DNA of 64,000 nucleotides from Albidovulum sp. (lineage in GTDB: Bacteria > Pseudomonadota > Alphaproteobacteria > Rhodobacterales > Rhodobacteraceae). The stretch lies in assembly GCA_015491895.1 (NCBI GenBank), contig WFVA01000098.1:1-64000 (forward strand), given 5' to 3'. Positions 1 to 64,000 of the stretch are shown here, in pieces; positions within the stretch are counted from its first letter, which is position 1; each line of letters begins with the position of its first letter. The position numbers were made by a program, and so were the translations under genes. The notes under the pieces were generated by a model, which saw only the letters and a program-made list of their open reading frames with translations, was not told the origin of the DNA and ran no database searches.

Positions 1-1522
1 CTACAAGCTCGGTGTGGTGGAAATTCCCACCAACAAGCCCATCGCCCGGGTGGACGAACACGACCGCGTCTATCGCAGCGTGCGCGAGAAGAACGAAGCG
101 GTTGTCGAGGCCATTCGCGAGGCGCATGAAAAGGGCCAGCCGGTGCTCGTGGGCACCACCTCGATCGAGAAATCCGAGGAGCTTTCGGATCTGCTGAAAA
201 AGGCCGGGATCAAGCACAACGTGCTCAATGCCCGCCAGCACGAGAAGGAAGCGCAGATCGTGGCCGATGCCGGAAAGTTCGGCGCCGTGACCATCGCTAC
301 CAACATGGCCGGGCGCGGCACCGATATCCAGCTTGGCGGCAATGTGGAAATGAAGGTGCTCGATGCGATCGCAGCCGATCCTGATGCCGACCCGGAGGAG
401 ATCCGCCGCCGTATCGAGGCGGAACACGCCGAGGAAAAGCAGAAGGTGATCGATGCCGGCGGGCTTTTCGTGCTGGCCACGGAGCGCCATGAAAGCCGGC
501 GGATCGACAACCAGCTGCGCGGCCGCTCCGGCCGCCAGGGTGATCCCGGCCGCTCGATCTTCTTCCTTTCGCTTCAGGATGATCTGATGCGCATCTTCGG
601 CTCGGACCGCCTCGAGAAGGTGCTTTCCACGCTTGGCATGAAGGAAGGCGAGGCGATCATTCACCCCTGGGTCAACAAATCGCTGGAAAAAGCGCAGGCC
701 AAGGTGGAGGCGCGCAATTTCGATATTCGCAAGCATCTTCTGAAGTTCGATGACGTGATGAACGATCAGCGCAAGGTGATCTTCGCGCAGCGCCGCGAGA
801 TCATGGAGGCGCAGGATCTTTCCGAAATCGTGTCCGACATGCGCAACGAGGTGATCGACGATCTCCTCGATACCTATATGCCCGAGGGCACTTACCCCGA
901 GCAATGGGATACCGAGGGCCTCTATGCCGCGGTGATCGAGAATCTCGGGATCGATGTGCCGGTGATCGCCTGGGCGAAGGAAGAGGGCGTGGACGACGAG
1001 GTGATCCGCGAGCGCCTCGTGAAGGCCGCGGATGAATTCATGGCGCAGAAGGCGGCGCAGTTCGGCCCGGAAAACATGCGCCAGATCGAAAAGCAGATCC
1101 TTCTGCAAACGATCGACAACAAATGGCGCGAACACCTGCTGACGCTTGAGCATCTGCGTTCGGTCATCGGGTTCAGGGGCTATGCCCAGCGCGATCCTCT
1201 GAATGAATACAAGTCGGAAGCCTTTCAGCTGTTCGAGAAAATGCTCGATGGTTTGCGCCATGACGTGACGAAACAGCTCGCCCATATCCGGCCGATGACG
1301 GAGGAAGAGCACGCCGCCATGATGCAGCAGCTGATGGAGCAGCAGCAGGCGATGATGAAGGCGGCCGACGAGGCACAGGCCGGCAGCGCATCAGGGCCGG
1401 AGCCGCTGATCGAGGGTTTTGATGAAAATGATCCCTCGACATGGGGTGATCCCGGGCGCAATGATCCCTGCCCCTGCGGTTCGGGCCGGAAGTTCAAGCA
1501 TTGCCATGGGCGTGTTGCCTGA
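1..1522 (+). CDS. secA: SecA preprotein translocase ATPase, C-terminal part (5' end outside window)
   Basis: SecA is the cytoplasmic motor that pushes unfolded preproteins through SecYEG. The reading frame is open from base 2 and gives about 506 residues, a little over half of a normal SecA. Seen: the second nucleotide-binding domain with the [14 protein letters not shown] segment (DEAD-family motif V) and [13 protein letters not shown] (motif VI), then the helical scaffold and wing region, a Met/Gln-rich linker, and a C-terminal zinc finger [13 protein letters not shown] that binds SecB or ribosomes. The zinc ligands C-x-C-x8-C-H are intact. The gene ends 99 bases before the next start. Identification is certain; only the N-terminal part is missing because of the window edge. 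Confidence 0.98.
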
Positions 1523-1621
1523 TTGCCATGAAATGAGAACCTGGCGGACCGGCGGTTTTCCGCCCGCCGATTCGCGGTTATCAAGGGTTAACGGGTGGGA
1601 GCCGGGCTTTGGAGAAATGCC

Positions 1622-2599
1622 TTGCTCAACAAGTTGAAGCGGCTTGACCGGAACAAGATTTTCACGGTTGCCTTGACGTTTTTCATTGCCTGGGCCTCCG
1701 GCTATGCGATGCAGAACAGCGATCGCGTGGCCGAGATCTTCGGTATGGATTCGCCTGTGCCGATCGAAAACCTGAGTCTTGCATCCGCCGAAACGCAGGA
1801 TCCGGACGAGCTTTCCGCCCGCCTGCCCAATCCACCTTTTTTCGCCCTTCAGGTGCCCCGGCTCGCCATGCCATCCGTCAAGAAAGGTGCAGCCCATGAG
1901 ATTCCCGATGATGCCGGTCTTGCGGAAATGCTGAAGCCACGCGCTTTCAGCCCCTTCGGGATTGCCTGCGGGCCGGCTGTCAGGGCCGAGCCACTGGCGG
2001 GCGCCAGGGTGCGGATCATTGTCAATGCGCCATGCCGCGGTGAGGAGAACCTCGCAATTGTGCATGGTCCGTTTGGAGTTCCGGCCAGGATTTCGAAGGC
2101 GGGGCTGGCGTCTGTCGTGATACCTGCTTTGGCGGAGCGGGCCGGGTTTGAAATCCGTATCGGAAGCGGTGATGAGAAATACAAGCTTTCTACAGAAGTG
2201 CCGGATTTCGCGGATTTCGAGCGCGTCGCCCTTTTCTGGGAGGGGAACGCCGTACTGAGGATCCATGCGATCGAGAAGATATCGGGGGGCATGGAATTTC
2301 CCGCCGGAGCCTCGGGGGGAGAAATGATCAGGATCGAGGGGCCAGCTGCGAAGAAGGCCGAGATCTACAGCTTTCCGGCGAAGGAAGTTTCGGGTTCCGG
2401 GGTTGTCAGGCTGATTGTCGCGGCCGATGTGAATGCGAAAACCTGTGGCCGCGAGATCGAAGCCGTCACCATGCAGAAGAATGCGGACGGGGCCATTGAT
2501 CCCGTTGCCGTCGTGCTTCAGATGCCCGGCTGTGATCGCATCGGGCAAACTCTCATGTTGAAAAACATACTGAAAGACCTGAAGATCGCCAGCAACTGA
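1622..2599 (+). CDS. Conserved hypothetical membrane-anchored protein downstream of secA
   Basis: I do not recognise a named family. The predicted product is 325 residues with one N-terminal hydrophobic segment (about residues 12-30, FTVALTFFIAWASGYAM) and a long periplasmic part with mixed beta character and three or four cysteines (for example CGPAV, NAPCRG, VNAKTCG, PGCD), which would suit periplasmic disulfides. I chose the TTG at 1622 because GGAGA lies at 1611-1615, about 6 bases upstream; an in-frame GTG at 1595 lacks such a site. The gene sits between secA and a PstS/OmpA fusion, 22 bases before the latter, so the two probably form one unit. A role in the envelope is inference from this placement. 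Confidence 0.75.
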   Translation: MLNKLKRLDRNKIFTVALTFFIAWASGYAMQNSDRVAEIFGMDSPVPIENLSLASAETQDPDELSARLPNPPFFALQVPRLAMPSVKKGAAHEIPDDAGLAEMLKPRAFSPFGIACGPAVRAEPLAGARVRIIVNAPCRGEENLAIVHGPFGVPARISKAGLASVVIPALAERAGFEIRIGSGDEKYKLSTEVPDFADFERVALFWEGNAVLRIHAIEKISGGMEFPAGASGGEMIRIEGPAAKKAEIYSFPAKEVSGSGVVRLIVAADVNAKTCGREIEAVTMQKNADGAIDPVAVVLQMPGCDRIGQTLMLKNILKDLKIASN

Positions 2600-2621
2600 G
2601 AGGGTTGCCCGGGATGATCGG

Positions 2622-4184
2622 ATGAACGGATTGCGCGTGGCGCTCAGGGCCGCATTCCTCATCGCAGGAATCACGAATGGGGCTCTGGCGCAGGAGGTAA
2701 CCCTCGGAGCCAATGAAGGTGCGCTGGAAATCACCGGCGACCTCATGGATCATGACGGTGAATTTTACCGGATCAGAACGCCTGACGGCCCGCTGACCGT
2801 TGATGCGGCTGGCGTAACTTGCAGCGGCTCCGGGTGCCCGGATCCTGAAAATCACGTCACCCGCATCGTCATTTCAGGTGCCCGCACCATGAGCGATGTG
2901 CTCATGCCCGCGCTTCTTGAGGAATTTGCGCGCAATTCCGGCATGGACATGAAACGTATCACCCGATCGGACGAGGATTTCACCTATGTTCTTCAGGAGC
3001 GTGGGCGAAGGCGTGATATTGCCCGCTTCACCTTTCACGGCCGCACTTCCGGCGAAGGTTTCGCTGATCTTGTGGCCGGAGAGGCAGACATGATCATGGC
3101 GCTGCGCAAGATTGGGGAGGACGAAGCCAGGATGATGAGCGAGGCCGGCCACGGCACCCCCGGCCATGGCATGACGATGCGGGTGATCGGGCTTGATGGC
3201 ATTGTTGCCGTTGTCGCGCGCGAGAACCCTCTCGGCCGGATTTCGCCGGAAGATCTTGCGAGGCTCTTTTCCGGGGAAATCGAAAACTGGCGTGATCTCG
3301 GCGGCCCGGATGCGCCGATCGCTCTGCATGGCCGGCAGAGCGGCTCGGGGCTGATGGAGGCCTTTCGCCGCCGCGTGATGCAGCCGGCTGGCAAGAAGAT
3401 CGCCAATGGCCGGATCACGCGGCACGATAGCAACGCCGATCTGGTGGATGCCGTTGCTGCCGATCCTTTGGCGGTCGGGATCACGAGCTATTCGGAAAGG
3501 GGCAATGCCAAGGCACTTGCGCTGGCCGGGAGGTGTGGTTTCGAGATCCGGCCAACGGCCTTCAATCTGAAATCCGAAGATTACCCGCTGACCGCCCCCC
3601 TCTTTCTCTATCTTCCCGCCCGGCGGCTCCCCAAGACGGCCCGGGATTTCGTGAAATTCCTGGATACGGAGCCCGCTCAGCGCGTGGTGCAATGGGCGGG
3701 GTTTGTCGATTTGCGGCCTGTCGGGATTTCCATGGAGATGCAGGGAGAAAGGCTTGCAAATGCCATCCTGGCGGCGGGCAGGGATACGGGGCTTTCGGAT
3801 CTGCGCAGGCTTGTCGAAACAATGAAGGATATGCGCAGGCATTCAATCACATTTCGCTTCGAGGAGGGTTCCTTGCGGCTGGATGCACAATCACAGGCCA
3901 ATGTTGAAAGCCTTTCCCGCCTCATGGGGGGCGGAGATCTGAGCGGCCTTGCCATTACCCTGGCGGGGTTTACCGATGGTGAGGGAAGTGCGAAGGCCAA
4001 TATGGCGATAGCGAAAAAGCGTGCCGAAGCCATTCGCGATGCGCTTCTGGTCAGGATGCCTTCACTGGGGGCAGGCTCTGGAAGGATCAAAGTGATGTCA
4101 TTCGGGGAGGCCATGCCAATGGCCTGCAACGAGGAGGAATGGGGGCGGCGGGTCAATCGGCGGATCGAAGTCTGGATCAGGTAA
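2622..4184 (+). CDS. Periplasmic PstS-like substrate-binding domain fused to OmpA-type peptidoglycan-binding domain
   Basis: The 520-residue product starts with a signal peptide (cleavage likely after GALA at about residue 23). Residues 80-370 resemble a PstS-type phosphate-binding domain: NPLGRISPEDLARLFSGEI, ENWRDLGG and HGRQSGSGLMEAF are the usual hinge and anion-loop regions. Residues 410-520 are an OmpA-like domain with GFTDGEGS and NRRIEVWI, which carry the Asp and Arg that hold diaminopimelate in peptidoglycan. The combination suggests a binding protein tethered to the cell wall rather than one serving an ABC importer, since no pst permease genes follow. It lies 22 bases after the unknown gene downstream of secA and converges on radC with a 15-base gap. 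The ligand is unknown. Confidence 0.85.
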   Translation: MNGLRVALRAAFLIAGITNGALAQEVTLGANEGALEITGDLMDHDGEFYRIRTPDGPLTVDAAGVTCSGSGCPDPENHVTRIVISGARTMSDVLMPALLEEFARNSGMDMKRITRSDEDFTYVLQERGRRRDIARFTFHGRTSGEGFADLVAGEADMIMALRKIGEDEARMMSEAGHGTPGHGMTMRVIGLDGIVAVVARENPLGRISPEDLARLFSGEIENWRDLGGPDAPIALHGRQSGSGLMEAFRRRVMQPAGKKIANGRITRHDSNADLVDAVAADPLAVGITSYSERGNAKALALAGRCGFEIRPTAFNLKSEDYPLTAPLFLYLPARRLPKTARDFVKFLDTEPAQRVVQWAGFVDLRPVGISMEMQGERLANAILAAGRDTGLSDLRRLVETMKDMRRHSITFRFEEGSLRLDAQSQANVESLSRLMGGGDLSGLAITLAGFTDGEGSAKANMAIAKKRAEAIRDALLVRMPSLGAGSGRIKVMSFGEAMPMACNEEEWGRRVNRRIEVWIR

Positions 4185-4199
4185 GCGGCATGGGAGAAC

Positions 4200-4961
4200 T
4201 CAGAGGTATCCTTCGACGCGAAAGCTGAATTCGCAGGATTTGCCGATGATCAGGTGATCATGGAGGGTGATCCCGAGCGGTTCGGATGCGGTGGCGATCT
4301 GCGCCGTCATGGCAATGTCCTGTTCCGAGGGTGTCGGATCGCCCGAAGGATGATTGTGCACAAGGATCAGCGCCGAGGCATTCAGCTCCAGCGCCCGCTT
4401 CACGATTTCACGCGGATAGACGGGCACATGATCCACCGTGCCCCGCCCCTGCTCCTCATCCGCGATCAGCACGTTCTTGCGATCGAGATAGAGCACGCGG
4501 AATTGCTCGGTTTCGCGGTGGGCAAGGGTGGTGTGGCAGTAATCAAGGACTGCATCCCAGCTTGATATCACCGGCTTTCCGATGATCCGGGCGCGTGCCA
4601 TGCGCCGGGCGGCGGCTTCGACGATCTTCAATTCGGTGATGACGGCATCGCCCACCCCCCTGATGCGGCGAAGCCGCTCTGCCGGGGCGGAGATCACCCG
4701 GTTGAAATCGCCGAATGTTTCCATGAGTCGGCGGGCGAGCGGCTTCACGTCCTGCCTCGGGATGGCGCGAAACAGCAGGAGCTCGAGCAATTCATAATCC
4801 GGCATCGCTTCGGCGCCGCCCTCCATGAAACGCTGGCGCAGGCGCTTGCGGTGATCCCTGATATAGGAGGGCAGGCGCGCGGGCAGGGGGGCGGCATCAA
4901 TCGCCTCATCCCCTTGGAAAAGGGGCATGGGAATTTCCGAGAAGTGGCCTTGCGCTTTCAT
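4200..4961 (-). CDS. radC: RadC family JAB-domain protein
   Basis: A 253-residue protein with the two parts of RadC: an N-terminal helix-hairpin-helix region (IRGVGDAVITELKIVEAA, about residues 105-120) and a C-terminal JAB/MPN metalloprotease-like domain with the zinc-ligand motif VHNHPSGDPTPSEQD (H-x-H-x10-D). Despite the name, a role in DNA repair is not established for this family; the JAB fold suggests hydrolase activity. The length is slightly above the usual 220-230 residues because of an N-terminal extension of about 25 residues. It stands alone, convergent with the PstS/OmpA gene and downstream of dnaJ on the same strand, 55 bases away. Confidence 0.93.
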   Translation of the reverse strand: MKAQGHFSEIPMPLFQGDEAIDAAPLPARLPSYIRDHRKRLRQRFMEGGAEAMPDYELLELLLFRAIPRQDVKPLARRLMETFGDFNRVISAPAERLRRIRGVGDAVITELKIVEAAARRMARARIIGKPVISSWDAVLDYCHTTLAHRETEQFRVLYLDRKNVLIADEEQGRGTVDHVPVYPREIVKRALELNASALILVHNHPSGDPTPSEQDIAMTAQIATASEPLGITLHDHLIIGKSCEFSFRVEGYL

Positions 4962-5016
4962 GCCCCGAGGCTAGCGCAGTCATGCTGAAGAAATGGTTAA
5001 CCAGGGCAGTGCCGCT

Positions 5017-6159
5017 TCAGCTTTTCATGCTTTCCCAGAAGGATTTCACCGTCTGGAAGAATTTGGAGCCTGCCGGGTTGTTATCGTTCGAGATCTCCTC
5101 GAACTCGCGCAGCAATTCCTTCTGGCGCGCGGTGAGGTTCACAGGGGTTTCCACCTGCAGCTCGATATACATGTCGCCAACGCCGCCACCCCGCAGGGCC
5201 GGCATGCCCTTGCCGCGCAGCCGCATCTGCTTGCCCGACTGGCTGCCGGCCGGCACCTTGACCCGGGTGCGGCCACCATCGATCGTGGGCACCTCGACAT
5301 CACCGCCAAGCGCGGCCTTGGTCATGGATACGGGCACACGGCAGTATAGATCGGTGCCATCGCGCTGGAAAAGCGGGTGCTCCTCCACCTCAATGAAGAT
5401 GTAGAGATCGCCCGGGGGGCCGCCCCTGAGGCCCGCTTCGCCCTCGCCGGCAAGCCGGATGCGGGTGCCGGTTTCCACGCCCGCCGGGATATTGACGGAA
5501 AGCGCGCGCTCCTTCTCGATCCGCCCCTGGCCGTGGCAGGCCTTGCAGGGATCCTTGATCATGTGGCCCATCCCGCCGCATGTGGGGCAGGTCCGCTCCA
5601 CGGTAAAGAAGCCCTGCTGCGCACGCACCTTGCCCATTCCGCTGCAAGTGGGGCAGATGGAGGGCTCGGTGCCGCTGGCTGCGCCCGTGCCGCTGCATTC
5701 CTCGCAGCTGACGGATGTGGGCACGCGGATCGTTTTCTGGACGCCGTTGAAAGCATCTTCGAGCGTCACGCGAAGATTGTAGCGCAGATCGGAGCCGCGC
5801 GCGGCGCGCTGGCGGGCGGCATTGCGCTGCCCCATGAAATCGCCAAACAGATCGTCAAACACATCGGAAAAGGCGGAGGCAAAATCCGCGCCCTGCGCGC
5901 CGAAGCCGCCGCTTCGCCCGCCCCCCATGCCGCCTTCGAAGGCCGCATGGCCGAAACGATCATAGGCCGCGCGCTTTTCGGGATCCTTCAGGATCTCATA
6001 GGCCTCGTTCACTTCCTTGAAGAGCGCCTCGGCATCCGGGTTGTCGGCATTGCGATCGGGGTGCAGCTCCTTTGCCTTGCGGCGGTAGGCCTTCTTGATC
6101 TCTTCCGCCGAGGCATGAACGCTGATGCCAAGGATCTCGTAATAGTCGCGCTTCGCCAT
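5017..6159 (-). CDS. dnaJ: Chaperone DnaJ (Hsp40)
   Basis: DnaJ hands unfolded clients to DnaK and stimulates its ATPase. The 380-residue product shows all the domains in order: J domain with the HPD tripeptide (LHPDRNADN), a Gly/Phe-rich stretch, four zinc-finger repeats ([32 protein letters not shown]) and the C-terminal client-binding and dimerisation domains. I chose the ATG at 6159 (product [10 protein letters not shown]) because GAGGA is about 6 bases upstream of it, whereas it abuts the ATG at 6165. It lies 70 bases downstream of dnaK on the same strand, with a strong hairpin in the gap that may lower dnaJ relative to dnaK. Confidence 0.98.
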
Positions 6160-6183
6160 CGCCATTCCTCGTCACGCAAGACA

Positions 6184-6212
6184 TGGCCGGCCCGAGTGTT
6201 TCGGGCCGGCCA
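6184..6212 (-). terminator. GC-rich hairpin in dnaK-dnaJ gap (attenuator-like)
   Basis: Twelve-base perfect inverted repeat TGGCCGGCCCGA (6184-6195) and TCGGGCCGGCCA (6201-6212) with a 5-base loop. On the minus strand it sits just after the dnaK stop and before the dnaJ start. There is no clean T tract, so full termination is doubtful; partial termination or protection of the dnaK mRNA 3' end is more likely. Confidence 0.6.
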
Positions 6213-6229
6213 GGAGATCTTATCGTTCC

Positions 6230-8152
6230 TTACGAACGTTTGTCATCTTCGATGTCTTCGAAATCGGCATCGACGATGTCTTCATCCACGCCGCGCGGCG
6301 CTTCTTCCTCGCCGCCGGCTGCGGCTTCGCCGGCCTGTTCGGCCTGCTGGGCCTTGTAGATGGCTTCGCCGAGCTTCATCGAAGCATCGGTGAGGTTCTG
6401 GATGCCGGACTTGATCTTTTCGGCATCGTCGCCTTCCATGGCTTCCTTGAGCGCATTCATGGCAAGCTCGATTGCCTCGACGGTCGCCGGATCCACCTTG
6501 TCGCCATGCTCTTCAAGCGATTTCTCGGTGGCATGAACAAGGCTTTCGGCCTGGTTCTTGGCTTCCACGAGCTCCTTGCGCTTGCGGTCGGCCTCGGCAT
6601 TTTCCTCGGCTTCCTTGACCATGCGCTCGATCTCTTCCTCGGTGAGACCGCCCGAAGCCTGGATGGTGATCTTCTGCTCCTTGCCGGTGCCCTTGTCCTT
6701 CGCGCTCACGGACACGATGCCGTTGGCGTCGATGTCGAAGGTCACCTCGATCTGGGGCACGCCACGCGGCGCGGGCGGGATATCCTCGAGGTTGAACTGG
6801 CCCAGGAGCTTGTTGTCTGCCGCCATCTCGCGCTCACCCTGGAAGACCCGGATCGTCACCGCGCTCTGGTTGTCTTCGGCGGTGGAGAAGATCTGGCTCT
6901 TCTTCGTCGGGATCGTGGTGTTGCGATCGATCAGGCGGGTGAACACGCCGCCCAGCGTTTCGATGCCGAGCGAAAGCGGGGTCACGTCAAGCAGCACGAC
7001 GTCTTTCACGTCACCCTGCAGCACGCCGCCCTGGATCGCCGCACCAAGCGCCACCACCTCATCGGGGTTCACGCCCTTGTGCGGCTCCTTGCCGAAGAAT
7101 TTCGTCACTTCTTCCACGACCTTCGGCATCCGGGTCATACCGCCGACGAGCAGCACCTCATCCACATCACCGGCGCTGATGCCCGCATCCTTGAGTGCCG
7201 CCTGGCAGGGCTTGATCGTTTTCTTGATCAGATCGCCCACGAGGCTTTCAAGCTTGGCGCGCGTCAGCTTCATCACCAGGTGAAGCGGCGTGCCGTTGGC
7301 CGGATCCATCGAGATGAACGGCTGGTTGATCTCCGTCTGGGTGACGGAGGAAAGCTCGATCTTCGCCTTCTCGGCGGCTTCCTTCAGGCGCTGGAGCGCC
7401 ATCTTGTCCTTCGTCAGATCGACGCCATGCTCCTTCTTGAACTCCTCGGCGAGGTAGTTGACGATGCGCATGTCGAAATCCTCGCCGCCGAGGAAGGTAT
7501 CTCCGTTGGTGGATTTCACTTCGAACAGGCCATCGTCGATCTCGAGGATGGTCACATCAAACGTGCCGCCGCCGAGGTCGTAAACGGCGATGGTCTTGCT
7601 TTCCTTCTTGTCGAGCCCATAGGCGAGCGCGGCCGCGGTGGGCTCGTTGATGATGCGCATCACATCGAGCCCGGCGATCTTGCCGGCATCCTTGGTGGCC
7701 TGGCGCTGGGCGTCATTGAAATAGGCGGGCACGGTGATGACCGATTGCTTCACCTCGTTGCCGAAGTAGCTTTCCGCCGTTTCCTTCATCTTGCCCAGGA
7801 TGTAGGCCGAGATCTGGCTCGGCGAGTATTTCTCGCCCTTGATCTCCACCCAGGCATCCCCGTTGCCGCCATCGACAATCTTGTAGGGCATGATCTTCTT
7901 GTATTTCTTCACCTCCGGGTCATCGATCCGGCGGCCGATCAGGCGCTTGACGGCGAAGATGGTATTTTCGGGGTTGGTCACGGCCTGCCGCTTGGCGGGC
8001 TGACCAACGAGAATTCCGTCATCCGTGAAGGCGACCACGGAGGGCGTGGTGCGGGCGCCTTCGGCATTTTCGATGACCTTCGGCTGCGAGCCTTCCATTG
8101 CGGCGACGCAGGAGTTGGTGGTTCCGAGGTCGATACCAATGACTTTGGACAT
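6230..8152 (-). CDS. dnaK: Chaperone DnaK (Hsp70)
   Basis: The main cytoplasmic Hsp70, 640 residues, the normal length. The N-terminal ATPase domain has [30 protein letters not shown] and the VGGMTRMP segment; the substrate-binding domain follows ([14 protein letters not shown], about residue 390), and then the helical lid. The C-terminus ends in an acidic tail with [11 protein letters not shown], typical of alphaproteobacterial DnaK. The gene is transcribed toward dnaJ. grpE is not next to it; the divergent neighbour is alkB. A heat-shock-type promoter can be read upstream (see separate entry), fitting RpoH control. Confidence 0.99.
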
Positions 8153-8265
8153 GTTCTTTTTCCTCTCTTTCGGCGATGTTATGGGGCGAAAACCCTAAGA
8201 AGGCATTTCCGCCCGGATCCCAATTTCGGAGACCGGGAATATGCTCCCGATCGTGCTTCTTGGCG

Positions 8266-8295
8266 TATATAAGAAGGGGGTATGGCCACTGCAAG
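8266..8295 (-). promoter_or_regulatory. Probable RpoH (sigma-32) promoter of dnaKJ
   Basis: On the minus strand, CTTGCAG (8289-8295) and CTTATATA (8266-8273) are 15 to 16 bases apart. This resembles the alphaproteobacterial sigma-32 pattern CTTG plus a CTATAT-like -10 box. It lies about 115 bases upstream of the dnaK start, so the transcript would have a leader of around 105 bases. Confidence 0.55.
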
Positions 8296-8372
8296 CGGCG
8301 GTGGAGGATCGAAATGCAGATTCATCGTGAAAAATGCGATTCATTTCCGCCATGTCCGGGAAGGGGGGCGTG

Positions 8373-9005
8373 ATGGCGGAAGGGCCTGTGCTCGATGTGA
8401 TGGGAGCCATGCTCTACAAGGGTTTTCTGCCGCCTTCCGCCCAGCGTGCCCTCCTCGATGATATCCGGGCGGTGGAGCGGGCCGCGCCGCTGTTTGATCC
8501 GGTGACGCGGAGCGGGCGGAAGATGTCGGTGCGCATCACATCGGCGGGCGCTCTCGGCTGGGTTTCCGACAGACGCGGCTATCGCTACGAGCCACGCCAT
8601 CCTTCCGGGGTGCCCTGGCCGCCGATCCCGCAAAGCCTGCTTGGTATCTGGAAGGAGCTGCTGCCGGATGCCCCGCCGCCTGACAGCTGCCTGATAAATT
8701 ACTATGGCGAAGGGGCGAGGATGGGCCTGCATCAGGATCGAGACGAGGCCGATCTCACATGGCCGATCCTTTCCGTCTCGCTCGGGGATGACGCGCTTTT
8801 TCGCATCGGCGGGGCGGCGCGCGGCGGCAGGACGCAATCGGTGGTGCTTTCCTCCGGCGACGTGCTGGTGATGCAAGGCCCGGCGCGCCTCGCCTGGCAC
8901 GGGATAGATCGCATCCGCCCCGGCACGTCCCGTCTGCTGAAAAACGGCGGGCGGCTCAACATCACGCTGCGGGTGGCGGGGCCTGCCGGTGAGGGCGCTC
9001 AGTGA
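8373..9005 (+). CDS. alkB: AlkB family Fe(II)/2-oxoglutarate dioxygenase
   Basis: AlkB removes methyl groups from 1-methyladenine and 3-methylcytosine in DNA or RNA by oxidation. In this 210-residue product the iron ligands are visible as HQD in GLHQDRDEADL and the distal His in WHGIDRI, and the 2-oxoglutarate-binding R-x-N-x-T-x-R motif appears as RLNITLR. The ATG at 8373 was preferred because the purine-rich GGAAGGGGGG lies 4-5 bases upstream; in-frame ATGs at 8334 and 8352 would add 13 or 7 residues. It diverges from dnaK and overlaps the 3' end of the next, convergent gene by 7 bases. No ada gene is adjacent. Confidence 0.92.
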   Translation: MAEGPVLDVMGAMLYKGFLPPSAQRALLDDIRAVERAAPLFDPVTRSGRKMSVRITSAGALGWVSDRRGYRYEPRHPSGVPWPPIPQSLLGIWKELLPDAPPPDSCLINYYGEGARMGLHQDRDEADLTWPILSVSLGDDALFRIGGAARGGRTQSVVLSSGDVLVMQGPARLAWHGIDRIRPGTSRLLKNGGRLNITLRVAGPAGEGAQ

Positions 9006-9670
9006 GCGGCGAGGCGGCAGCAGCCGGAAATCAGGCGCCTCGTGCCGGCCTCGGAAAGAATGGCGTCAATCTCGAGCCCATAGGCGCGATCGCTCATGCC
9101 GTCGTAGCAGATCCTGCGCCGGATCACCGCCTGAAGGTCAATGCCGACGCCGGCCAGAACGGTGCCATAAGCGGAAGGCCCGCCATTGGCGCTGATGTCT
9201 GCCCAGAGCAGGGAAAGCGCCTTTTCCTCCTCCCCGGCCTCGCCGGGCGCCGAGAGGATTGCCCGCCCGTTCCTTTCGATGCCGAGCGTCCAGAAGGGCT
9301 CTGTCCCGAAACAGGTGATCGGTGACGGGAGGGCCTCGGGATCCTGCCCCGGCTGGCGGGCGAGATAGCGCATCGAAACCCAGCCCGTGGCTTCCGGGAG
9401 GCCGATCATGCCCCATTTGCCGCTTTCGTCGATCCCGACGATTTCGATTCCCCTGGCGTCGGGAGCCAGTGTGGCGATGATCGGCGAGCGGGGATCCGGC
9501 CTTGTCCGCACGTTCAGCACATCGTCCGAAGCCACATCCCGCACATCGTAAAGTGCGGGCAGATCCCGCCAGCCGGTGAGCGGTGCCTCGGCATTTGCCA
9601 CCATTGCGGCGAGGCTGAAAGCAAGCGCCCCGAGAAAGAGGTGGAAATTGACAGGATACGGAGTGTTCAT
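8999..9670 (-). CDS. Secreted protein with SH3-like domain and C-terminal COG3650-like domain
   Basis: The product is 223 residues with a signal peptide (cleavage probably after VANA, about residue 28). Residues 45-105 look like a bacterial SH3 domain (DVLNVRTRPDPRSPIIATL, GWVSMRYLA). The C-terminal half has CFGTEPFWTLGIERNG, a pattern I associate with the COG3650/MliC-like periplasmic family, and a paired cysteine set (ITCFG, RRICYD, SGCCRL). The ATG at 9670 overlaps the stop of the upstream permease by ATGA, which fixes the start and implies translational coupling. Function is unknown; a periplasmic or wall-binding role is inferred. Confidence 0.85.
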   Translation of the reverse strand: MNTPYPVNFHLFLGALAFSLAAMVANAEAPLTGWRDLPALYDVRDVASDDVLNVRTRPDPRSPIIATLAPDARGIEIVGIDESGKWGMIGLPEATGWVSMRYLARQPGQDPEALPSPITCFGTEPFWTLGIERNGRAILSAPGEAGEEEKALSLLWADISANGGPSAYGTVLAGVGIDLQAVIRRRICYDGMSDRAYGLEIDAILSEAGTRRLISGCCRLAAH

Positions 9671-10488
9671 TGCCGTGCACTCCAACTGAGGGAGGCATTC
9701 TTCCGCGTGTAGAATTCCCCCATGAGCCCGATCAGCAGCAGCGCCAGGCTGAGCTTGATCGGATATATGTAATCGGAGAAATGGGGATTGTAATTGATGA
9801 AGGCGAAGCCGCGGGCCTGATCAATGCAGTGAAAGAGCGGATTCCAGGAAAAGAGGGCGAGCTTGCTCGCAGGCAGCGTATTGGCGAGAAACATCTTGCC
9901 GGACGCGATCATGTTGGCGCGCGTATAGATGGTTGTGACGAGACCGATGAAATTCGGCGCCCAGGGCTTGATGGCGAGAAAGACCATGCCGATGGATACC
10001 CCGGAAAACCATGCAAGCAGAAACATCCCGATCACGCCGAAAGGCTGGTGGATTTCGAGCGGCTTCACGCCAACATGATAGCCAAACAGCACAACACATG
10101 CCGATAGCACCTGGATATAGAGCGCAGCCAGAGCGGAGGAGGTGATGGAAACGGCCGTGTTCATCGGTGCATGAAGCATCATGGGAGAAGCGGGCCCTTC
10201 CGAGCTCACAACAGCGCCGAGCGCTTTCGTGTGGGTGAGAAACAGGAAGATCCCGGACATGATATAGATCAGGAAATCCCCGCGCACGGCGCTGGCGCGC
10301 AGGCCGAGGATCGTCAGCATCACATAAAACACAGCCACCAGCACGAGCAGCTGGGCGATATTGAGCATGAGGCCGATCAGCGCATTCCCGTGGCTCTTGC
10401 GCACATTTCTGACCGTGGCGTGATAGATCACGCTCAGGAGGCCGGCTGCGGCCTGTGATTTTGTCTGTCTGCGCCGGGTTTCGAACAT
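9667..10488 (-). CDS. ABC-2 type permease for capsular/exopolysaccharide export (KpsM-like)
   Basis: A 273-residue integral membrane protein with about six hydrophobic segments (for example LMLNIAQLLVLVAVFYVMLT, IGMFLLAWFSGVSIGMVFLA, LSLALLLIGLMGEFY). The loop WNPLFHCIDQARGFAF and the following segment are characteristic of polysaccharide-export permeases of the KpsM/Wzm type, in which WNP-h-x-h-h precedes the last helices. No matching ATPase (KpsT) lies beside it, so the partner must be elsewhere. It diverges from cysQ and overlaps the following secreted-protein gene by 4 bases. Together with galU and the transferases on the other strand it marks a surface-polysaccharide locus. Confidence 0.88.
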   Translation of the reverse strand: MFETRRRQTKSQAAAGLLSVIYHATVRNVRKSHGNALIGLMLNIAQLLVLVAVFYVMLTILGLRASAVRGDFLIYIMSGIFLFLTHTKALGAVVSSEGPASPMMLHAPMNTAVSITSSALAALYIQVLSACVVLFGYHVGVKPLEIHQPFGVIGMFLLAWFSGVSIGMVFLAIKPWAPNFIGLVTTIYTRANMIASGKMFLANTLPASKLALFSWNPLFHCIDQARGFAFINYNPHFSDYIYPIKLSLALLLIGLMGEFYTRKNASLSWSARQ

Positions 10489-10629
10489 TGCCTGACCAGG
10501 GATTGCATCTGGATGTTCCAGGGATAGCAGCGAATGCTTGCCGTTTTACTGATAGCCGATCATAAGGTCTGAAAGAGATGCGATCAATGCGGTCGCGGCC
10601 GGGAAGGCCGGAGGGAAGGGAAGCTGAAG

Positions 10630-11427
10630 GTGGATCACGGAGAAATGATGAAGATCTTTCGCAGGCTGGCGATCGAGGCCGGCGAGAAGATCATGGAGAT
10701 CTACCGATCCGGGGATCTCGATGTGGAGGCGAAAAGCGATCAGAGCCCCGTGACCCGCGCCGACAAGGCCGCCGACGCGGTAATTTCCGAAGGGCTGCGC
10801 CGAGCTTTTCCTGATATCCTCCTGATAACCGAAGAACAGGCCGAAACCCATGCCCAGGCGGCTGAAAGGTTCCTGATCGTCGATCCTCTGGACGGCACGA
10901 AGGAATTCATCCGCAGGCGCGGGGATTTCACGGTGAACATCGCTTATGTGGAAGATGGTGTGCCGGTGAGGGGCGTCGTTTTTGCGCCCGCCCGCGAGCG
11001 GCTTTTCCTGACGGCGCCGGATGGCAGCGCCCGTGAGGAAACCGGCCCCCTCGGCACGGAAGAGCCCGGCCCCATGCGCAGGATCGCGGTATCAACCCCC
11101 GACAATGATGCGCTGATCGTGGTGGCGTCCAAATCCCACCGGGACAAGGCCACCGACGATTACATCTCCAGATACAAGGTGAAGGAAAGCCGCAGCGCCG
11201 GTTCTTCCCTGAAGTTTTGCCTGGTAGCCACCGGAGAAGCGGATCTCTATCCCCGCCTCGGGCGGACAATGGAATGGGATACGGCAGCCGGGCATGCGAT
11301 TTTGCGCGCGGCAGGTGGCCATGTTGTCCGGTTCGAAGATCTTGAGCCGCTGACATATGGCAAGCCGGGTTATGAAAACCCGTTTTTCATCGCGCATGCG
11401 CCGGGGGTGCGTCTCGTATCGCCGTGA
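10630..11427 (+). CDS. cysQ: 3'(2'),5'-bisphosphate nucleotidase CysQ
   Basis: CysQ hydrolyses 3'-phosphoadenosine 5'-phosphate (PAP) to AMP, removing the product of sulfate transfer from PAPS. The 265-residue product has the lithium-sensitive phosphatase motifs: SPVTRADKAAD, TEEQAE, and the metal site DPLDGTKEFI, plus EWDTAAGHAIL near the C-terminus. The start is uncertain: the GTG at 10630 has GGAGG and AAGGG within 20 bases upstream; ATG 10645 or 10648 are alternatives with GGAGA at 10639. Its position among polysaccharide genes that end in a sulfotransferase suggests its job here is PAP removal during polysaccharide sulfation, which is inference. Confidence 0.95.
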   Translation: MDHGEMMKIFRRLAIEAGEKIMEIYRSGDLDVEAKSDQSPVTRADKAADAVISEGLRRAFPDILLITEEQAETHAQAAERFLIVDPLDGTKEFIRRRGDFTVNIAYVEDGVPVRGVVFAPARERLFLTAPDGSAREETGPLGTEEPGPMRRIAVSTPDNDALIVVASKSHRDKATDDYISRYKVKESRSAGSSLKFCLVATGEADLYPRLGRTMEWDTAAGHAILRAAGGHVVRFEDLEPLTYGKPGYENPFFIAHAPGVRLVSP

Positions 11428-11597
11428 CAGGCCGAGACGCCCTCCAAAAGGCCGGGAGTATTATGCCGATCTGGAAAGTAACCCGTTTGGGTGATGCACC
11501 GGGATGGGAAAGAAGCTCGAATTATAACATTGAACAGCAATGGGAAATGGACCAATAATGAAATGTGAGCGGGGCCTGTATGTCCAGGGTGTTTAGC

Positions 11598-12491
11598 ATG
11601 ACCAAAAAAGTCACCAAGGCGATCTTTCCCGTGGCCGGCCTCGGCACGCGCTTCCTTCCGGCTACGAAATCCGTTCCCAAGGAGATCATGACGCTGGTTG
11701 ATCGCCCCCTGATCCAGTATGCGATCGACGAGGCCCGCGCGGCCGGTATCAAGGAATTCATCTTTGTGACTTCCCGCGGCAAAGGCGCGCTCGAGGATTA
11801 TTTCGATACCGCACCCGAACTCGAATCCGCCCTGCGCAATAAGGGGAAGCGGGATCTTCTGCAGGAGCTCAAAAATACCAACATGGAAAGCGGCGCCATC
11901 GCCTATATCCGCCAGCATCAGGCGCTGGGCCTGGGGCATGCCGTCTGGTGCGCGCGCCGCCTTATCGCCGACGAGCCCTTTGCCGTCATCCTGCCCGATG
12001 ACGTGATTGCGGCGGAAAAGCCCTGCCTTCAGCAGATGACGGAAGCCTATGCCGAAACAGGCGGCTGCATGGTTGCCGCGATGGAGGTTCCGGCTGACAA
12101 GGTTTCTTCCTACGGCATACTCGATGTGAAGGAAGACAGAGGCTCGCTTGTGCAGGCGGCCGGGATGGTCGAGAAACCGGAGCGGGATCAGGCGCCTTCC
12201 AACCTCGCCGTGATCGGGCGCTATATCCTCACCCCGGACGTGCTTCGCAATCTCAACCGGATGAAGCAGGGCAGCGGCGGCGAGATTCAGCTGACGGACG
12301 CCATCGCCGAAGAAATCGCCAATGGCCGGGATGTCTTTGGTCTGCGGTTCAGGGGCCAGCGTTTCGATTGCGGATCGAAGGCCGGCTTCCTGCAGGCAAC
12401 GGTTGCCTTCGGTCTGGCGCGCGACGATCTGCGCGAGGAATTTTCCGATTACCTCACCGAACTGATCGCCCTGCAGAACGCCGCTCAGTAG
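11598..12491 (+). CDS. galU: UTP--glucose-1-phosphate uridylyltransferase GalU
   Basis: GalU makes UDP-glucose, the glucosyl donor for exopolysaccharide. The 297-residue product shows the nucleotidyltransferase signature FPVAGLGTRFLPATKSVPKE at its N-terminus, the DDVI acidic pair in LPDDVIAAEKP, VEKPERD and the sugar-binding GEIQLTDAI. I chose the ATG at 11598 since it gives the canonical N-terminus MTKKVTKAIFPVAG; in-frame starts at 11565 and 11580 would add unconserved residues. It lies 170 bases after cysQ and about 100 bases before the first glycosyltransferase, in the same direction. Confidence 0.98.
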   Translation: MTKKVTKAIFPVAGLGTRFLPATKSVPKEIMTLVDRPLIQYAIDEARAAGIKEFIFVTSRGKGALEDYFDTAPELESALRNKGKRDLLQELKNTNMESGAIAYIRQHQALGLGHAVWCARRLIADEPFAVILPDDVIAAEKPCLQQMTEAYAETGGCMVAAMEVPADKVSSYGILDVKEDRGSLVQAAGMVEKPERDQAPSNLAVIGRYILTPDVLRNLNRMKQGSGGEIQLTDAIAEEIANGRDVFGLRFRGQRFDCGSKAGFLQATVAFGLARDDLREEFSDYLTELIALQNAAQ

Positions 12492-12588
12492 CAAGCCTCT
12501 TCTCAAATCGCGCCTGTTCTGCCAGAGAAGGCAGATATCATCGCTTTTTGTGCAAAAACATGTGACCTTGAGCAGGGATCGGTATGTC

Positions 12589-13608
12589 ATGAGTCTGGCG
12601 CGCGAACTGAGAAAGGCATACGGGCTTCGGTGGAAGCGGCGCCGTTTGCTTTGGCGTGCCTTGAGGAAGCGGCGCGAGATATCGGCAGTCAGGGATCGCA
12701 CGAAGGCAATAGCGCCGGGAGATGTGCTCCTGTTTGCCGTTGTGCGAAACGAGATCGAACGCCTTCCCCATTTCCTTGATCACTACCGCCGGATCGGTGT
12801 GGATCACTTTCTCGTTATCGATAATGCAAGCAATGACGGCACGGGCCCCTTTCTGGCCGCCCAGCGGGATCTTTCTCTCTGGCAGACGCCGCACAGCTAC
12901 AAGCAATCGCGCTTCGGGATGGATTGGCTCACCTGGCTCATGATCCGGTACGGGCACGGGCATTGGTGCGTTACGGTGGATGCCGATGAAATCCTGATCT
13001 ATCCGCATCATGACAAGCGCAGCCTGAAGGATCTCGGGCGCCGGCTCGAGGCGCAGGGGCAGCATAGCTTCGGTGCGATCATGCTTGACATGTATCCAAA
13101 GGGCCCGATCGGCGATCAGATCTACAGGCCCGGAGATGATCCGTTTGCGATCCTTTCATGGTTCGATGCCGGAAATTACACCTTCACCCCTCAGCCGGAG
13201 ATCGCCAACACCTGGATCCGGGGTGGTGTCCGGGCGCGGTATTTCTTTGCCGACCGCCCGGAGCGTGCGCCAACCATGGGCAAGAAGCCCTTCGTGAAAT
13301 GGAACCGCCGTTACGTATACATGAACTCAACCCATTCTCTCCTGCCGCGCCGGCTCAATCCGGTTCATGATCTTTCCGGCAGAATGACGGCCGGCATCCT
13401 CCTGCACAGCAAATTCCTGCCTTCGGTGATCGGGCGCTCACTGGAGGAGAAGGAGAGGGCCGAGCATTTCGCCGTGAGCAGCCTTTATGATTCCTATTAC
13501 GAAGGCCTGGCGCAAAATCCTGATTTCTGGGGGCCGCAATCGGTGCACTTCGAGGGCTGGGAGCAGCTTGAGGCGCTGGGGCTCATGGCGCGGGGCGGTT
13601 GGGAGTGA
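12589..13608 (+). CDS. Family-2-type glycosyltransferase (PF13704-like), copy 1
   Basis: A 339-residue soluble protein. After a very basic N-terminus comes a GT-A fold: VVRNEIERLPHFLDHYRRIG, then VIDNASNDGTGPFL for nucleotide binding and VTVDADEILIYP, a D-x-D motif for metal and donor sugar. These match the 'glycosyl transferase family 2' variant (Glyco_tranf_2_4) common in marine alphaproteobacteria. The ATG at 12589 aligns with the paralogue downstream; an upstream GTG at 12550 is possible. It is a clear duplicate of the gene at 13699, sharing for example LDMYPKG, PHSYK and N-STH-LLPR-LN. The sugar and acceptor cannot be told from sequence. Confidence 0.88.
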   Translation: MSLARELRKAYGLRWKRRRLLWRALRKRREISAVRDRTKAIAPGDVLLFAVVRNEIERLPHFLDHYRRIGVDHFLVIDNASNDGTGPFLAAQRDLSLWQTPHSYKQSRFGMDWLTWLMIRYGHGHWCVTVDADEILIYPHHDKRSLKDLGRRLEAQGQHSFGAIMLDMYPKGPIGDQIYRPGDDPFAILSWFDAGNYTFTPQPEIANTWIRGGVRARYFFADRPERAPTMGKKPFVKWNRRYVYMNSTHSLLPRRLNPVHDLSGRMTAGILLHSKFLPSVIGRSLEEKERAEHFAVSSLYDSYYEGLAQNPDFWGPQSVHFEGWEQLEALGLMARGGWE

Positions 13609-13698
13609 AGCGGGCGCAAATGCCCGCCTTGTGCAAATGACACGCATACGCAGCAATTTCAGCGCACGGGATTCCCATTTCGTTCAGATTCAATCAGT

Positions 13699-14784
13699 AT
13701 GGCGGCAATGGGCGGGGCCTGCATCATGCGGGAGACCCGCATCAGGATGGCGCAGGTTGGATATCGGGCCGTGAGCAAGATTCTGGAAGCATATCGCCTG
13801 AGAGTGCGGCGGAAAAGGAAGCTGCTGCGCGCAATCGGAAAGCGCCGGGAACTGAGCAGTGTTGCCGACCGCACGCGCGAGATCAGGCCGGGCGATATCC
13901 TGTGCTTCACGGTGCTGCGCAACGAACGGATCCGTCTTTCATATTTCCTTCGCTATTATCGCAATCTGGGCGTGGATCACTTCCTGATGATCGACAATGC
14001 CAGTGATGACGGCAGCCGGGAATTTCTGGCCGAACAGCCCGATGTATCGCTCTGGACGACCCCGCACAGCTACAAGCGCTCCAATTTTGGGACCGACTGG
14101 ATCAACGGCCTCCTGCGGCGTCATGCCCATGGGCATTGGGCGCTCGTCGTGGATGTGGACGAATTCCTCGTCTATCCTTTCTGCGACACCCGCCCGCTCG
14201 GGGCGCTCGTGGATTGGCTGGATGCCTCCTCGGCGCGGACCTTTGGCGCAATGCTTCTGGACATGTATCCAAAGGGATCCATCGACGCCGTGCCATACCG
14301 GGCCGGGCAGAATCCATTCGAGATCGCGAACTGGTTTGACAGCGGGAACTATGTGATGGAGAAAAATCCGCTCTACAGAAATCTCTGGGTTCAGGGCGGC
14401 CCCAGGATGCGGGAATTCTTCGCTGACACTCCGGAGCGTGCGCCTGCGCTCAACAAGATTCCGCTTGTGAAATGGCAGCGCAATTACGCCTTCGTCAATT
14501 CCACGCATATGCTCCTGCCGCGCGGCCTCAATCTTGTTTATGATGAATGGGGGGGCGAGAAGACATCGGGATGCCTTCTGCACGCGAAGTTTCTGGATAC
14601 TTTCCGGGAAAAGGCCCGTGAAGAGCTGGGAAGGCGCCAGCATTACGCCAACAGCCATGAATACAGGGCTTACCACGAGCGCCTGAGCAAGGATTCGGAT
14701 CTCTGGTGCCAGTGGTCCGAGAAATACATAAACTGGCGTCAGCTGGAGATCCTGGGGTTGATGTCCAAGGGGAACTGGGCATGA
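13699..14784 (+). CDS. Family-2-type glycosyltransferase (PF13704-like), copy 2
   Basis: The second of two paralogues, 361 residues from the first ATG (13726 and 13747 are alternatives that would remove 9 or 16 residues). The GT-A elements are LRNERIRLSYFLRYYRNLG, MIDNASDDGSREFL and the D-x-D motif VVDVDEFLVYP. It shares FGAMLLDMYPKGSID, FFADTPERAP and VNSTHMLLPRGLN with copy 1. The C-terminus is tryptophan-rich and ends GLMSKGNWA, like GLMARGGWE in copy 1. The stop overlaps the start of the next gene by ATGA, so the two are probably translated together. Confidence 0.88.
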   Translation: MAAMGGACIMRETRIRMAQVGYRAVSKILEAYRLRVRRKRKLLRAIGKRRELSSVADRTREIRPGDILCFTVLRNERIRLSYFLRYYRNLGVDHFLMIDNASDDGSREFLAEQPDVSLWTTPHSYKRSNFGTDWINGLLRRHAHGHWALVVDVDEFLVYPFCDTRPLGALVDWLDASSARTFGAMLLDMYPKGSIDAVPYRAGQNPFEIANWFDSGNYVMEKNPLYRNLWVQGGPRMREFFADTPERAPALNKIPLVKWQRNYAFVNSTHMLLPRGLNLVYDEWGGEKTSGCLLHAKFLDTFREKAREELGRRQHYANSHEYRAYHERLSKDSDLWCQWSEKYINWRQLEILGLMSKGNWA

Positions 14785-16511
14785 GGCCGATACCATCAGC
14801 CCGCACGGATCCGGGCCTGGGGGTGATCCTGCTGGTTCATTCCTCGCTTGCACGTGCGGCGCAGGTGGCGCGGCATTGGGCGGAAAGCGGATGCCCCCTC
14901 GTCATCCATGTGGACAAGGCCGTGAGCGCAGAGCGACACGCGGAATTCAGAAGCGCGCTGGTGGGGATTCCCGATGTCCTGTTTTCGCCGCGGCTCCACT
15001 GCGAATGGGGCAAGTGGTCCATCGTGCGCGCAACGCAGACAGCGGCCGAAATGATGCTCGAATCCTTCCCGGAGGTCCGGCATGTCTTTCTGGCTTCCGG
15101 CTCATGCCTGCCGCTGCGCCCCGTTGCCGATCTGCGCGCCTATCTGGAGCGCCGCCCGCAGACTGATTTCATAGAATCGGCGAATGTCGAGGAGGTCCCC
15201 TGGATCGTGGGCGGGCTGGGGCAGGAGCGCTTCACGCTGCGCTTCCCCTTCTCGTGGAAGAAGCAGCGCCGCCTTTTCGATGCCCATGTGCGCCTTCAGC
15301 GCCGCCTTGGCTATTGCCGCCGCATTCCCGAAGGCATCGTGCCGCATATCGGCTCCCAGTGGTGGTGCCTCACACGCAGGACCCTCACCGCCATCCTCGA
15401 GGATCCCCGGCGCCGGGAATACGATCGCTATTTCTCCCGCGTCTGGATCCCGGACGAATCCTATTTCCAGACATTGGCGCGCCTTCATTCGCGCCGGCTC
15501 GAAAGCCGTTCGCTGACGCTTGCCAAATTCGATCACCAGGGCAAGCCGCACATGTTCTATGATGATCATCTCCAGCTTCTGAAGCGCTCCAGATGCTTCG
15601 TTGCCCGCAAGATCTGGCCGAAGGCGGATCTCCTCTACAAGACTTTCCTGCGAGCAACCGAAAGCCCGCCGAGCGTGGTTGAGCCGGATCCAAATCCGAT
15701 CGACAAGCTCTTTTCGAGCGCCAGGGAACGGCGCGTGCGCGGAAGGGCGGGGCTCTACATGCACAGCAGATTCCCCGCACCGGGGCGCGACAACGGGCTT
15801 ACCTGTGCGCCCTATTCGGTGTTTGAAGGGTTCAGCGATCTTTTCATCGATTTCGAAACCTGGCTCAGTCGCACCACGGGTGCGCGTGTGCATGGGCATC
15901 TCTTTGCCCCGCACGGGGCCGAATTCGAGGGTGGACAGGATGTCTTTGCCGGCGGATTGTCTTCATCCGCGGCCGTGCGCGATCGAAATCCGCGTCTGTT
16001 TCTCGCCAGCCTGATCTGGAACATGCGGGGCGAGCATCAGGCATTCCAGTATGGCCCCGATGACAGCCCGAAAGCAGGCCATCTGATCGCGCAGGATCCG
16101 AATGCGCAGATTTGCGTCATCACGGGCGCTTGGGTGATACCGCTCTTTCATTCCAGTCTCAACTTTTCCGTGATCCGAAAGATCGCGGCGCTGCGCCAAA
16201 GAGCGGAGGCAGCCCATGTGGAAATCCTGCGCTCCCACGCTACCCGGGCCCGGGTCAGGATCTGGAGCCTTGCGGAATTCATGGAAAATCCGATGGAGAA
16301 CCTTCAGATCATCGCCGACGATATTTCACCGCGCGCCATGCGCAAGCTGACGCAAGCGCCCCGCCTTGCCAATCTCGCGGGCTTCGGAAAATTCCTGCAG
16401 GATCTCAAGAATCACGGTATGCACCCATACATGATGGGAAATTTCCCGCCCGACAACATCCAGCCAATCCGCCTGCGCCCTTCCGGCGCACGGCCCCGGA
16501 TTCTGAAGTAG
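14781..16511 (+). CDS. GT14-like beta-1,6-N-acetylglucosaminyltransferase with DUF5928-type C-terminal domain
   Basis: A 576-residue protein. Residues 10-290 look like the core-2/I-branching (GT14) fold: VILLVHSSLARAAQVARHW, VIHVDKAVS, SPRLHCEWGKWSIVRAT, the FLASGSCLPLRP segment (usual 'SG-D-PL' site) and IPDESYFQTL with the catalytic-type Glu. Residues 310-576 form a second domain (GLYMHSRFPAPGRDNGLT, FDLFID-type segments, CVITGAWVIPLFHSS) that I recall as DUF5927/DUF5928 in Rhodobacterales. The start at 14781 overlaps the upstream stop by 4 bases. The sulfotransferase follows 4 bases after the stop. It presumably adds or branches an amino sugar on the exported polymer; substrate unknown. 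Confidence 0.85.
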   Translation: MRPIPSARTDPGLGVILLVHSSLARAAQVARHWAESGCPLVIHVDKAVSAERHAEFRSALVGIPDVLFSPRLHCEWGKWSIVRATQTAAEMMLESFPEVRHVFLASGSCLPLRPVADLRAYLERRPQTDFIESANVEEVPWIVGGLGQERFTLRFPFSWKKQRRLFDAHVRLQRRLGYCRRIPEGIVPHIGSQWWCLTRRTLTAILEDPRRREYDRYFSRVWIPDESYFQTLARLHSRRLESRSLTLAKFDHQGKPHMFYDDHLQLLKRSRCFVARKIWPKADLLYKTFLRATESPPSVVEPDPNPIDKLFSSARERRVRGRAGLYMHSRFPAPGRDNGLTCAPYSVFEGFSDLFIDFETWLSRTTGARVHGHLFAPHGAEFEGGQDVFAGGLSSSAAVRDRNPRLFLASLIWNMRGEHQAFQYGPDDSPKAGHLIAQDPNAQICVITGAWVIPLFHSSLNFSVIRKIAALRQRAEAAHVEILRSHATRARVRIWSLAEFMENPMENLQIIADDISPRAMRKLTQAPRLANLAGFGKFLQDLKNHGMHPYMMGNFPPDNIQPIRLRPSGARPRILK

Positions 16512-16515
16512 CGCC

Positions 16516-17943
16516 ATGGCCGCGCAGTTCGATCATTTCATCATCCTTGCAGGCATGAGAACCGGCTCGAACTTTCTCGAAGCCAATATCAATCAGTTTC
16601 CCGGCCTTGCCTGTCATGGCGAGGCCTTCAATCCTTCCTTCCTGTGCTATCCCGATGGCAAGGCCCGCTTCGGTTTCACGCTGGAGAAGCGCGAGGCCGA
16701 TCCCATCGGCTTCATCCGGGCGATGCGAGAAGGCACAACCGGCCTCGCTGGATTTCGTTTCTTCCACGATCACGATCCGCGTGTGCTGCGCCATTGCCTT
16801 GCGGATCGCCGCTGCGCCAAGATCGTGCTCAGCCGCAACCCGCTCGAGAGCTACATTTCCCGGAAGATTGCCCGCAAGACGGGCCAGTGGAAGCTCACCG
16901 ATGCAAGGCACGCCAAGGCCGCCAAGGTCCGTTTCGATCGGGGCGAGTTCGAGGAGCATCTCGTGAAGGAGCATTCATGGAGGGCGGAAATCAGATCCGC
17001 CCTTCAGAAAACCGGCCAGGCCGGGTTTTATCTGGATTACGAGGATATCGCCGATATCGACGTTCTGAACGGGCTCGCCCGTTTCCTCGGGCAGCCGGAC
17101 AGGATCAGGGGTCTCTCGGGCGCGGTGCGCAAGCAGAACCCGGGTCCGCCCGTGGCCAAGGTCACCAACCCTGCCGAGATGCGGGAGGCATTGTGCGAAC
17201 TGGATCCCTTCGGCCTTTCACGGCTCCCGGATTTCGAGCCGGCACGGGGGGCGCTTGTTTCGGGCTATGTGGCCGGGGTCTCGGCACCGATCCTCTATCT
17301 GCCCGTGCGGATCGGGCTCGAGGGCCATGTGATGGACTGGATGGCGGCGCTCGAGGGCGTGGAGCGATCGGAGCTTGGGCGCGGGTTTACCCAAAAGACC
17401 CTGCGCCAGTGGAAACGGCGCCATCCCGGCCACCGCAGCTTCACGGTGGTGCGCCATCCCCTCGCCCGCGCCCATGCCGCCTTCTGCAATCATATCCTGA
17501 ACAGGGGGGAGGGAGGCTTCGCCGCAATCCGGGAAAGCCTGCGCCGCAATTACGGCATGGCCCTGCCCGAAATGACCCCGGCCAAAAAATACGACAGACG
17601 TACCCACCGGCGCGCCTTCCTCCGGTTTCTCCGCTTCCTCAAGATGAATCTCGCCGGTCAGACGGGAATCCGCATCGATCCTTCCTGGGCCAGCCAGAGC
17701 AATGTGATACGCGGGTTCGCCGGTTTTGCCCTGCCCGACATGGTGCTGCGGGCGGAAAGCCTTGCCGAAGGGCTTCCTCGGCTCGCTGCCGAGGCCGGAG
17801 TGGAAGGCACAACCATCCCTGAACTGCGGGAGGATCATCCCGTCACGCTTGCGGAAATTCACGATGACGAACTGGAAGCCGCGGCGCGCGATGTCTATCA
17901 GCGTGATTACATGATGTTTGGCTATCGCGCCTGGGAGGGCTAG
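16516..17943 (+). CDS. NodH-like sulfotransferase, apparent two-domain protein
   Basis: The 475-residue product begins with a NodH-type sulfotransferase: the PAPS 5'-phosphosulfate loop is FIILAGMRTGSNFLEANI and the 3'-phosphate site is KIVLSRNPLESYISRKIA. This domain ends near residue 240. The remainder looks like a second sulfotransferase fold of the Sulfotransfer_2 kind, with FTVVRHPLARAHAAFCNHIL as a 3'-phosphate-binding helix, but its expected P-loop position reads LYLPVRIGLEGHVMDWM and lacks the usual Lys-(Ser/Thr). It would transfer sulfate from PAPS to the polysaccharide. The gene follows the GT14-like gene by 4 bases and converges on ptsN with 4 bases between the stops. Confidence 0.85.
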   Translation: MAAQFDHFIILAGMRTGSNFLEANINQFPGLACHGEAFNPSFLCYPDGKARFGFTLEKREADPIGFIRAMREGTTGLAGFRFFHDHDPRVLRHCLADRRCAKIVLSRNPLESYISRKIARKTGQWKLTDARHAKAAKVRFDRGEFEEHLVKEHSWRAEIRSALQKTGQAGFYLDYEDIADIDVLNGLARFLGQPDRIRGLSGAVRKQNPGPPVAKVTNPAEMREALCELDPFGLSRLPDFEPARGALVSGYVAGVSAPILYLPVRIGLEGHVMDWMAALEGVERSELGRGFTQKTLRQWKRRHPGHRSFTVVRHPLARAHAAFCNHILNRGEGGFAAIRESLRRNYGMALPEMTPAKKYDRRTHRRAFLRFLRFLKMNLAGQTGIRIDPSWASQSNVIRGFAGFALPDMVLRAESLAEGLPRLAAEAGVEGTTIPELREDHPVTLAEIHDDELEAAARDVYQRDYMMFGYRAWEG

Positions 17944-17947
17944 AGGC

Positions 17948-18412
17948 TCAGGCGGCCTGCGAAGTGCGGCTTTCCGTGAGCAATGCGTGCAGGGCAACCG
18001 GATCATCATTGGCGCGCAGCTTTGCGCAGATGTCCTTGTCGCGCATGGTGCGGGAAACGAGGGCCAGTGCCTTCAGATGCTCCACGCCCGTATCCTCGGG
18101 CGCAAACAGGGCGAAGACAAGATCCACAGGCTGGCGATCCACAGAGCCATAATCGAGCGGCTTCTGAAGCCGCAGGAAGGCGCCATTGATTCCGCTGAGC
18201 CCGGGCAGGCGCGCATGGGGCAGGGCGACCCCATGGCCAACGCCTGTCGGACCAAGGCTTTCGCGCTCCTGAAGGGCATCGAAGGCTTCATCGGCATTCA
18301 CGTCACAGCAAGAAGACATGATCTGGCCCAATTGCTGGAAAAGGCGCTTCTTGCTGCTCACCTGCCCCAGCACACGCACCGCTTCCGGCTTCAGAAAACT
18401 GGAAAGTTCCAT
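17948..18412 (-). CDS. ptsN: Nitrogen-regulatory PTS IIA component PtsN (EIIA-Ntr)
   Basis: A 154-residue EIIA-Ntr protein that accepts phosphate from NPr and tunes potassium and nitrogen-related regulators. The phosphorylated histidine lies in VGHGVALPHARLPGLSG (the PHAR motif). The remaining sequence (LVSRTMRDKDICAKLRAN, HALLTES) fits the family, and the length is normal. It is last in the rnd-lpt-hpf-ptsN run on the minus strand, 33 bases after hpf, the same order seen around rpoN in many proteobacteria. Confidence 0.95.
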   Translation of the reverse strand: MELSSFLKPEAVRVLGQVSSKKRLFQQLGQIMSSCCDVNADEAFDALQERESLGPTGVGHGVALPHARLPGLSGINGAFLRLQKPLDYGSVDRQPVDLVFALFAPEDTGVEHLKALALVSRTMRDKDICAKLRANDDPVALHALLTESRTSQAA

Positions 18413-18445
18413 GAATGCTCACTTCTTGCTCTGGCTGGTGTTTGG

Positions 18446-19021
18446 TCAGCCGATGTTTTTCGGGTCTATCCAGCCGATGTTTCCATCATCGCGCCGATAG
18501 ATCACATTAATGCCCTTGTGGGCCTCGTTGCGGAAAACCAGAAGCGGAGCGCCCGAAAGCTCCATCTGCATCACCGCTTCACCAACCGAGAGAGAGGCGA
18601 TCTTCGTTTCCATCTCGGCGATGATCATGGGGGTGAGCGATTCGGGCTCCGTATCTTCCTTCTCTTCCGACGGAGCGAGGATATAGGTGGCCGCTTCAGA
18701 AAGTTCAACCGGATGTTCGCGCCTGCGCTGATGGGCCTTCAGCCTGCGCTTGTAGCGCCGCAGCTGTTTTTCCATCTTGTCGCGGCAAAGATCGAAGGCG
18801 GCGTAGATCTCGGTGGCGCTGGCCTTGGCGGCGGCGATCATGCCGGTGGAAAGATGGACAGTAGCCTCACATACGAAATTATGCGCGTCCTTCGAGAATA
18901 TGACTTCTGCATCTGTCGGCCGCTGGCCGTATTTTTCCAGAACGGATGCGAGCTCTTCCCTCACGTATTCCTGAAGTGCATTGCCAATATCTAGATGACG
19001 GCCGGTGATCTGGTATCTCAT
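18446..19021 (-). CDS. hpf: Long-form ribosome hibernation promoting factor (HPF/RaiA family)
   Basis: A 191-residue protein that dimerises or silences ribosomes in stationary phase. The N-terminal S30AE domain has YQITGRHLDIGNALQEYV and AAFDLCRDKMEKQLRRYKRR; after a linker, the C-terminal dimerisation domain has EAVMQMELSGAPLLVFRN and IGWIDPKNIG, so this is the long form. The ATG at 19021 is preceded by AGGAG at 5 bases on the minus strand; more upstream starts exist but lack homology. It lies 265 bases downstream of lptB, in the place where many proteobacteria have rpoN first. Confidence 0.95.
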   Translation of the reverse strand: MRYQITGRHLDIGNALQEYVREELASVLEKYGQRPTDAEVIFSKDAHNFVCEATVHLSTGMIAAAKASATEIYAAFDLCRDKMEKQLRRYKRRLKAHQRRREHPVELSEAATYILAPSEEKEDTEPESLTPMIIAEMETKIASLSVGEAVMQMELSGAPLLVFRNEAHKGINVIYRRDDGNIGWIDPKNIG

Positions 19022-19209
19022 CACATCTCCTGTTTCTTGTTGATATTGCTGACAATCCCTCGCCGCACCATGACAAGCACGGGAAGAACAGCGAAAATTT
19101 CGAGGAAATGCACGGCGCCCGCTCTGCCCGGCAAGGCGGCCTGCCACATGGCGCTGCTGCCGGTAGGGTCTGGGTTTCCAGCGGAGTGGAATGCTCTGGC
19201 ATGGCTCCA

Positions 19210-19238
19210 TTTGGCGCCAGAAGGCGGTGCCTTGTCAA
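19210..19238 (-). promoter_or_regulatory. Possible promoter for hpf-ptsN
   Basis: A perfect TTGACA reads on the minus strand at 19233-19238, inside the 265-base lptB-hpf gap. A weak -10 element (GCCAAA, 19210-19215) sits 17 bases downstream. The weak -10 makes this tentative, but the gap length favours a separate promoter for hpf. Confidence 0.3.
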
Positions 19239-19286
19239 CTCCGCAACGCCTCTTTTTCGTGACGCCTGCTCTTCGGGCGATGCATC

Positions 19287-20048
19287 TCAATTGATGCGAA
19301 AGCTCTGCCCCAGATAGACCCGGCGCACGTTTTCATCGCGGATCACCTCTTCCGTTGTGCCGCTCATCAGCACCTTGCCATCATGGAGGATATAGGCGCG
19401 ATCGACGATTTCCAGCGTTTCGCGCACATTGTGATCCGTGATCAGCACACCGATTCCCCTCGTTTTCAGATCCGCCACAAGGCTGCGTATCTCTGCCACG
19501 GCAATCGGATCGACGCCGGCGAAGGGCTCATCGAGCAGCAGATATTTCGGATCGGCGGCCAGGCAGCGGGCGATTTCCACGCGCCGGCGCTCCCCGCCCG
19601 ACAGCGATAGCGCCGGGGCGCGGCGCAGATGCTCGATCGAAAAATCGGAAAGCAGCTCCTCGAGCCTTTCGCGCCGCTTGTGCAGATCGCGGGTGGAGAT
19701 CTCGAGAATGGCGAGAATGTTGTCCTCCACCGAAAGCCCCCTGAAGATGGAGACTTCCTGCGGGAGGTAGCCGATGCCGAGCCGGGCGCGGCGATACATG
19801 GGCAGCAGGCTCACGTCGCGCCCGTCCAGAAGCACCTGCCCGCCCTCCGGCATGACGAGGCCGGCGATGGCATAGAAGCAGGTCGTCTTGCCCGAGCCGT
19901 TCGGGCCGAGGAGCGCCACGACCTCGCCGCGGGCGAGTTCCAGATTCACGTCCCGGATCACCAGGCGCTTGCGATAGCTCTTGCGCAGGCCGATGACCCG
20001 AAGCCCGGCCTCGCCTTTGGTAATGGTGAGAGTGGAGGGCGCCGCCAT
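19287..20048 (-). CDS. lptB: Lipopolysaccharide export ATPase LptB
   Basis: LptB is the ATPase of the LptB2FG complex, which pulls LPS out of the inner membrane and drives it along the Lpt bridge. The 253-residue product has Walker A (LLGPNGSGKTTCF), the ABC signature LSGGERRRVEIAR, Walker B LLLDEPFAGVDP and the H-loop ITDHNVRE. Its ATG shares one base-overlap with the lptA stop (TGATG), so translation is coupled. lptF and lptG are not in the window. Confidence 0.97.
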   Translation of the reverse strand: MAAPSTLTITKGEAGLRVIGLRKSYRKRLVIRDVNLELARGEVVALLGPNGSGKTTCFYAIAGLVMPEGGQVLLDGRDVSLLPMYRRARLGIGYLPQEVSIFRGLSVEDNILAILEISTRDLHKRRERLEELLSDFSIEHLRRAPALSLSGGERRRVEIARCLAADPKYLLLDEPFAGVDPIAVAEIRSLVADLKTRGIGVLITDHNVRETLEIVDRAYILHDGKVLMSGTTEEVIRDENVRRVYLGQSFRIN

Positions 20049-20548
20049 CAGTTTGCACCGGCGCCGAGGATGGATTTCACCCGCCCTTCCATGACAGCGG
20101 TGCCATCCTTCAGATTGATGACCATCCGCTCCGAAGAAAGTGCGTTATCGCCCTGGGTGAGAATGACGTCCCCCCGCATGACGACGCGCCCCTCATCGAT
20201 CGAATAGATCGCCTCACGCGCCTGCGCCGCATCGGGGCTGTTCACGAGGATGACATTTCCGGTGGCGAGAAGCCGCGATATGCGCCCGGTGCCGTTCCCC
20301 TTGGCATATTCCACCAGAACCTTGTCGGCCGAAAGCCGCATCTGGCCCTGTCCGATCTTCACGTTGCCGGAAAATACGGCCGTGCCATCGGCCTGATTTA
20401 CCTGCAGTTGATCCGCGCTGATCTCGACAGGCAGGCTCGTATCCTGCTTCAGCCCGCCAAATGCGATCCGCGCGCCCTGCGCGGCAAGATCCGATGGCAG
20501 GCCCGCAAGAAGCAGGATCAGCAGTAGCTGGCGGATGTATGCTGGCAT
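20048..20548 (-). CDS. lptA: LPS transport periplasmic protein LptA
   Basis: LptA forms the periplasmic bridge for LPS. The 166-residue product starts with a signal peptide (LLLILLLAGLPSDLAAQG, cleavage around residue 24) and continues as the beta-jellyroll OstA domain: PVEISADQLQVNQADGTAVFSGNVKIGQGQ is split here as VEISADQLQV and AVFSGNVKIGQG, the standard entry segments. It follows lptC by 7 bases and is joined to lptB by a TGATG overlap. Confidence 0.95.
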   Translation of the reverse strand: MPAYIRQLLLILLLAGLPSDLAAQGARIAFGGLKQDTSLPVEISADQLQVNQADGTAVFSGNVKIGQGQMRLSADKVLVEYAKGNGTGRISRLLATGNVILVNSPDAAQAREAIYSIDEGRVVMRGDVILTQGDNALSSERMVINLKDGTAVMEGRVKSILGAGAN

Positions 20549-20555
20549 GTTACCC

Positions 20556-21164
20556 TCATTTTTGAGGCTCGTATATCAGCTTGACCCCATCTTTGAAAAC
20601 AAGAACATGCCCGGCGGTACCGTTTGCGGCCGGCGCGATCTCCATTCTGCCTGCCTCGAGCCTGCCGAGCGGCCCTTTTCCCAGAACCGGGCCCTCACTG
20701 TGGGCTTCGCCTGTTTCAAGTCCGGCAGAGAAGTCATCCGTCACCATTTCATAGCCATTGGAAGCCCGGATCTTCACATCGCCGGCAAGGCGTGCAGTCC
20801 GGGCCCTTTCATCGATTTCGCCGCTCCGGGCCGTCACGTCGAGGCGCAGGCCCTCGGGCGTTTCGATTTCCGCCCGCAGATCCTCGCCCAGAACGCGCCC
20901 GGGAAGGGCCTTGTCGGGGCGAACCATGCCGGCGGAAATGGTAAGGGATGTGCCATCTCCCGCAACGCCGGAATATCTGGGAGAACCGATTCGTTCCTGA
21001 CGGGCCAGCTTGTCCACCTCAACCCTTGAGTAGGGGATGCTCTGCGTGGGATCGATACGGTGGGAAAACAGGAACAGCGTGGAGAGAACGGCGAGCGCGA
21101 ACAGGGGCAGAAGTATCTTTGCCCATGCGACGAAACGCGAATAGCTGTTGTCATATGCCGTCAT
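20556..21164 (-). CDS. lptC: LPS export ABC transporter periplasmic protein LptC
   Basis: A 202-residue bitopic protein: one N-terminal membrane helix (FVAWAKILLPLFALAVLSTL) and a periplasmic jellyroll with ETPEGLRLDVTARSGEIDE and RLAGDVKIRASNGYEM, the strand pattern of LptC, which passes LPS from LptB2FG to LptA. It heads the lptC-lptA-lptB run and lies 120 bases after rnd. Alphaproteobacterial LptC is poorly conserved in sequence, so the identification rests on fold pattern plus the operon. Confidence 0.93.
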   Translation of the reverse strand: MTAYDNSYSRFVAWAKILLPLFALAVLSTLFLFSHRIDPTQSIPYSRVEVDKLARQERIGSPRYSGVAGDGTSLTISAGMVRPDKALPGRVLGEDLRAEIETPEGLRLDVTARSGEIDERARTARLAGDVKIRASNGYEMVTDDFSAGLETGEAHSEGPVLGKGPLGRLEAGRMEIAPAANGTAGHVLVFKDGVKLIYEPQK

Positions 21165-21284
21165 GCCGCAGTTTCCCGCCCTGGTTGTGAGGGGAGCCTA
21201 TCATTCCGCAAGCGCGATGGGAGCAGGTTTCCACCTGTGTTGGCGTGCATGAGCAAAGCTCCGCTCATGTTCGGCAGCGGCGCT

Positions 21285-21896
21285 CTAATGGGAAAAGATA
21301 TCCTGATCGTCCCAGCCTTCAAGATCGAGAAGCGCCCGGGTGGGAAGAAAATCGAAACAGGCCTGCGCCAGCTTCGCGCGCCCTTCACGCGCCAGCATTT
21401 CATCAAGTTTCTCGCGCAGTGCATGGAGATACAGCACATCCGATGCGGCATATTCAAGCTGGGCATCGCTCAGTTCTTCAGCGCCCCAGTCGGAGCTCTG
21501 CTGCTGCTTGGATATATCGATGCCGAGCAATTCCTGCAGGAGGGCCTTCAGGCCGTGGCGATCGGTATATGTGCGCACGAGTTTCGAGGCGATCTTGGTG
21601 CAGTAAACGGGTGTGGCGAGCGTGCCGAAAGCCTTGTGGAGTGCGGCAATATCGAAGCGGGCGAAATGGAAAAGTTTCAGCACATCGGGATCTGCCAGAA
21701 GGCGCTGGAGATTGGGTGCTTCCCGCTGCCCCTTCCCGATCTGCACCATATGCGCATCGCCATCCCCGCCCGAAAGCTGCACGACGCAGAGCCTGTCACG
21801 ATGGGGATTGAGCCCCATCGTTTCACAATCAATTGCCACGACGGGCCCGAGATCGAGGCCAGCGGGCAGATCATTATTGTGCAGGAAATTCGCCAT
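21285..21896 (-). CDS. rnd: Short ribonuclease D (3'-5' exonuclease, DEDD family)
   Basis: The 203-residue product holds only the exonuclease domain: VVAIDCETMGLNPHRDRL carries the first D and E, FHFARFDIAALHKAFG the second D region, and YAASDVLYLHALREKLDEML the last D. The HRDC domains of the roughly 375-residue E. coli RNase D are absent, as in many alphaproteobacteria. ATG 21896 was chosen because AAGGG is 8 bases upstream; an in-frame ATG at 21902 leaves no spacing. It probably trims tRNA or other RNA 3' ends. It lies upstream of lptC and downstream of the IS scar region. Confidence 0.9.
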   Translation of the reverse strand: MANFLHNNDLPAGLDLGPVVAIDCETMGLNPHRDRLCVVQLSGGDGDAHMVQIGKGQREAPNLQRLLADPDVLKLFHFARFDIAALHKAFGTLATPVYCTKIASKLVRTYTDRHGLKALLQELLGIDISKQQQSSDWGAEELSDAQLEYAASDVLYLHALREKLDEMLAREGRAKLAQACFDFLPTRALLDLEGWDDQDIFSH

Positions 21897-21902
21897 TCTC
21901 AT

Positions 21903-22408
21903 CCCTTTTTGCGGATGGGGTGGTGCCAGGAGAGGAGCGGTGTTTCTCCTTACGGACGTTCATTATCAAACGATTGATGCACCATCAATCTTGCATGTTG
22001 CCCCGATTCATGCCCCGGGAACCAAGCCACTCGAATCGGGAGCCGAACCACTCCATATATCCAACTGGACCATATGCACAACAAACAGGATCAATTTCAC
22101 TGCGCTGCTGAAGATTGCGGCTTGAGCCATGCATGAAACTGGGTGACGTGGTTTGAGAAGGCGGCGTATCGTGGCGGGTGCTGAAGCCTGCCAGGACTTC
22201 CAGAAGAAACAATACGCCATGAAGAACGATACAGGCATCATCGCCTTGCGTCAGCGGCATCTGTGCAAGACCCGCCGACCGAAATCGCGCAAGGGGCACG
22301 TGGGACGCCGCCGGACGGCCCCATCAGGTTGGCCGGTATGGGCAAGGGGCCGGAGTGCTGATCCTGCCTCCGTTTCATCGGACACCCAGGATCGAGCCCC
22401 GATCAGAC
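21903..22408. other. Gene-free stretch next to IS remnants
   Basis: About 500 bases between rnd and the first transposase remnant. I see no convincing gene on either strand, only short frames with unusual amino acid content. Patches at 22041-22100 and 22200-22230 are richer in A/T than the surroundings. It may be further decayed mobile-element DNA, but nothing in it is recognisable to me. Confidence 0.4.
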
Positions 22409-23140
22409 CTATCGCAGGATGACAGCGGCGATAGTGATGGTTGTCAGGAAGATTTGCGCAAGCTTGTCATATAGGGTTGCGACACGCCGGAAATCCTTGG
22501 TCTGCAAAATGCCCGCTCGAGCATGTTGTGCGCAGGATAGGCGGTTCTGTCGTAAGGGATGAAGCGCTTGCGCGACCGCGTTGAGGGGATGACGCCTCGG
22601 CTCCCTGGCTCGCCGGCATGTTGCGCGGGCTGTTGGCATTGTATCCTCTATCTGCCAGCAATCGGCATGGGGCGGGCATGACAGGCAGCTGACCGGTGGC
22701 AGCCGAAATGTCGGCAATGGTTCCTGGTGTCAGATGGAATGCGGCAATGCGCCCGTAACCGTCTGTCAACGCGTATGTTTCGTCGTGGGGCGGCTAGTGA
22801 GCGCCCGATGCAGTGAATTTCACCCCCTTTCCATCGTGCGCCAAACGGTGCGCGCGAACCGCGGGGGAATCCATACACAGTTCATCTGGAATACCTGACT
22901 GCGCGACAGGTTCGTCAAATATCCGTTGCCAGATCCCCCGCCGGCTCCAGCGGTTGAGCCGGTGTAAATGGTGGTTGGATGGCCGTAAGTGCGTGGGCAA
23001 TCCTGCCCGCGGCAGCTGGATTTCAGAACATGAATGATCTCGCTGCTCACTCGTCCGTCATCAACGCGCCACGCTCCCGGCTGGTAAGCGGTTCTATCTT
23101 TTCCCAAGCCCCGTCGGACAAGCAAAAATTCATTCGCCAT
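22409..23140 (-). pseudogene. Decayed IS5-family (IS427-like) transposase, remnant 1
   Basis: On the minus strand the ATG at 23140 begins MANEFLL, and stretches typical of IS5/IS427 transposases then appear in changing frames: SSEIIHVLKSSCRGQDCPRTYG, then NRWSRRGIWQRIFDEPVAQSGIP (here split over frames), then IHCIGRSL, HLTPGTIADIS and LLADRGYNANS, and finally KDFRRVATLYDKLAQIFLTTI ending at 22409. At least four frame changes are needed, so the gene is dead. It lies head to head with remnant 2, with starts about 150 bases apart. Confidence 0.85.
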
Positions 23141-23229
23141 GATCATCTCCCGCGTGCTTCCACACAGGGATGCATGACTGTTGTTGCCATTCAATATGGT
23201 TGATCGGTGTCTGACCCCAGGTTGAAATG

Positions 23230-23238
23230 CTCATTCAA
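23230..23238 (+). repeat. Left terminal inverted repeat of IS remnant 2
   Basis: CTCATTCAA, matching the complement of 23787-23795 perfectly over 9 bases. It lies about 50 bases before the transposase start, as expected for an IS5-type left end. Confidence 0.5.
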
Positions 23239-23290
23239 CCTATTGATAAATCGTGCTATCTTGCGCCTGTATGAGGATAGGGGCAGTCAG

Positions 23291-23790
23291 CATGTCCACC
23301 GAACATCTGTTTTGGCTTTCCGGCGCTGCGCGGAAAGCGATCGCGCCGCATTTTCCGCATGGCCGTCCGGGAAAACCGCGGGTGGATGATCGCCCTCACC
23401 GGCGCATCTGGCACGGCATCTTCGAACGGATGGCGGCGGCGGGGCCGGTCCCTCGCCTTCGCCCTGACCTGGGGGAACCTCGCCGGCATCACCATGGCCA
23501 TCCCGATCCTGGAAGGGCCCGCACACCCCGGGAGACTGCTGGCCGACAAGGCATATGCGCCGACAAATCCCGCAGCTGGCTGAAGAAACGCAGGATCAGG
23601 GCGCTGACCCCTTCAAACGCCACGCACGCCCTGCCCACTCGACCGCGACGCTTACCGGCGCCGAAACGTTATCGAACGGAAGTTCGGAAGGCCCAAGAAC
23701 TGGCGGCGCATCGCAACACGATACGACCGCCCCGCCCGGAACGACCCCGCCGCCCCGGCCCTCGTATCGATCGTCATCGCATGGGCTTGA
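23291..23790 (+). pseudogene. Internally deleted IS5-family transposase, remnant 2
   Basis: The frame opens with FWLSGAARKAIAPHFPHGRPG and GKPRVDDR, as in IS5-family transposases, then skips the expected 'ISGIIHVL...RWSR' portion and resumes with RIWHGIFERMAAAGPVP. After another loss and a frame change come SLAFALTWGNLAGITMAIP, RLLADKAY, SWLKKRRIRAL and, in yet another frame, PKNWRRIATRYDRPARN and IVIAWA-stop at 23788-23790. A full-length transposase would be about 750-800 bases, so about a third is gone. It differs from remnant 1 and belongs to a different IS5 subgroup member. Confidence 0.8.
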
Positions 23791-24676
23791 ATGAGGACCC
23801 GACCTGGTTCCGTACCAGCTTTTCGTAATCCTCTGCTATGGTGCGGGTGAGCTCGCCCACCTCGAAATTCCAGTCGCCGATCTGGCCGACGGGCGTGACC
23901 TCGGCGGCGGTGCCGGTGAGCCAGCATTGCTGGAAGCCCTCGAGCTCTTCGGGCAGGATGTGGCGCTCGTGCACCTTGATCTGGCGATCGTTCAGAAGGC
24001 CGATCACCGTCTGGCGGGTGATGCCATTGAGGAAGCAATCGGGCGTTGGCGTGTGCACCTCGCCATCCTTCACGAAGAAGATGTTTGCGCCGGTGGCTTC
24101 GGCCACATAGCCGCGGTAATCGAACATCATCGCGTCCGAGCATCCCTTGGCCTCGGCCGCGTGCTTGGACATGGTGCAGATCATGTAGAGCCCGGCCGCC
24201 TTGGCATGGCTCGGGATGGTTTCGGGGCTCGGGCGCTTCCACTTCGAGATGTCGAGCTTCGCGCCCTTCATCTTGGCATCGCCGTAATAGGCGCCCCATT
24301 CCCAGGCGGCGATGGCAAGCTGCACCGGGTTGCGGGCCGAGGCCACGCCCATGTCGGGCCCCGCTCCGCGCCAGGCGACGGCACGCACATAGGCGTCTTC
24401 GAGCCCGGAAGCGGCGAGCACCTCCTGCTTGGCGGCTTCGATTTCATCCACCGTCCAGGGGATTTCGAAATCGATCAGGCGGGCGGAATTGTGAAGGCGC
24501 TCGGAATGTTCGCGGCTCTTGAAGATCTTGCCGCCATAGGCGCGCTCGCCTTCGAACACGGAAGAGGCGTAATGCAGCGCATGGGTGAGGATATGCACAT
24601 TGGCCTCGCGCCAGGGCACGAGTCTGCCGTTCATCCAGATCACACCGTCGCGGTCATCATATGCTGCTTCCGACAT
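23774..24676 (-). CDS. ilvE: Branched-chain amino acid aminotransferase
   Basis: IlvE carries out the last step of valine, leucine and isoleucine synthesis with glutamate and PLP. The 300-residue product has the fold-IV PLP features: VHILTHALHYASSVFEGERAY, YVRAVAWRG, the Lys region SKWKRPSPETIPSHAKAAGLY, and GYVAEATGANIFFVKDG. ATG 24676 has GGAAGGA upstream, so I dropped the 28 extra residues of the longer frame. Oddity: after the conserved EDYEKLVR the protein continues with 11 residues (NQVGSSFKPMR) encoded by the end of IS remnant 2. It diverges from petP. Confidence 0.96.
   Translation of the reverse strand: MSEAAYDDRDGVIWMNGRLVPWREANVHILTHALHYASSVFEGERAYGGKIFKSREHSERLHNSARLIDFEIPWTVDEIEAAKQEVLAASGLEDAYVRAVAWRGAGPDMGVASARNPVQLAIAAWEWGAYYGDAKMKGAKLDISKWKRPSPETIPSHAKAAGLYMICTMSKHAAEAKGCSDAMMFDYRGYVAEATGANIFFVKDGEVHTPTPDCFLNGITRQTVIGLLNDRQIKVHERHILPEELEGFQQCWLTGTAAEVTPVGQIGDWNFEVGELTRTIAEDYEKLVRNQVGSSFKPMR
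23787..23795 (-). repeat. Right terminal inverted repeat of IS remnant 2, inside ilvE 3' end
   Basis: TTGAATGAG on the plus strand overlaps the transposase stop codon and, on the minus strand, encodes part of the last ten residues of IlvE. Confidence 0.5.
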
Positions 24677-24844
24677 CTGCTTTCCTTCCCGCTCTCGGGT
24701 TTCGTAATATTGCGCGAAATTGGTCCACTTCGGACATAATATTGCGCAAATTCCAGCCATGCTTACGAATTGATTCTTGGAATGTCAATAAGGCTGACAT
24801 AAACTGTCCGCATAAGCAGGCAAACAGATCGGGGAGTATGAGTG

Positions 24845-25357
24845 ATGGCCGAAGGTGGCAGGGGCATGAGCGGTGGCGAAAGCCGGCTTTTCCTGACGGA
24901 TGAGCAGCTGCGAAAAGGGATCGAGGCGATGTTTTTCGCCTATCGCGGCTTTACGGCCGATCCTGACAGGATTCTCGCCCAGAAGGGCTATGGGCGGGCT
25001 CATCACCGGGCGATCCATTTCATCCACAGAAGCCCGGGCACGACGGTCAGCAATCTCCTCTCCATCCTCGGCGTCACCAAGCAATCGCTCAATCGCGTGC
25101 TGCGCACCCTGATCGAAGACGGGCTGGTGGAAAGCCGGATCGGCACGCGCGATCGCCGCGAGCGCCATCTCTATCTTACCGAAGCCGGCAGGGAGCTCGA
25201 GCAGCAGCTCTCAACCGCCCAGCGCAGCCGGATGCGAGCCGCCTACCGTGCGGCCGGCCCGGAGGCTGTGGCCGGCTTTCGCAAGGTGCTCGAAGCAATG
25301 ATGGACCCGGCCCTGCGCAGCCATTACAATGCGCTGAGGGAGAGCACGGATGAATGA
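24845..25357 (+). CDS. petP: MarR-family regulator PetP
   Basis: A 170-residue winged-helix protein with MarR features: HHRAIHFIHRSPGTTVSNLL, the recognition helix region LGVTKQSLNRVLRTLIEDG, and the wing RIGTRDRRERHLYLTEAG. In Rhodobacter, petP and petR form an operon near the cytochrome bc1 genes, and PetP belongs to this MarR type. ATG 24845 has GGAG 8 bases upstream. The gene overlaps petR by 8 bases. The petABC genes are not in this window, so here the pair is beside ilvE only. Confidence 0.85.
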   Translation: MAEGGRGMSGGESRLFLTDEQLRKGIEAMFFAYRGFTADPDRILAQKGYGRAHHRAIHFIHRSPGTTVSNLLSILGVTKQSLNRVLRTLIEDGLVESRIGTRDRRERHLYLTEAGRELEQQLSTAQRSRMRAAYRAAGPEAVAGFRKVLEAMMDPALRSHYNALRESTDE

Positions 25358-26054
25358 TACCCCCGAGGCTCATCTGCTGATCATAGATGATGACGAGCGC
25401 ATCCGCGGATTGCTGCAGAAATTTCTCATCCGCAATGGTTTCTGGGTAAGTGCGGCGCGCGATGCCGCCCATGCGCGGCGTATCCTCTCGGGGCTCGAGT
25501 TCGATCTGATCGTGATGGATGTGATGATGCCGGGAGAGGACGGAATCAGCCTCACGCGCAGCCTGCGCGAAAAGATCGAAACCCCGATCCTCCTGCTCAC
25601 GGCGAAGGGCGATACGGAGGATCGCATTCTCGGCCTCGAAGCGGGTGCGGATGATTACCTCCCCAAACCCTTCGAGCCCAAGGAGCTTCTGCTCAGGATC
25701 AATGCGATCCTGCGCCGCGCGCCTGCGGCGAAAGTGGTGGAAGAGGGGCCGAAGGTGATCAATCTCGGGCCTGTGCGATATGATGTCGAACGCGGGGAAA
25801 TGTGGAGCGGCGATCAGCCCCTGCGCCTCACGGCCACCGAAAATGCCCTGATGAAGATCTTTGCTTCCTGCCCCGGCATGCCGGTGAGCCGTTCTGCCCT
25901 CGTGGCCGGGCTCGGCCGCGACGGGGGGCAGGCTCAGGAGCGCGCGGTGGATGTTCAGATCACGCGATTGCGGCGCAAGATCGAGCCCAATCCGAAGGAG
26001 CCGCGCTATCTGCAAACAGTGCGCGGGGAGGGCTACCGGCTGGTGCCGGATTGA
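25350..26054 (+). CDS. petR: OmpR-family response regulator PetR
   Basis: A 234-residue two-domain response regulator. The receiver domain has the acidic pair LLIIDDDERIRGLL, the phospho-acceptor Asp in LIVMDVMMPGEDG, TAKGD and DDYLPKPFEPKELL. The OmpR-type winged helix follows (LTATENALMKIFA, VDVQITRLRRKIEPNPKEPRYLQTVRGEGYRL). It overlaps petP by 8 bases, indicating coupled translation. No histidine kinase lies next to it, as for Rhodobacter petR. Targets here are unknown. Confidence 0.88.
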   Translation: MNDTPEAHLLIIDDDERIRGLLQKFLIRNGFWVSAARDAAHARRILSGLEFDLIVMDVMMPGEDGISLTRSLREKIETPILLLTAKGDTEDRILGLEAGADDYLPKPFEPKELLLRINAILRRAPAAKVVEEGPKVINLGPVRYDVERGEMWSGDQPLRLTATENALMKIFASCPGMPVSRSALVAGLGRDGGQAQERAVDVQITRLRRKIEPNPKEPRYLQTVRGEGYRLVPD

Positions 26055-26179
26055 GGAGATGCGTATCGGACGCGGCTCGTGCCGGTTGCGAGAATTTGGT
26101 GCCTTGCATCGGGAATCCCGGTCCGGCAGCCATGGCGCGCAGCCTTGTCGGGCGCGGGGATTTCCCCTAGCCTTGCCGC

Positions 26180-27115
26180 ATGACAACCCTTCTCCTTTCC
26201 CATTCAGAGTGTCTGGCGCATGTCACGCCGCCGGGCCACCCCGAGCAGGTGGCCCGGCTCGAGGCGATCAATGCGGCATTGGCCGATCCGAAATTTGATG
26301 CGCTGAAGCGAGAGGAGGCGCCGCTGGCGGAAGAGGCGGACATCGCCCTTTGCCATCCCCGTGCCTATATCGAGGCCGTGAAGGCCGCCACCCCAGAAGA
26401 AGGCTTTGCTCAGCTTGATCCCGATACGCATATGTCGCCCGGCTCATGGAGGGCGGCGCTGCGGGGGGTGGGCGCGAATCTGCGGGCGGTGGATCGGGTG
26501 CTTGGCGGCGAGGCGGCCAATGCCTTCTGCGCCATACGTCCTCCGGGCCACCACGCCGAGACGGCAAAGCCCATGGGCTTCTGCCTGTTCGGCAATGTGG
26601 CCATCGCCGCGCGCCATGCGCTGGAGCGCCACGGGCTTTCCCGCGTGGCCATCGTCGATTTCGATGTGCATCACGGCAATGGCACGCAGGATCTGATCTG
26701 GGATGAAGAGCGCGTGCTTTTCGTCTCCACCCACCAGAGCCCGCTCTATCCTGGCACCGGCGCGCCCGATGAGCGCGGCGCGCATGACAACATCCTGAAC
26801 GTGCCCCTTCCGCCGGGTGCCGATGGCGGGCTGTTTCGGGCAGAAGTGGAGACGAAAATCCTGCCACGTCTGGAAGCTTTCGCGCCCGAGCTCGTGCTGA
26901 TCTCGGCTGGCTTTGACGCCCATGCGGCTGATCCTCTGGCGCAACTGATGCTGGTGGAAGAGGATTTCGCCTGGATCACGCACCGGCTGTGCGATATCGC
27001 CGATGCCCATTGCGAAGGCCGTATCGTCTCGACTTTGGAGGGCGGTTATGATCTGAAGGCTCTGGCCGCGAGCGTGGCGGCGCATGTGGATGTGTTGATG
27101 GAGCGGGGCGCATGA
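26180..27115 (+). CDS. Histone deacetylase superfamily hydrolase (acetylpolyamine amidohydrolase-like)
   Basis: A 311-residue zinc hydrolase of the class II HDAC type. The catalytic His pair is in AIRPPGHHAETAKPMGFCLF, and the zinc ligands are in VAIVDFDVHHGNGTQDL and SAGFDAHAADPLAQL. FVSTHQSPLYPGTG is also conserved. Bacterial members deacetylate polyamines or small acetylated molecules; the substrate here is not clear. It overlaps xseB by ATGA and heads the xseB-ispA-dxs run, a neighbourhood I recall as common in Rhodobacterales. Confidence 0.93.
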   Translation: MTTLLLSHSECLAHVTPPGHPEQVARLEAINAALADPKFDALKREEAPLAEEADIALCHPRAYIEAVKAATPEEGFAQLDPDTHMSPGSWRAALRGVGANLRAVDRVLGGEAANAFCAIRPPGHHAETAKPMGFCLFGNVAIAARHALERHGLSRVAIVDFDVHHGNGTQDLIWDEERVLFVSTHQSPLYPGTGAPDERGAHDNILNVPLPPGADGGLFRAEVETKILPRLEAFAPELVLISAGFDAHAADPLAQLMLVEEDFAWITHRLCDIADAHCEGRIVSTLEGGYDLKALAASVAAHVDVLMERGA

Positions 27116-27354
27116 GCGAAAGACCTGTGAGCGAGATGAGCTTTGAAGAAGCCATGGCCGAGCTTGAGGCGGTGGTCGGCAAGCTTGAGCGCGGCGATGT
27201 GCCGCTCGAGGATTCGATCGCCCTTTACGAGCGCGGGGCGAAGCTGAAGAAGCATTGCGAGGCGAAGCTGAAGGAAGCCGAGGAGAAGATCGAGGCGATC
27301 ACTCTCGGCGAAGACGGCACGCCCACCGGTACCCGGCCCGTGGAGGGGCTTTAG
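27112..27354 (+). CDS. xseB: Exodeoxyribonuclease VII small subunit
   Basis: An 80-residue protein with the XseB three-helix pattern: MSFEEAMAELEAVVGKLERGD, then LEDSIALYERGAKLKKHCEAKL and LKEAEEKIEAI (segments overlap the family HMM core). It associates in several copies with XseA, which is not in the window, to degrade single-stranded DNA. Its start overlaps the deacetylase stop, and ispA starts 4 bases after its stop. Confidence 0.96.
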   Translation: MSERPVSEMSFEEAMAELEAVVGKLERGDVPLEDSIALYERGAKLKKHCEAKLKEAEEKIEAITLGEDGTPTGTRPVEGL

Positions 27355-27358
27355 GCCC

Positions 27359-28228
27359 ATGTTCGAAGCGGCACTTGCCCGGGCGGCGGAAGATATCGGC
27401 GCCCGGCTGAAGGTTGTGCTTGCGCCGCTGCCCGATCAGCCGGTGATCGAGGCAATGCGCTATGCGGTGGCGGGCGGCAAGCGGCTCAGGGGCTTTCTGG
27501 TGCTTGAAGGCGCGGCGCTTTTCGATGTGCCCCGCTCCAGAGCGCTGGAAACGGCCTGCGCTGTCGAGGCCGTGCATGCCTATTCCCTCGTTCACGATGA
27601 TCTTCCTTGCATGGATGATGACGATCTGCGCCGCGGCCAGCCCACGGTGCATGTGAAATGGGATGAGGCCACGGCCGTGCTGGCCGGTGATGCGTTGCAG
27701 ACACTGGCCTTCGAGCTGCTTTCCGCGCCTGCCTGCCATCCCGATCCGGCGCGCCGGGTGGCGCTTGTCGCCGGGCTTGCGCGGGCCGCCGGGGCGCGGG
27801 GGATGGTGCTCGGCCAGGCGCTTGACATCGCGGCCGAAACCGCGCCCGAGCCGCTCGCCCTTGAAGAGATCACCGCCCTTCAGGCCGGCAAAACCGGCGC
27901 GCTCATCCGCTGGGCGGCCGAAGCGGGGGCGCTGCTGGCCGGCGAGGATCCTGCGCCGCTTGCGTCATACGCCGATGCTCTGGGCCTTGCCTTTCAGATC
28001 GCCGACGACATACTCGATGTGGAAGGCTGCGAAACCCGGGCCGGCAAGCGCGTTGGCAAGGATGCCGCAGCCGGCAAGGCAACCTTCGTTTCTCTATTGG
28101 GTCTCGAGGGGGCAAAGGCGCGCGCCCGCACTCTGGTGGGCGAGGCCGAAGCCGCGCTTGAACCTTACGGCGAAAAGGCGCAATGCTTGCGGGAGGCCGC
28201 GCGTTTCGTTATTGCGCGCGACAGGTAA
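27359..28228 (+). CDS. ispA: Polyprenyl (farnesyl/geranylgeranyl) diphosphate synthase IspA
   Basis: A 289-residue prenyl elongase. The first Asp-rich motif is VHDDLPCMDDDDLRRGQPT, the second is QIADDILDVEG; GGKRLRGFLVL and MVLGQALDIAAE are also typical. The two-residue insertion in the first motif (DDxxxxD) and the residues before it fit short-chain bacterial FPP synthases. It is located between xseB (4 bases) and dxs (21 bases), giving a supply line from DXP to prenyl diphosphates, used for quinones and hopanoids or carotenoids. Confidence 0.95.
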   Translation: MFEAALARAAEDIGARLKVVLAPLPDQPVIEAMRYAVAGGKRLRGFLVLEGAALFDVPRSRALETACAVEAVHAYSLVHDDLPCMDDDDLRRGQPTVHVKWDEATAVLAGDALQTLAFELLSAPACHPDPARRVALVAGLARAAGARGMVLGQALDIAAETAPEPLALEEITALQAGKTGALIRWAAEAGALLAGEDPAPLASYADALGLAFQIADDILDVEGCETRAGKRVGKDAAAGKATFVSLLGLEGAKARARTLVGEAEAALEPYGEKAQCLREAARFVIARDR

Positions 28229-28249
28229 CGCCACGAAGGCCCGCGCCCC

Positions 28250-30178
28250 ATGAGTCACAAGCCCGAAACCCCGCTTCTCGATCGTGTGCACACGCCGGCC
28301 GATCTGCGCACGCTTTCGGACCGCGAGCTTCGCCAGCTCGCCGATGAGCTGCGCAGCGAGACGATTTCAGCCGTTTCCGAAACCGGCGGCCACCTCGGCG
28401 CGGGGCTCGGGGTGGTGGAGCTTACGGTGGCGATCCATGCCGTATTCGATACGCCCCGCGATCGCCTGATCTGGGATGTGAGCCACCAGTGCTACCCCCA
28501 CAAGATCCTCACCGGCCGGCGCGATCGCATCCGCACCCTGCGCCAGAAGGGCGGGCTTTCCGGCTTCACCAAGCGCAGCGAAAGCCCCTACGATCCCTTC
28601 GGCGCGGCGCATAGCTCCACCTCGATCAGCGCCGCGCTCGGCTTTGCCGTGGCGCGTGATCTCGGAGGTGCGGTGGATCCGCCGCTCGGCGATGCGATCG
28701 CGGTGATAGGCGATGGCGCCATGAGCGCCGGCATGGCCTATGAGGCGATGAACAACGCCGGCCACCTGAAGAAACGCCTCTTCGTGATCCTGAATGACAA
28801 CGAGATGTCCATCGCGCCGCCGGTGGGGGCGATGTCGGCCTATCTTTCGCGCCTTTACGCCGGCGAGCCGTTTCAGGAGCTGAAGGCGGCGGCCAAGGGG
28901 GCGGTGAGCCTCCTGCCCGAGCCCTTCCGCGAGGGCGCCAAGCGGGCCAAGGAAATGCTGAAGGGCATGGCCGTGGGCGGCACGCTTTTCGAGGAGCTCG
29001 GCTTTTCCTATGTCGGGCCGATCGATGGCCATGATCTCGATCAGCTTCTGCCGGTGCTGCGCACGGTGCGCGAGCGCGCCACCGGGCCGATGCTCATCCA
29101 TGTGCTGACGAAAAAGGGCAAGGGCTACGCACCCGCCGAGGCCGCTCGCGACAAGGGCCATGGCGTCAGCGCCTTCGATGTGATCACCGGCAAGCAGAAG
29201 AAGGCGGCGAGCAATGCACCGAGCTACACAAAGGTTTTCGCCAAGAGCCTGATCCGCGAGGCCGAGGCGGACGAGAAGATCGTCGCCGTCACCGCCGCGA
29301 TGCCCGATGGCACCGGGCTTAGCCTGTTTGCCGAGCGTTTTCCGAACCGCTGCTTTGATGTGGGGATTGCCGAGCAGCACGCCGTCACTTTCAGCGCGGC
29401 GCTGGCGGCGGGGGGGATGAAGCCCTTCTGCGCGCTCTACAGCACCTTCCTGCAGCGCGGCTACGATCAGGTGGTGCATGACGTGGCGATCCAGCGCCTG
29501 CCGGTGCGTTTTGCCATTGATCGCGCGGGGCTGGTGGGGGCGGATGGCGCCACCCACGCCGGCGCTTTCGATATCGCCTTCCTGTCCAACCTGCCGGGCT
29601 TCATCGTGATGGCCGCGGCGGACGAGGCAGAGCTGGTGCATATGGTGGCGACGGCGGCAGCCATAGACGATCGCCCCAGCGCCTTCCGCTATCCGCGCGG
29701 TGAGGGCGTGGGCGTGGATCTGCCCGAGCGCGGCGTGCCGCTCGAGATCGGCAAGGGGCGGCTCATGCGCGAGGGCGGGCGCGTGGCGCTCCTTTCCTAC
29801 GGCACGCGGCTTGCGGAGGTGTTGAAGGCCGGCGAGGCGCTTGCGGCGCGGGGCATTGCCCCCACGATCGCGGACGCGCGCTTTGCCAAACCGCTCGATC
29901 GCGAGCTGATCCTGCGCCTTGCGCGCGAACACGAAGCCCTCATCACCATCGAGGAAGGCGCCACCGGGGGCTTCGGCAGCCATGTGGCGCAACTGCTGGC
30001 GCAAGAGGGCATCTTCGATCGCGGGCTCAAATTCCGCATGATGGTGCTGCCTGACATCTTCATCGATCAGGCCAGCCAGGCCGATATGTATGAAATTGCC
30101 GGCCTTGATGCCGCCCATATCGAAGCCCGTGCACTGGAGGCGCTGGGGATTGCCGATCTCTCCAGCCGTCGCGCCTGA
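28250..30178 (+). CDS. dxs: 1-deoxy-D-xylulose-5-phosphate synthase
   Basis: Dxs condenses pyruvate and glyceraldehyde-3-phosphate, the entry step of the MEP pathway. The 642-residue product has [18 protein letters not shown] and [14 protein letters not shown], the thiamine-diphosphate motif [18 protein letters not shown] plus N ([11 protein letters not shown]-like), the transketolase pyrimidine-binding region [18 protein letters not shown] and the C-terminal [12 protein letters not shown]. Length is normal. It is the last housekeeping gene before the AT-rich leader of the giant repeat protein; no clear terminator follows. Confidence 0.98.
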
Positions 30179-30388
30179 ATAAAATCATAAACGAAAGATA
30201 TATTCAGACAAAAAAACAACCAAAGATTGCCCCAAGGCCGACCCCTGAAACTTTTTTGCAACAGCAAGCATCGAAAAGCATGGAGGTAACTTTTTTAACG
30301 TATTTTCATCTCAATTTTTCCAGAATGTGAAATATAAGCGCGGCCGATCAGGACTTTTTGCTTTGTTACGAATGTCAAGGTGGCCGCA
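30179..30388 (+). promoter_or_regulatory. AT-rich leader of the DUF11/beta-barrel gene pair
   Basis: My count gives 68 G+C in the 180 bases 30181-30360 (38%), far below the genes on either side. The stretch holds several T6-A6 runs (30211-30216, 30252-30257, 30291-30296). It presumably contains the promoter of the gene pair, but I could not pick out one convincing -35/-10 set. AAGG at 30377-30380 is the likely ribosome site for ATG 30389. Confidence 0.5.
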
Positions 30389-33300
30389 ATGATCCGCATC
30401 GGGTGCAATATACTCCCCTCGAAAAAATTTCAGAACAAATGGGCGCAGCGCATGCTGCAGATATTTGTTTTGCTTATGGCTGCCGGGCTTGGTCTGGCTG
30501 CTCCGGCCAGCGCACAGAATGTGGATTGGCTCGTCAACATTGATGATACGGGTTTTGATCCCACTCCGGCCGGCGGCGATGTGGAATATCTTGTCGAAGT
30601 CGATAACAACGGTTTCGATGCCGCGCCAGCCACGACAATTACCCTGGATGTGCCTGCCGGCGGCGAGCTTGTCAGTGTGGCTGCCGGGCCGTCCGGCAGC
30701 GCGATCACCAATTGCTCGCCCGTACCGGCGACCGGCCCCGCCACCGTGATCTGCGATGTGCCGGCGCTGGCATCGCTTGGGACGGCAAGTGTTGTTGCCA
30801 CGATCCGCACCTCCACCGCCGGGGTGATAGATCTGACAGCGACGGTGCCGGATTCGGCGGGTGGCGTGAATGATGTGCTGCTGGGCAACAACACCCTGAC
30901 CGAACAGACGACCATCGTCGCCGGCTCCGACCTCGGCATCACGCTGACAGTGCCGCCAACCGCCGCTTCGGGCAGTTTTGTCAATTTCGATTTCGAAGTG
31001 GTCAACAACGGCCCGAACGATGCCAATTCCTATGATGTGCAATTCGCCATCCCCACCGGCATCACCAATGTGACAGCCCCGGCAGGATGTTCGCTTTCGG
31101 GCAATGTCTATACCTGCTCGGGCGGGGCGCTGGCACTTGGTGGCACGGCCAGTTTCACCTTTACCGGCCAGGTTTCCGCCGGTGGCGGCTCTACCGTAAC
31201 CGGCGCGGGCAGCGTGCTCAATGCCAACCCGGCTGATCCGGTGAGCGGCAACAATACCGATACCGGCGATATCGCCATCACCGCCGGCACGGATCTGACG
31301 ATCCAGAAGAGCCGCAGCCCCTCGGGCGCGCTTCTGGTGGGCGACAGCGTGTCCTTCACCCTGACCGGCTCCTATACCGGCGACAGCCCGAACAATATCA
31401 CCATCCTCGATACCATCCCCGCCAATTATTCGATCACCTCTATCAACGCACCGGGCTGGGATTGCTCTGCCTCCTCGGGCCAGGATGTGAACTGCGTGCG
31501 CACCTCGGGCTCCGGCGCTGGGTCGAATGTGTCGCTCGGACCGATCACCGTGGTTGCCGATGTGGTTTCCTCGGGCACGCCTGTCAATACCGCCACGATC
31601 GGCGCGGATGGCCCGCCCGACAGCAACCTCGCCAACAACACCGATGACGACGGCGGCGCCACGATCAACGATCCGGTGGTGGACCTGCGCGCCAACAAGT
31701 CCGGCCCCGTTCCGGCGCTGGCGGTTGTCGGCAACAATTACGATTACACCATCAGCACCAGCAACGTGGGCAATGCGCCCTTCTTCGGAACCTCGGTGAT
31801 GGAGGATTTCATTCCCGCCGGGCTGACGGTCAATTCCGCTACCCTCAATGGCTGGAGCTGCTCACCCGCCCTGCCGCTCACAGGCCCAGCCACGCTCACC
31901 TGCACGCGCGTCTATACGGCCGGTTCGCCGCTCAACGCAGGCGCCACCACGCCGGGCGTGGTGCTGCACACCACCGTAACCGCTGCCGGCACCATCTCGA
32001 ACGGCCTGCATGTGAGTTCGCCTGATGCCAATATCGCCGATACCAATCCCGCCAATGACACCATCACCTATGATGTAACGGCGACCGTGGGCGGCGATTC
32101 CGCCGATTTAAGGGCCCTGAAATCGGCTTCCGTCAGCCCCATTCCCGCGGGTGATGTGCAGACATTCACCCTGGAAATCGTCAACGACGGACCCCAGCCT
32201 TCGCAAAACGTGCAGGTGATCGACAATTTCACCAGCCTCATCAACAACAGCGTCGGCGCCACGGGCGCAGGCTATATCGGCGAAAGCGTGAGCGCCGGCG
32301 TGGCTTCGGGCATAAGCTGCTCGACAGCATCATCGGGTGGCACTTCGCGCCGGCTCAGCTGCAACATCGCCACCCTGCCAACCTGCACCGCCGGCACGGA
32401 TTGCCCGGTGATCACGGTGCAGGTGCGCCCCGGCGGCAACGCCGGCGCGCGCACCAATACCTTCAGCGCCATTTCCCAGACAACGCCGGATCCGGACCTC
32501 GCCAACAACAACGCCAGCGCGGGATACAACGTGGAAGCCCGCGCCGATGTGACTGTCACCAAATCCGACAGCCCCGATCCCGCCGCGGCCGGGCAGAACC
32601 TCACCTATATCGTGGCGGCGCGTAATATCGCCAATGGCCTCAGCGCTGCCGATAACGTGACGATCACCGATACGCTGCCGGCCGACCTCACCTTCATCTC
32701 GGCCACGCCTTCGGCCGGGAGTTGCTCCACCGAGCCAGCTGCCTTCAGCACCACCGGCCCCGGCAACAACCAGGTGATCTGCAATCTTGGCACCATTGCA
32801 AATGGCGCTCAGCGCACCGTGACGATTGTCGTACGTCCCAACAACGTTCTGCGCGGCACCCAGATCAGCAACAGCGTGGACGTGACAACCACAACGACCG
32901 AAATCGACACCACCAACAACTCTGCCACCGAAACCACCGACATCATCCAGCCCGATGTGGATATCCTGGTGAACAAGAGCGACAGCGTCGATCCCGTCGC
33001 GGTCGGGGATACCACGGTTTACAGCATTACCGTCACCAACACCGGGCCTTCGGCTTCGGAAAACATCGTGATGACGGATACCCTGCCGACAGCCCACCTC
33101 ACCTATCAGAGCCATACTGTTTCCGGTGCGGGCACCTGCTCCACGGTGCCGGCAGTCGGCTCGCTGGGCGGCACGCTTGTCTGCTCCTGGCCCTATATGG
33201 ATGCCGGGATCACCGAGGAAGTGACCGTGACCATGCAGGGTGTTTCCAAGGGCACGATCCCGAACGATGTCTCGATCACTTCGGACGAGATCGCCGCAGG

Positions 33301-36300
33301 CTTCGATCGTCTTGCCGCGAACAACCAGACATCGGAAACAACCACCGTTCGCACGAAAACCGATGTGGAAGTGGCCAGCAAGACAGCCACGCCCGCCACG
33401 GTGAACCTGAATGACGATTTCATCTTCACCGCCATCGTGCGGGTCAACACCGGGCCGGGGCTCGCGGAAGCGGACAACGTGCAGTTCTCCGACGCCCTGC
33501 CATCCGGCATGGTGCTGACGGGCGCGCCGACGGCAACAGTCACCTCGGGCAGTGCCACATCCACAAGCTGCACCGGCGCCGCGGGCGGCACATCCTTCAC
33601 CTGTGATCTCGGCACCGTCAATGGCGGCAGCGAGGTGAGCATCAACATCCCCGTGGAGGTTGTCTCGGTGAGCGCGGATCCGCAGAGCTTCACCAACACC
33701 GCGAGCGTCACCACCACCTCGCTTGACGTGGATCCCGCAAACAACAGCAATTCGGGCTCGGTAAAAGTCGGCTCCTCCTCGATCGCCGGCACCGTCTATC
33801 GCGATTTCGCCGATGATGGCCTCACGGTCGGTACCGATACAGGCGTGGCCGGCGTGCCGATCACGCTCACGGGCACCTCATTCGATGGCAAGCCCGTAAG
33901 CCTTACGGTGAATACGGATTCGAGCGGCAATTTCCTGTTCCCCTATATCCCGGAAGGCACCTATACGCTGACGCGCGGCACGGTGAGCGAGGCTTACCTT
34001 ACCGATGGTTCGCAGACAGCAGCGGGCAGCGAGGGCGGCTCCGTGACTTCGCCCACGGTGATCGGCTCGATCAATGTGCCGGCCAATACCGATGCCACGG
34101 ATTACCTCTTCCCGGTGATCCCGCAGGCGCGGGTGGGCATCGCCAAGGCCGTGCAGGGCACGCCGGTGATGAACGCCGATGGCTCCTTCAACGCCACCTT
34201 CCGCCTGACGGTCGAGAATTTCAGCCTCGAGCCGCTGATCAACATGACCGTCACCGATCCGCTGACGGGCGCCCTGCCGCTGTTTGGCGCCTATCAGGCG
34301 CTCGGTGATCCGGCGAACGATCCGATGCCAGCGGGCAGCTATACCGTGCTCGCCGCGCCTTCGGGCTCCTGCGGCGGCGCGAATGCGGGTTTCAATGGCG
34401 ATGGCGATACCACCGTGGCCAGCGGCTTCACCCTTGCCAATGGCGCCACCTGCACCATTGATTTCACCCTGCGCATCCGTCCGAACAACCCGGGTGATTC
34501 TTACGAGAACCAGGCCACCGTTACCGGCGAAGGCCAGAACTCCGGCCAGACTTCCGCCACCAATCCCCAGCTGACGGATCTGAGCGATAACGGCGTCAAT
34601 CCCGATCCCAACGGCAACGGGCAGGGCAACGAGGGCGGCGAAAACGATCCCACGCCCGTGGCCCCGAGCTTCGCGCCCGCCATCGCGCTGGTGAAAACGG
34701 CCGATACCTCGGCGCTTTCCTCGCCCCCCGTGGCGGGTGAGGTGATCACCTACAATTTCGCGATTACCAACACCGGTAACGTGACCCTCACCAACGTGAC
34801 CCTCACCGATACGCTTGCAGATATCGTGCTCTCCGGCGGCCCGATCCCGAGCCTCGCACCGGGCGCGACCGACAATACCACTTTCACCGCCACCTACACG
34901 CTGAAGCAATCGGATGTGGATGCCGGCCAGGTGCAGAACCAGGCCACAACCACGGGCACCGATCCCTTCGGCACGGATGTGAGCGATCTTTCCGGCACCA
35001 CAACGGGTGATGACAACCCGCTGGTCACGCCGCTCGGGCAAGGCCCCGCCATCGCGCTGGTGAAAGCCGCCGATACCTCGGCACTTTCCTCGCCCCCTAT
35101 TGCCGGCGAGCAGATCAGCTACAGCTTCACCATCACCAATACCGGCAACGTGACCCTCACCAACGTGACGCTCACGGATACCCTGCCTGACATCGTGATC
35201 TCCGGTGGCCCGATCCCGAGCCTCGCGCCGGGTGCTTCCGACAGCACCACCTACACCGCCACCTATACGCTGAAGCAATCGGATATCGATGCCGGCCAGG
35301 TGCAGAACCAGGCCACCGCCACCGGCACGCCGCCTTCCGGCCCGCCCGTGAGCGATCTTTCCGGCACCACCACGGGGGATGACGATCCTACCGTCACGCC
35401 CCTTGGCCAGAATCCGGCGATCCAGCTGGTGAAGGCCGTCACCAACGAGCCCGATCTGCTGGACGGCACCAATGTGGGCGATCCGGTGAACTACAGCTTC
35501 ACCGTCACCAACACCGGCAATGTGACGCTGAACAACGTGACCGTGACGGACACGCTTCCCGGCATCACCATCAGCGGCGGGCCGATCCCGAGCCTCACGC
35601 CCGGCGCGGTGGACAGCACCACCTACACCGCCACCTATTCGATCACCGCGGCGGATATCGCTGCCGGCGAGATCATCAACAACGCCACGGTGACGGGCCA
35701 TTACGGCCCGGGCAACAGCCTCAGTGTTACCGATGACGACAGCGTGACCGCTACCGTCGGCAAGATCGAGGCGATCCCGGAGGTGTTCCCGCCCTTCACC
35801 ACCGATGGCGGCACCACCACCTCGATGCTGGCTTCGGATCTCCTGAACGGCAATCCGGCCACGCTCGCCTCCGTGGATATCACCGTGATCAACTCCGATC
35901 CGGAAGTGACGCTTGATCCCTCCACCGGGCTGATCACGCTCGCGCCGGGCAATCCGGCGGGCGTTTATACGGTGGAATACCAGATCTGCTCGAAGGACGT
36001 GCCCACGCTTTGCGATACCACCACCGAAACCGTAGTGCAGGGTGCGCTGCCGGCGATCGAAACCACCAAGATGCAGGTGTTCACCGATAACGGCGACGGC
36101 CGTGACGATGTGGGCGACACGGTGACCTATACGATCACCGTTGAAAACACCGGCAACACGGTGCTGAACGGCGTGACGCTGAACGACACGCTTACCGATT
36201 TCAATGGCGCCGCGCTCGCGCTCGACAGCGGCCCCACCTTCGTGAGCGCCTCTGCCGGCTCGCCCGAGGGCACGCTTGAAATCGGAGAAACCGCCACCTA

Positions 36301-37579
36301 CACCGCGACCTTCACGCTCAACCTGCAGGCGGTGAACGCGCATGGTATCCGCAATACGGTCACCGCCACCGGCACGCCCGTATTCCCCCCGGGAGTGCCG
36401 GGCACGCCGACGCCGGTTTCGGATGTGTCCGATGACGGCGACGATACCGACGGCAACGCCAGCGACGACCCGACCGAGCTTGCGCTCTCGCCCTTCGTGC
36501 AGCCGGGTGGCGTGACGATCACGAAAACCACACCGCGCGATGTGGTGAAGCGGGGTGATGTGGTGCCCTATACGATCACCATCACCAACGACAATACCTT
36601 CGTGGTGGGGCCGGCGAATATCGTCGATACCCTGCCGCCGGGCTTTGTCTATGTTCCCGGAAGCGCCACCATCGGAGGCGTTTCGGCGACGGTGAACGTT
36701 ACAGGCGCCGTGATCACCTGGCCGAATGTGACCATTCCGGCCGCGGGCTCCACCACCGTGACGATCGAGGCGCGCATTCTGAATGGCGCGCGCGCAGGTG
36801 AGCATGTGAACCGTGCGAGCCTGATCGATGTGGCCACCGGACAGCCGATCGTGCCGCCGGCCACGGCCACGGTGCGCATCCTGCCCGAAGGCGTGTTCGA
36901 TTGCGGCGATGTGATCGGCAAGGTGTTCAACGACCGCAACGGCAACGGCTATCAGGATCCGGCCGACGAGCCAGGCAATAACCCGGCGATCAGTGATCAG
37001 ACGTATCAGGGCGGCAAGGGCAAGGTCGAGATCGCGCCCGAGAGCTTCGAGCGCCAGCCCGAGGAGGGCATCCCCGGGGTGCGCCTCGTTACCGCCGATG
37101 GCCTCGTGATCACCACCGATGAGCACGGCCGCTTCAGTGTGCCCTGCGCGATGCTGCCGGCCGATCGCGGATCGAATTTCATTCTCAAGCTCGATCCGCG
37201 CTCGCTGCCCTCGGGCTTCCGCGTCACCACCGAGAACCCGCGTGTGGTGCGCCTCACCCCCGGAATGATGAGCGAGCTGAATTTCGGCGCCGCCATCGGC
37301 CCGGTGGTGCGGGTGGATATCAGCGATGCGGCCTTCCTTGCCGATGGCAGCATGAAGCCCGCTCTCAAGGCCGGCCTGCACCGGTTGGCGAAAGCGATCG
37401 CTGCGAAGCCCGGCACCGTGAGGCTCGAGTATCACGTGGCGGCAGATGCCGGGGTGAAGGATGTGAAAGCGGCGCGCAAGCGCATGAAACTCGTGGCAAG
37501 GGAGCTGAAACGCGCCTGGCGCGGCACCGGCAAGGGGCAGCTTCTGATCGAACAGTCCATTGCCCGGGCCGGGAGGTAA
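30389..37579 (+). CDS. Giant secreted DUF11-repeat surface protein
   Basis: A 2396-residue predicted surface or periplasmic protein. The signal peptide has a long N-region and core LQIFVLLMAAGLGLAAPASA, cleaved after ASA at about residue 42. Then come about 14 beta-sandwich units of 110-140 residues with the DUF11 signature, such as YSITVTNTGPSASENIVMTD and TDTLPADLTF, at about 30580, 30920, 31288, 31680, 32103, 32545, 32956, 33360, 34128, 34676, 35045, 35414, 36050 and 36508. Two SdrB/Cna-B-like domains sit at about residues 1128-1200 and 2175-2290 (VFNDRNGNGYQDPADEPG). The last 90 residues resemble a divergent OmpA domain. Start ATG 30389 has AAGG 8 bases upstream; GTG 30380 and ATG 30452 are alternatives. 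It is coupled to the barrel gene that follows. Function unknown; adhesin-like or scaffold role inferred. Confidence 0.9.
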   Translation: MIRIGCNILPSKKFQNKWAQRMLQIFVLLMAAGLGLAAPASAQNVDWLVNIDDTGFDPTPAGGDVEYLVEVDNNGFDAAPATTITLDVPAGGELVSVAAGPSGSAITNCSPVPATGPATVICDVPALASLGTASVVATIRTSTAGVIDLTATVPDSAGGVNDVLLGNNTLTEQTTIVAGSDLGITLTVPPTAASGSFVNFDFEVVNNGPNDANSYDVQFAIPTGITNVTAPAGCSLSGNVYTCSGGALALGGTASFTFTGQVSAGGGSTVTGAGSVLNANPADPVSGNNTDTGDIAITAGTDLTIQKSRSPSGALLVGDSVSFTLTGSYTGDSPNNITILDTIPANYSITSINAPGWDCSASSGQDVNCVRTSGSGAGSNVSLGPITVVADVVSSGTPVNTATIGADGPPDSNLANNTDDDGGATINDPVVDLRANKSGPVPALAVVGNNYDYTISTSNVGNAPFFGTSVMEDFIPAGLTVNSATLNGWSCSPALPLTGPATLTCTRVYTAGSPLNAGATTPGVVLHTTVTAAGTISNGLHVSSPDANIADTNPANDTITYDVTATVGGDSADLRALKSASVSPIPAGDVQTFTLEIVNDGPQPSQNVQVIDNFTSLINNSVGATGAGYIGESVSAGVASGISCSTASSGGTSRRLSCNIATLPTCTAGTDCPVITVQVRPGGNAGARTNTFSAISQTTPDPDLANNNASAGYNVEARADVTVTKSDSPDPAAAGQNLTYIVAARNIANGLSAADNVTITDTLPADLTFISATPSAGSCSTEPAAFSTTGPGNNQVICNLGTIANGAQRTVTIVVRPNNVLRGTQISNSVDVTTTTTEIDTTNNSATETTDIIQPDVDILVNKSDSVDPVAVGDTTVYSITVTNTGPSASENIVMTDTLPTAHLTYQSHTVSGAGTCSTVPAVGSLGGTLVCSWPYMDAGITEEVTVTMQGVSKGTIPNDVSITSDEIAAGFDRLAANNQTSETTTVRTKTDVEVASKTATPATVNLNDDFIFTAIVRVNTGPGLAEADNVQFSDALPSGMVLTGAPTATVTSGSATSTSCTGAAGGTSFTCDLGTVNGGSEVSINIPVEVVSVSADPQSFTNTASVTTTSLDVDPANNSNSGSVKVGSSSIAGTVYRDFADDGLTVGTDTGVAGVPITLTGTSFDGKPVSLTVNTDSSGNFLFPYIPEGTYTLTRGTVSEAYLTDGSQTAAGSEGGSVTSPTVIGSINVPANTDATDYLFPVIPQARVGIAKAVQGTPVMNADGSFNATFRLTVENFSLEPLINMTVTDPLTGALPLFGAYQALGDPANDPMPAGSYTVLAAPSGSCGGANAGFNGDGDTTVASGFTLANGATCTIDFTLRIRPNNPGDSYENQATVTGEGQNSGQTSATNPQLTDLSDNGVNPDPNGNGQGNEGGENDPTPVAPSFAPAIALVKTADTSALSSPPVAGEVITYNFAITNTGNVTLTNVTLTDTLADIVLSGGPIPSLAPGATDNTTFTATYTLKQSDVDAGQVQNQATTTGTDPFGTDVSDLSGTTTGDDNPLVTPLGQGPAIALVKAADTSALSSPPIAGEQISYSFTITNTGNVTLTNVTLTDTLPDIVISGGPIPSLAPGASDSTTYTATYTLKQSDIDAGQVQNQATATGTPPSGPPVSDLSGTTTGDDDPTVTPLGQNPAIQLVKAVTNEPDLLDGTNVGDPVNYSFTVTNTGNVTLNNVTVTDTLPGITISGGPIPSLTPGAVDSTTYTATYSITAADIAAGEIINNATVTGHYGPGNSLSVTDDDSVTATVGKIEAIPEVFPPFTTDGGTTTSMLASDLLNGNPATLASVDITVINSDPEVTLDPSTGLITLAPGNPAGVYTVEYQICSKDVPTLCDTTTETVVQGALPAIETTKMQVFTDNGDGRDDVGDTVTYTITVENTGNTVLNGVTLNDTLTDFNGAALALDSGPTFVSASAGSPEGTLEIGETATYTATFTLNLQAVNAHGIRNTVTATGTPVFPPGVPGTPTPVSDVSDDGDDTDGNASDDPTELALSPFVQPGGVTITKTTPRDVVKRGDVVPYTITITNDNTFVVGPANIVDTLPPGFVYVPGSATIGGVSATVNVTGAVITWPNVTIPAAGSTTVTIEARILNGARAGEHVNRASLIDVATGQPIVPPATATVRILPEGVFDCGDVIGKVFNDRNGNGYQDPADEPGNNPAISDQTYQGGKGKVEIAPESFERQPEEGIPGVRLVTADGLVITTDEHGRFSVPCAMLPADRGSNFILKLDPRSLPSGFRVTTENPRVVRLTPGMMSELNFGAAIGPVVRVDISDAAFLADGSMKPALKAGLHRLAKAIAAKPGTVRLEYHVAADAGVKDVKAARKRMKLVARELKRAWRGTGKGQLLIEQSIARAGR
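34676..35413 (+). repeat. Two tandem 369-base units within the DUF11 gene
   Basis: Units 34676-35044 and 35045-35413 each encode 123 residues starting PAIALVK and ending LVTPLGQ or TVTPLGQ. By hand alignment they differ at about 20 of 123 residues. A third, more diverged copy follows from 35414 (PAIQLVK). Exact equal length in frame points to recent unit duplication. Confidence 0.85.
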
Positions 37580-37583
37580 GGGG

Positions 37584-40500
37584 ATGAAGGTAATGAGCAT
37601 GAAGATGGTATCCGACATGAAAAGCCTCCGCACTCTGCTCCTCGGAGGCACAGCGCTGACCGTCGTCCTCTCGGCCGCTACGGCAAGCGCCGAAACGCGA
37701 CGCTGCGATCAGACGGATCTGCCGATCCCGGCCGAATGTCACCGCTCCAATGCAGGCACGGCCGTCGTGGTGCCGGCAGGCGAGAATGCCGAGCGGGCGG
37801 CAAGGCCCGGCGGTGGTTTCGAAAGCACAGGATTTTCGATCTCGATCGACGATCAGACGATCGCCGGCGCCCCGGCCCCGCGCAACCCCGAGCGCAAGAG
37901 TGATGTTGCCGCCGCTGCCGCGGGTGTGGATATCCGCTACGATGGGCTCGATACCCGCCGGATGCTGAACGTTACCACCGTTGACATGCGCGCCGCCTAT
38001 CGTGCTGGTGAGAGGATCCGTTTCCGCACCTCGATGAACTACCCGGCCTTCGTGAAGCGCGGCGAAGTCCGCATTATCGATCTCGAAAAGCGCGGGCAGC
38101 CGGTGGTCGCCACCATCCCTGCCAGCCCCAACGGCACGGCCGAATGGGTGATGCCTAAGGATGGCTCGGGGCGTTATGCCTATGTGATGCGGGTCTATGA
38201 TCTGAAGGGGCGGTATGATGAAACCATCCCGCTCGAGATCACCCGCACGGAAAAGCACTTCCCCACCCATGCCCAGGTGGGCGCCGCGCCCGTGGCGCCG
38301 GGCGAGGGCGAGGATCGCACGAAGCGGCGCACCATCCCCGTGCGCGGCGGCGTGATCACCGCATCGGGCAGCGGGGCCACGCCCGGTGGCACCGTGCGCG
38401 TGATGGGCGAGCCGGTGCCGGTGGATGGCGCGGGGCGCTTCGTGGTGAGCCGTATCCTGCCCGCCGGCGATCATGTGGTCACGGTGGATGTGAACGGCCG
38501 CCGTATCGTGCGCGATGTGAACATCCCGGCCTCGGAATGGTTCCGCCTCGGCATCGTCGATGTGACGGCCGGCATCCGCGATGATGACGCCGGCAATCGC
38601 GACGACTCTTACGTGGATGGCCGCCTCGCCTTCTACATCAAGGGCAAGACCCAAGCCGGCTATACCATCACCGCTTCGCTCGATACCGGCGAAGGGCCGA
38701 TCGAGGATATCTTCGAGCGCCTCAATGACAAGGATCCCCGCCGGGTGCTTGATCGTCTGCGCGAAGATGGCACCGAGCTTTACCCGACCTATGGTGATGA
38801 CAGCACCTATTTCGATGACACCCCCACAGCGGGGCGCGTCTTCCTGCGGGTGGAAAGCGAAAATCTGCGCTTCACCTGGGGCGATTTCAAGGCCGGGATG
38901 ACGGGCGCGAGCCTCTTGCAGAACACCCGCGATCTTTACGGTGCCGAGCTGCGCTGGCAATCGCGCAATGTCACCAACAATGGTGATCCGCGCTATTCGG
39001 TGGTGGCCTATGCGGCCACGCCCGATACCCTTACCCAGCGCGATATCCTGCGCGGCACGGGGGGCTCGGTCTATTTCCTCACCCGGCAGGATATTACCGG
39101 CGGCTCCGTCACCGTGACGGTGCAGACGGTCGATCCCGAAACTGGCCGCGTAGTTTCCACCCGCACCCTCACCGAAGGCACCGATTTCACCGTGGATCAC
39201 ATCCAGGGTGTGCTGATGCTCACCCATCCGCTGGAATCGGGGGCCGAGGATGGCGGGCTCATCGATGATGGCGGCGCGGATTACGATGTAAATCTCGTGG
39301 CGCAATATGAATACACCCCGAGCAGCACCGAAGTGGACGATACCGCCTGGGGCGGGCGGATCGAGGCCTGGGCCTCCGATCGCCTGCGCTTTGGCGCAAC
39401 GGTGATGCGCGAATCGACCGCCGGCGAAGATCAGAAGATGCACGGCGCCGATCTTCGCTTCCAGATGAGCGAAAAGAGCTATGCCGAGATCGAGTTTGCC
39501 CATACCGAAGGGCCGGGCATCACCCGCTCCACCTCCACCGATGGCGGGCTGACCATCGTTTCTTCCGCCGGCGCGCCCAGCACCGGGGCCAATGCGCTGC
39601 GCTTTGACAGCCGCTTCGATCTTGCCGATCTCGGGCTTTCCCGTGCGGGATTCGTGGGGCTTTACTACGAGCGCAAGGAAGCGGGCTTCTCGACCCTGAC
39701 GGAAGACATCACCGATGATCAGACGCTGATTGGCGCCGAGTTTGAGGTGGTGCTTTCCGAGCGCCTCACCTTCGGCGGCGATGCCGAGCGTTTCGAGAAG
39801 GACAATGGCGACGAGAAAACCGAAGCGGAACTGCGCCTGAAATACGCGCTCAATCCAAAGTGGACGATCGAGGGCGGCCTTCAGTTCACCGACAAGACGA
39901 CGATCGGGGACCCGGCCAGGACGGGCGACCGCACCGATGCAGCGATCCGGCTGACCTACACGCCTTCCGATGATCTGGAGCTTTATGGCTATGCCCAGGG
40001 CACGCTCAGCCGCTCCGGCGGGCTGGATCGCAATGATCGCCTTGGCCTCGGCTTCGATGCGCAGCTGAGCGAAAAGCTGAGCCTGGCGGGCGAGCTTTCC
40101 GACGGCACCGCGGGCGAGGGCGCGTCCCTGCGCCTTGGCTACACGCCCACGGCCGATAACGAGATCTATCTCGGCTACACGCTCGATCCCACGCGCGAAG
40201 GCGCGGGCGGGGATCTCCACGATCGCGGCCGGGTGGTGTTTGGCGGGCGTTATCGCGTGTCCGAAACGCTGACCACCTACAGCGAAACGGTCTATGATCT
40301 GCCCACCAACCAGCGTTCGCTTTCCAATGTGTTCGGTGTGAACTACACCCCGAATTCGGCTTGGACGCTGAGCGGCACGCTTGAGAAGGGGCGGGTGCGC
40401 GATGACGCGAGCGGTGATTTCGATCGCCTGGCGCTTTCCTTCGGCGCCGCTTACAGCCGCAGCGAGAACATGAGCTGGCGGGCGCGCCTCGAATACCGCA

Positions 40501-41165
40501 CCGAGGATGGCGCGGGCACCGCGCGCGATCGCGAAACCTGGGCGCTGACGGCCGGTTACACCAACAAGATCAATGATGACTGGCGCCTTCTCGCCAATGT
40601 TGATGCGTTGATTTCGCAAAGCGCCGAGGGGGATTTCCGCGATGGCGAATATGTGCGCGCATCGCTCGGCTATGCCTATCGGCCCATCGATAACGAGCGC
40701 CTCAACGTGCTGTTCCGCTACACCTACCTGCGCGATCTTCCGGGCGAGGATCAGGTGGGCGCCGACGGCACCACCAACCAGCCCCTGCAGATGAGCAACA
40801 TCCTTTCGGTGAACGCGGCCTACGATCTTTCACCCCGCCTCACGCTGGGTGGCAAGCTCGGCTGGCGTCAGGCGCGCGTGGCTCCGCGCGGCACCACGAA
40901 CTTCACCGACAACACCGCCACCCTCGCCGCCCTGCGGCTTGACTGGCACGTGACTCACAGATGGGACATCATGGGTGAGGCCCGCGTGCTTTTTACGGAT
41001 GAAACCGATACTACAGAAACTGGCGCGCAGATCGCCGTCTATCGCCATCTCAATGCCAATGTGAAGCTTGGCGTGGGTGTTGAATGGGGTTCTGTTTCGG
41101 ACGATCTCGCGGATATAAATTACGATTCGCGGGGGATATTTCTGAATATCGTCGGCAAGTTCTGA
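37584..41165 (+). CDS. Large outer-membrane beta-barrel partner of the DUF11 protein
   Basis: An 1193-residue predicted outer-membrane protein. The signal peptide (LLLGGTALTVVLSAATASA) is followed by a Cys-containing segment, then periplasmic beta-domains (residues about 120-330; for example ERIRFRTSMNYPAFVKRGEV and RILPAGDHVVTVDVNGR). From about residue 340 to the end, alternating polar/apolar strands with short turns dominate (RLTFGGDAERFEKDNG, LELYGYAQGTLSRSG, SEKLSLAGELSD), and the protein ends in Phe (LNIVGKF), the outer-membrane assembly signal. No TonB box or plug domain is evident. The start ATG 37584 has GGGAGG at 37571-37576, overlapping the DUF11 stop, so the two are co-translated. 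Export or anchoring of the DUF11 protein is inference. Confidence 0.85.
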   Translation: MKVMSMKMVSDMKSLRTLLLGGTALTVVLSAATASAETRRCDQTDLPIPAECHRSNAGTAVVVPAGENAERAARPGGGFESTGFSISIDDQTIAGAPAPRNPERKSDVAAAAAGVDIRYDGLDTRRMLNVTTVDMRAAYRAGERIRFRTSMNYPAFVKRGEVRIIDLEKRGQPVVATIPASPNGTAEWVMPKDGSGRYAYVMRVYDLKGRYDETIPLEITRTEKHFPTHAQVGAAPVAPGEGEDRTKRRTIPVRGGVITASGSGATPGGTVRVMGEPVPVDGAGRFVVSRILPAGDHVVTVDVNGRRIVRDVNIPASEWFRLGIVDVTAGIRDDDAGNRDDSYVDGRLAFYIKGKTQAGYTITASLDTGEGPIEDIFERLNDKDPRRVLDRLREDGTELYPTYGDDSTYFDDTPTAGRVFLRVESENLRFTWGDFKAGMTGASLLQNTRDLYGAELRWQSRNVTNNGDPRYSVVAYAATPDTLTQRDILRGTGGSVYFLTRQDITGGSVTVTVQTVDPETGRVVSTRTLTEGTDFTVDHIQGVLMLTHPLESGAEDGGLIDDGGADYDVNLVAQYEYTPSSTEVDDTAWGGRIEAWASDRLRFGATVMRESTAGEDQKMHGADLRFQMSEKSYAEIEFAHTEGPGITRSTSTDGGLTIVSSAGAPSTGANALRFDSRFDLADLGLSRAGFVGLYYERKEAGFSTLTEDITDDQTLIGAEFEVVLSERLTFGGDAERFEKDNGDEKTEAELRLKYALNPKWTIEGGLQFTDKTTIGDPARTGDRTDAAIRLTYTPSDDLELYGYAQGTLSRSGGLDRNDRLGLGFDAQLSEKLSLAGELSDGTAGEGASLRLGYTPTADNEIYLGYTLDPTREGAGGDLHDRGRVVFGGRYRVSETLTTYSETVYDLPTNQRSLSNVFGVNYTPNSAWTLSGTLEKGRVRDDASGDFDRLALSFGAAYSRSENMSWRARLEYRTEDGAGTARDRETWALTAGYTNKINDDWRLLANVDALISQSAEGDFRDGEYVRASLGYAYRPIDNERLNVLFRYTYLRDLPGEDQVGADGTTNQPLQMSNILSVNAAYDLSPRLTLGGKLGWRQARVAPRGTTNFTDNTATLAALRLDWHVTHRWDIMGEARVLFTDETDTTETGAQIAVYRHLNANVKLGVGVEWGSVSDDLADINYDSRGIFLNIVGKF

Positions 41166-41196
41166 TTCCTCCCTGTTAGCGAGTTGGTCGACGATA

Positions 41197-41230
41197 GGAG
41201 CCCGCCGCATGGTGCAATGTGGCGGGCTCC
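41197..41230. terminator. Bidirectional terminator between barrel gene and Trm112-like gene
   Basis: Perfect 10-base stem GGAGCCCGCC (41197-41206) and GGCGGGCTCC (41221-41230) with a 14-base loop containing a further CAT/ATG pairing. It lies 31 bases after the barrel stop and before the convergent Trm112-like stop. The T tract is short on both sides. Confidence 0.75.
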
Positions 41231-41249
41231 CCTTGCCCTGCAGGCCAGA

Positions 41250-41438
41250 TCAATCGAGCTGGCGTGCCTCGTCCACCAGCATGACGGGAATGCCGTTGCG
41301 GATCGGAAAGGCGAGATGCGCGGCCTTGGAAATCAGTTCCTGGCGTTCGGCATCATAGCTCAGGATCGCATGGGTCACCGGGCATACGAGGCTTTCGAGC
41401 ATCCTTGGATCGAACCTGCCGTTTTCCTTTTCAGTCAC
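41250..41438 (-). CDS. Trm112-family zinc-ribbon-like protein (YcaR type)
   Basis: A 62-residue protein with [16 protein letters not shown] and [17 protein letters not shown], the bacterial Trm112/UPF0434 pattern. Only one cysteine of the usual zinc pair is present. In eukaryotes and archaea Trm112 activates methyltransferases; the bacterial role is not well established. It overlaps the gene upstream (Lon-N-like) by 4 bases. Confidence 0.92.
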
Positions 41439-42088
41439 TGGATTACCTCATTGTCAGTGTCGTTGCCCCTGTGCAGGGCATATTCCATCAGGGTGATCAG
41501 TATCTCGCGCCGATCGGTCAGGGTTGGGGCTTCGAGAAGGGCCTGTTTGTCTTCCGGCTCGAAGGGGCTCAGCATGGCGATGGAATTGATCAGCAGCTCT
41601 TCATCCGCGCCTTCCATGCTTTCCCAATCCGCTTCCAGCCCCTCGACTGCGAAATAGCGGCGCAGAAGGCTCATGAAATGCTCACGGGCAAGGCCCGGGT
41701 CATGCTCTGGCTGCCCGAGATCGCGCTCGAAACCCTGCCAGCTTACATCCGCGCGCAGATAGGGGGTGAAGCCCGAAATCTGCCCCTTCACCCGAAAACG
41801 CGAGATGCCCCGAAGCGTGATCATGTAGCGGCCATCGTCCAGCTCCGAGAAGGCGATCACCCGCCCGGCGCAACCGATCTGATGCAGCTTTGGCGAGGGG
41901 TTGTCATCCGAGGGGTGGATCGGCTGGATCATCCCGATCAGGCGATGCGGCGTTTTCAGCACATCATCGAGCATGGCGAGATAGCGGGGCTCGAAGATGT
42001 GCAGCGGCAATTGCCCGCGAGGCAGGATGACAGCGCCGGGGAGGGGGAACAGCGGGAGGGTATCGGGCAGGTCAGCAGGGGAAAACAT
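41435..42088 (-). CDS. Lon N-terminal-domain (LON substrate-binding) protein
   Basis: A 217-residue stand-alone version of the substrate-recognition domain of Lon protease, without ATPase or peptidase: [29 protein letters not shown], given here only as its parts [15 protein letters not shown] and [11 protein letters not shown], followed by [17 protein letters not shown] and LRGISRFRV. The helical second half ends normally. Function is unproven; the order thioredoxin/TPR protein, Lon-N protein, Trm112-like protein on one strand is conserved among alphaproteobacteria as far as I recall. Gap to the upstream gene is 26 bases. Confidence 0.93.
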
Positions 42089-42114
42089 GCGCCAACCATA
42101 CCCTGAATCGCGCC

Positions 42115-43008
42115 TTACGCATAGATCAGCGATGTGAGCCTGCGCCGCCCGCTCTTCACGATCGGATCTTCAGGCGGGAGAGCCTCGAAAATCGTCATCA
42201 GCTGCTTCTTCGCGGCTTCGTCATTCCAGGAGCGGTCACGGCGGAAGATTTCCAGAAGCTCGTCGATCGCCGCCTCGGCATCGCCCGAGGCATAGAGCGC
42301 CTTGGCGAGATCGAAACGGGCCCCGAGATCGTCGGGATCCTTCTCCACCCTGGCCCGGAGCTCATCGATCGGGCCGGCTTCGGCGGCCTGTCTGGCAAGT
42401 TCGAGCTGGGCGCGGGCGGCCTCGATCTCGGAAGCTTCCCGGATCTTTTCCGGCACCGCTTTCAGAAGCGCTTCGGCCTGTTCGGTATTGCCCGCGGCGA
42501 GATTCGCGCGCACGAGGCCGCCGTAAGCGGCGGCGTTTTCCGGCTCTTCCTCGAGGATGGCGGCAAAGGTTTCGGCCGCATCCGCCGCGGCGCCTTCCTT
42601 CAGCATCTCCTCGGCGGCTTCGATCGCGGCGGCAAGCCCGCCGTCATCGCCGGTGATCTTTTCGATGAATTCGCGGATCGCGGAAGGCGGCAGGGCCCCC
42701 TGGAAGCCGTCCACGGGCTTGCCGTCGGCAAAGGCATAGACGGTGGGGATCGACTGGATGCGCAGCTGTGCGGCGATCTGCTGGTTTTCGTCGATGTTGA
42801 TCTTCACCATCTTCACCTTGCCCTTGGCGCGCTTCACTTCCGCCTCGAGCGCGGGCCCGAGCGTGCGGCAGGGGCCGCACCAGGGCGCCCAGAAATCGAC
42901 GATCACCGGCACGCGCTTGCTGGCCTCGATCACGTCTTCCATGAAGTGGAGTTCGTCCGAATCCTTGATCAGATCATCATTTGCGGGGGTGTTGCCTTGT
43001 TCGAGCAT
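42115..43008 (-). CDS. Thioredoxin-domain plus TPR protein (YbbN/CnoX-like)
   Basis: A 297-residue protein. Residues 25-125 are a thioredoxin fold with VDFWAPWCGPCRTLGPALE, so the CGPC active site is intact, unlike E. coli CnoX, which has SxxC. The C-terminal half consists of TPR-like helices (AADAAETFAAILEEEPENAAAY, DLAKALYASGDAEAAIDELL). E. coli CnoX is a holdase that passes clients to GroEL and protects them from oxidation; a comparable role here is inferred. The start at 43008 gives the conserved N-terminus; the open frame continues upstream but has no homology-like sequence. Confidence 0.92.
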   Translation of the reverse strand: MLEQGNTPANDDLIKDSDELHFMEDVIEASKRVPVIVDFWAPWCGPCRTLGPALEAEVKRAKGKVKMVKINIDENQQIAAQLRIQSIPTVYAFADGKPVDGFQGALPPSAIREFIEKITGDDGGLAAAIEAAEEMLKEGAAADAAETFAAILEEEPENAAAYGGLVRANLAAGNTEQAEALLKAVPEKIREASEIEAARAQLELARQAAEAGPIDELRARVEKDPDDLGARFDLAKALYASGDAEAAIDELLEIFRRDRSWNDEAAKKQLMTIFEALPPEDPIVKSGRRRLTSLIYA

Positions 43009-43073
43009 GGTTCGTTCCCAGTGTGATTTCGGTTTGGCCTCTATATGTGGCCATTTGGGTGAAAACCCAAGGG

Positions 43074-43862
43074 TCAGAGATCGAAAGTTGCGAAAACCGG
43101 GGCGTGATCGCTGGGCTTTTCCCAGCCGCGCGCATGGCGCAGGATGCGGCTGCCATGCGCCGCCGGGGCGATATCGGGGCTGGCCCAGATGTGATCGAGG
43201 CGCCGGCCCTTGTCGGCGGCGTCCCAATCGCGGGCGCGGTAGCTCCACCAGGAGTAGAGGCGGCCTTCGGGGATGTCGGCGCGGGTCACGTCATGCCAGC
43301 GGCCGGCATCCTGCACCTCGGCCAGATGCGCCACCTCGATCGGCGTGTGGCTGACCACCTTGAGGAGCGCCTTGTGGTTCCACACGTCATCCTCGCGCGG
43401 CGCAATATTGAGATCGCCCAAGAGAATGGCCTTCTTTGGCTTTTCGGCATGGAACTGATCGCGAAGCTCCGTGAGGTAATCGAGCTTCTGGCCGAATTTC
43501 TCGTTGGCCTCCCGATCGGGCACATCCCCGCCCGCCGGCACATAGTGATTGTGGATGATCACGCCGTTTTCGAGCCGCGCCGCCACATGGCGGGCATGGC
43601 CGAGCGCCACGTAATCATGGCTGCCGGCATCCTTGATCGGCAATCGCGAGAGGATCGCCACGCCATTGTAGCCCTTCTGCCCGCGTGCCACCATGTAGCG
43701 ATAGCCGAGTGCGGCGAAGCCTTCGGTGGGGATCTTTTCCACCGGGCTTTTGCATTCCTGCAGGCAGAGAATATCCGGCGCTTCCTCCTCTAGCAGGCGC
43801 CTCACCAGCCCTTCGCGCAGGCGGATCGAGTTGATGTTCCAGGTGGCGATGGTGAATGGCAT
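43074..43862 (-). CDS. xthA: Exodeoxyribonuclease III
   Basis: An AP endonuclease and 3' exonuclease in base-excision repair, 262 residues. Motifs are ATWNINSIRLREGLV, LCLQECK (catalytic Glu), the GDLNIAPREDDVWN region with the catalytic Asp and Asn, RLDHIWAS and SDHAPVFATF with the catalytic His. ATG 43862 has AGGAG upstream. The cenR terminator ends 34 bases before this start, so xthA needs its own promoter within a very short leader or read-through. Confidence 0.97.
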   Translation of the reverse strand: MPFTIATWNINSIRLREGLVRRLLEEEAPDILCLQECKSPVEKIPTEGFAALGYRYMVARGQKGYNGVAILSRLPIKDAGSHDYVALGHARHVAARLENGVIIHNHYVPAGGDVPDREANEKFGQKLDYLTELRDQFHAEKPKKAILLGDLNIAPREDDVWNHKALLKVVSHTPIEVAHLAEVQDAGRWHDVTRADIPEGRLYSWWSYRARDWDAADKGRRLDHIWASPDIAPAAHGSRILRHARGWEKPSDHAPVFATFDL

Positions 43863-43895
43863 GGGGCGCGGGCTCCTTTTCACCCCATGAAGCGC

Positions 43896-43923
43896 AAAAA
43901 AAGGCCCGGCGCAAGGCCGGGCC
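43896..43923 (-). terminator. Rho-independent terminator of cenR
   Basis: On the minus strand GGCCCGGC, a short loop, then GCCGGGCC and seven Ts. Stem arms are 43916-43923 and 43903-43910, the T tract is 43896-43902. It lies about 50 bases after the cenR stop and is the clearest intrinsic terminator in the window. Confidence 0.9.
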
Positions 43924-43972
43924 AGTCCAACAGGGAGGATTGCGTCATGACCCCAACGCACGAGGGATCTCC

Positions 43973-44659
43973 TTACAGGTTCAGTTTATAGCCCCCGGAT
44001 TCGGTAACAAGAAGGCGGGCGTTTGACGGATCTGGTTCTATTTTTTGCCGAAGCCGGTAGATATGGGTTTCCAGCGTGTGGGTGGTAACGCCCGCATTGT
44101 AGCCCCAGACCTCATGCAGAAGCACATCGCGCGGCACCACCTTTTCTGGCGCCCGGTAGAGGAACTTGAGGATGTTTGTTTCCTTCTCCGTCAGCCGGAT
44201 TTTCCTTTCATCTTCGCCAATTAGCATCTTCATGGCGGGCTTGAACGTGTAGGGGCCAAGCTGGAATACGGCATCTTCGGATTGCTCGTGCTGGCGAAGC
44301 TGGGCGCGGATGCGTGCGAGCAGCACCGGGAACTTGAAGGGCTTTGTCACGTAATCATTGGCGCCGGCATCGAGGCCGAGAATTGTGTCAGCGTCCGAAT
44401 CATGGCCCGTCAGCATCAGCACCGGGCATTTCACCCCCTGCTTGCGCATCAGGCGGCAAAGCTCGCGGCCATCCGTATCGGGCAGGCCCACATCGAGGAT
44501 CACCAGATCGTGGTGGCCGGCCTTGGCCTTTTCGAGCGCCTCATGGCCGGTGGCCGCTTCGAGCACATCAAAATCCTCCGTCATCACCAGCTGTTCGCTG
44601 AGCGCCTCGCGGAGATCGTCGTCATCATCCACGAGAAGGATCTTTTTCATATTGCCCAT
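43973..44659 (-). CDS. cenR: OmpR-family response regulator CenR (cell-envelope regulator)
   Basis: A 228-residue response regulator matching what I remember of Caulobacter and Rhodobacter CenR: receiver domain with ILLVDDDDDLREAL, Asp acceptor in VILDVGLPDTDGRELC, ANDYVTKPFKFPVLLARIR, then a winged helix with RLTEKETNILKFLYRA, VWGYNAGVTTHTLETHIYR and RQKIEPDPSNARLLV. CenR is essential in Caulobacter and controls envelope genes in Rhodobacter. ATG 44659 has AAGGAG 8 bases upstream on the minus strand, better than ATG 44650. The cognate kinase CenK is not adjacent. A strong terminator follows. Confidence 0.9.
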   Translation of the reverse strand: MGNMKKILLVDDDDDLREALSEQLVMTEDFDVLEAATGHEALEKAKAGHHDLVILDVGLPDTDGRELCRLMRKQGVKCPVLMLTGHDSDADTILGLDAGANDYVTKPFKFPVLLARIRAQLRQHEQSEDAVFQLGPYTFKPAMKMLIGEDERKIRLTEKETNILKFLYRAPEKVVPRDVLLHEVWGYNAGVTTHTLETHIYRLRQKIEPDPSNARLLVTESGGYKLNL

Positions 44660-44818
44660 CGGCCCGCTCCTTTTTCTTACCTGGAATTTGGGCACGTATC
44701 TTCGGATCGGCAAGCCCCGGAACCCTCCTTTCACGCATCTGTGTGAAAAGTCGGGCATATGTTTCATCTTCGGGCGGAAAGGATTACATGGGATGGCAAA
44801 GCTGTAACAGGACGCCGC

Positions 44819-45910
44819 ATGAAACTCAGCCCAGACACCGCCGAACTGCTTGCCCGCGCCCGTGGCGATCTGCGCATGGGTGTGCCTGTGGTGCTTGCGG
44901 ACGGCGGGCGTGCGGTGCTCATGGCGGCAGCGGAAACCCTGACCCCGGAGCGCCTTGCGGCAATGCGCAAGCTGGGGGGCAATCCGGTGCTGGTGATCAC
45001 CGCGCGCCGCGCCGAGACGTTGAAGGCGCGCGCATATGACGGCGGCATCGCGCGCATTCCCCTGCCGGAGGAAGCGGATATAGGATGGGTTGTGGATGTG
45101 GCCGATCCCGCCGGTGATCTCATGCACCCGCTCAAGGGGCCGCTGCCCACGCTGCGCGAGGGTGATCCGTCCCTTGCGCGGCTTTCGATGCCTCTTCTGA
45201 AAAGCGCCCGCCTGCTGCCTGCCGCGGTGATCCTGGACATCCCCGAAGGCCCCGCCTTCGCCGCAAACGAGGGGCTGACGCTCCTTGATGCCAGCAGGAT
45301 CGCCCCGGAAATGGCGCTTGCGCCCACTTTGCAGGAGGTCGTCAGTGCGCGGGTGCCGCTTGCGGTTTCAAGCGCGGGGCGGGTGCATGTGTTCCGCCCC
45401 GAGGATGGCGGAGAGGAGCACTACGCCATCGAGATCGGGAAGCCTGCGCGCGATCGCCCGGTGCTGGCGCGGCTGCATTCGGCCTGTTTTACCGGCGATC
45501 TGCTGGGTTCGCTCAAATGCGATTGCGGGGCGCAGCTGCGCGCGGCGCTGAAGCAGATGGGGGATGAGGGCGCGGGCGTGCTTCTTTATCTCAATCAGGA
45601 GGGGCGGGGCATCGGGCTTGCCAACAAGATGCGTGCCTACAGCCTTCAGGATCAGGGCTTTGACACCGTGGAGGCCAATCATCGCCTCGGTTTCGAGGAT
45701 GACGAGCGCGATTTTCGCATCGGCGCCAATATCCTGAAGACGATGGGTTTTGGCGCGGTGCGGCTGCTGACGAACAATCCCCGCAAGGTGGAGATGATGG
45801 AGCGCGCAGGGGTGCAGGTGGCGGAGCGGGTGCCGCTCAAGGTCGGCCACACGCCGGAAAACGCGGCCTATCTCGCCACCAAGGCGAAGAAATCCGGGCA
45901 TCTGCTGTGA
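44819..45910 (+). CDS. ribA: GTP cyclohydrolase II with degenerate N-terminal DHBP-synthase-like domain
   Basis: RibA opens GTP for riboflavin synthesis. In this 363-residue product the C-terminal half has the zinc site [22 protein letters not shown] given here as [15 protein letters not shown] (C-x10-C-x-C), [17 protein letters not shown], and [16 protein letters not shown]. The N-terminal 160 residues resemble RibB but lack its catalytic RExD-type motif, so they are probably non-catalytic. ATG 44819 has AGGA upstream. It overlaps the YkuD gene by 4 bases and diverges from cenR. Confidence 0.93.
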
Positions 45911-46422
45911 GCTGGCCCGGGCTCGGAGATCTCGTGCTCACGCCAAAAGGCGTGCGCTTCGCGGGCCGGGTGTTCCTCTGTGCCATCGGGCGCGGCGGCG
46001 TGCGGCGCGACAAGCGTGAGGGCGATGGTGCCACACCGGCCGGGATCCACCGCATCACCGGCCTTCTTTATCGCGCCGACCGAATGGCCTGCCCCGCTCC
46101 CTGGGCCCGCCCGATCGGCCCCCGGGATCTCTGGTGCGACGATCCCGCCTCACCGGCTTACAATATGCCCGTGCGCGCGCCATTTGCCGCACGCCACGAG
46201 CGCCTGTTTCGCCCCGATCCTCTCTATGACATGATCCTCACTACCGACTGGAACAGCGCTCCGCCCCGCCCCGGCGCGGGCAGCGCGATCTTTCTCCATA
46301 TCTGGCGGCGACCGGGGTATCCCACCGAAGGCTGCATTGCCTTTGCGCGAGAGGATCTGATGTGGATCGTCACGCGGATCGGGCCGGGAACCCGGCTGAT
46401 CGTGCCGCCATTGCCGGCCTGA
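45907..46422 (+). CDS. YkuD (L,D-transpeptidase) domain protein without signal peptide
   Basis: A 171-residue protein of the COG3786 type. The catalytic motif is seen as [19 protein letters not shown]: His, then T-E-G-C with the catalytic Cys. [25 protein letters not shown] (GDG-TP element) is also typical. There is no signal peptide or membrane segment, which is odd for an enzyme expected to act on peptidoglycan; export by another route or a cytoplasmic substrate is possible. It overlaps ribA by 4 bases and ends 2 bases before the convergent mtaB stop. Confidence 0.88.
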
Positions 46423-46424
46423 TC

Positions 46425-47687
46425 TCAGGCCAGCAGGGCCTCCTCTTCCCGCCCCCGGATAGGAGCTTCAACGATCTCCCCAACGGGCTGATCGGCGCTG
46501 AAATGGACCGGGGCAAAATGCTCGGTTCGCCCCATGCGGGGGCTTTCCATCAGGATGCGGTGGGGCGTTCCGATCTGGGCCGCAAGATGTGCTGCCACGC
46601 GCTCCCGGCCGAGCGCCCGCAGCCTTGCCGCACGCTCGCGGATCACCGGCCCCTTCACCTGCGGCATCCGTGCCGCCGGCGTGCCCTTGCGCGGGGAATA
46701 GGGAAAGACATGCAGCCATGTGAGCCCGCATTCCTCCACCAGCCGCAGGGAATTTTCAAACATCGCTTCGGTTTCGGTGGGAAAGCCCGCGATGATATCG
46801 GCGCCGAAGGTGATATCCGGGCGCAGGCGCCGCGCATCCTCGCAGAAGCGGATCGCATCCTCGCGCGCGTGGCGCCGCTTCATGCGCTTGAGGATCATGT
46901 TGTCGCCCGCCTGAAGGGAGAGATGGAGATGGGGCATAAGGCGAGGTTCGGTGGCGATGGCCTCCATCAGGCGCTCGTCCACCTCGATGGAATCGATCGA
47001 GCTGATGCGCAGGCGGGGAAGATCCGGCACCAGGCGCAGGATGCGCATCACCAGATCGCCCAGCGCCGGCGCGCCGGGCAAATCGGCGCCCCAGCTTGTC
47101 ATGTCCACCCCCGTCAGCACCACCTCGTTATAGCCCTTGTCAACAAGCCGCCTGATCTGCTCCACCACTACACCCGCAGGCACCGAGCGCGAATTGCCGC
47201 GCCCGTAGGGGATGATGCAGAAGGTGCAGCGGTGATCGCAGCCGTTCTGCACCTGCACATAGGCGCGCGCGCGGGCGCCGAAGCCATCGATCAGATGGCC
47301 TGCCGTTTCGCGCACCGACATGATGTCATCCACCTGCACGCGCTCGGTTTCGCCGGTGAAATCGGGGGCAAGGCGGGCCCAGGTGGCGGGCTGCATCTTC
47401 TCGCCGTTGCCGATCACCAGATCAACCTCGCCCATGGCGGCGAAGGTTTCAGGCTCCGTCTGGGCGGCGCAGCCGGTGACGATCAGTTTCGCCTCCGGGT
47501 TTTCACGCCGCAGCCGGCGGATTTCCTGGCGTGCCTTGCGCACCGCCTCGGCCGTGACGGCGCAGGTATTCACCACAACCGCTCCCTCGACGCCGGCCTG
47601 TTCCGCCAGCGCCTTCATGGCCTCCGTTTCGTAAGTGTTGAGCCGGCAGCCGAGGGTCGCAAAGAGAGGGGGCTTCAGCGTGCCCAT
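46425..47687 (-). CDS. mtaB: tRNA t6A37 methylthiotransferase MtaB
   Basis: MtaB adds a methylthio group to t6A37 in tRNAs reading ANN codons, tRNA-Lys(TTT) among them. The 420-residue product has the UPF0004 N-terminus [14 protein letters not shown] with its Cys, a second Cys in [12 protein letters not shown] and a third in TGCAAQ, then the radical-SAM motif [17 protein letters not shown], and a C-terminal TRAM-like part. ATG 47687 overlaps the 3' end of dapF by 13 bases, so the two are likely co-translated. Confidence 0.95.
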
Positions 47688-48520
47688 CCGGCAGCCTCCA
47701 GGAATTCCGGCGCGATCTCGCCCTCGAAGACCCGCGCCACCGGCCCCGAGAGCCACACGCCGTCATCACGCCAATCCACCCCGAGCGTGCCGCCGTCCAC
47801 CTCTATCTGCACGCGCCTGCCGGTGAGGCCACGCCGATGCGCGGCCACCGCCGCGGCGCAGGCGCCCGAGCCGCAGGCAAGGGTGATTCCGGTGCCGCGC
47901 TCCCACACCCGCATCCGCAGATGATCCGGGCCGAGGAGGGAGATGAATTCCACATTCGTAGCCTCGGGAAAAAGCGGATCGCGCTCGAAGCGCGCGCCTT
48001 CGCCGGCCACGTCCACCGCTTCGGCATCATCCACGAAGAAGACGCAATGGGGATTCCCCATGCCCACGGATGAGGGCGCACCCGGCAGGGGAAGGGCATC
48101 CGTATCCGCCTCGCGGCTGAGCGGGATTTCCCGCCAGTCAAGCTGCGGCGGCCCCATGTTGATGCTGATCGCACCATCCTCACGCCTGGCTTCGAGAATG
48201 CCGCGCGCGGTTTCGATCTGGATGCGATCCTTGCCGGTTTCGTCCATGACGAGGCTTGCCACGCAGCGGGTGGCATTGCCACAGGCGCCCGACGGGCTGC
48301 CATCGGCATTGCGGAATTCGAGCCCTATGGTGGCTGCATCCGAATCCCGTATCTCTGCCAGCTGATCGAACCCCACCCCCTTGTGGCGATCGCCCAGCGC
48401 GCGGGCGAGATCGGCGCTCACACGCGTATCCTGCCCCCGTGAATCGATGATCACGAAGTCATTCCCGGCGCCGTGCATCTTGAGAAACCGGAGGGGCTGA
48501 TATGGGTTTTGCCTCTGCAT
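47675..48520 (-). CDS. dapF: Diaminopimelate epimerase
   Basis: DapF makes meso-diaminopimelate for lysine and peptidoglycan. The 281-residue product has [15 protein letters not shown] at its N-terminus and the two catalytic cysteines in [11 protein letters not shown] and [13 protein letters not shown]. Length and spacing of the two halves are normal. It leads the dapF-mtaB pair and diverges from tRNA-Lys. Confidence 0.97.
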
Positions 48521-48587
48521 GGGCCGGCATATAGCGAGCGGCGCCGTGCATTACCAGAGAATGTCATGAAAAGTGGCAATTGGGGGC

Positions 48588-48616
48588 TTGACCATCCAGC
48601 CCCTCTTTCCTAGGTA
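48588..48616 (+). promoter_or_regulatory. Sigma-70-type promoter of tRNA-Lys
   Basis: TTGACC (48588-48593), a 17-base spacer and TAGGTA (48611-48616), then 11 bases to the mature tRNA 5' end. Confidence 0.7.
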
Positions 48617-48627
48617 GCCCTTGATGT

Positions 48628-48703
48628 GGGCCGTTAGCTCAGTTGGTAGAGCAACTGACTTTTAATCAGTAGGTCGCAGGTTCGATCCCTGCACGGCTCA
48701 CCA
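48628..48703 (+). tRNA. tRNA-Lys (anticodon TTT)
   Basis: A 76-base cloverleaf with encoded CCA. The acceptor arm GGGCCGT pairs with ACGGCTC (one G-T pair), the D loop reads AGCTCAGTTGGTAGAGC, the anticodon arm CTGACTTTTAATCAG gives TTT, and the T arm contains GGTTCGATCC. Confidence 0.97.
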
Positions 48704-48819
48704 TTTCTTCAGGAAACCCGGTAAAGCGATCGCCCTCCGGTTCGTGCGTCAGGCTTCCGTGGGCTGGCAGGCCGCGCGGCGCCCTCCAGATCCGAAGGGA
48801 TTGCGCATGACCACACCGC

Positions 48820-49410
48820 TCAGGAATCGGGCATGGCGGGATCCGCCTTGCCGGCAAGATCCTCATCAAGCGGCACCTCGAAGCTGTTGAGGATGAAGGC
48901 CAGCGTGGAATAGAAGCCGAGCGTTGCCATCAGATCGAGCGCCGCCTTCTTGCCCAGGAGCCCTGTGAGCTTTTTCTTCGTTTCCGGCGTCAGGCGCGCG
49001 TTCGCGAGCAATTCGTCAACCGCTTCAGCCAGGAGCGCATCCTCGGGGGCCATGTCCTGCACGGAGCCCCGAAGGCTCACAATGCGGCCCGCATCCAGCC
49101 CGCAGCGCCGTGCCCGCACCATGTGATGCGCCCATTCATAGGCCGAACCCAGACGGAACGCAGCGCGCAGGATCACCACCTCGGCCTTCTCGCGCCCAAG
49201 CGCATTTTCGAGAACCACATGGGCCCGCAGCGGCCCCCAGGCGCGCAGCAGTTCAGGGTGGTGAGCCATGACGCGATAGACATTCAGCTGCCCGGCAAAG
49301 TCTGTGAGCATGTCGCGGATATTCTCCGGCCACTCGTGATCCGCAAGCGGCGGAAAGGCGAAGGACATCTCCTGCGCCTTTCCCGAATCAGATTGCGGCT
49401 TCGATGGCAT
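48820..49410 (-). CDS. AhpD/carboxymuconolactone decarboxylase-like protein
   Basis: A 196-residue all-helical protein. LNVYRVMAHHPELLRAWGPL and REKAEVVILRAAFRLGSAYEWAHH resemble the CMD/AhpD family, but the usual C-x-x-C-x-x-x-H redox site reads S-x-Y-E-W-x-H-H: the cysteines are missing while the EWxHH part is kept, as in the non-redox CMD group. The start at 49410 lies inside the 3' end of the aminotransferase (23-base overlap), implying coupled translation. A link to amino-acid or amine catabolism is inferred from the partner; no specific reaction can be given. Confidence 0.82.
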   Translation of the reverse strand: MPSKPQSDSGKAQEMSFAFPPLADHEWPENIRDMLTDFAGQLNVYRVMAHHPELLRAWGPLRAHVVLENALGREKAEVVILRAAFRLGSAYEWAHHMVRARRCGLDAGRIVSLRGSVQDMAPEDALLAEAVDELLANARLTPETKKKLTGLLGKKAALDLMATLGFYSTLAFILNSFEVPLDEDLAGKADPAMPDS

Positions 49411-50707
49411 GAGCCAGCTTCTCCACCAGTTCATCGATTTCCCGCTCGGCGATTATGAAGGGCGGGGCGAGCAGCACGTGATCGCCGAGGCTGCCATCAA
49501 TCGTGCCGCCCATCGGATAGCAGATCAGCCCCGCCTCGAAGGCGGCGCTCTTGATCCGCCGAGCGATGCCGCGCTCCGGCTCGAAGGGGGCCTTGCTCTC
49601 GCGATCCGAAACGATTTCAAGGCCGCGAAAAAGCCCGCGCCCGCGGATATCGCCTACATGGGGATGATCGCCGAAGGCTTCATGCAGGGCTTTTTCGAGA
49701 TAATCCCCCCGGGCCCGCACCCGGCTCAGGAGATCCCTCTCCCGGATCTCGCGCACCACCGCGAGTGAGCAGGCCGCAGCGGTGGGATGGCCCATGTAGG
49801 TATGGCCATGCTGGAAGAAGCCGCTGCCGGAGGCGATGGCTTCATAGATAGCTTCCGAACACAGCATCGCGCCCACCGGCATGTAGCCCGCGCCAAGCCC
49901 CTTGGCGATTGTCACGATATCGGGGCGCACCCCCTCCTGCTCGCAGGCAAACATGGTCCCCGTGCGCCCCATGCCGCACATCACCTCATCGAGGATGAGC
50001 AGCACGCCATGGCGATCGCAGATTTCGCGTATGCGGCGGAAATAGCCCTTCACCGGCACCACCGCACCGCCCGTGGCCCCCACGACCGGCTCGGCAATGA
50101 AGGCCATGACATTCTCCGGCCCGAGGCGAAGGATTTCGGCTTCAAGCTCATCCGCTACCCGCAAACCGTATTCGGATGCGCTTTCTCCCGGAAGGCGATC
50201 GCGGTATTCATAGCAGGGCGCGATATGGCTGGTTTCGATCATCAGCGGTTCGAATTGCCGCCGCCGCCACATGTTGCCGCCTGCGGCGAGCGCGCCGAGC
50301 GTATTGCCATGATAGCTCTGGCGCCTTGCGATTATCCGCCCGCGTGAGGGCTCCCCCTTCTCGACGAAATACTGCCGGGCGAGCTTCAGCGCCGCTTCCA
50401 CCGCCTCCGATCCGCCGCTCAGCAGGCAGACCCGCCCGATCCCCTCGGGGGCAAGACCGATCAGCTCATCGGCAAGCGCCTCGGCCGGTTCGGATGTAAA
50501 ATAGCCGGTATGGGCATAGGAGACCTTGCCGAACTGCTCGATAACGGCTTCCTTCACTCTCCTGTTGGAGTGCCCGAGGCAGGAAACGGCAGCGCCGCCC
50601 GAGCCGTCGAGATAGCGCTTTCCCGTATCATCAATGAGATAGCACCCCTCTCCGCCGGCTACGGTGGGAGGGGTGACATGCGTCGTCCGGCCGAAGATAT
50701 GGCCCAT
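49388..50707 (-). CDS. Class III PLP-dependent aminotransferase
   Basis: A 439-residue aminotransferase of the omega-amino-acid/amine:pyruvate type. Seen: GKRYLDGSGGAAVSCLGHSN, the PLP phosphate region LLSGGSEAVEAALKLARQY, SYHGNTLGALA, ILDEVMCGMGRTGTMFA, and the Schiff-base Lys in IVTIAKGLGAGYMPVGA. ATG 50707 has GGAG upstream on the minus strand. It forms an operon with the CMD-like gene and diverges from a LysR regulator, its likely activator. The amino donor cannot be assigned. Confidence 0.92.
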   Translation of the reverse strand: MGHIFGRTTHVTPPTVAGGEGCYLIDDTGKRYLDGSGGAAVSCLGHSNRRVKEAVIEQFGKVSYAHTGYFTSEPAEALADELIGLAPEGIGRVCLLSGGSEAVEAALKLARQYFVEKGEPSRGRIIARRQSYHGNTLGALAAGGNMWRRRQFEPLMIETSHIAPCYEYRDRLPGESASEYGLRVADELEAEILRLGPENVMAFIAEPVVGATGGAVVPVKGYFRRIREICDRHGVLLILDEVMCGMGRTGTMFACEQEGVRPDIVTIAKGLGAGYMPVGAMLCSEAIYEAIASGSGFFQHGHTYMGHPTAAACSLAVVREIRERDLLSRVRARGDYLEKALHEAFGDHPHVGDIRGRGLFRGLEIVSDRESKAPFEPERGIARRIKSAAFEAGLICYPMGGTIDGSLGDHVLLAPPFIIAEREIDELVEKLAHAIEAAI

Positions 50708-50862
50708 GTTCTCTCTCCTGCTTGCTGGCCGGCGGGGATGTGCGCTGGCCGGATTGCGGGCCGGAGTATGAAGCCGCCGGCGCTCGGCGACCAATGCAAA
50801 TCTGTCATCATGTGGTATTTCCCTGCCCGTATTGGCCAAAAACAATCATGGGTGATGACAAA

Positions 50863-50883
50863 ATCATGCGCAAAATGCATGAT
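50863..50883. promoter_or_regulatory. Probable LysR-type operator
   Basis: ATCATGC, 7 bases, GCATGAT: a perfect inverted repeat that also contains a T-N11-A LysR box (T at 50867, A at 50879). It lies about 37 bases before the LysR start and 156 bases before the aminotransferase start. Confidence 0.6.
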
Positions 50884-50919
50884 ATGTGATGCGGTGGCAC
50901 TGAAGCGGATGGAGGCTGG

Positions 50920-51825
50920 ATGGATATTGCCTGGATGGAGGATTTTCTCGAGCTTGCCGAGCGGGGAAATTTCACCCGCGCCGCAATGGCGCGCAACATT
51001 TCGCAGGCCGCTTTCAGCCGGCGCATCAGGGCGCTGGAGGAGTGGCTGGGCGCCCGGCTCGTGGATCGCTCCACACATCCGGTGCGCCTGACGGCCGAGG
51101 GCGAGAGATTCGCACATGAAGCAGGCGAGATCCTTGCGCATCTCGAGGAAACGCGGGCGCGCCTTTCCCATCCCGATCTTGGCCGCAATGCGCGGGTGCG
51201 CATAGCCATGCCCCACATGCTTGCCGTTTCCCGCTTTCCTCTCTGGTGGGGGGCCTGGTCAGCGGGAACTCCGATCAAGGCCCAGGCTTCTGTCGGCAGT
51301 GTGAGCGATATCATCTCCGATTTTGTCGCCGGCGGCAGTGAAATCCTAATCTGCCATCGCGGCGCGCAGCTGCCGGTGATGCTCGATCCCGCTCTCTTCG
51401 ACATGCATGTGATCGAATACGATATACTGCGCCCCTATGTTTCGCGCGCCCATTTTCCCGATTGCGCGGCCGGGGATCTGCAGCGGGGCGAAAAGCCCCT
51501 GCCGCTCGTGCTCTATGGGCGGGGCGCCTATTTTGCCCGGCTTGTCGAGCGGAAAATAGATGCCGCGCCGGAGCTTTTTGCCGGTGCCATCCGAATCGAA
51601 TGCAACATCGCCCACATGCTGCGCGATTGCGTTGCAAGGGGGATGGGCGTTGGATGGTTGCCCTGGTCCATCATTGAGGGGAATCACCGCGCCCGACTTG
51701 CGGCTCTGCCGGGGCGGCAGTGGCAGGAGGATCTGGAGGTTGTGGCATTCAGGCACAAACGCGGCTCCGGCCCGGCCGGTGAGGCAATCTGGCAGCGCAT
51801 CCGCAGAATGGCCCCGCGCCGCTGA
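50920..51825 (+). CDS. LysR-family transcriptional regulator
   Basis: A 301-residue LysR regulator: the N-terminal helix-turn-helix is MEDFLELAERGNFTRAAMA with ISQAAFSRRIRALEEWLGAR and DRSTHPVRLTAEG; the rest is a periplasmic-binding-like effector domain. GGAGG lies 4 bases before the ATG. It is divergent from the class III aminotransferase and convergent with bhcR (9 bases between stops). By LysR custom it probably controls the divergent aminotransferase operon; the effector is unknown. Confidence 0.93.
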   Translation: MDIAWMEDFLELAERGNFTRAAMARNISQAAFSRRIRALEEWLGARLVDRSTHPVRLTAEGERFAHEAGEILAHLEETRARLSHPDLGRNARVRIAMPHMLAVSRFPLWWGAWSAGTPIKAQASVGSVSDIISDFVAGGSEILICHRGAQLPVMLDPALFDMHVIEYDILRPYVSRAHFPDCAAGDLQRGEKPLPLVLYGRGAYFARLVERKIDAAPELFAGAIRIECNIAHMLRDCVARGMGVGWLPWSIIEGNHRARLAALPGRQWQEDLEVVAFRHKRGSGPAGEAIWQRIRRMAPRR

Positions 51826-51834
51826 CAAGGGTGC

Positions 51835-52677
51835 TCAATCCGGTTTTTGGCGAATCCTGCCTCCGGTCGCCGAGGTTATTTCCTCCGCCGCCTGCATGAC
51901 ATGTTGCCTGTTTTGCGCAATCATCCCGTCATCGAACCGCCCGGCAGGGCCGGAAATGGATATGCCTGCAACGGCCTCGCCGAAGGAATTGAAGATTGCC
52001 GCGCCGAGGCAGCGCATGCCGCTGAATTGTTCTTCATCGTCCAGGGAATAGCCTTGTTTGCGGATCCGGGCGAGTTCGGCGAGAAGGGTTTCTGGAGATG
52101 TGATGGTATTGGGGGTGTAGCGGGGGAGCCCCATTTTTCTGATGGCTGCGATGATCTCCTCGTTGCCCAGGCAGGCGAGCATGGCCTTGCCGATCCCCGA
52201 GGCATGCAGCAGGCTTCGGGTGCCGGGCAGGAAGAAGGCGCGCACCGGGTGTTGTGTTTCGACCTGGGAGACGAAAACGATTTCATGGCCTTCAAGAACG
52301 GCCAGATTCGCGGTTTCGCCCGTTTGCTCCATCAGCCTGCGCAATATCGGGCGTGCCGCATCCACCAGATTGCTGCGCGCAAGATAGGTTGCTCCCACGC
52401 GATAGGCACCGATGCCGATGGCCCATTCCTGGGTATCGGCATCGAAGCGCACGAAACCGTGCTGGTAAAGGGTCGTGAGCAGGCGGTGGGCGGTCGAGGC
52501 GGGGATCTCCGCTTCGCGTGCGAGCACGCTCAGGGTCATGCTGCCGCGCAATGACAGCTGGTGAAGAAGCGCAAGGCCCCGATCGAGGGCGCGCACAGTG
52601 CCGCTTTCCGCTTCTCGCATGAGGGAGCGCGGGCGCCCTCTCTTGCGCCGGATGCTCTTCTCTTCTTCGGCCGACAT
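51835..52677 (-). CDS. bhcR: IclR-family regulator of the beta-hydroxyaspartate cycle (BhcR)
   Basis: A 280-residue IclR protein. The winged helix is VRALDRGLALLHQLSLRG, LSVLAREAEIPASTAHRLLTTL, then the effector domain with LVDAARPILRRLMEQTGETANLAVLEGHEIVFVSQ in parts and CLGAAIFNSFGEAVAGISISGP near the end. A basic N-terminal tail (SIRRKRGRPRS) precedes it. In Paracoccus the gene at this position, bhcR, activates bhcABCD and responds to glyoxylate. Start at 52677 has GGGAG upstream. The divergent placement 196 bases from bhcA supports the same role here. Confidence 0.9.
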   Translation of the reverse strand: MSAEEEKSIRRKRGRPRSLMREAESGTVRALDRGLALLHQLSLRGSMTLSVLAREAEIPASTAHRLLTTLYQHGFVRFDADTQEWAIGIGAYRVGATYLARSNLVDAARPILRRLMEQTGETANLAVLEGHEIVFVSQVETQHPVRAFFLPGTRSLLHASGIGKAMLACLGNEEIIAAIRKMGLPRYTPNTITSPETLLAELARIRKQGYSLDDEEQFSGMRCLGAAIFNSFGEAVAGISISGPAGRFDDGMIAQNRQHVMQAAEEITSATGGRIRQKPD

Positions 52678-52704
52678 ATTCCGATTCTCCCTTCCGATTG
52701 AACA

Positions 52705-52714
52705 TTTTCGAAAA
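52705..52714. promoter_or_regulatory. Palindrome in the bhcR-bhcA intergenic region
   Basis: TTTTCGAAAA, a perfect 10-base palindrome, 28 bases before the bhcR start. Its place near bhcR suggests autoregulation by the IclR protein. Confidence 0.45.
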
Positions 52715-52739
52715 CCGATCATATCTGATTGCCATGGCT

Positions 52740-52752
52740 GAAAAATTGAAAA
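52740..52752 (+). repeat. Direct-repeat copy 1 in the bhc control region
   Basis: GAAAAATTGAAAA, identical to 52807-52819, 67 bases apart (between six and seven helical turns). Together with the palindromes it may form a set of BhcR half-sites. Confidence 0.4.
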
Positions 52753-52799
52753 CCATGACATTTCAGAATGTTATCCGAAAACAAGGTAAAATGAAAATG

Positions 52800-52820
52800 T
52801 TTTTCAGAAAAATTGAAAAA
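52800..52820. promoter_or_regulatory. Inverted repeat upstream of bhcA (probable BhcR operator)
   Basis: TTTTTCA (52800-52806), 7 bases, TGAAAAA (52814-52820): a perfect 7-7-7 inverted repeat 53 bases before bhcA. It contains copy 2 of the direct repeat GAAAAATTGAAAA (52807-52819). Confidence 0.5.
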
Positions 52821-52873
52821 CCCATGCGCACAGCTATCATCTGATTTGTCGACCACCTTCAGAAGGAAAGCCA

Positions 52874-54064
52874 ATGTTCGGCCTCAATCCGGTTTTCATT
52901 CCCGGCCCAACCAACATACCCGACCGGCTGCGCCACGCGATGAACGTGCAGACGATCGATCACCGAGCGCCCGATTTCGTGGAAGTCTTCACGCCCGTTC
53001 TCAGGGATCTGAAAAAGGTGTTCCGCACCCGGGATGGCCAGACCTTCATCTTCGCCGCTTCGGGCACCGGCGGCTGGGAGGCGGCGATCACCAATACGCT
53101 TTCGCCGGGCGACAAGGTGCTGATCGCGCGTTACGGCATGTTTTCCCACCGCTGGATCGACATGTGCCAGCGCCATGGGCTTGATGTGCAGGTGATCGAG
53201 TGCGAATGGGGTGCGGGCGCGCCGGCCGATCGCTTTGCCGAAATCCTCGCCGCCGACAAGCGCCGCGAGATCCGCGCCGTTCTCGTGACACATAACGAAA
53301 CGGCGACGGGCGTGCTTTCCGATATCGCCGCCGTGCGCAAGGCAATGAATGGAGCGGGCCATCCGGCCATGCTCTTCGTGGATTGTGTCTCGTCGCTGGC
53401 GTCGATGGATTTCCGCATGGATGAATGGGAGGTGGATATCGCGATTTCCGGCTCGCAGAAGGGTTTCATGCTGGCTGCCGGTGCTGCTCTGCTGGCGGTT
53501 TCCCCCAAGGCGATGGCGGCGATGGAGGAGGCCAGGGCCCACCGCTGCTATTTCGATATGCGCGAGATGGCGGCGGCCAATGCCTCCGGGGGCTTCCCCT
53601 ATACGCCACCGCTCAATCTGATCTTCGGGCTGCGCGAGAGCCTCGACATGCTGCTCGAAGAGGGGCTTGATAACGTTTATGCCCGCCATCGCCGGCTGGC
53701 CGAGGGCGTGCGTCGGGCCGTCGCTGCCTGGGGGATGGAACTGGTGGCCAAGAGCCCGGATCTTTATTCCGACAGCGTCAGCGCGATTCTCGTGCCCGAG
53801 GGCTTTGATTCCAATGCGCTGACAGATCACGCCTATGAGAAATACCATGTTTCCTTCGGCATCGGGCTTGGCGAGATGGCGGGCAAGGCCTTCCGCATCG
53901 GCCATCTCGGCGCGCTTACCGATGTCATGGTGCTTTCCGGCCTTGCAACGGCCGAAATGGCGATGAAGGATCTTTCCTACCCGATCGAGCTGGGATCGGG
54001 CGTTGCCGCTGCGCAGGAATATTACCGCAATACCCCTGCCACCGCAACGGCAAAGGCAGCTTGA
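52874..54064 (+). CDS. bhcA: L-aspartate:glyoxylate aminotransferase BhcA
   Basis: BhcA transfers the amino group of aspartate to glyoxylate, yielding oxaloacetate and glycine. The 396-residue PLP enzyme is of the serine-glyoxylate aminotransferase kind: FIPGPTNIPDRLRHAM, FAASGTGGWEAAITNTL, VTHNETATGVL, FVDCVSSLASMDF, the PLP lysine in ISGSQKGFMLAAGAAL, and FRIGHLGALTDVMVL. AAGGA is upstream of the ATG. It is first in bhcABCD; bhcB begins about 15 bases after its stop. Confidence 0.95.
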   Translation: MFGLNPVFIPGPTNIPDRLRHAMNVQTIDHRAPDFVEVFTPVLRDLKKVFRTRDGQTFIFAASGTGGWEAAITNTLSPGDKVLIARYGMFSHRWIDMCQRHGLDVQVIECEWGAGAPADRFAEILAADKRREIRAVLVTHNETATGVLSDIAAVRKAMNGAGHPAMLFVDCVSSLASMDFRMDEWEVDIAISGSQKGFMLAAGAALLAVSPKAMAAMEEARAHRCYFDMREMAAANASGGFPYTPPLNLIFGLRESLDMLLEEGLDNVYARHRRLAEGVRRAVAAWGMELVAKSPDLYSDSVSAILVPEGFDSNALTDHAYEKYHVSFGIGLGEMAGKAFRIGHLGALTDVMVLSGLATAEMAMKDLSYPIELGSGVAAAQEYYRNTPATATAKAA

Positions 54065-54079
54065 AAGCATGAGGAAGTG

Positions 54080-55027
54080 ATGCTGATACCCACCTATGAG
54101 GATGTCGAAAGAGCCCATGAGCGCATCAGCGCCCATGTGCACGAAACGCCGGTGCTGACATCGCGCACCTTCAACGATCTCACCGGTGCCGAGCTTTTCT
54201 TCAAATGCGAAAACTTCCAGAAGGCGGGCGTGTTCAAGGCGCGCGGGGCCAGCAATGCCGTTTTCTCTCTGAGCGATGCGCAGGCCGCGCGCGGCGTGGC
54301 CACGCATTCCTCGGGCAATCACGGGCTCTCGCTCGCCTATGCGGCGGGGCGGCGGGGCATTCCCTGCCATGTGGTCATGCCGCGCACCGCACCGGAGGCC
54401 AAGAAGGAGGCCGTGCGCGGCTACGGGGGCACCATCACCGAATGCGAGCCCTCCACATCCAGCCGCGAGGAAGTGTTTGCCCGGGTTGTCGAGGAAACGG
54501 GGGCGGAATTCGTGCATCCCTACAACGATCCGCGCGTGATTGCCGGGCAGGGGACATGCTCGAAGGAGCTTCTGGCCCAGACGGGCGGGCTCGATGCGGT
54601 GATCGCGCCCATTGGCGGGGGCGGGATGGTTTCGGGCACCTGCCTTACCCTTTCCAGCATCGCGCCCGATGTGGAAATCTTTGCTGCCGAGCCGAAACAA
54701 GCCGATGATGCCTGGCGCTCCCTCAGAGCCGGCCATATCATCGCCGATGATGCGCCGGTCACGGTGGCCGACGGCCTCAAGGTGCCGCTCAAGGATCTCA
54801 CCTGGCATTTCGTGAAGAACCACGTGAGCGATATCCTCCTCGCCGAAGAGCAGGAGATCATCGATGCCATGTATCTGATCTGGCAGCGCATGAAGATCGT
54901 GGTCGAGCCTTCGAGCGCGGTGACGCTCGCAACAATACTGAAGAACCGGGAAACATTCGCCGGAAAGCGGGTGGGTGTGATCCTGACCGGCGGCAATGTG
55001 GATCTGAAAAAGCTGCCCTGGATGTGA
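54080..55027 (+). CDS. bhcB: beta-Hydroxyaspartate dehydratase BhcB
   Basis: BhcB dehydrates (2R,3S)-beta-hydroxyaspartate to iminosuccinate. It is a 315-residue fold-II PLP enzyme like threonine/serine dehydratases: KCENFQKAGVFKARGASNAV holds the PLP lysine, THSSGNHGLSLAYAA the phosphate-facing Asn, and GGGGMVSGTCL the PLP phosphate loop. ATG 54080 is preceded by GAGGAAG; a GTG at 54077 is possible. Its stop region overlaps the reading frame upstream of bhcC. Confidence 0.95.
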   Translation: MLIPTYEDVERAHERISAHVHETPVLTSRTFNDLTGAELFFKCENFQKAGVFKARGASNAVFSLSDAQAARGVATHSSGNHGLSLAYAAGRRGIPCHVVMPRTAPEAKKEAVRGYGGTITECEPSTSSREEVFARVVEETGAEFVHPYNDPRVIAGQGTCSKELLAQTGGLDAVIAPIGGGGMVSGTCLTLSSIAPDVEIFAAEPKQADDAWRSLRAGHIIADDAPVTVADGLKVPLKDLTWHFVKNHVSDILLAEEQEIIDAMYLIWQRMKIVVEPSSAVTLATILKNRETFAGKRVGVILTGGNVDLKKLPWM

Positions 55028-55047
55028 CCGGGGCCGGGAGGAGCGAG

Positions 55048-56205
55048 ATGAAAGACGTGAATTTCGATGAATATGAAGTGGGCTACAACATCCCCGCCAA
55101 GCCGGGAATGGACGAGGCCGATATCCAGACGCCCTGCCTGATCGTGGACATGGATCAGCTCGAGCGCAACCTCGACAAGATGCAGGCGGATGCCGATGCC
55201 ATGGGCGTGCGCCTGCGGGTGCACGGGAAGATGCACAAATCCGCCGATATCGCGAAGATGCAGATCGAGCGCGGCGCCTGCGGAATCTGCTGCCAGAAGG
55301 TCAGTGAGGCAGAAGCCTTCGCGCGCGAGGGGATCAGGGATATCCTGGTATCCAACCAGGTGCGCGATCCCGCCAAGATCGATCGCCTTGCCCGCCTTCC
55401 GAAGCTCGGCGCGCGCGCGATTGTCTGTGTGGACGATATCGCCAATGTGGCCGATCTTTCCGAAGCGGCCGAAAGGCATGGCACCGAGATCGAGTGCCTT
55501 GTGGAGATCGATTGCGGCGCCGGGCGCTGCGGCGTAACCGAAACGGCGGATGTGGTCGAGATCGCAAAGGCGATCGACGCGGCGCCGGGGCTGAAATTTT
55601 CCGGCATTCAGGCCTATCAGGGCGCGATGCAGCACCTCGATGAATATGAGGAGCGCAAGAAGAAGATCGATATCGCTGTGGCGATGGTGAAGGATGCTGT
55701 GGAGGCGCTGAAAGCCGAGGGTCTGGAGTGCGATATCATCGGCGGCGGCGGCACCGGCAGCTACTATTTCGAGGGCGAATCCGGTGTCTATAACGAGCTT
55801 CAATGCGGCTCCTACGCCTTCATGGATGCCGATTACGGCCGCATCCTTGACGAAAACGGCGTGCCGATCAGCGAAAGCCAGTTTGGCTCCTCGCTCTTTC
55901 TGCTCACCTCGGTGATGAGCCATGCAAAGCCCGACAAGGCCGTGGTGGATGCGGGCCTGAAGGCGCAATCGGTGGATTCGGGCCTGCCCAAGGTGCACGG
56001 GATCGAGGGCGTGGAATATGTGAAATGCTCCGACGAACACGGCGTGATCGCCGATCCCGAGGGCAAGCTTGCGATCAACCAGAAGATCAGGCTCATCCCC
56101 GGCCACTGTGATCCCACCTGCAACGTGCACGACTGGTATGTGCTGGTGCGTGGCGGGAAGGTCGAGGATGTGATTCCGGTTACTGCGCGGGGGCTCGCAT
56201 ACTGA
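55048..56205 (+). CDS. bhcC: beta-Hydroxyaspartate aldolase BhcC
   Basis: BhcC joins glycine and glyoxylate to beta-hydroxyaspartate. The 385-residue product belongs to the D-threonine aldolase/DSD1 fold-III PLP group: TPCLIVDMDQLERNLDKM, RVHGKMHKSADIAKMQIE with the PLP lysine, CLVEIDCGAGRCGV, and a C-terminal metal site in PGHCDPTCNVHDWYV (H and C residues). ATG 55048 has GGGAGGAG upstream; the frame opens earlier at 55024 but inside bhcB. It overlaps bhcD by one base (TGATG). Confidence 0.95.
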   Translation: MKDVNFDEYEVGYNIPAKPGMDEADIQTPCLIVDMDQLERNLDKMQADADAMGVRLRVHGKMHKSADIAKMQIERGACGICCQKVSEAEAFAREGIRDILVSNQVRDPAKIDRLARLPKLGARAIVCVDDIANVADLSEAAERHGTEIECLVEIDCGAGRCGVTETADVVEIAKAIDAAPGLKFSGIQAYQGAMQHLDEYEERKKKIDIAVAMVKDAVEALKAEGLECDIIGGGGTGSYYFEGESGVYNELQCGSYAFMDADYGRILDENGVPISESQFGSSLFLLTSVMSHAKPDKAVVDAGLKAQSVDSGLPKVHGIEGVEYVKCSDEHGVIADPEGKLAINQKIRLIPGHCDPTCNVHDWYVLVRGGKVEDVIPVTARGLAY

Positions 56206-57170
56206 TGCTGATCGTGAATGAGGAAACCTGCCGGAAGGTCATGACGCGCCCTGCGGCCTATGATGCTGTCGAGGCGGTGTTCGGAGCCATGGCGCGGGGG
56301 GATGCGCGCAATTTTCCCGTGGTGCGCGAGGCGATTGGCCATGCGGATGCACTTTACGGCTTCAAATCGGGCTTTGACCGCGCTTCGCTGGTGCTTGGCG
56401 TGAAGGCCGGGGGCTACTGGCCGCACAACGCGGAGAAGGGGCTGACGAACCATCAATCGACGGTGTTTCTCTTCGATCCCGATACCGGGCGGCTTTCGGC
56501 CCTTGTGGGCGGCAATTATCTCACGGCCCTGCGCACGGCGGCGGCCAGTGCTATTTCCATCAATCACCTGGCGCGCAGAGATGTGAAGGTGCTGGGCATG
56601 GTAGGGGCAGGGCATCAATCGGCCTTCCAGCTGCGGGCAGCTGCCGAGCAGCGCGATTTCGAGCGCGTCGTGGCCTGGAATTATCACCCCGAGATGCTGC
56701 CGGCGCTTGGCAAGGTGGCCGAAGAGCTCGGCCTGCCTTTCGAGGCGGTTTCGCGCGAGGCGCTGGGGGCCGAGGCCGATGTGATCATCACCATCACCTC
56801 CGCCCATGAGCCGCTTCTGATGCAGGAGTGGATCCGCCCCGGCACCCATATCGCCTGCATGGGCACCGATACCGCCGGCAAGCAGGAGCTGGACCCGGCG
56901 ATCTTTGCATCCGCCACCGTGTTTACCGACGAGGTGGAGCAGTCGATAAGTATCGGCGAGGCCCAGCATGCCATCGCCCGGGGGCTGATCCGGCCCGAGG
57001 ATATCACCCCGATCGGCGCTGTCATAAATGGCGATCATCCGGGGCGGCGTTCGGAGGATGAAATCACCGTGTTCGATGGCACCGGGGTGGGGCTTCAGGA
57101 TCTCGCAGTGGCATGGGCAGCAGCGCAGGCCGCGCAGGAACAGGGCATTTCGGAGGAAATTGTGCTATGA
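56205..57170 (+). CDS. bhcD: Iminosuccinate reductase BhcD
   Basis: BhcD reduces iminosuccinate to aspartate with NAD(P)H, closing the cycle. The 321-residue product is of the ornithine cyclodeaminase/mu-crystallin family: GGNYLTALRTAAASAIS, the Rossmann loop MVGAGHQSAFQLRAAAE, ITITSAHEPLL and HIACMGTDTAGKQELDP. The start shares one base with the bhcC stop. With BhcA-C it gives net oxaloacetate from two glyoxylate, letting the cell live on glycolate and similar C2 compounds. Confidence 0.95.
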   Translation: MLIVNEETCRKVMTRPAAYDAVEAVFGAMARGDARNFPVVREAIGHADALYGFKSGFDRASLVLGVKAGGYWPHNAEKGLTNHQSTVFLFDPDTGRLSALVGGNYLTALRTAAASAISINHLARRDVKVLGMVGAGHQSAFQLRAAAEQRDFERVVAWNYHPEMLPALGKVAEELGLPFEAVSREALGAEADVIITITSAHEPLLMQEWIRPGTHIACMGTDTAGKQELDPAIFASATVFTDEVEQSISIGEAQHAIARGLIRPEDITPIGAVINGDHPGRRSEDEITVFDGTGVGLQDLAVAWAAAQAAQEQGISEEIVL

Positions 57171-57308
57171 AACAGGAAATCCCCGCTTCGCGCTAGCGAA
57201 AGGGGGCGGAAGGCTCCACCGGAAATCCTGATCATTCGGAAGAGGGAGCCGGCGGCCTGGACCGAAAAGCCGGGACACGGCCGCAGTTCAACCAACAAGG
57301 AGGAAACC

Positions 57309-58409
57309 ATGACCATGAAAACCAATCGACGCGATTTTCTGCTGAAAACCGCAGGCGCAGCCGCCGCAGGCACTCTTGCCGCGCCGGCCATTGCCAATGC
57401 CCAGGCGAAAACCATCACCTGGAAGGTCCAGACCTCATGGCCCGGCGGCATCGGGCTGCAGATCTTCAAGGATTGGTGTGCGTCCATCAAGGAGAAATCC
57501 GGCGGCGAGATGGAATTCATTCCCTTCGGCGCCAAGGATGTGGTGGGGGATTTCCAGCTTTTCGATGCCGTGAAGAACGGCGTGCTCGATGCGATGAACC
57601 CCTTCACCCTTTACTGGGCAGGCCGGATCCCGGCCTCGGTATTTCTCAGCTCCTATCCGCTCGGCCTTCGTCAGCCGGGGGAATGGGATGTGTTCTATTA
57701 TGGGCTCGGCGGGCTCGACATGGCGCGTGAGCTTTTTGCCCGCGAGGGGATGTATTACGTGGGGCCGATCCAGCATGGCCCGAACATCATCCATTCCAAG
57801 GTGCCGATCCGCTCGATCGATGATTTCCGCGGACGCAAGATGCGCCTTCCCGGAGGCATGGTGGCCGAGGTATTCCAGGCGCTGGGCGCGAAAACCACGC
57901 TTCTGCCCGGCTCCGAGATCTTCCCCGCGCTCGAGAAGGGCACGATCGACGTGGCCGACTACGTGGGTCCGGCGATCAACTATGCGCTCGGCTTCAGCCA
58001 GGTCACGAAATACGTGGTGCTTGGCCCTCCGGGCTTCATGAGCGTCTATCAGCCGGTGGATCTGATGGACCTCACCGTGGGCATGAAATCCTGGGAGGCT
58101 CTGCCCGATGATCTGAAGAGCTTCGTGGAAATGGAGGTGCATTCCTATTCCGACATGCACCATGCGAAGATCCAGCAGGCCGATCAGGAGGCCTGGAAGA
58201 AGTTCGCGGAGGATGGCACGGAAGTGACCCGCCTCAGCGAGGACGATATCGAGGCCATGACGGAGATCGCCGTGCCGATCTGGTTCAAATGGGCCAACAA
58301 GGACAAGGACGCGGCGCGGGTCTTCAAGACGCAGCTCGATTACATGATGTCGCCCTCGCTCGGCTATGTGACGGAAGACATGATCGAAGGCTACGAACTC
58401 GACCTCTGA
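57309..58409 (+). CDS. dctP: TRAP transporter substrate-binding protein (DctP/TakP-like)
   Basis: A 366-residue periplasmic binding protein with a twin-arginine-type signal (NRRDFLLKTAGAAAAGTLAAP). The TRAP pattern is seen in PGGIGLQIFKDWCASIKEKSGG, GRKMRLPGGMVAEVFQALGA with the Arg that binds the ligand carboxylate, and GSEIFPALEKGTIDVADYVGP. This resembles the TakP subgroup, which binds alpha-keto acids. AAGGAGG sits 5 bases before the ATG. The gene lies 138 bases after bhcD; a weak hairpin is at 57181-57205. A substrate related to glyoxylate or keto acids is inferred from position. Confidence 0.93.
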   Translation: MTMKTNRRDFLLKTAGAAAAGTLAAPAIANAQAKTITWKVQTSWPGGIGLQIFKDWCASIKEKSGGEMEFIPFGAKDVVGDFQLFDAVKNGVLDAMNPFTLYWAGRIPASVFLSSYPLGLRQPGEWDVFYYGLGGLDMARELFAREGMYYVGPIQHGPNIIHSKVPIRSIDDFRGRKMRLPGGMVAEVFQALGAKTTLLPGSEIFPALEKGTIDVADYVGPAINYALGFSQVTKYVVLGPPGFMSVYQPVDLMDLTVGMKSWEALPDDLKSFVEMEVHSYSDMHHAKIQQADQEAWKKFAEDGTEVTRLSEDDIEAMTEIAVPIWFKWANKDKDAARVFKTQLDYMMSPSLGYVTEDMIEGYELDL

Positions 58410-58481
58410 TCGCCCTCCCGCCCGGGGCAGGCCTCGGGCGGGACCACTTGCCATTTCGCATCTTGCTCACGGGAGTTCCTC

Positions 58482-59702
58482 ATGCCGAGCGTCAATTTCG
58501 TGTTGCCGCACTGGCTTTACTGGTCAGGGCTCGTCATCTTTCCGCTTGTGGCCATGTACATGGCGCGCCGTCCGCAACCGCCACGGGGCTCGCGCAGCCT
58601 CGGGATCGCCTATTTCATCTGGCTTGTGGGGGGCATGTTCGGCTTTCACAGGCTTTATCTGAAGAATCGCTGGGGTTTTCTCTACTGGCCGCTCTTCGCG
58701 CTCATCCTCTATGCCAACGGTATCCAGCGGGAGGCGCGTGTGGCCTATTCGGATGCGGTGGCCGCCGTGCAGGGGATCGAGGGAGCCACGGCGCGCAATG
58801 AAACGCGGATACGCAAATCCGAGGATATCATTGAAAAAGCGCGCGCGAAGCTCGCGGAGCTGCCAGCCGGCGAAGAGAGCGAATCCGCCAGGGCGCGTCA
58901 GGAGCGCAAGATCGCCAAGGCCGAAAAGGCAATCGCCGGCGCCCGGGAGAAACTTGCCGCGCTTGCAAGGGAAGCGGAAGAGCTGAAACCCAGGTTGGAA
59001 GCCGCCGCAGCCGAGCGGCAGCGCTGGTCGGATATTGCCTGGTGGGCGTTCATCGCCATTGCTGCCTTCATGGCGGTGGATTTCTTCCTCATCCCCTCGA
59101 TGCTGAAATCTGCGCTCAGGAAGCTGGAGCGGGAGCCACCCGATGAAATCGAGCGCGAGCTTCTCAAGGATGACAAGGTGTATGTCGGCACCGGGCTTGC
59201 CGGCGTCATCGATCGCATTTCGCTGTTTGCCGGCGAGTTCGTCGCCTACTGGTCGGTGATCGCGGTGTTCGCCTATTATTACGAGGTGATGGTGCGCTAT
59301 GTGTTCAATTCTCCCACGAACTGGGCACATGAGGCGATGTTCCTGATGTTCGGGATGCAGTATCTGATTGCCGGCGCCTATGCGATGCTGACCGAAAGCC
59401 ATGTGCGGGTGGATATCTTCTACGCCAATTTCAGCCCCCGCGCCAAAGCGATCGTGGATCTCATGACATCCGTATTCTTCTTCATATTCGCCTTCACGCT
59501 TCTGTGGACAGGCTGGATCTTCGCCAGCGATTCCATCCATCAGAACGAGGTGAGCTTCACCGAATGGGGAATCCAGTACTGGCCCGTCAAGATCACCATC
59601 GTGATCGGCGGCGGCCTGCTGATCCTGCAGGGCATTTCCGAAGTGATGAAGGATATTGCCACAGTTCTGAACCCGGAGAGGAGGGCTGAAAATGGGGCTT
59701 GA
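58482..59702 (+). CDS. dctQ: TRAP transporter small permease fused to TM2 domain and coiled coil
   Basis: Small TRAP permeases are normally 160-200 residues; this one has 406. Residues 1-83 contain membrane segments and a TM2-domain pattern (FIWLVGGMFGFHRLYLKN, G-x-x-G-x-H-R-x-Y). Residues 84-183 are charged, Ala/Glu/Lys/Arg-rich and read as a coiled coil (KIAKAEKAIAGAREKLAALA). Another helix follows at 184-208 (IAWWAFIAIAAFMAVDFFLI). The DctQ domain proper spans about 232-400 with AHEAMFLMFGMQYLIAGAYAM and ESHVRVDIFY. It is translationally linked to dctM by an 11-base overlap. The role of the extra module is unknown. Confidence 0.9.
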   Translation: MPSVNFVLPHWLYWSGLVIFPLVAMYMARRPQPPRGSRSLGIAYFIWLVGGMFGFHRLYLKNRWGFLYWPLFALILYANGIQREARVAYSDAVAAVQGIEGATARNETRIRKSEDIIEKARAKLAELPAGEESESARARQERKIAKAEKAIAGAREKLAALAREAEELKPRLEAAAAERQRWSDIAWWAFIAIAAFMAVDFFLIPSMLKSALRKLEREPPDEIERELLKDDKVYVGTGLAGVIDRISLFAGEFVAYWSVIAVFAYYYEVMVRYVFNSPTNWAHEAMFLMFGMQYLIAGAYAMLTESHVRVDIFYANFSPRAKAIVDLMTSVFFFIFAFTLLWTGWIFASDSIHQNEVSFTEWGIQYWPVKITIVIGGGLLILQGISEVMKDIATVLNPERRAENGA

Positions 59703-61017
59703 AATCGGCATTGGGTGGCTCACCCTCATTATGTTCGGTTCGCTGCTCGTCCTGCTTATGGCCGGACTGCCGCTTGCCTTCGTCACCGGCGGGCTTGCGG
59801 TGGTGTTCCTCTTCATCCTGGGAGACATGGACACGCTCAACATCGTGCCAAGCCGCATCTTCCCGCTGATGACGGATTACCAGCTTTCGGCCATCCCGCT
59901 CTTCATCTTCATGGCGGCGATGCTGGAACGCGCCGGGATCATCAAGGACATGTTCGATGTGATCTACAAGCTCCTCGGAGGCCTGCGCGGCGGGCTGGCC
60001 TCGGCAACGATCATCGCCTCCACCATCCTTGCGGCGATGGTGGGCGTGATCGGTGCGGCGGTCGTCACCATGGGCATCATCGCGCTGCCGGCCATGCTGG
60101 AGCGAAAATACGATCCCAAGATCGCCATGGGCTCGATCATGGCCGGGGGCACGCTCGGGATCCTGATCCCGCCCTCGATCCTTGCCATCATCTATGCGGT
60201 GGTGGCCGAGCAGTCGGTGGGCGAGTTGTTCATCGGCGCGGTGATCCCGGGGCTGATGCTCTCGGGGCTTTACATCCTCTATGTTACGGTCCGCTGCTAT
60301 ATGAACCCGGAGCTCGGGCCTCCGATCCCGGAAAAAGAGCGCATCGGTTTTCGCGAGAAGCTTGCGCTGCTGCGCAAGATGGGTGCTCCGATCACCCTGA
60401 TCTTCGTGGTGTTCGCAACCCTCTTTTCCGGTGCGGCAACACCTGTGGAGGCGGCCGGGATCGGCACGTTCGGCTCCTTCATGGTGGCGGCGCTGCACGG
60501 CCAGCTCGATTGGCGCACGGTGCGCGAGGCCTGCCTCACCACGCTGAAAGCCTCTGCCATGGTGATCTGGATCATGTTCGGCGCCACGATATTCGTGGGG
60601 CTCTATGTGCTCGAGGGTGGTCAGCAGTTCGTGACCGGGGCGCTTGATGCCACGGGGCTGGGGCGCTGGGGGATCCTGATCCTGATGATGGTGATCCTTG
60701 TCATTCTCGGCATGTTTCTCGACTGGGTCGGGATCCTGCTGCTGGCAGTGCCGATCTTCGTGCCGATCATCAAGGATCTCGGCTTCGATCCTCTGTGGTT
60801 CGGGGTGCTTTACCTTGTCAACATGCAGATGAGCTTTCTCTCGCCGCCGTTCGGCTACGCGCTCTTCTACCTGCGCGGCGTGGCGCCGCCGGAAATTCCG
60901 ATGTCGGACATCTTCAGATCGGCGCTTCCCTTCCTGGCGCTGCAGCTTCTGGGCCTGATCCTGTGCATGGTCTTCCCCGAGCTGATCACCTGGCTGCCAC
61001 GTCTCGTCTATGGCTGA
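59692..61017 (+). CDS. dctM: TRAP transporter large permease DctM
   Basis: The ion-coupled channel subunit of the TRAP transporter, 441 residues with about 12-13 hydrophobic helices. Characteristic stretches are IPLFIFMAAMLERAGI, GGTLGILIPPSILAIIYAVV, GAATPVEAAGIGTFGSFM (family-wide E-A-A region) and MQMSFLSPPFGYALFYLRG. GGAGAGGAGGG lies 8 bases before ATG 59692, inside dctQ. Sodium coupling is usual for the family. A clear hairpin terminator follows. Confidence 0.96.
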   Translation: MGLEIGIGWLTLIMFGSLLVLLMAGLPLAFVTGGLAVVFLFILGDMDTLNIVPSRIFPLMTDYQLSAIPLFIFMAAMLERAGIIKDMFDVIYKLLGGLRGGLASATIIASTILAAMVGVIGAAVVTMGIIALPAMLERKYDPKIAMGSIMAGGTLGILIPPSILAIIYAVVAEQSVGELFIGAVIPGLMLSGLYILYVTVRCYMNPELGPPIPEKERIGFREKLALLRKMGAPITLIFVVFATLFSGAATPVEAAGIGTFGSFMVAALHGQLDWRTVREACLTTLKASAMVIWIMFGATIFVGLYVLEGGQQFVTGALDATGLGRWGILILMMVILVILGMFLDWVGILLLAVPIFVPIIKDLGFDPLWFGVLYLVNMQMSFLSPPFGYALFYLRGVAPPEIPMSDIFRSALPFLALQLLGLILCMVFPELITWLPRLVYG

Positions 61018-61034
61018 GGGGATCATCAGATAAA

Positions 61035-61069
61035 GATGAAGGCGGGCCATCCTGCGGCCCGCCTTCATC
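61035..61069 (+). terminator. Terminator hairpin after dctM
   Basis: GATGAAGGCGGGCC (61035-61048) and GGCCCGCCTTCATC (61056-61069) form a perfect 14-base stem with a 7-base loop, 18 bases after the dctM stop. The following bases (AATTTCCG) have only a short T run. Confidence 0.8.
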
Positions 61070-61174
61070 AATTTCCGTTCACGTCAGTGCATCCCCATTT
61101 CATGCCTTCTGCTCCAAAGGCTTGACCCTCGGGCCTTTCATGGGCACCTATGGCTTGTAGTGCAGGAGCAGACA

Positions 61175-61894
61175 GTGGACGAGAAGGACAGCGCAGAAAA
61201 AGGCCGCTCCACCCCCTCTCACGCCCGGACAGGCAATCGCGTGGTGGTGCTGGGGGTCGTGGCGATCGTGATGATCCTGCTCGTGGCCGCGGCCGTGCTT
61301 TTCTACAATCTGCCCGATGCGAATGAATTCAATGATCGTGTCGAGCAGATATTCGTGGAGAATGACGATCTCACTTCCGGCGCCGAGATCAAGCTTCTCG
61401 AGATCCTCGCCCAATCGGGCACGGTTTTCGCCGAAACCCTGGCCTCCTATCGCTTCGTGATCTTCGTGCTTCTGGTATTTGCCACCGCGCTTCTGGTGGC
61501 GGCGCTGGTTTTCCTGCTCACCATCATCAGCCTCAATCGCCGCATGAGCGAGATCGAGCGCAAGGGGATCGATGTTTCCTCGTTGCTGATCAGCCGCGAG
61601 GAAAATACCGTCTATCTCAACAATCTCGAACTGAAGCTCACCGAAGCCGCAATCGAGACGCTCTCGGTGCTCGCCGAAGCGCGCATGGATGACGAGGTGC
61701 TTTCCGGCGCCGAGATCGAGGCGATGATCTCCGGGCGTGATCCCTCCGAATGCGAGGAAGCCGCGGGCGCAACCCGCATCAAGCGCCTGCGCGACAGCCT
61801 CGGCAATCAACTGGTCAGCGAACTTCTGGTGAAGAACATCGCGCGGCGCGGCTACATGCTGGCGATCGACAAGGACGTGATCCGTATGGTCTGA
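61175..61894 (+). CDS. Membrane protein with C-terminal OmpR-like winged helix (unknown)
   Basis: A 239-residue protein with no name known to me. It has two membrane helices: residues about 21-45 (VLGVVAIVMILLVAAAVLFY) and 92-119 (FVIFVLLVFATALLVAALVF), flanking a 45-residue loop. Residues 145-239 read like the DNA-binding domain of OmpR/ToxR proteins: LNNLELKLTEAAIETLSVLAE, then IKRLRDSLGNQLVSELLVKN and ARRGYMLAID, the 'RGxGYxL' wing. ToxR has the opposite order (HTH first). GTG 61175 was chosen since AGGAG is 6 bases upstream; GTG 61160 is the alternative. The tRNA-Arg lies 10 bases after the stop on the other strand. Confidence 0.8.
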   Translation: MDEKDSAEKGRSTPSHARTGNRVVVLGVVAIVMILLVAAAVLFYNLPDANEFNDRVEQIFVENDDLTSGAEIKLLEILAQSGTVFAETLASYRFVIFVLLVFATALLVAALVFLLTIISLNRRMSEIERKGIDVSSLLISREENTVYLNNLELKLTEAAIETLSVLAEARMDDEVLSGAEIEAMISGRDPSECEEAAGATRIKRLRDSLGNQLVSELLVKNIARRGYMLAIDKDVIRMV

Positions 61895-61904
61895 GCGCCG
61901 GCGC

Positions 61905-61981
61905 TGGCGACCCCGAGAGGATTCGAACCTCTGACCTACCGCTTAGGAGGCGGTCGCTCTATCCTGCTGAGCTACGGGGCC
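61905..61981 (-). tRNA. tRNA-Arg (anticodon CCT)
   Basis: A 77-base cloverleaf on the minus strand with encoded CCA. The acceptor arm GGCCCCG pairs with CGGGGTC (one G-T), the anticodon arm ACCGCCTCCTAAGCGGT gives CCT, and the T arm has GAGGTTCGAATCCTC. Confidence 0.97.
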
Positions 61982-62114
61982 GTGCCCGCGTTTTCGCGGG
62001 AATTCATCCCGAGATCAACCGTTTTCCTTCATTGCAGCCGCCCTGCCCTTTGACATTGCGGAGCCGCCCGATATTAGGAAATCAGCCCAGTATTGAACCA
62101 GCGGGATAGAGATC

Positions 62115-63185
62115 TTGGCACAGCCCCCCCGTAACAGGCGCCGCCGTACGCTCACGCTTCGCGATGTTTCGGAAGCATCCGGCGTGAGCGAGATGACGGT
62201 CAGCCGCGTCCTGCGCAACAGTGGCGACGTATCGGAGAAGACCCGCGCCAGGGTGATGGAGGCGGCGCGCGCGCTGGGCTATGTGCCCAACAAGATCGCC
62301 GGCGCGCTGGCCTCGCAGCGCGTCAATCTCGTGGGGGTGATCGTGCCCTCGCTCTCCAACATGGTTTTCCCCGAGGTGATTTCGGGCATCTCCGAGGTGC
62401 TTGATGAAACGCCCCTTCAGCCGGTGATCGGCTTCACGGAATACCGCCCCGAGAAGGAGGAGCAGGTGCTTTTCGAGATGCTCTCCTGGCGGCCTTCGGG
62501 GATCATCATGGCCGGGCTCGAGCATTCCGAAGCCACACGCCGGATGCTCGAAGCAGCCGAGGCGCCTGTTGTCGAGATCATGGATGTGGATGGCGTGCCG
62601 GTGGATTTCGCGGTTGGCATCTCGCATCGCCGCGCCGGGCGCATGATGGCAGAGGCATTGATCGCCGAGGGGTATCGCAGGATCGGTTTTCTCGGCACGA
62701 AGATGCCGCTCGATCACAGGGCAAGAAAGCGCCTTGAGGGCTTTACCCAGGCGCTCGGAGAGGCGGGGCTTGAGGTGGCCGATCAGGAATTCTATGAAGG
62801 CGGTTCGTCGCTCGCCAAGGGGCGGGAGATGACGGCGCGCCTCCTCTCCCGCAGCCCGGATCTGGACTTTCTATACTATTCCAATGACATGATCGGCGCC
62901 GGCGGCCTTCTCTACTGCCTTGAGCAGGGGCTGGATGTGCCCGGACGGATCGGGCTTGCGGGCTTCAATGGCCTCGAGTTGATCGAGGGGCTCCCCCGGC
63001 GTCTCGCCACCATGGACGCCTGCCGGCGCGAAACCGGCCGCCGTGCTGCGGCCATCATCACAAGGCAAGCTCTTGGCGAGGTTGCCCCGGACATGGGGAT
63101 CGAGTGCGAGGGCGCCGCTACATGCGAAGGGCATGTCATCACGCTGGAGCCCAGGCTTCAGCCCGGAGATACGCTGCAGCGCTGA
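62115..63185 (+). CDS. LacI/GalR-family transcriptional regulator
   Basis: A 356-residue LacI-type repressor. The DNA-binding end is LTLRDVSEASGVSEMTVSRVLR with a hinge region KIAGALASQRVNLVGVIVPS. The sugar-binding core has GFTEYRPEKEEQVLF, ISHRRAGRMMAEAL, RIGFLGTKMP and YSNDMIGAGGLLYCLEQG. It most resembles GntR-type gluconate regulators, but the ligand is not certain. The start is TTG 62115, preceded by a GGGATAGAG purine stretch; no ATG fits the DNA-binding domain. No sugar catabolic gene is next to it within the window. Confidence 0.92.
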   Translation: MAQPPRNRRRRTLTLRDVSEASGVSEMTVSRVLRNSGDVSEKTRARVMEAARALGYVPNKIAGALASQRVNLVGVIVPSLSNMVFPEVISGISEVLDETPLQPVIGFTEYRPEKEEQVLFEMLSWRPSGIIMAGLEHSEATRRMLEAAEAPVVEIMDVDGVPVDFAVGISHRRAGRMMAEALIAEGYRRIGFLGTKMPLDHRARKRLEGFTQALGEAGLEVADQEFYEGGSSLAKGREMTARLLSRSPDLDFLYYSNDMIGAGGLLYCLEQGLDVPGRIGLAGFNGLELIEGLPRRLATMDACRRETGRRAAAIITRQALGEVAPDMGIECEGAATCEGHVITLEPRLQPGDTLQR

Positions 63186-63200
63186 TCTCTGCGGTGCGGA

Positions 63201-63509
63201 TCAGTATTTCAGGAAGAACTTTCCCGCCTGGGCCCGCTTTTCCTCAAGCCGTTCGGGGCCGAAGATCGAAAGAATATTGAGCAGTTCCCAGCCATCGGCG
63301 CCGATCCGCTTCTGGATGGTCGGCCTTGCCGCGGCCTTCGTGCAGGCGGCTTCGGGGAGCTCGACAACACCGTAATGAAGGCGCAGCGGATTGTTGCGCT
63401 TGGCCTTGTAATCGGCGTAGCAGGCCGCATCGGCAGCGGTGGCCACCGTCAGATTCATCGTGAGGATCACGGCCAGGGCGGCAAGGATGTGGAGCATATT
63501 CTTCGTCAT
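63201..63509 (-). CDS. Small secreted conserved hypothetical protein
   Basis: A 102-residue product with a signal peptide (LHILAALAVILTMNLTVATA, cleavage around ADA, residue 28). The mature part has two cysteines (ACYADYKAKR and EAACTKAA), likely a disulfide, and ends GPERLEEKRAQAGKFFLKY. I recall similar short exported proteins in Rhodobacterales, without known function. It converges on the LacI-type gene with 15 bases between the stops. Confidence 0.8.
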   Translation of the reverse strand: MTKNMLHILAALAVILTMNLTVATAADAACYADYKAKRNNPLRLHYGVVELPEAACTKAAARPTIQKRIGADGWELLNILSIFGPERLEEKRAQAGKFFLKY

Positions 63510-63686
63510 GCCCGCAACATGCGCGAAACGGAGCTGCTATTCAATAACAAGCCGCCGGCATAGTGCCGTTATCCGATAGCCGCCGGCCGATATTGCTTAA
63601 CTTCGCCAGCCGCAGCCATGCTTTCCCCATCGCCACCGGCAAGGCGCAAGCCGGGCCGGAAATCGAACAGGATAAGGAATTTCGCC

Positions 63687-64000
63687 ATGCCTCTGCTGCA
63701 AACCTACACGAAGCCGCATCCCCGCCGCTTTTCCCGCATCACGGCGCTTCTTGCCGCCGCATCCATTGCCATTGCCGGCGCTGCGGCAACCCCCGCACAT
63801 GCCGACAAGACGGACACCCTGCGCACCGCAGCCCAGATCGCCGGCATCCTGATCATCGGCAAGCTGATCGCCGACAGCAACAAGAAGCGCCGCCTTGAAC
63901 GCGCCCGGGCCCGCCAGCCGCAACCAGCCCGTGTGATCGGCAATACCCTGCCGCTCCAGTGCGTGCGCTGGGTGGATACGGATCGCGGTGCGCGGCGCAT
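63687..64000 (+). CDS. Exported hypothetical protein, 3' end outside window
   Basis: An open frame from ATG 63687 (AAGGA 8 bases upstream) runs to the window edge, giving 104 residues so far. It has a basic N-terminus, a hydrophobic core (ALLAAASIAIAGAAATPAHA) typical of a signal peptide, a second apolar stretch (IAGILIIGKLIAD) and an Arg/Lys-rich region (SNKKRRLERARAR). The last residues seen are NTLPLQCVRWVDTDRGARR. No family can be named. Confidence 0.7.
   Translation, partial: MPLLQTYTKPHPRRFSRITALLAAASIAIAGAAATPAHADKTDTLRTAAQIAGILIIGKLIADSNKKRRLERARARQPQPARVIGNTLPLQCVRWVDTDRGARR

Follow-up and report, generated by a model that had tools for sequence, protein, structure and literature searches.

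Two adjacent genes in a 64,000-nucleotide stretch of Albidovulum sp. DNA (assembly GCA_015491895.1, contig WFVA01000098.1, positions 1 to 64,000; referred to here as the window) encode a long, fibre-like predicted surface protein of DUF11 repeats and a large predicted outer-membrane barrel, which are inherited together, lost together and sometimes fused. Thus, the barrel is probably the missing piece that puts a widespread class of bacterial fibres on the cell surface and holds them there, although export and adhesion are inferred from sequence alone. The original prediction described a giant DUF11-repeat protein followed directly by a dedicated barrel, and this observation was confirmed. Its interpretation, that the barrel exports, anchors or receives the repeat protein at the cell surface, is partly supported. 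The positions of the features are given in Table 1; genomes and loci used for comparison are denoted by our own numbers with the prefixes G and L, respectively.

Table 1. Features of the gene pair and its upstream region in the window.
Position	Strand	Feature	Remarks
30179..30388	+	A+T-rich intergenic stretch upstream of the pair; presumed promoter region	wholly (G824) or mostly (G826, from 30205) within the block missing from same-genus genomes; no consensus sigma-70 site on the + strand
30389..37579	+	giant DUF11 (CLIPPER) repeat protein, 2396 aa, signal-like start, 14 DUF11 units	open reading frame 30380-37579, ATG at 30389
33779..34036	+	first SdrD_B-like domain	residues 1134-1219 of the 2399-aa frame; 27.5 bits, under the Pfam cut-off of 29.7
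34676..35638	+	tandem DNA repeat of 369 bp inside the stalk	2.6 copies, 79% matches; duplicated DUF11/DUF7507 units
36440..37576	+	C-terminal module: last DUF11 unit, second SdrD-like domain, OmpA-like beta-alpha-beta-alpha-beta end	topology predicted by AlphaFold2
37584..41165	+	predicted dedicated outer-membrane beta-barrel protein, 1193 aa, ends in NIVGKF	open reading frame 37560-41165, ATG at 37584
37836..38531	+	presumed periplasmic beta-domains of the barrel protein	about residues 85-316; the cyanobacterial relative L114 has an Invasin_D3/Big_1 match, under the cut-offs, in this part
38532..41162	+	barrel core, shared with the fused and more distant relatives	about residues 317-1193; motifs YPTYGDDS and GTGGSVYFLTRQD

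In the first protein, Pfam recognized 14 DUF11 stretches (E 2.6e-127), and our own profile also found 14 units. The second SdrD-like module, near residues 2165-2305, was seen through relatives. The signal-peptide-like start, a hydrophobic stretch followed by AxA, was read by eye. The stop codon of the first gene (37577-37579) and the ATG of the second are 4 nt apart, from which translational coupling is inferred. All 13 DUF11 matches in this genome, which is 93.6% complete, lie at this locus. A promoter scan gave a result near chance (5 against 3.3) and a terminator scan gave 15 against 8.2; neither was interpreted.

The second protein matched the Pfam families OMP_b-brl (33.1 bits) and DUF481 (27.6 bits), both over their cut-offs, and it ends in Phe. 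AlphaFold2 drew a ladder of long strands, but the model, based on nine sequences, is poor, with a mean pLDDT of only 51. A strand count from amphipathic periodicity over 54 sequences was too noisy to use, and any strand number is therefore inferred. A sequence search of solved structures with the barrel gave no match at E up to 1, and with its 17-row profile the best match had an E of 0.036 over a 32-residue stretch. Foldseek with the barrel model gave query-normalised TM-scores of 0.08-0.20 in the 50 rows shown, and rows such as SlpA, LptD and Cir were not taken as relatives. Beyond general or chance matches, Pfam and NCBIfam gave nothing for the window barrel, and the barrel was not found in phages. 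The three results that would have refuted the original prediction were looked for: the second protein does look like a barrel, though the model is poor; no characterised secretion family was matched in Pfam, NCBIfam or the PDB sequence search; and separated genes were found in only two genomes of the class sample, G415 and G311, which keep the barrel away from their module-bearing genes.

To see whether the two genes are inherited together, we compared samples of 196 genomes of the order. The same 35 genomes carried the barrel and the C-terminal module of its partner, with equal copy number in each except G008, where both are contig-edge pieces. Each of 41 long barrel copies, one of which (L109, G072:C39) is cut by a contig end, had a DUF11 gene next door on the same strand, 37 upstream and 4 downstream, and 35 of the 37 upstream ones were within 30 nt or overlapping, as judged by mechanical ORF ends. 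Eight genomes with only weak module hits (33-40 bits, frames of ~1.9 kaa) were not counted as carriers; the one such frame seen with the barrel profile, G144:C62, is a single-chain relative. We also dropped, as relics or chance, the G826 barrel hit (17 bits, two stops), the fragments in G010 and G111 (78 and 42 residues, a stop each), G413 (31 positions) and the barrel hit in Thermus L169 (7 bits). On the other hand, G306, which is 81% complete, had a module-like hit of 91 bits and no barrel hit, and G404 and G285 had weak module hits (25 and 23 bits) and no barrel hit.

The pair is also absent as a unit. In two same-genus genomes, the site between dxs and thioredoxin lacks just this pair: in G826, window positions 30205-41247 are missing between flanks of 96% and 94% identity, and in G824, positions 30177-41253 are missing. 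These empty sites support the view that no other gene belongs to the unit. Moreover, another genome of the class (L154) has both proteins in one frame, with an OmpA-like stretch kept and the signal peptide of the barrel missing, both read by eye, and further fusions were found in L105 and L106. The original prediction placed similar pairs in other alphaproteobacteria; the pair is not confined to them. It appears as a two-gene form of a family that also has single-chain members, and that reaches gammaproteobacteria, cyanobacteria and perhaps Deinococcota.

The C-terminal module diverges with the barrel. The distances of barrels and modules correlated with r 0.834 over 54 pairs, whereas 5000 permutations gave at most 0.221; this correlation includes shared species history. 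Only pairs with the partner upstream within 250 nt, a hit of our ompa profile and a barrel score over 800 bits were kept; both copies of one locus (L012, L062) and the truncated L109 were left out, while near-identical pairs (L071/L073, L081/L083) were kept and inflate nearest-neighbour agreement. In contrast, the length of the stalk varies several-fold: complete partner frames span 959-3511 aa (727 in L097, perhaps a broken gene) and open frames reach 6526 aa, while barrel frames are 1124-1242 aa. That the module, and not the stalk length, goes with the barrel would also fit an anchor-only role, in which the barrel is a membrane dock for the module and the stalk crosses the outer membrane by another general route. 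In support of that, peptidoglycan-type OmpA domains in relatives are anchors, and published Gram-negative CLIPPER and CshA-type adhesins are described as OmpA-anchored (PMC12617251, PMC10952558). However, the pair is gained, lost and fused together, nothing else lies in the missing block, and the barrel core of ~870 residues is, in our judgement, larger than an anchor needs. We regard the anchor-only role as unlikely, though it is the strongest of the alternatives.

The Lys-Asp-Asn isopeptide triad was seen by eye in 12 of the 14 DUF11 units of the window protein, as in the crystallised CLIPPER domain (PMC12617251); the first two units lack the Lys. No adhesive tip domain was recognized by Pfam in the window protein, but a CshA_NR2 and GEVED tip was found in 2 of 10 partner N-termini scanned (L156, L157). 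Pfam OmpA domains occur in relatives on the barrel protein (L099, L112, L147, L151), on the partner (L115) or on the single chain (L158). The C-terminal domain of the window protein is OmpA-like only by its position, which is that of the Pfam OmpA domain in L158, and by its predicted topology: 0 of 11 members hit Pfam OmpA, an hhalign profile comparison gave 26% probability over 30 columns, and our own ompa profile did not hit L154. Thus, OmpA homology of this domain could not be shown by sequence. The OmpA domains of relatives, and the fusion, which puts the chain on the periplasmic side of the N-terminus of the barrel, could also suggest that the DUF11 chain is a tether or spacer that stays in the periplasm or links the outer membrane and the cell wall, with the barrel only as its membrane end. 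This is improbable, as open frames of 6526 aa are long for a periplasm, and isopeptide-type stalks and CshA_NR2/GEVED tips are described in print as features of exposed fibres.

Public records annotate the barrel as a TonB-dependent receptor or porin (7 of 22 plasmid records name it 'TonB-dependent receptor'), and a VIA-align comparison of the model listed substrate-specific porins and TonB receptors at Z 12-13.6, as if the barrel was an uptake receptor whose substrate is captured by the DUF11 protein. However, TonB-dependent receptors have TonB plug and receptor barrel domains, and no such family was among the Pfam and NCBIfam hits at E up to 1; the cassette holds no transporter gene besides. 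We consider this role very unlikely.

Taken together, these results support a dedicated pair at the outer membrane well beyond what could be seen in the window alone, through co-occurrence, adjacency, loss as a unit, correlated divergence and natural fusions. Although the sequence does not decide between export, anchoring and reception, the evidence favours a C-terminal docking module plus export through the barrel, and we consider the following model more likely than not. The DUF11 protein would go through Sec to the periplasm, where its C-terminal module would dock at the periplasmic beta-domains and lumen of its barrel, inserted into the outer membrane by BAM. The N-terminal stalk would pass through the barrel to the outside, where the DUF11 units would fold and lock themselves with Lys-Asn isopeptide bonds, while the folded OmpA-like end would stay in the periplasm as a stop, so that the fibre remains threaded and anchored, tip outward. 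The pair, its co-inheritance, the shared C-terminal module, the fusions, the isopeptide residues and the barrel call rest on the analysis itself, whereas docking, the direction of export, folding as driving force, periplasmic retention and adhesion as the final function are inferred.

A broader possibility, which we put forward only tentatively, is that the barrel represents an undescribed family of giant outer-membrane translocon-anchors, the missing outer-membrane component for OmpA/SdrD-ended DUF11 fibres, present as a separate gene or fused in one chain in alpha-, beta- and gammaproteobacteria, cyanobacteria and perhaps Deinococcota. It would thus define a new, motor-free, two-partner route that exports or threads fibres up to several thousand residues long and keeps them anchored by a periplasmic C-terminal stop. 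DUF11/CLIPPER fibres are widespread surface proteins that have just been shown to carry isopeptide bonds, yet in the accounts we found their way across the outer membrane is not explained beyond an 'OmpA-like anchor'. Literature searches listed no title or abstract beginning that described the pair, which, as only open-licence PMC papers were covered, is weak evidence of absence. A barrel that is co-inherited, copy-matched, fused and lost with these fibres gives a concrete candidate and a two-gene test case in harmless marine bacteria. Culturable, harmless carriers include Yoonia vestfoldensis DSM 16212 (L013) and Sulfitobacter guttiformis with pSG53 (L111). If the barrel exports them, it would be a new single-barrel secretion route; if it only anchors them, it would still explain how Gram-negatives hold very long fibres.

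Among known systems, the pair is close to the CLIPPER (DUF11) fibrillar adhesins of Gram-negatives, such as B9T28_05395 of Acinetobacter silvestris (PMC12617251), which share the DUF11 stalk with Lys-Asp-Asn triads and, in relatives, the CshA_NR2 and GEVED tip at the N-terminus and an OmpA-type domain near the C-terminus. That paper names an OmpA-like anchor, and 'barrel' and 'outer membrane' do not occur in its main text, whereas here the OmpA-like end is followed by, or paired with, a large barrel. In two-partner secretion (type Vb), a long exported beta-rich protein and one dedicated outer-membrane barrel are likewise encoded by adjacent genes, but the transporter has POTRA domains and a ShlB/FhaC-type barrel, and the cargo an N-terminal TPS domain; here the shared module is C-terminal, the barrel core is ~870 residues, and no such family was among the Pfam or NCBIfam hits at E up to 1. 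The same searches gave no match to the beta-domain families of classical or inverse autotransporters. Type 11 secretion (Slam) relies on a DUF560 barrel and a cargo ending in an 8-strand barrel domain (PMC12282271); Pfam gave no DUF560 hit, and the cargo end is SdrD/OmpA-like. Chaperone-usher systems have an usher family barrel and a chaperone gene; Pfam gave no usher hit and the missing block holds no gene but the pair, while FimD appeared at Z 13.6 in the VIA-align comparison.

The grappling hook proteins GhpA of Aureispira and GhlA of Litorilinea (PMC13319060) are also very long chains of DUF11 domains forming a surface filament, with 49 DUF11 domains in GhlA; the grappling-hook filament is a multimeric hook of one giant DUF11 chain, GhpA is said to be a heptamer, and the descriptions we found give GhlA no signal peptide and mention no paired barrel. 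SprA, the 36-strand type 9 translocon (PMC10994853), which works with PorV/Plug partners and a motor, is likewise a very large barrel. VIA-align placed it at Z 12.7-13.6 with an rmsd of 12-17 (at Z 13.6, 522 aligned residues over model residues 316-1193, rmsd 16.6), tied in Z with other, smaller barrels; SprA was not among the PDB sequences matched by the barrel profile at E up to 1, and the cassette holds no other gene; the resemblance appears to be one of size only. Finally, LapA-type adhesins are retained in an outer-membrane pore by the principle proposed here, in which a folded periplasmic end stops export and leaves the fibre threaded, but they use type I secretion and an N-terminal stop, whereas the pair presumably uses Sec and a C-terminal module.

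The observation in the original prediction held, as a gene for a secreted DUF11-repeat protein is directly followed by a gene for a predicted outer-membrane barrel, the two being 4 nt apart. The accompanying interpretation, that the barrel exports, anchors or receives the repeat protein at the cell surface, is partly supported. The product of the first gene, of 2396 residues, has a signal-like start and 14 DUF11-type units. The product of the second gene, of 1193 residues, gave weak general barrel matches in Pfam that were nevertheless over the cut-offs (OMP_b-brl, 33.1 bits; DUF481, 27.6 bits), and ends with Phe. In its low-confidence AlphaFold2 model (mean pLDDT 51, nine sequences) we counted from the strand list 32 strands of nine or more residues between residues 588 and 1192 and eleven shorter ones (six or more residues) between 324 and 574, a number which cannot be regarded as settled. 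Judged only by the eight named loci with similar barrels (53-72% identity), the genome lies near Marinosulfonomonas and other Rhodobacteraceae. The coordinates of the features are collected in the table.

Coordinates of the gene pair, of the missing block and of features in related loci (G, sampled genomes; C, contigs; L, related loci)
Sequence	Positions	Feature
Window	30389-37579	gene of the DUF11-repeat protein
Window	37584-41165	gene of the predicted outer-membrane barrel
Window	34676-35638	369-bp tandem DNA repeat (79% matches) within the stalk gene
Window	30205-41247	stretch missing in G826
Window	30176 followed by 41254	empty site in G824
L158	639-3912	run of small DUF11 genes
L159	680-3409	run of small DUF11 genes
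L160	1982-4594	run of small DUF11 genes
L167	1969-5314	run of small DUF11 genes
L168	4606-7142	run of small DUF11 genes
L170	5501-6067	run of small DUF11 genes
L103	6877-10865	barrel reading frame split in two pieces
L104	649-4636	barrel reading frame split in two pieces
L157	11914-15635	barrel reading frame split in two pieces
G010:C10	12898-13125	short barrel C-terminal relic with a stop
G111:C1	284804-284929	short barrel C-terminal relic with a stop

To see whether the two genes occur together, we searched 196 genomes of the order with the barrel and obtained hits in 37, two of which (G010 and G111) hold only short relics, without a strong hit to the partner's C-terminal module in the same genomes, indicating decay of the pair. 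A search of 196 genomes of the order (the same genomes as far as compared) with a 15-row profile of this module gave hits in 43, of which 35 scored 200 bits or more and eight only 33-40 bits. The 35 strong ones are exactly the 35 other barrel genomes, with the same copy number in each (three in G030 and G072, two in G043, G136 and G178), save that G008 holds only contig-edge pieces, one of the barrel and two of the module. The eight weak hits (G064, G070, G088, G105, G153, G157, G193 and G194) are SdrD-type hits in frames of ~1.9 kaa; as a like frame in G144:C62 matches the barrel profile, these may represent a second, single-chain family in the same order. Each of the 41 long barrel copies outside G008 has a DUF11 gene beside it on the same strand: 37 upstream, 35 of those within 30 nt or overlapping by mechanical ORF ends, and four downstream (G007, G069, G079 and G167). 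In those four the strong module hit lies further downstream in a frame of about 3500-3620 aa, so gene order can flip while the pair stays. In the class sample (289 genomes) seven genomes have a module hit over 100 bits, and all seven have a barrel hit over 400 bits. Of the other genomes of this sample, G362 has a fused chain with a weak module hit, and G251 and G437 have single-chain-type frames, whereas G306 (91 bits; 81% complete), G404 and G285 (25 and 23 bits) have module hits without a barrel hit.

The pair appeared to be lost as a unit. In the window it is flanked by dxs and a thioredoxin gene. In genome G826, whose dxs is 98% identical, these two genes lie about 1.1 kb apart, and an alignment showed that the whole stretch with the pair is missing, with 175 bases standing there instead, while the flanks align at 96% and 94%. 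In genome G824 the site is also empty, and a diverged pair sits elsewhere (barrel 45% identical), whereas genome G825 has the pair at the same site (both proteins 80% identical). Thus, the mobile or dispensable unit is the two genes with their upstream stretch.

Both fusions and splits of the pair were found. Locus L154, from another genome of the class, is one open frame, cut at the contig end, with DUF11 units, an SdrD-like domain and a full barrel (1105 bits). By eye it also keeps an OmpA-like stretch, which our OmpA profile does not reach, and joins the barrel protein just behind where the signal peptide would be. Similarly, L106 (2205 aa) has DUF11, SdrD_B and barrel in one chain. L105 (4545 aa) has the SdrD-like part and barrel; our DUF11 profile found no unit in it, even though blastp matched the window's last DUF11 unit. 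More distant relatives (L158-L163; 1614-2417 aa) are single chains with a weaker barrel core, and L158 reads DUF11 - SdrD_B - Pfam OmpA (38.8 bits) - barrel. The window's OmpA-like end thus stands where an OmpA domain stands in a single-chain relative. Against strict linkage, in genomes G415 and G311 the barrel (L101, L102) has no DUF11 neighbour in about 10 kb upstream or 4 kb downstream, and two module-bearing DUF11 genes lie on other contigs. G415 also has a fused chain (L105), and G311 a contig-edge barrel fragment (L110). The barrel may serve several fibres in trans. The barrel frames split in two pieces could reflect an assembly error, decay or a genuine two-piece barrel.

The module was found in every pair of the order sample. 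In a comparison that keeps the best local match per frame, this match is the last 340-500 residues of the DUF11 protein for many distant partners, but lies in the stalk for others (L074, L080, L082, L088 and L096). Module and barrel diverge together over 54 pairs (r 0.834; highest of 5000 permutations 0.221; same nearest neighbour in 38 of 54), although species history contributes to this. Complete partner frames in the order sample run from 959 to 3511 aa (and 727 aa in L097, perhaps a broken gene), and open frames reach 6526 aa, while barrel frames are 1124-1242 aa. The tandem DNA repeat within the stalk gene is a possible site of length change. A variable stalk on a constant dock is the simplest reading.

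DUF11 has been renamed CLIPPER, and the crystallised CLIPPER domain has a Lys-Asp-Asn isopeptide triad (PMC12617251). Twelve of the window's 14 units have, by eye, Lys, Asp and Asn at the matching places. The last DUF11 unit, as modelled, matches 9IFR (Z 12.8, rmsd 2.7, 119 aligned), as it does many Gram-positive pilins and integrin domains. The adhesin described in that work has a CshA_NR2-like tip, a GEVED domain, a CLIPPER stalk and an OmpA-like anchor. Two of the ten partner N-termini that we scanned (L156 and L157) have CshA_NR2 (E 1.9e-37 and 2.6e-36) and GEVED tips, and each sits upstream of a barrel gene, that of L157 being split. No such tip was recognised in the window protein, and thus adhesion is inferred.

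The barrel is not confined to this order. A 17-row barrel profile gave hits in 62 of 398 genomes of the phylum sample and in 11 of 289 of the class sample. Of named plasmids, 22 records match, among them those of Sulfitobacter, Roseovarius, Roseivivax, Loktanella, Sinorhizobium, Phyllobacterium, Eleftheria, Vibrio campbellii, Croceibacterium and two cyanobacteria (the latter partly covered); 7 of the 22 are annotated as TonB-dependent receptor. The plasmids of Roseovarius sp. THAF9 and Roseivivax spp. THAF40 and THAF197b are from strains isolated from polyethylene surfaces, which fits attachment but proves nothing. Acinetobacter haemolyticus (L167) has a single chain (barrel 196 and 146 bits) in a run of small DUF11 genes and an OmpA gene. 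Kovacikia (L170) and Synechococcus NIES-970 (L114) have a DUF11-SdrD gene overlapping a barrel gene, and Deinococcus ficus (L168) has the same arrangement with a 45-bit barrel match over 86 positions, which is a lead rather than proof. The runs of small DUF11 genes (about 150-670 aa) sit beside the single-chain or two-gene barrel, and several of these genes end in an F/Y-R/Q-x-x-V-like last strand, as if the fibre could be composed of multiple subunits.

Both proteins presumably enter the periplasm by Sec. The fusion suggests the topology: what precedes the barrel's N-terminal beta-domains should be on the periplasmic side, so the OmpA-like end would be periplasmic, and a stalk outside would have to pass through a pore. 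The only linked pore is the predicted barrel. Therefore, we propose as most likely that the C-terminal module docks, that the stalk passes outward and folds with isopeptide locking outside, and that the folded periplasmic end retains it. The gene pair, its joint occurrence and loss, and its fusions were read from the sequences, but all steps of this mechanism are inferred. Relatives that carry two or three Pfam OmpA stretches on the barrel protein (two in L099, three in L147 and L151) could tie the fibre to the cell wall.

No paper describing the pair was seen in our partial searches of open-licence papers. No POTRA/TpsB, autotransporter, DUF560 or TonB-receptor family is among the Pfam and NCBIfam hits of the two proteins, although the filters of HMMER drop most matches with E over 0.1. 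By fold, the low-confidence barrel model resembles large outer-membrane barrels in general: AlgE, SprA, FimD and porins lie at Z 13-14, and SprA gives the longest alignment (522 residues, rmsd 16.6), but we do not claim kinship with SprA. A bolder reading, that the barrel represents an undescribed family of giant outer-membrane translocon-anchors, is also possible. In the view presented here, the system works like two-partner secretion in its layout and like OmpA-anchored fibrillar adhesins in its cargo.
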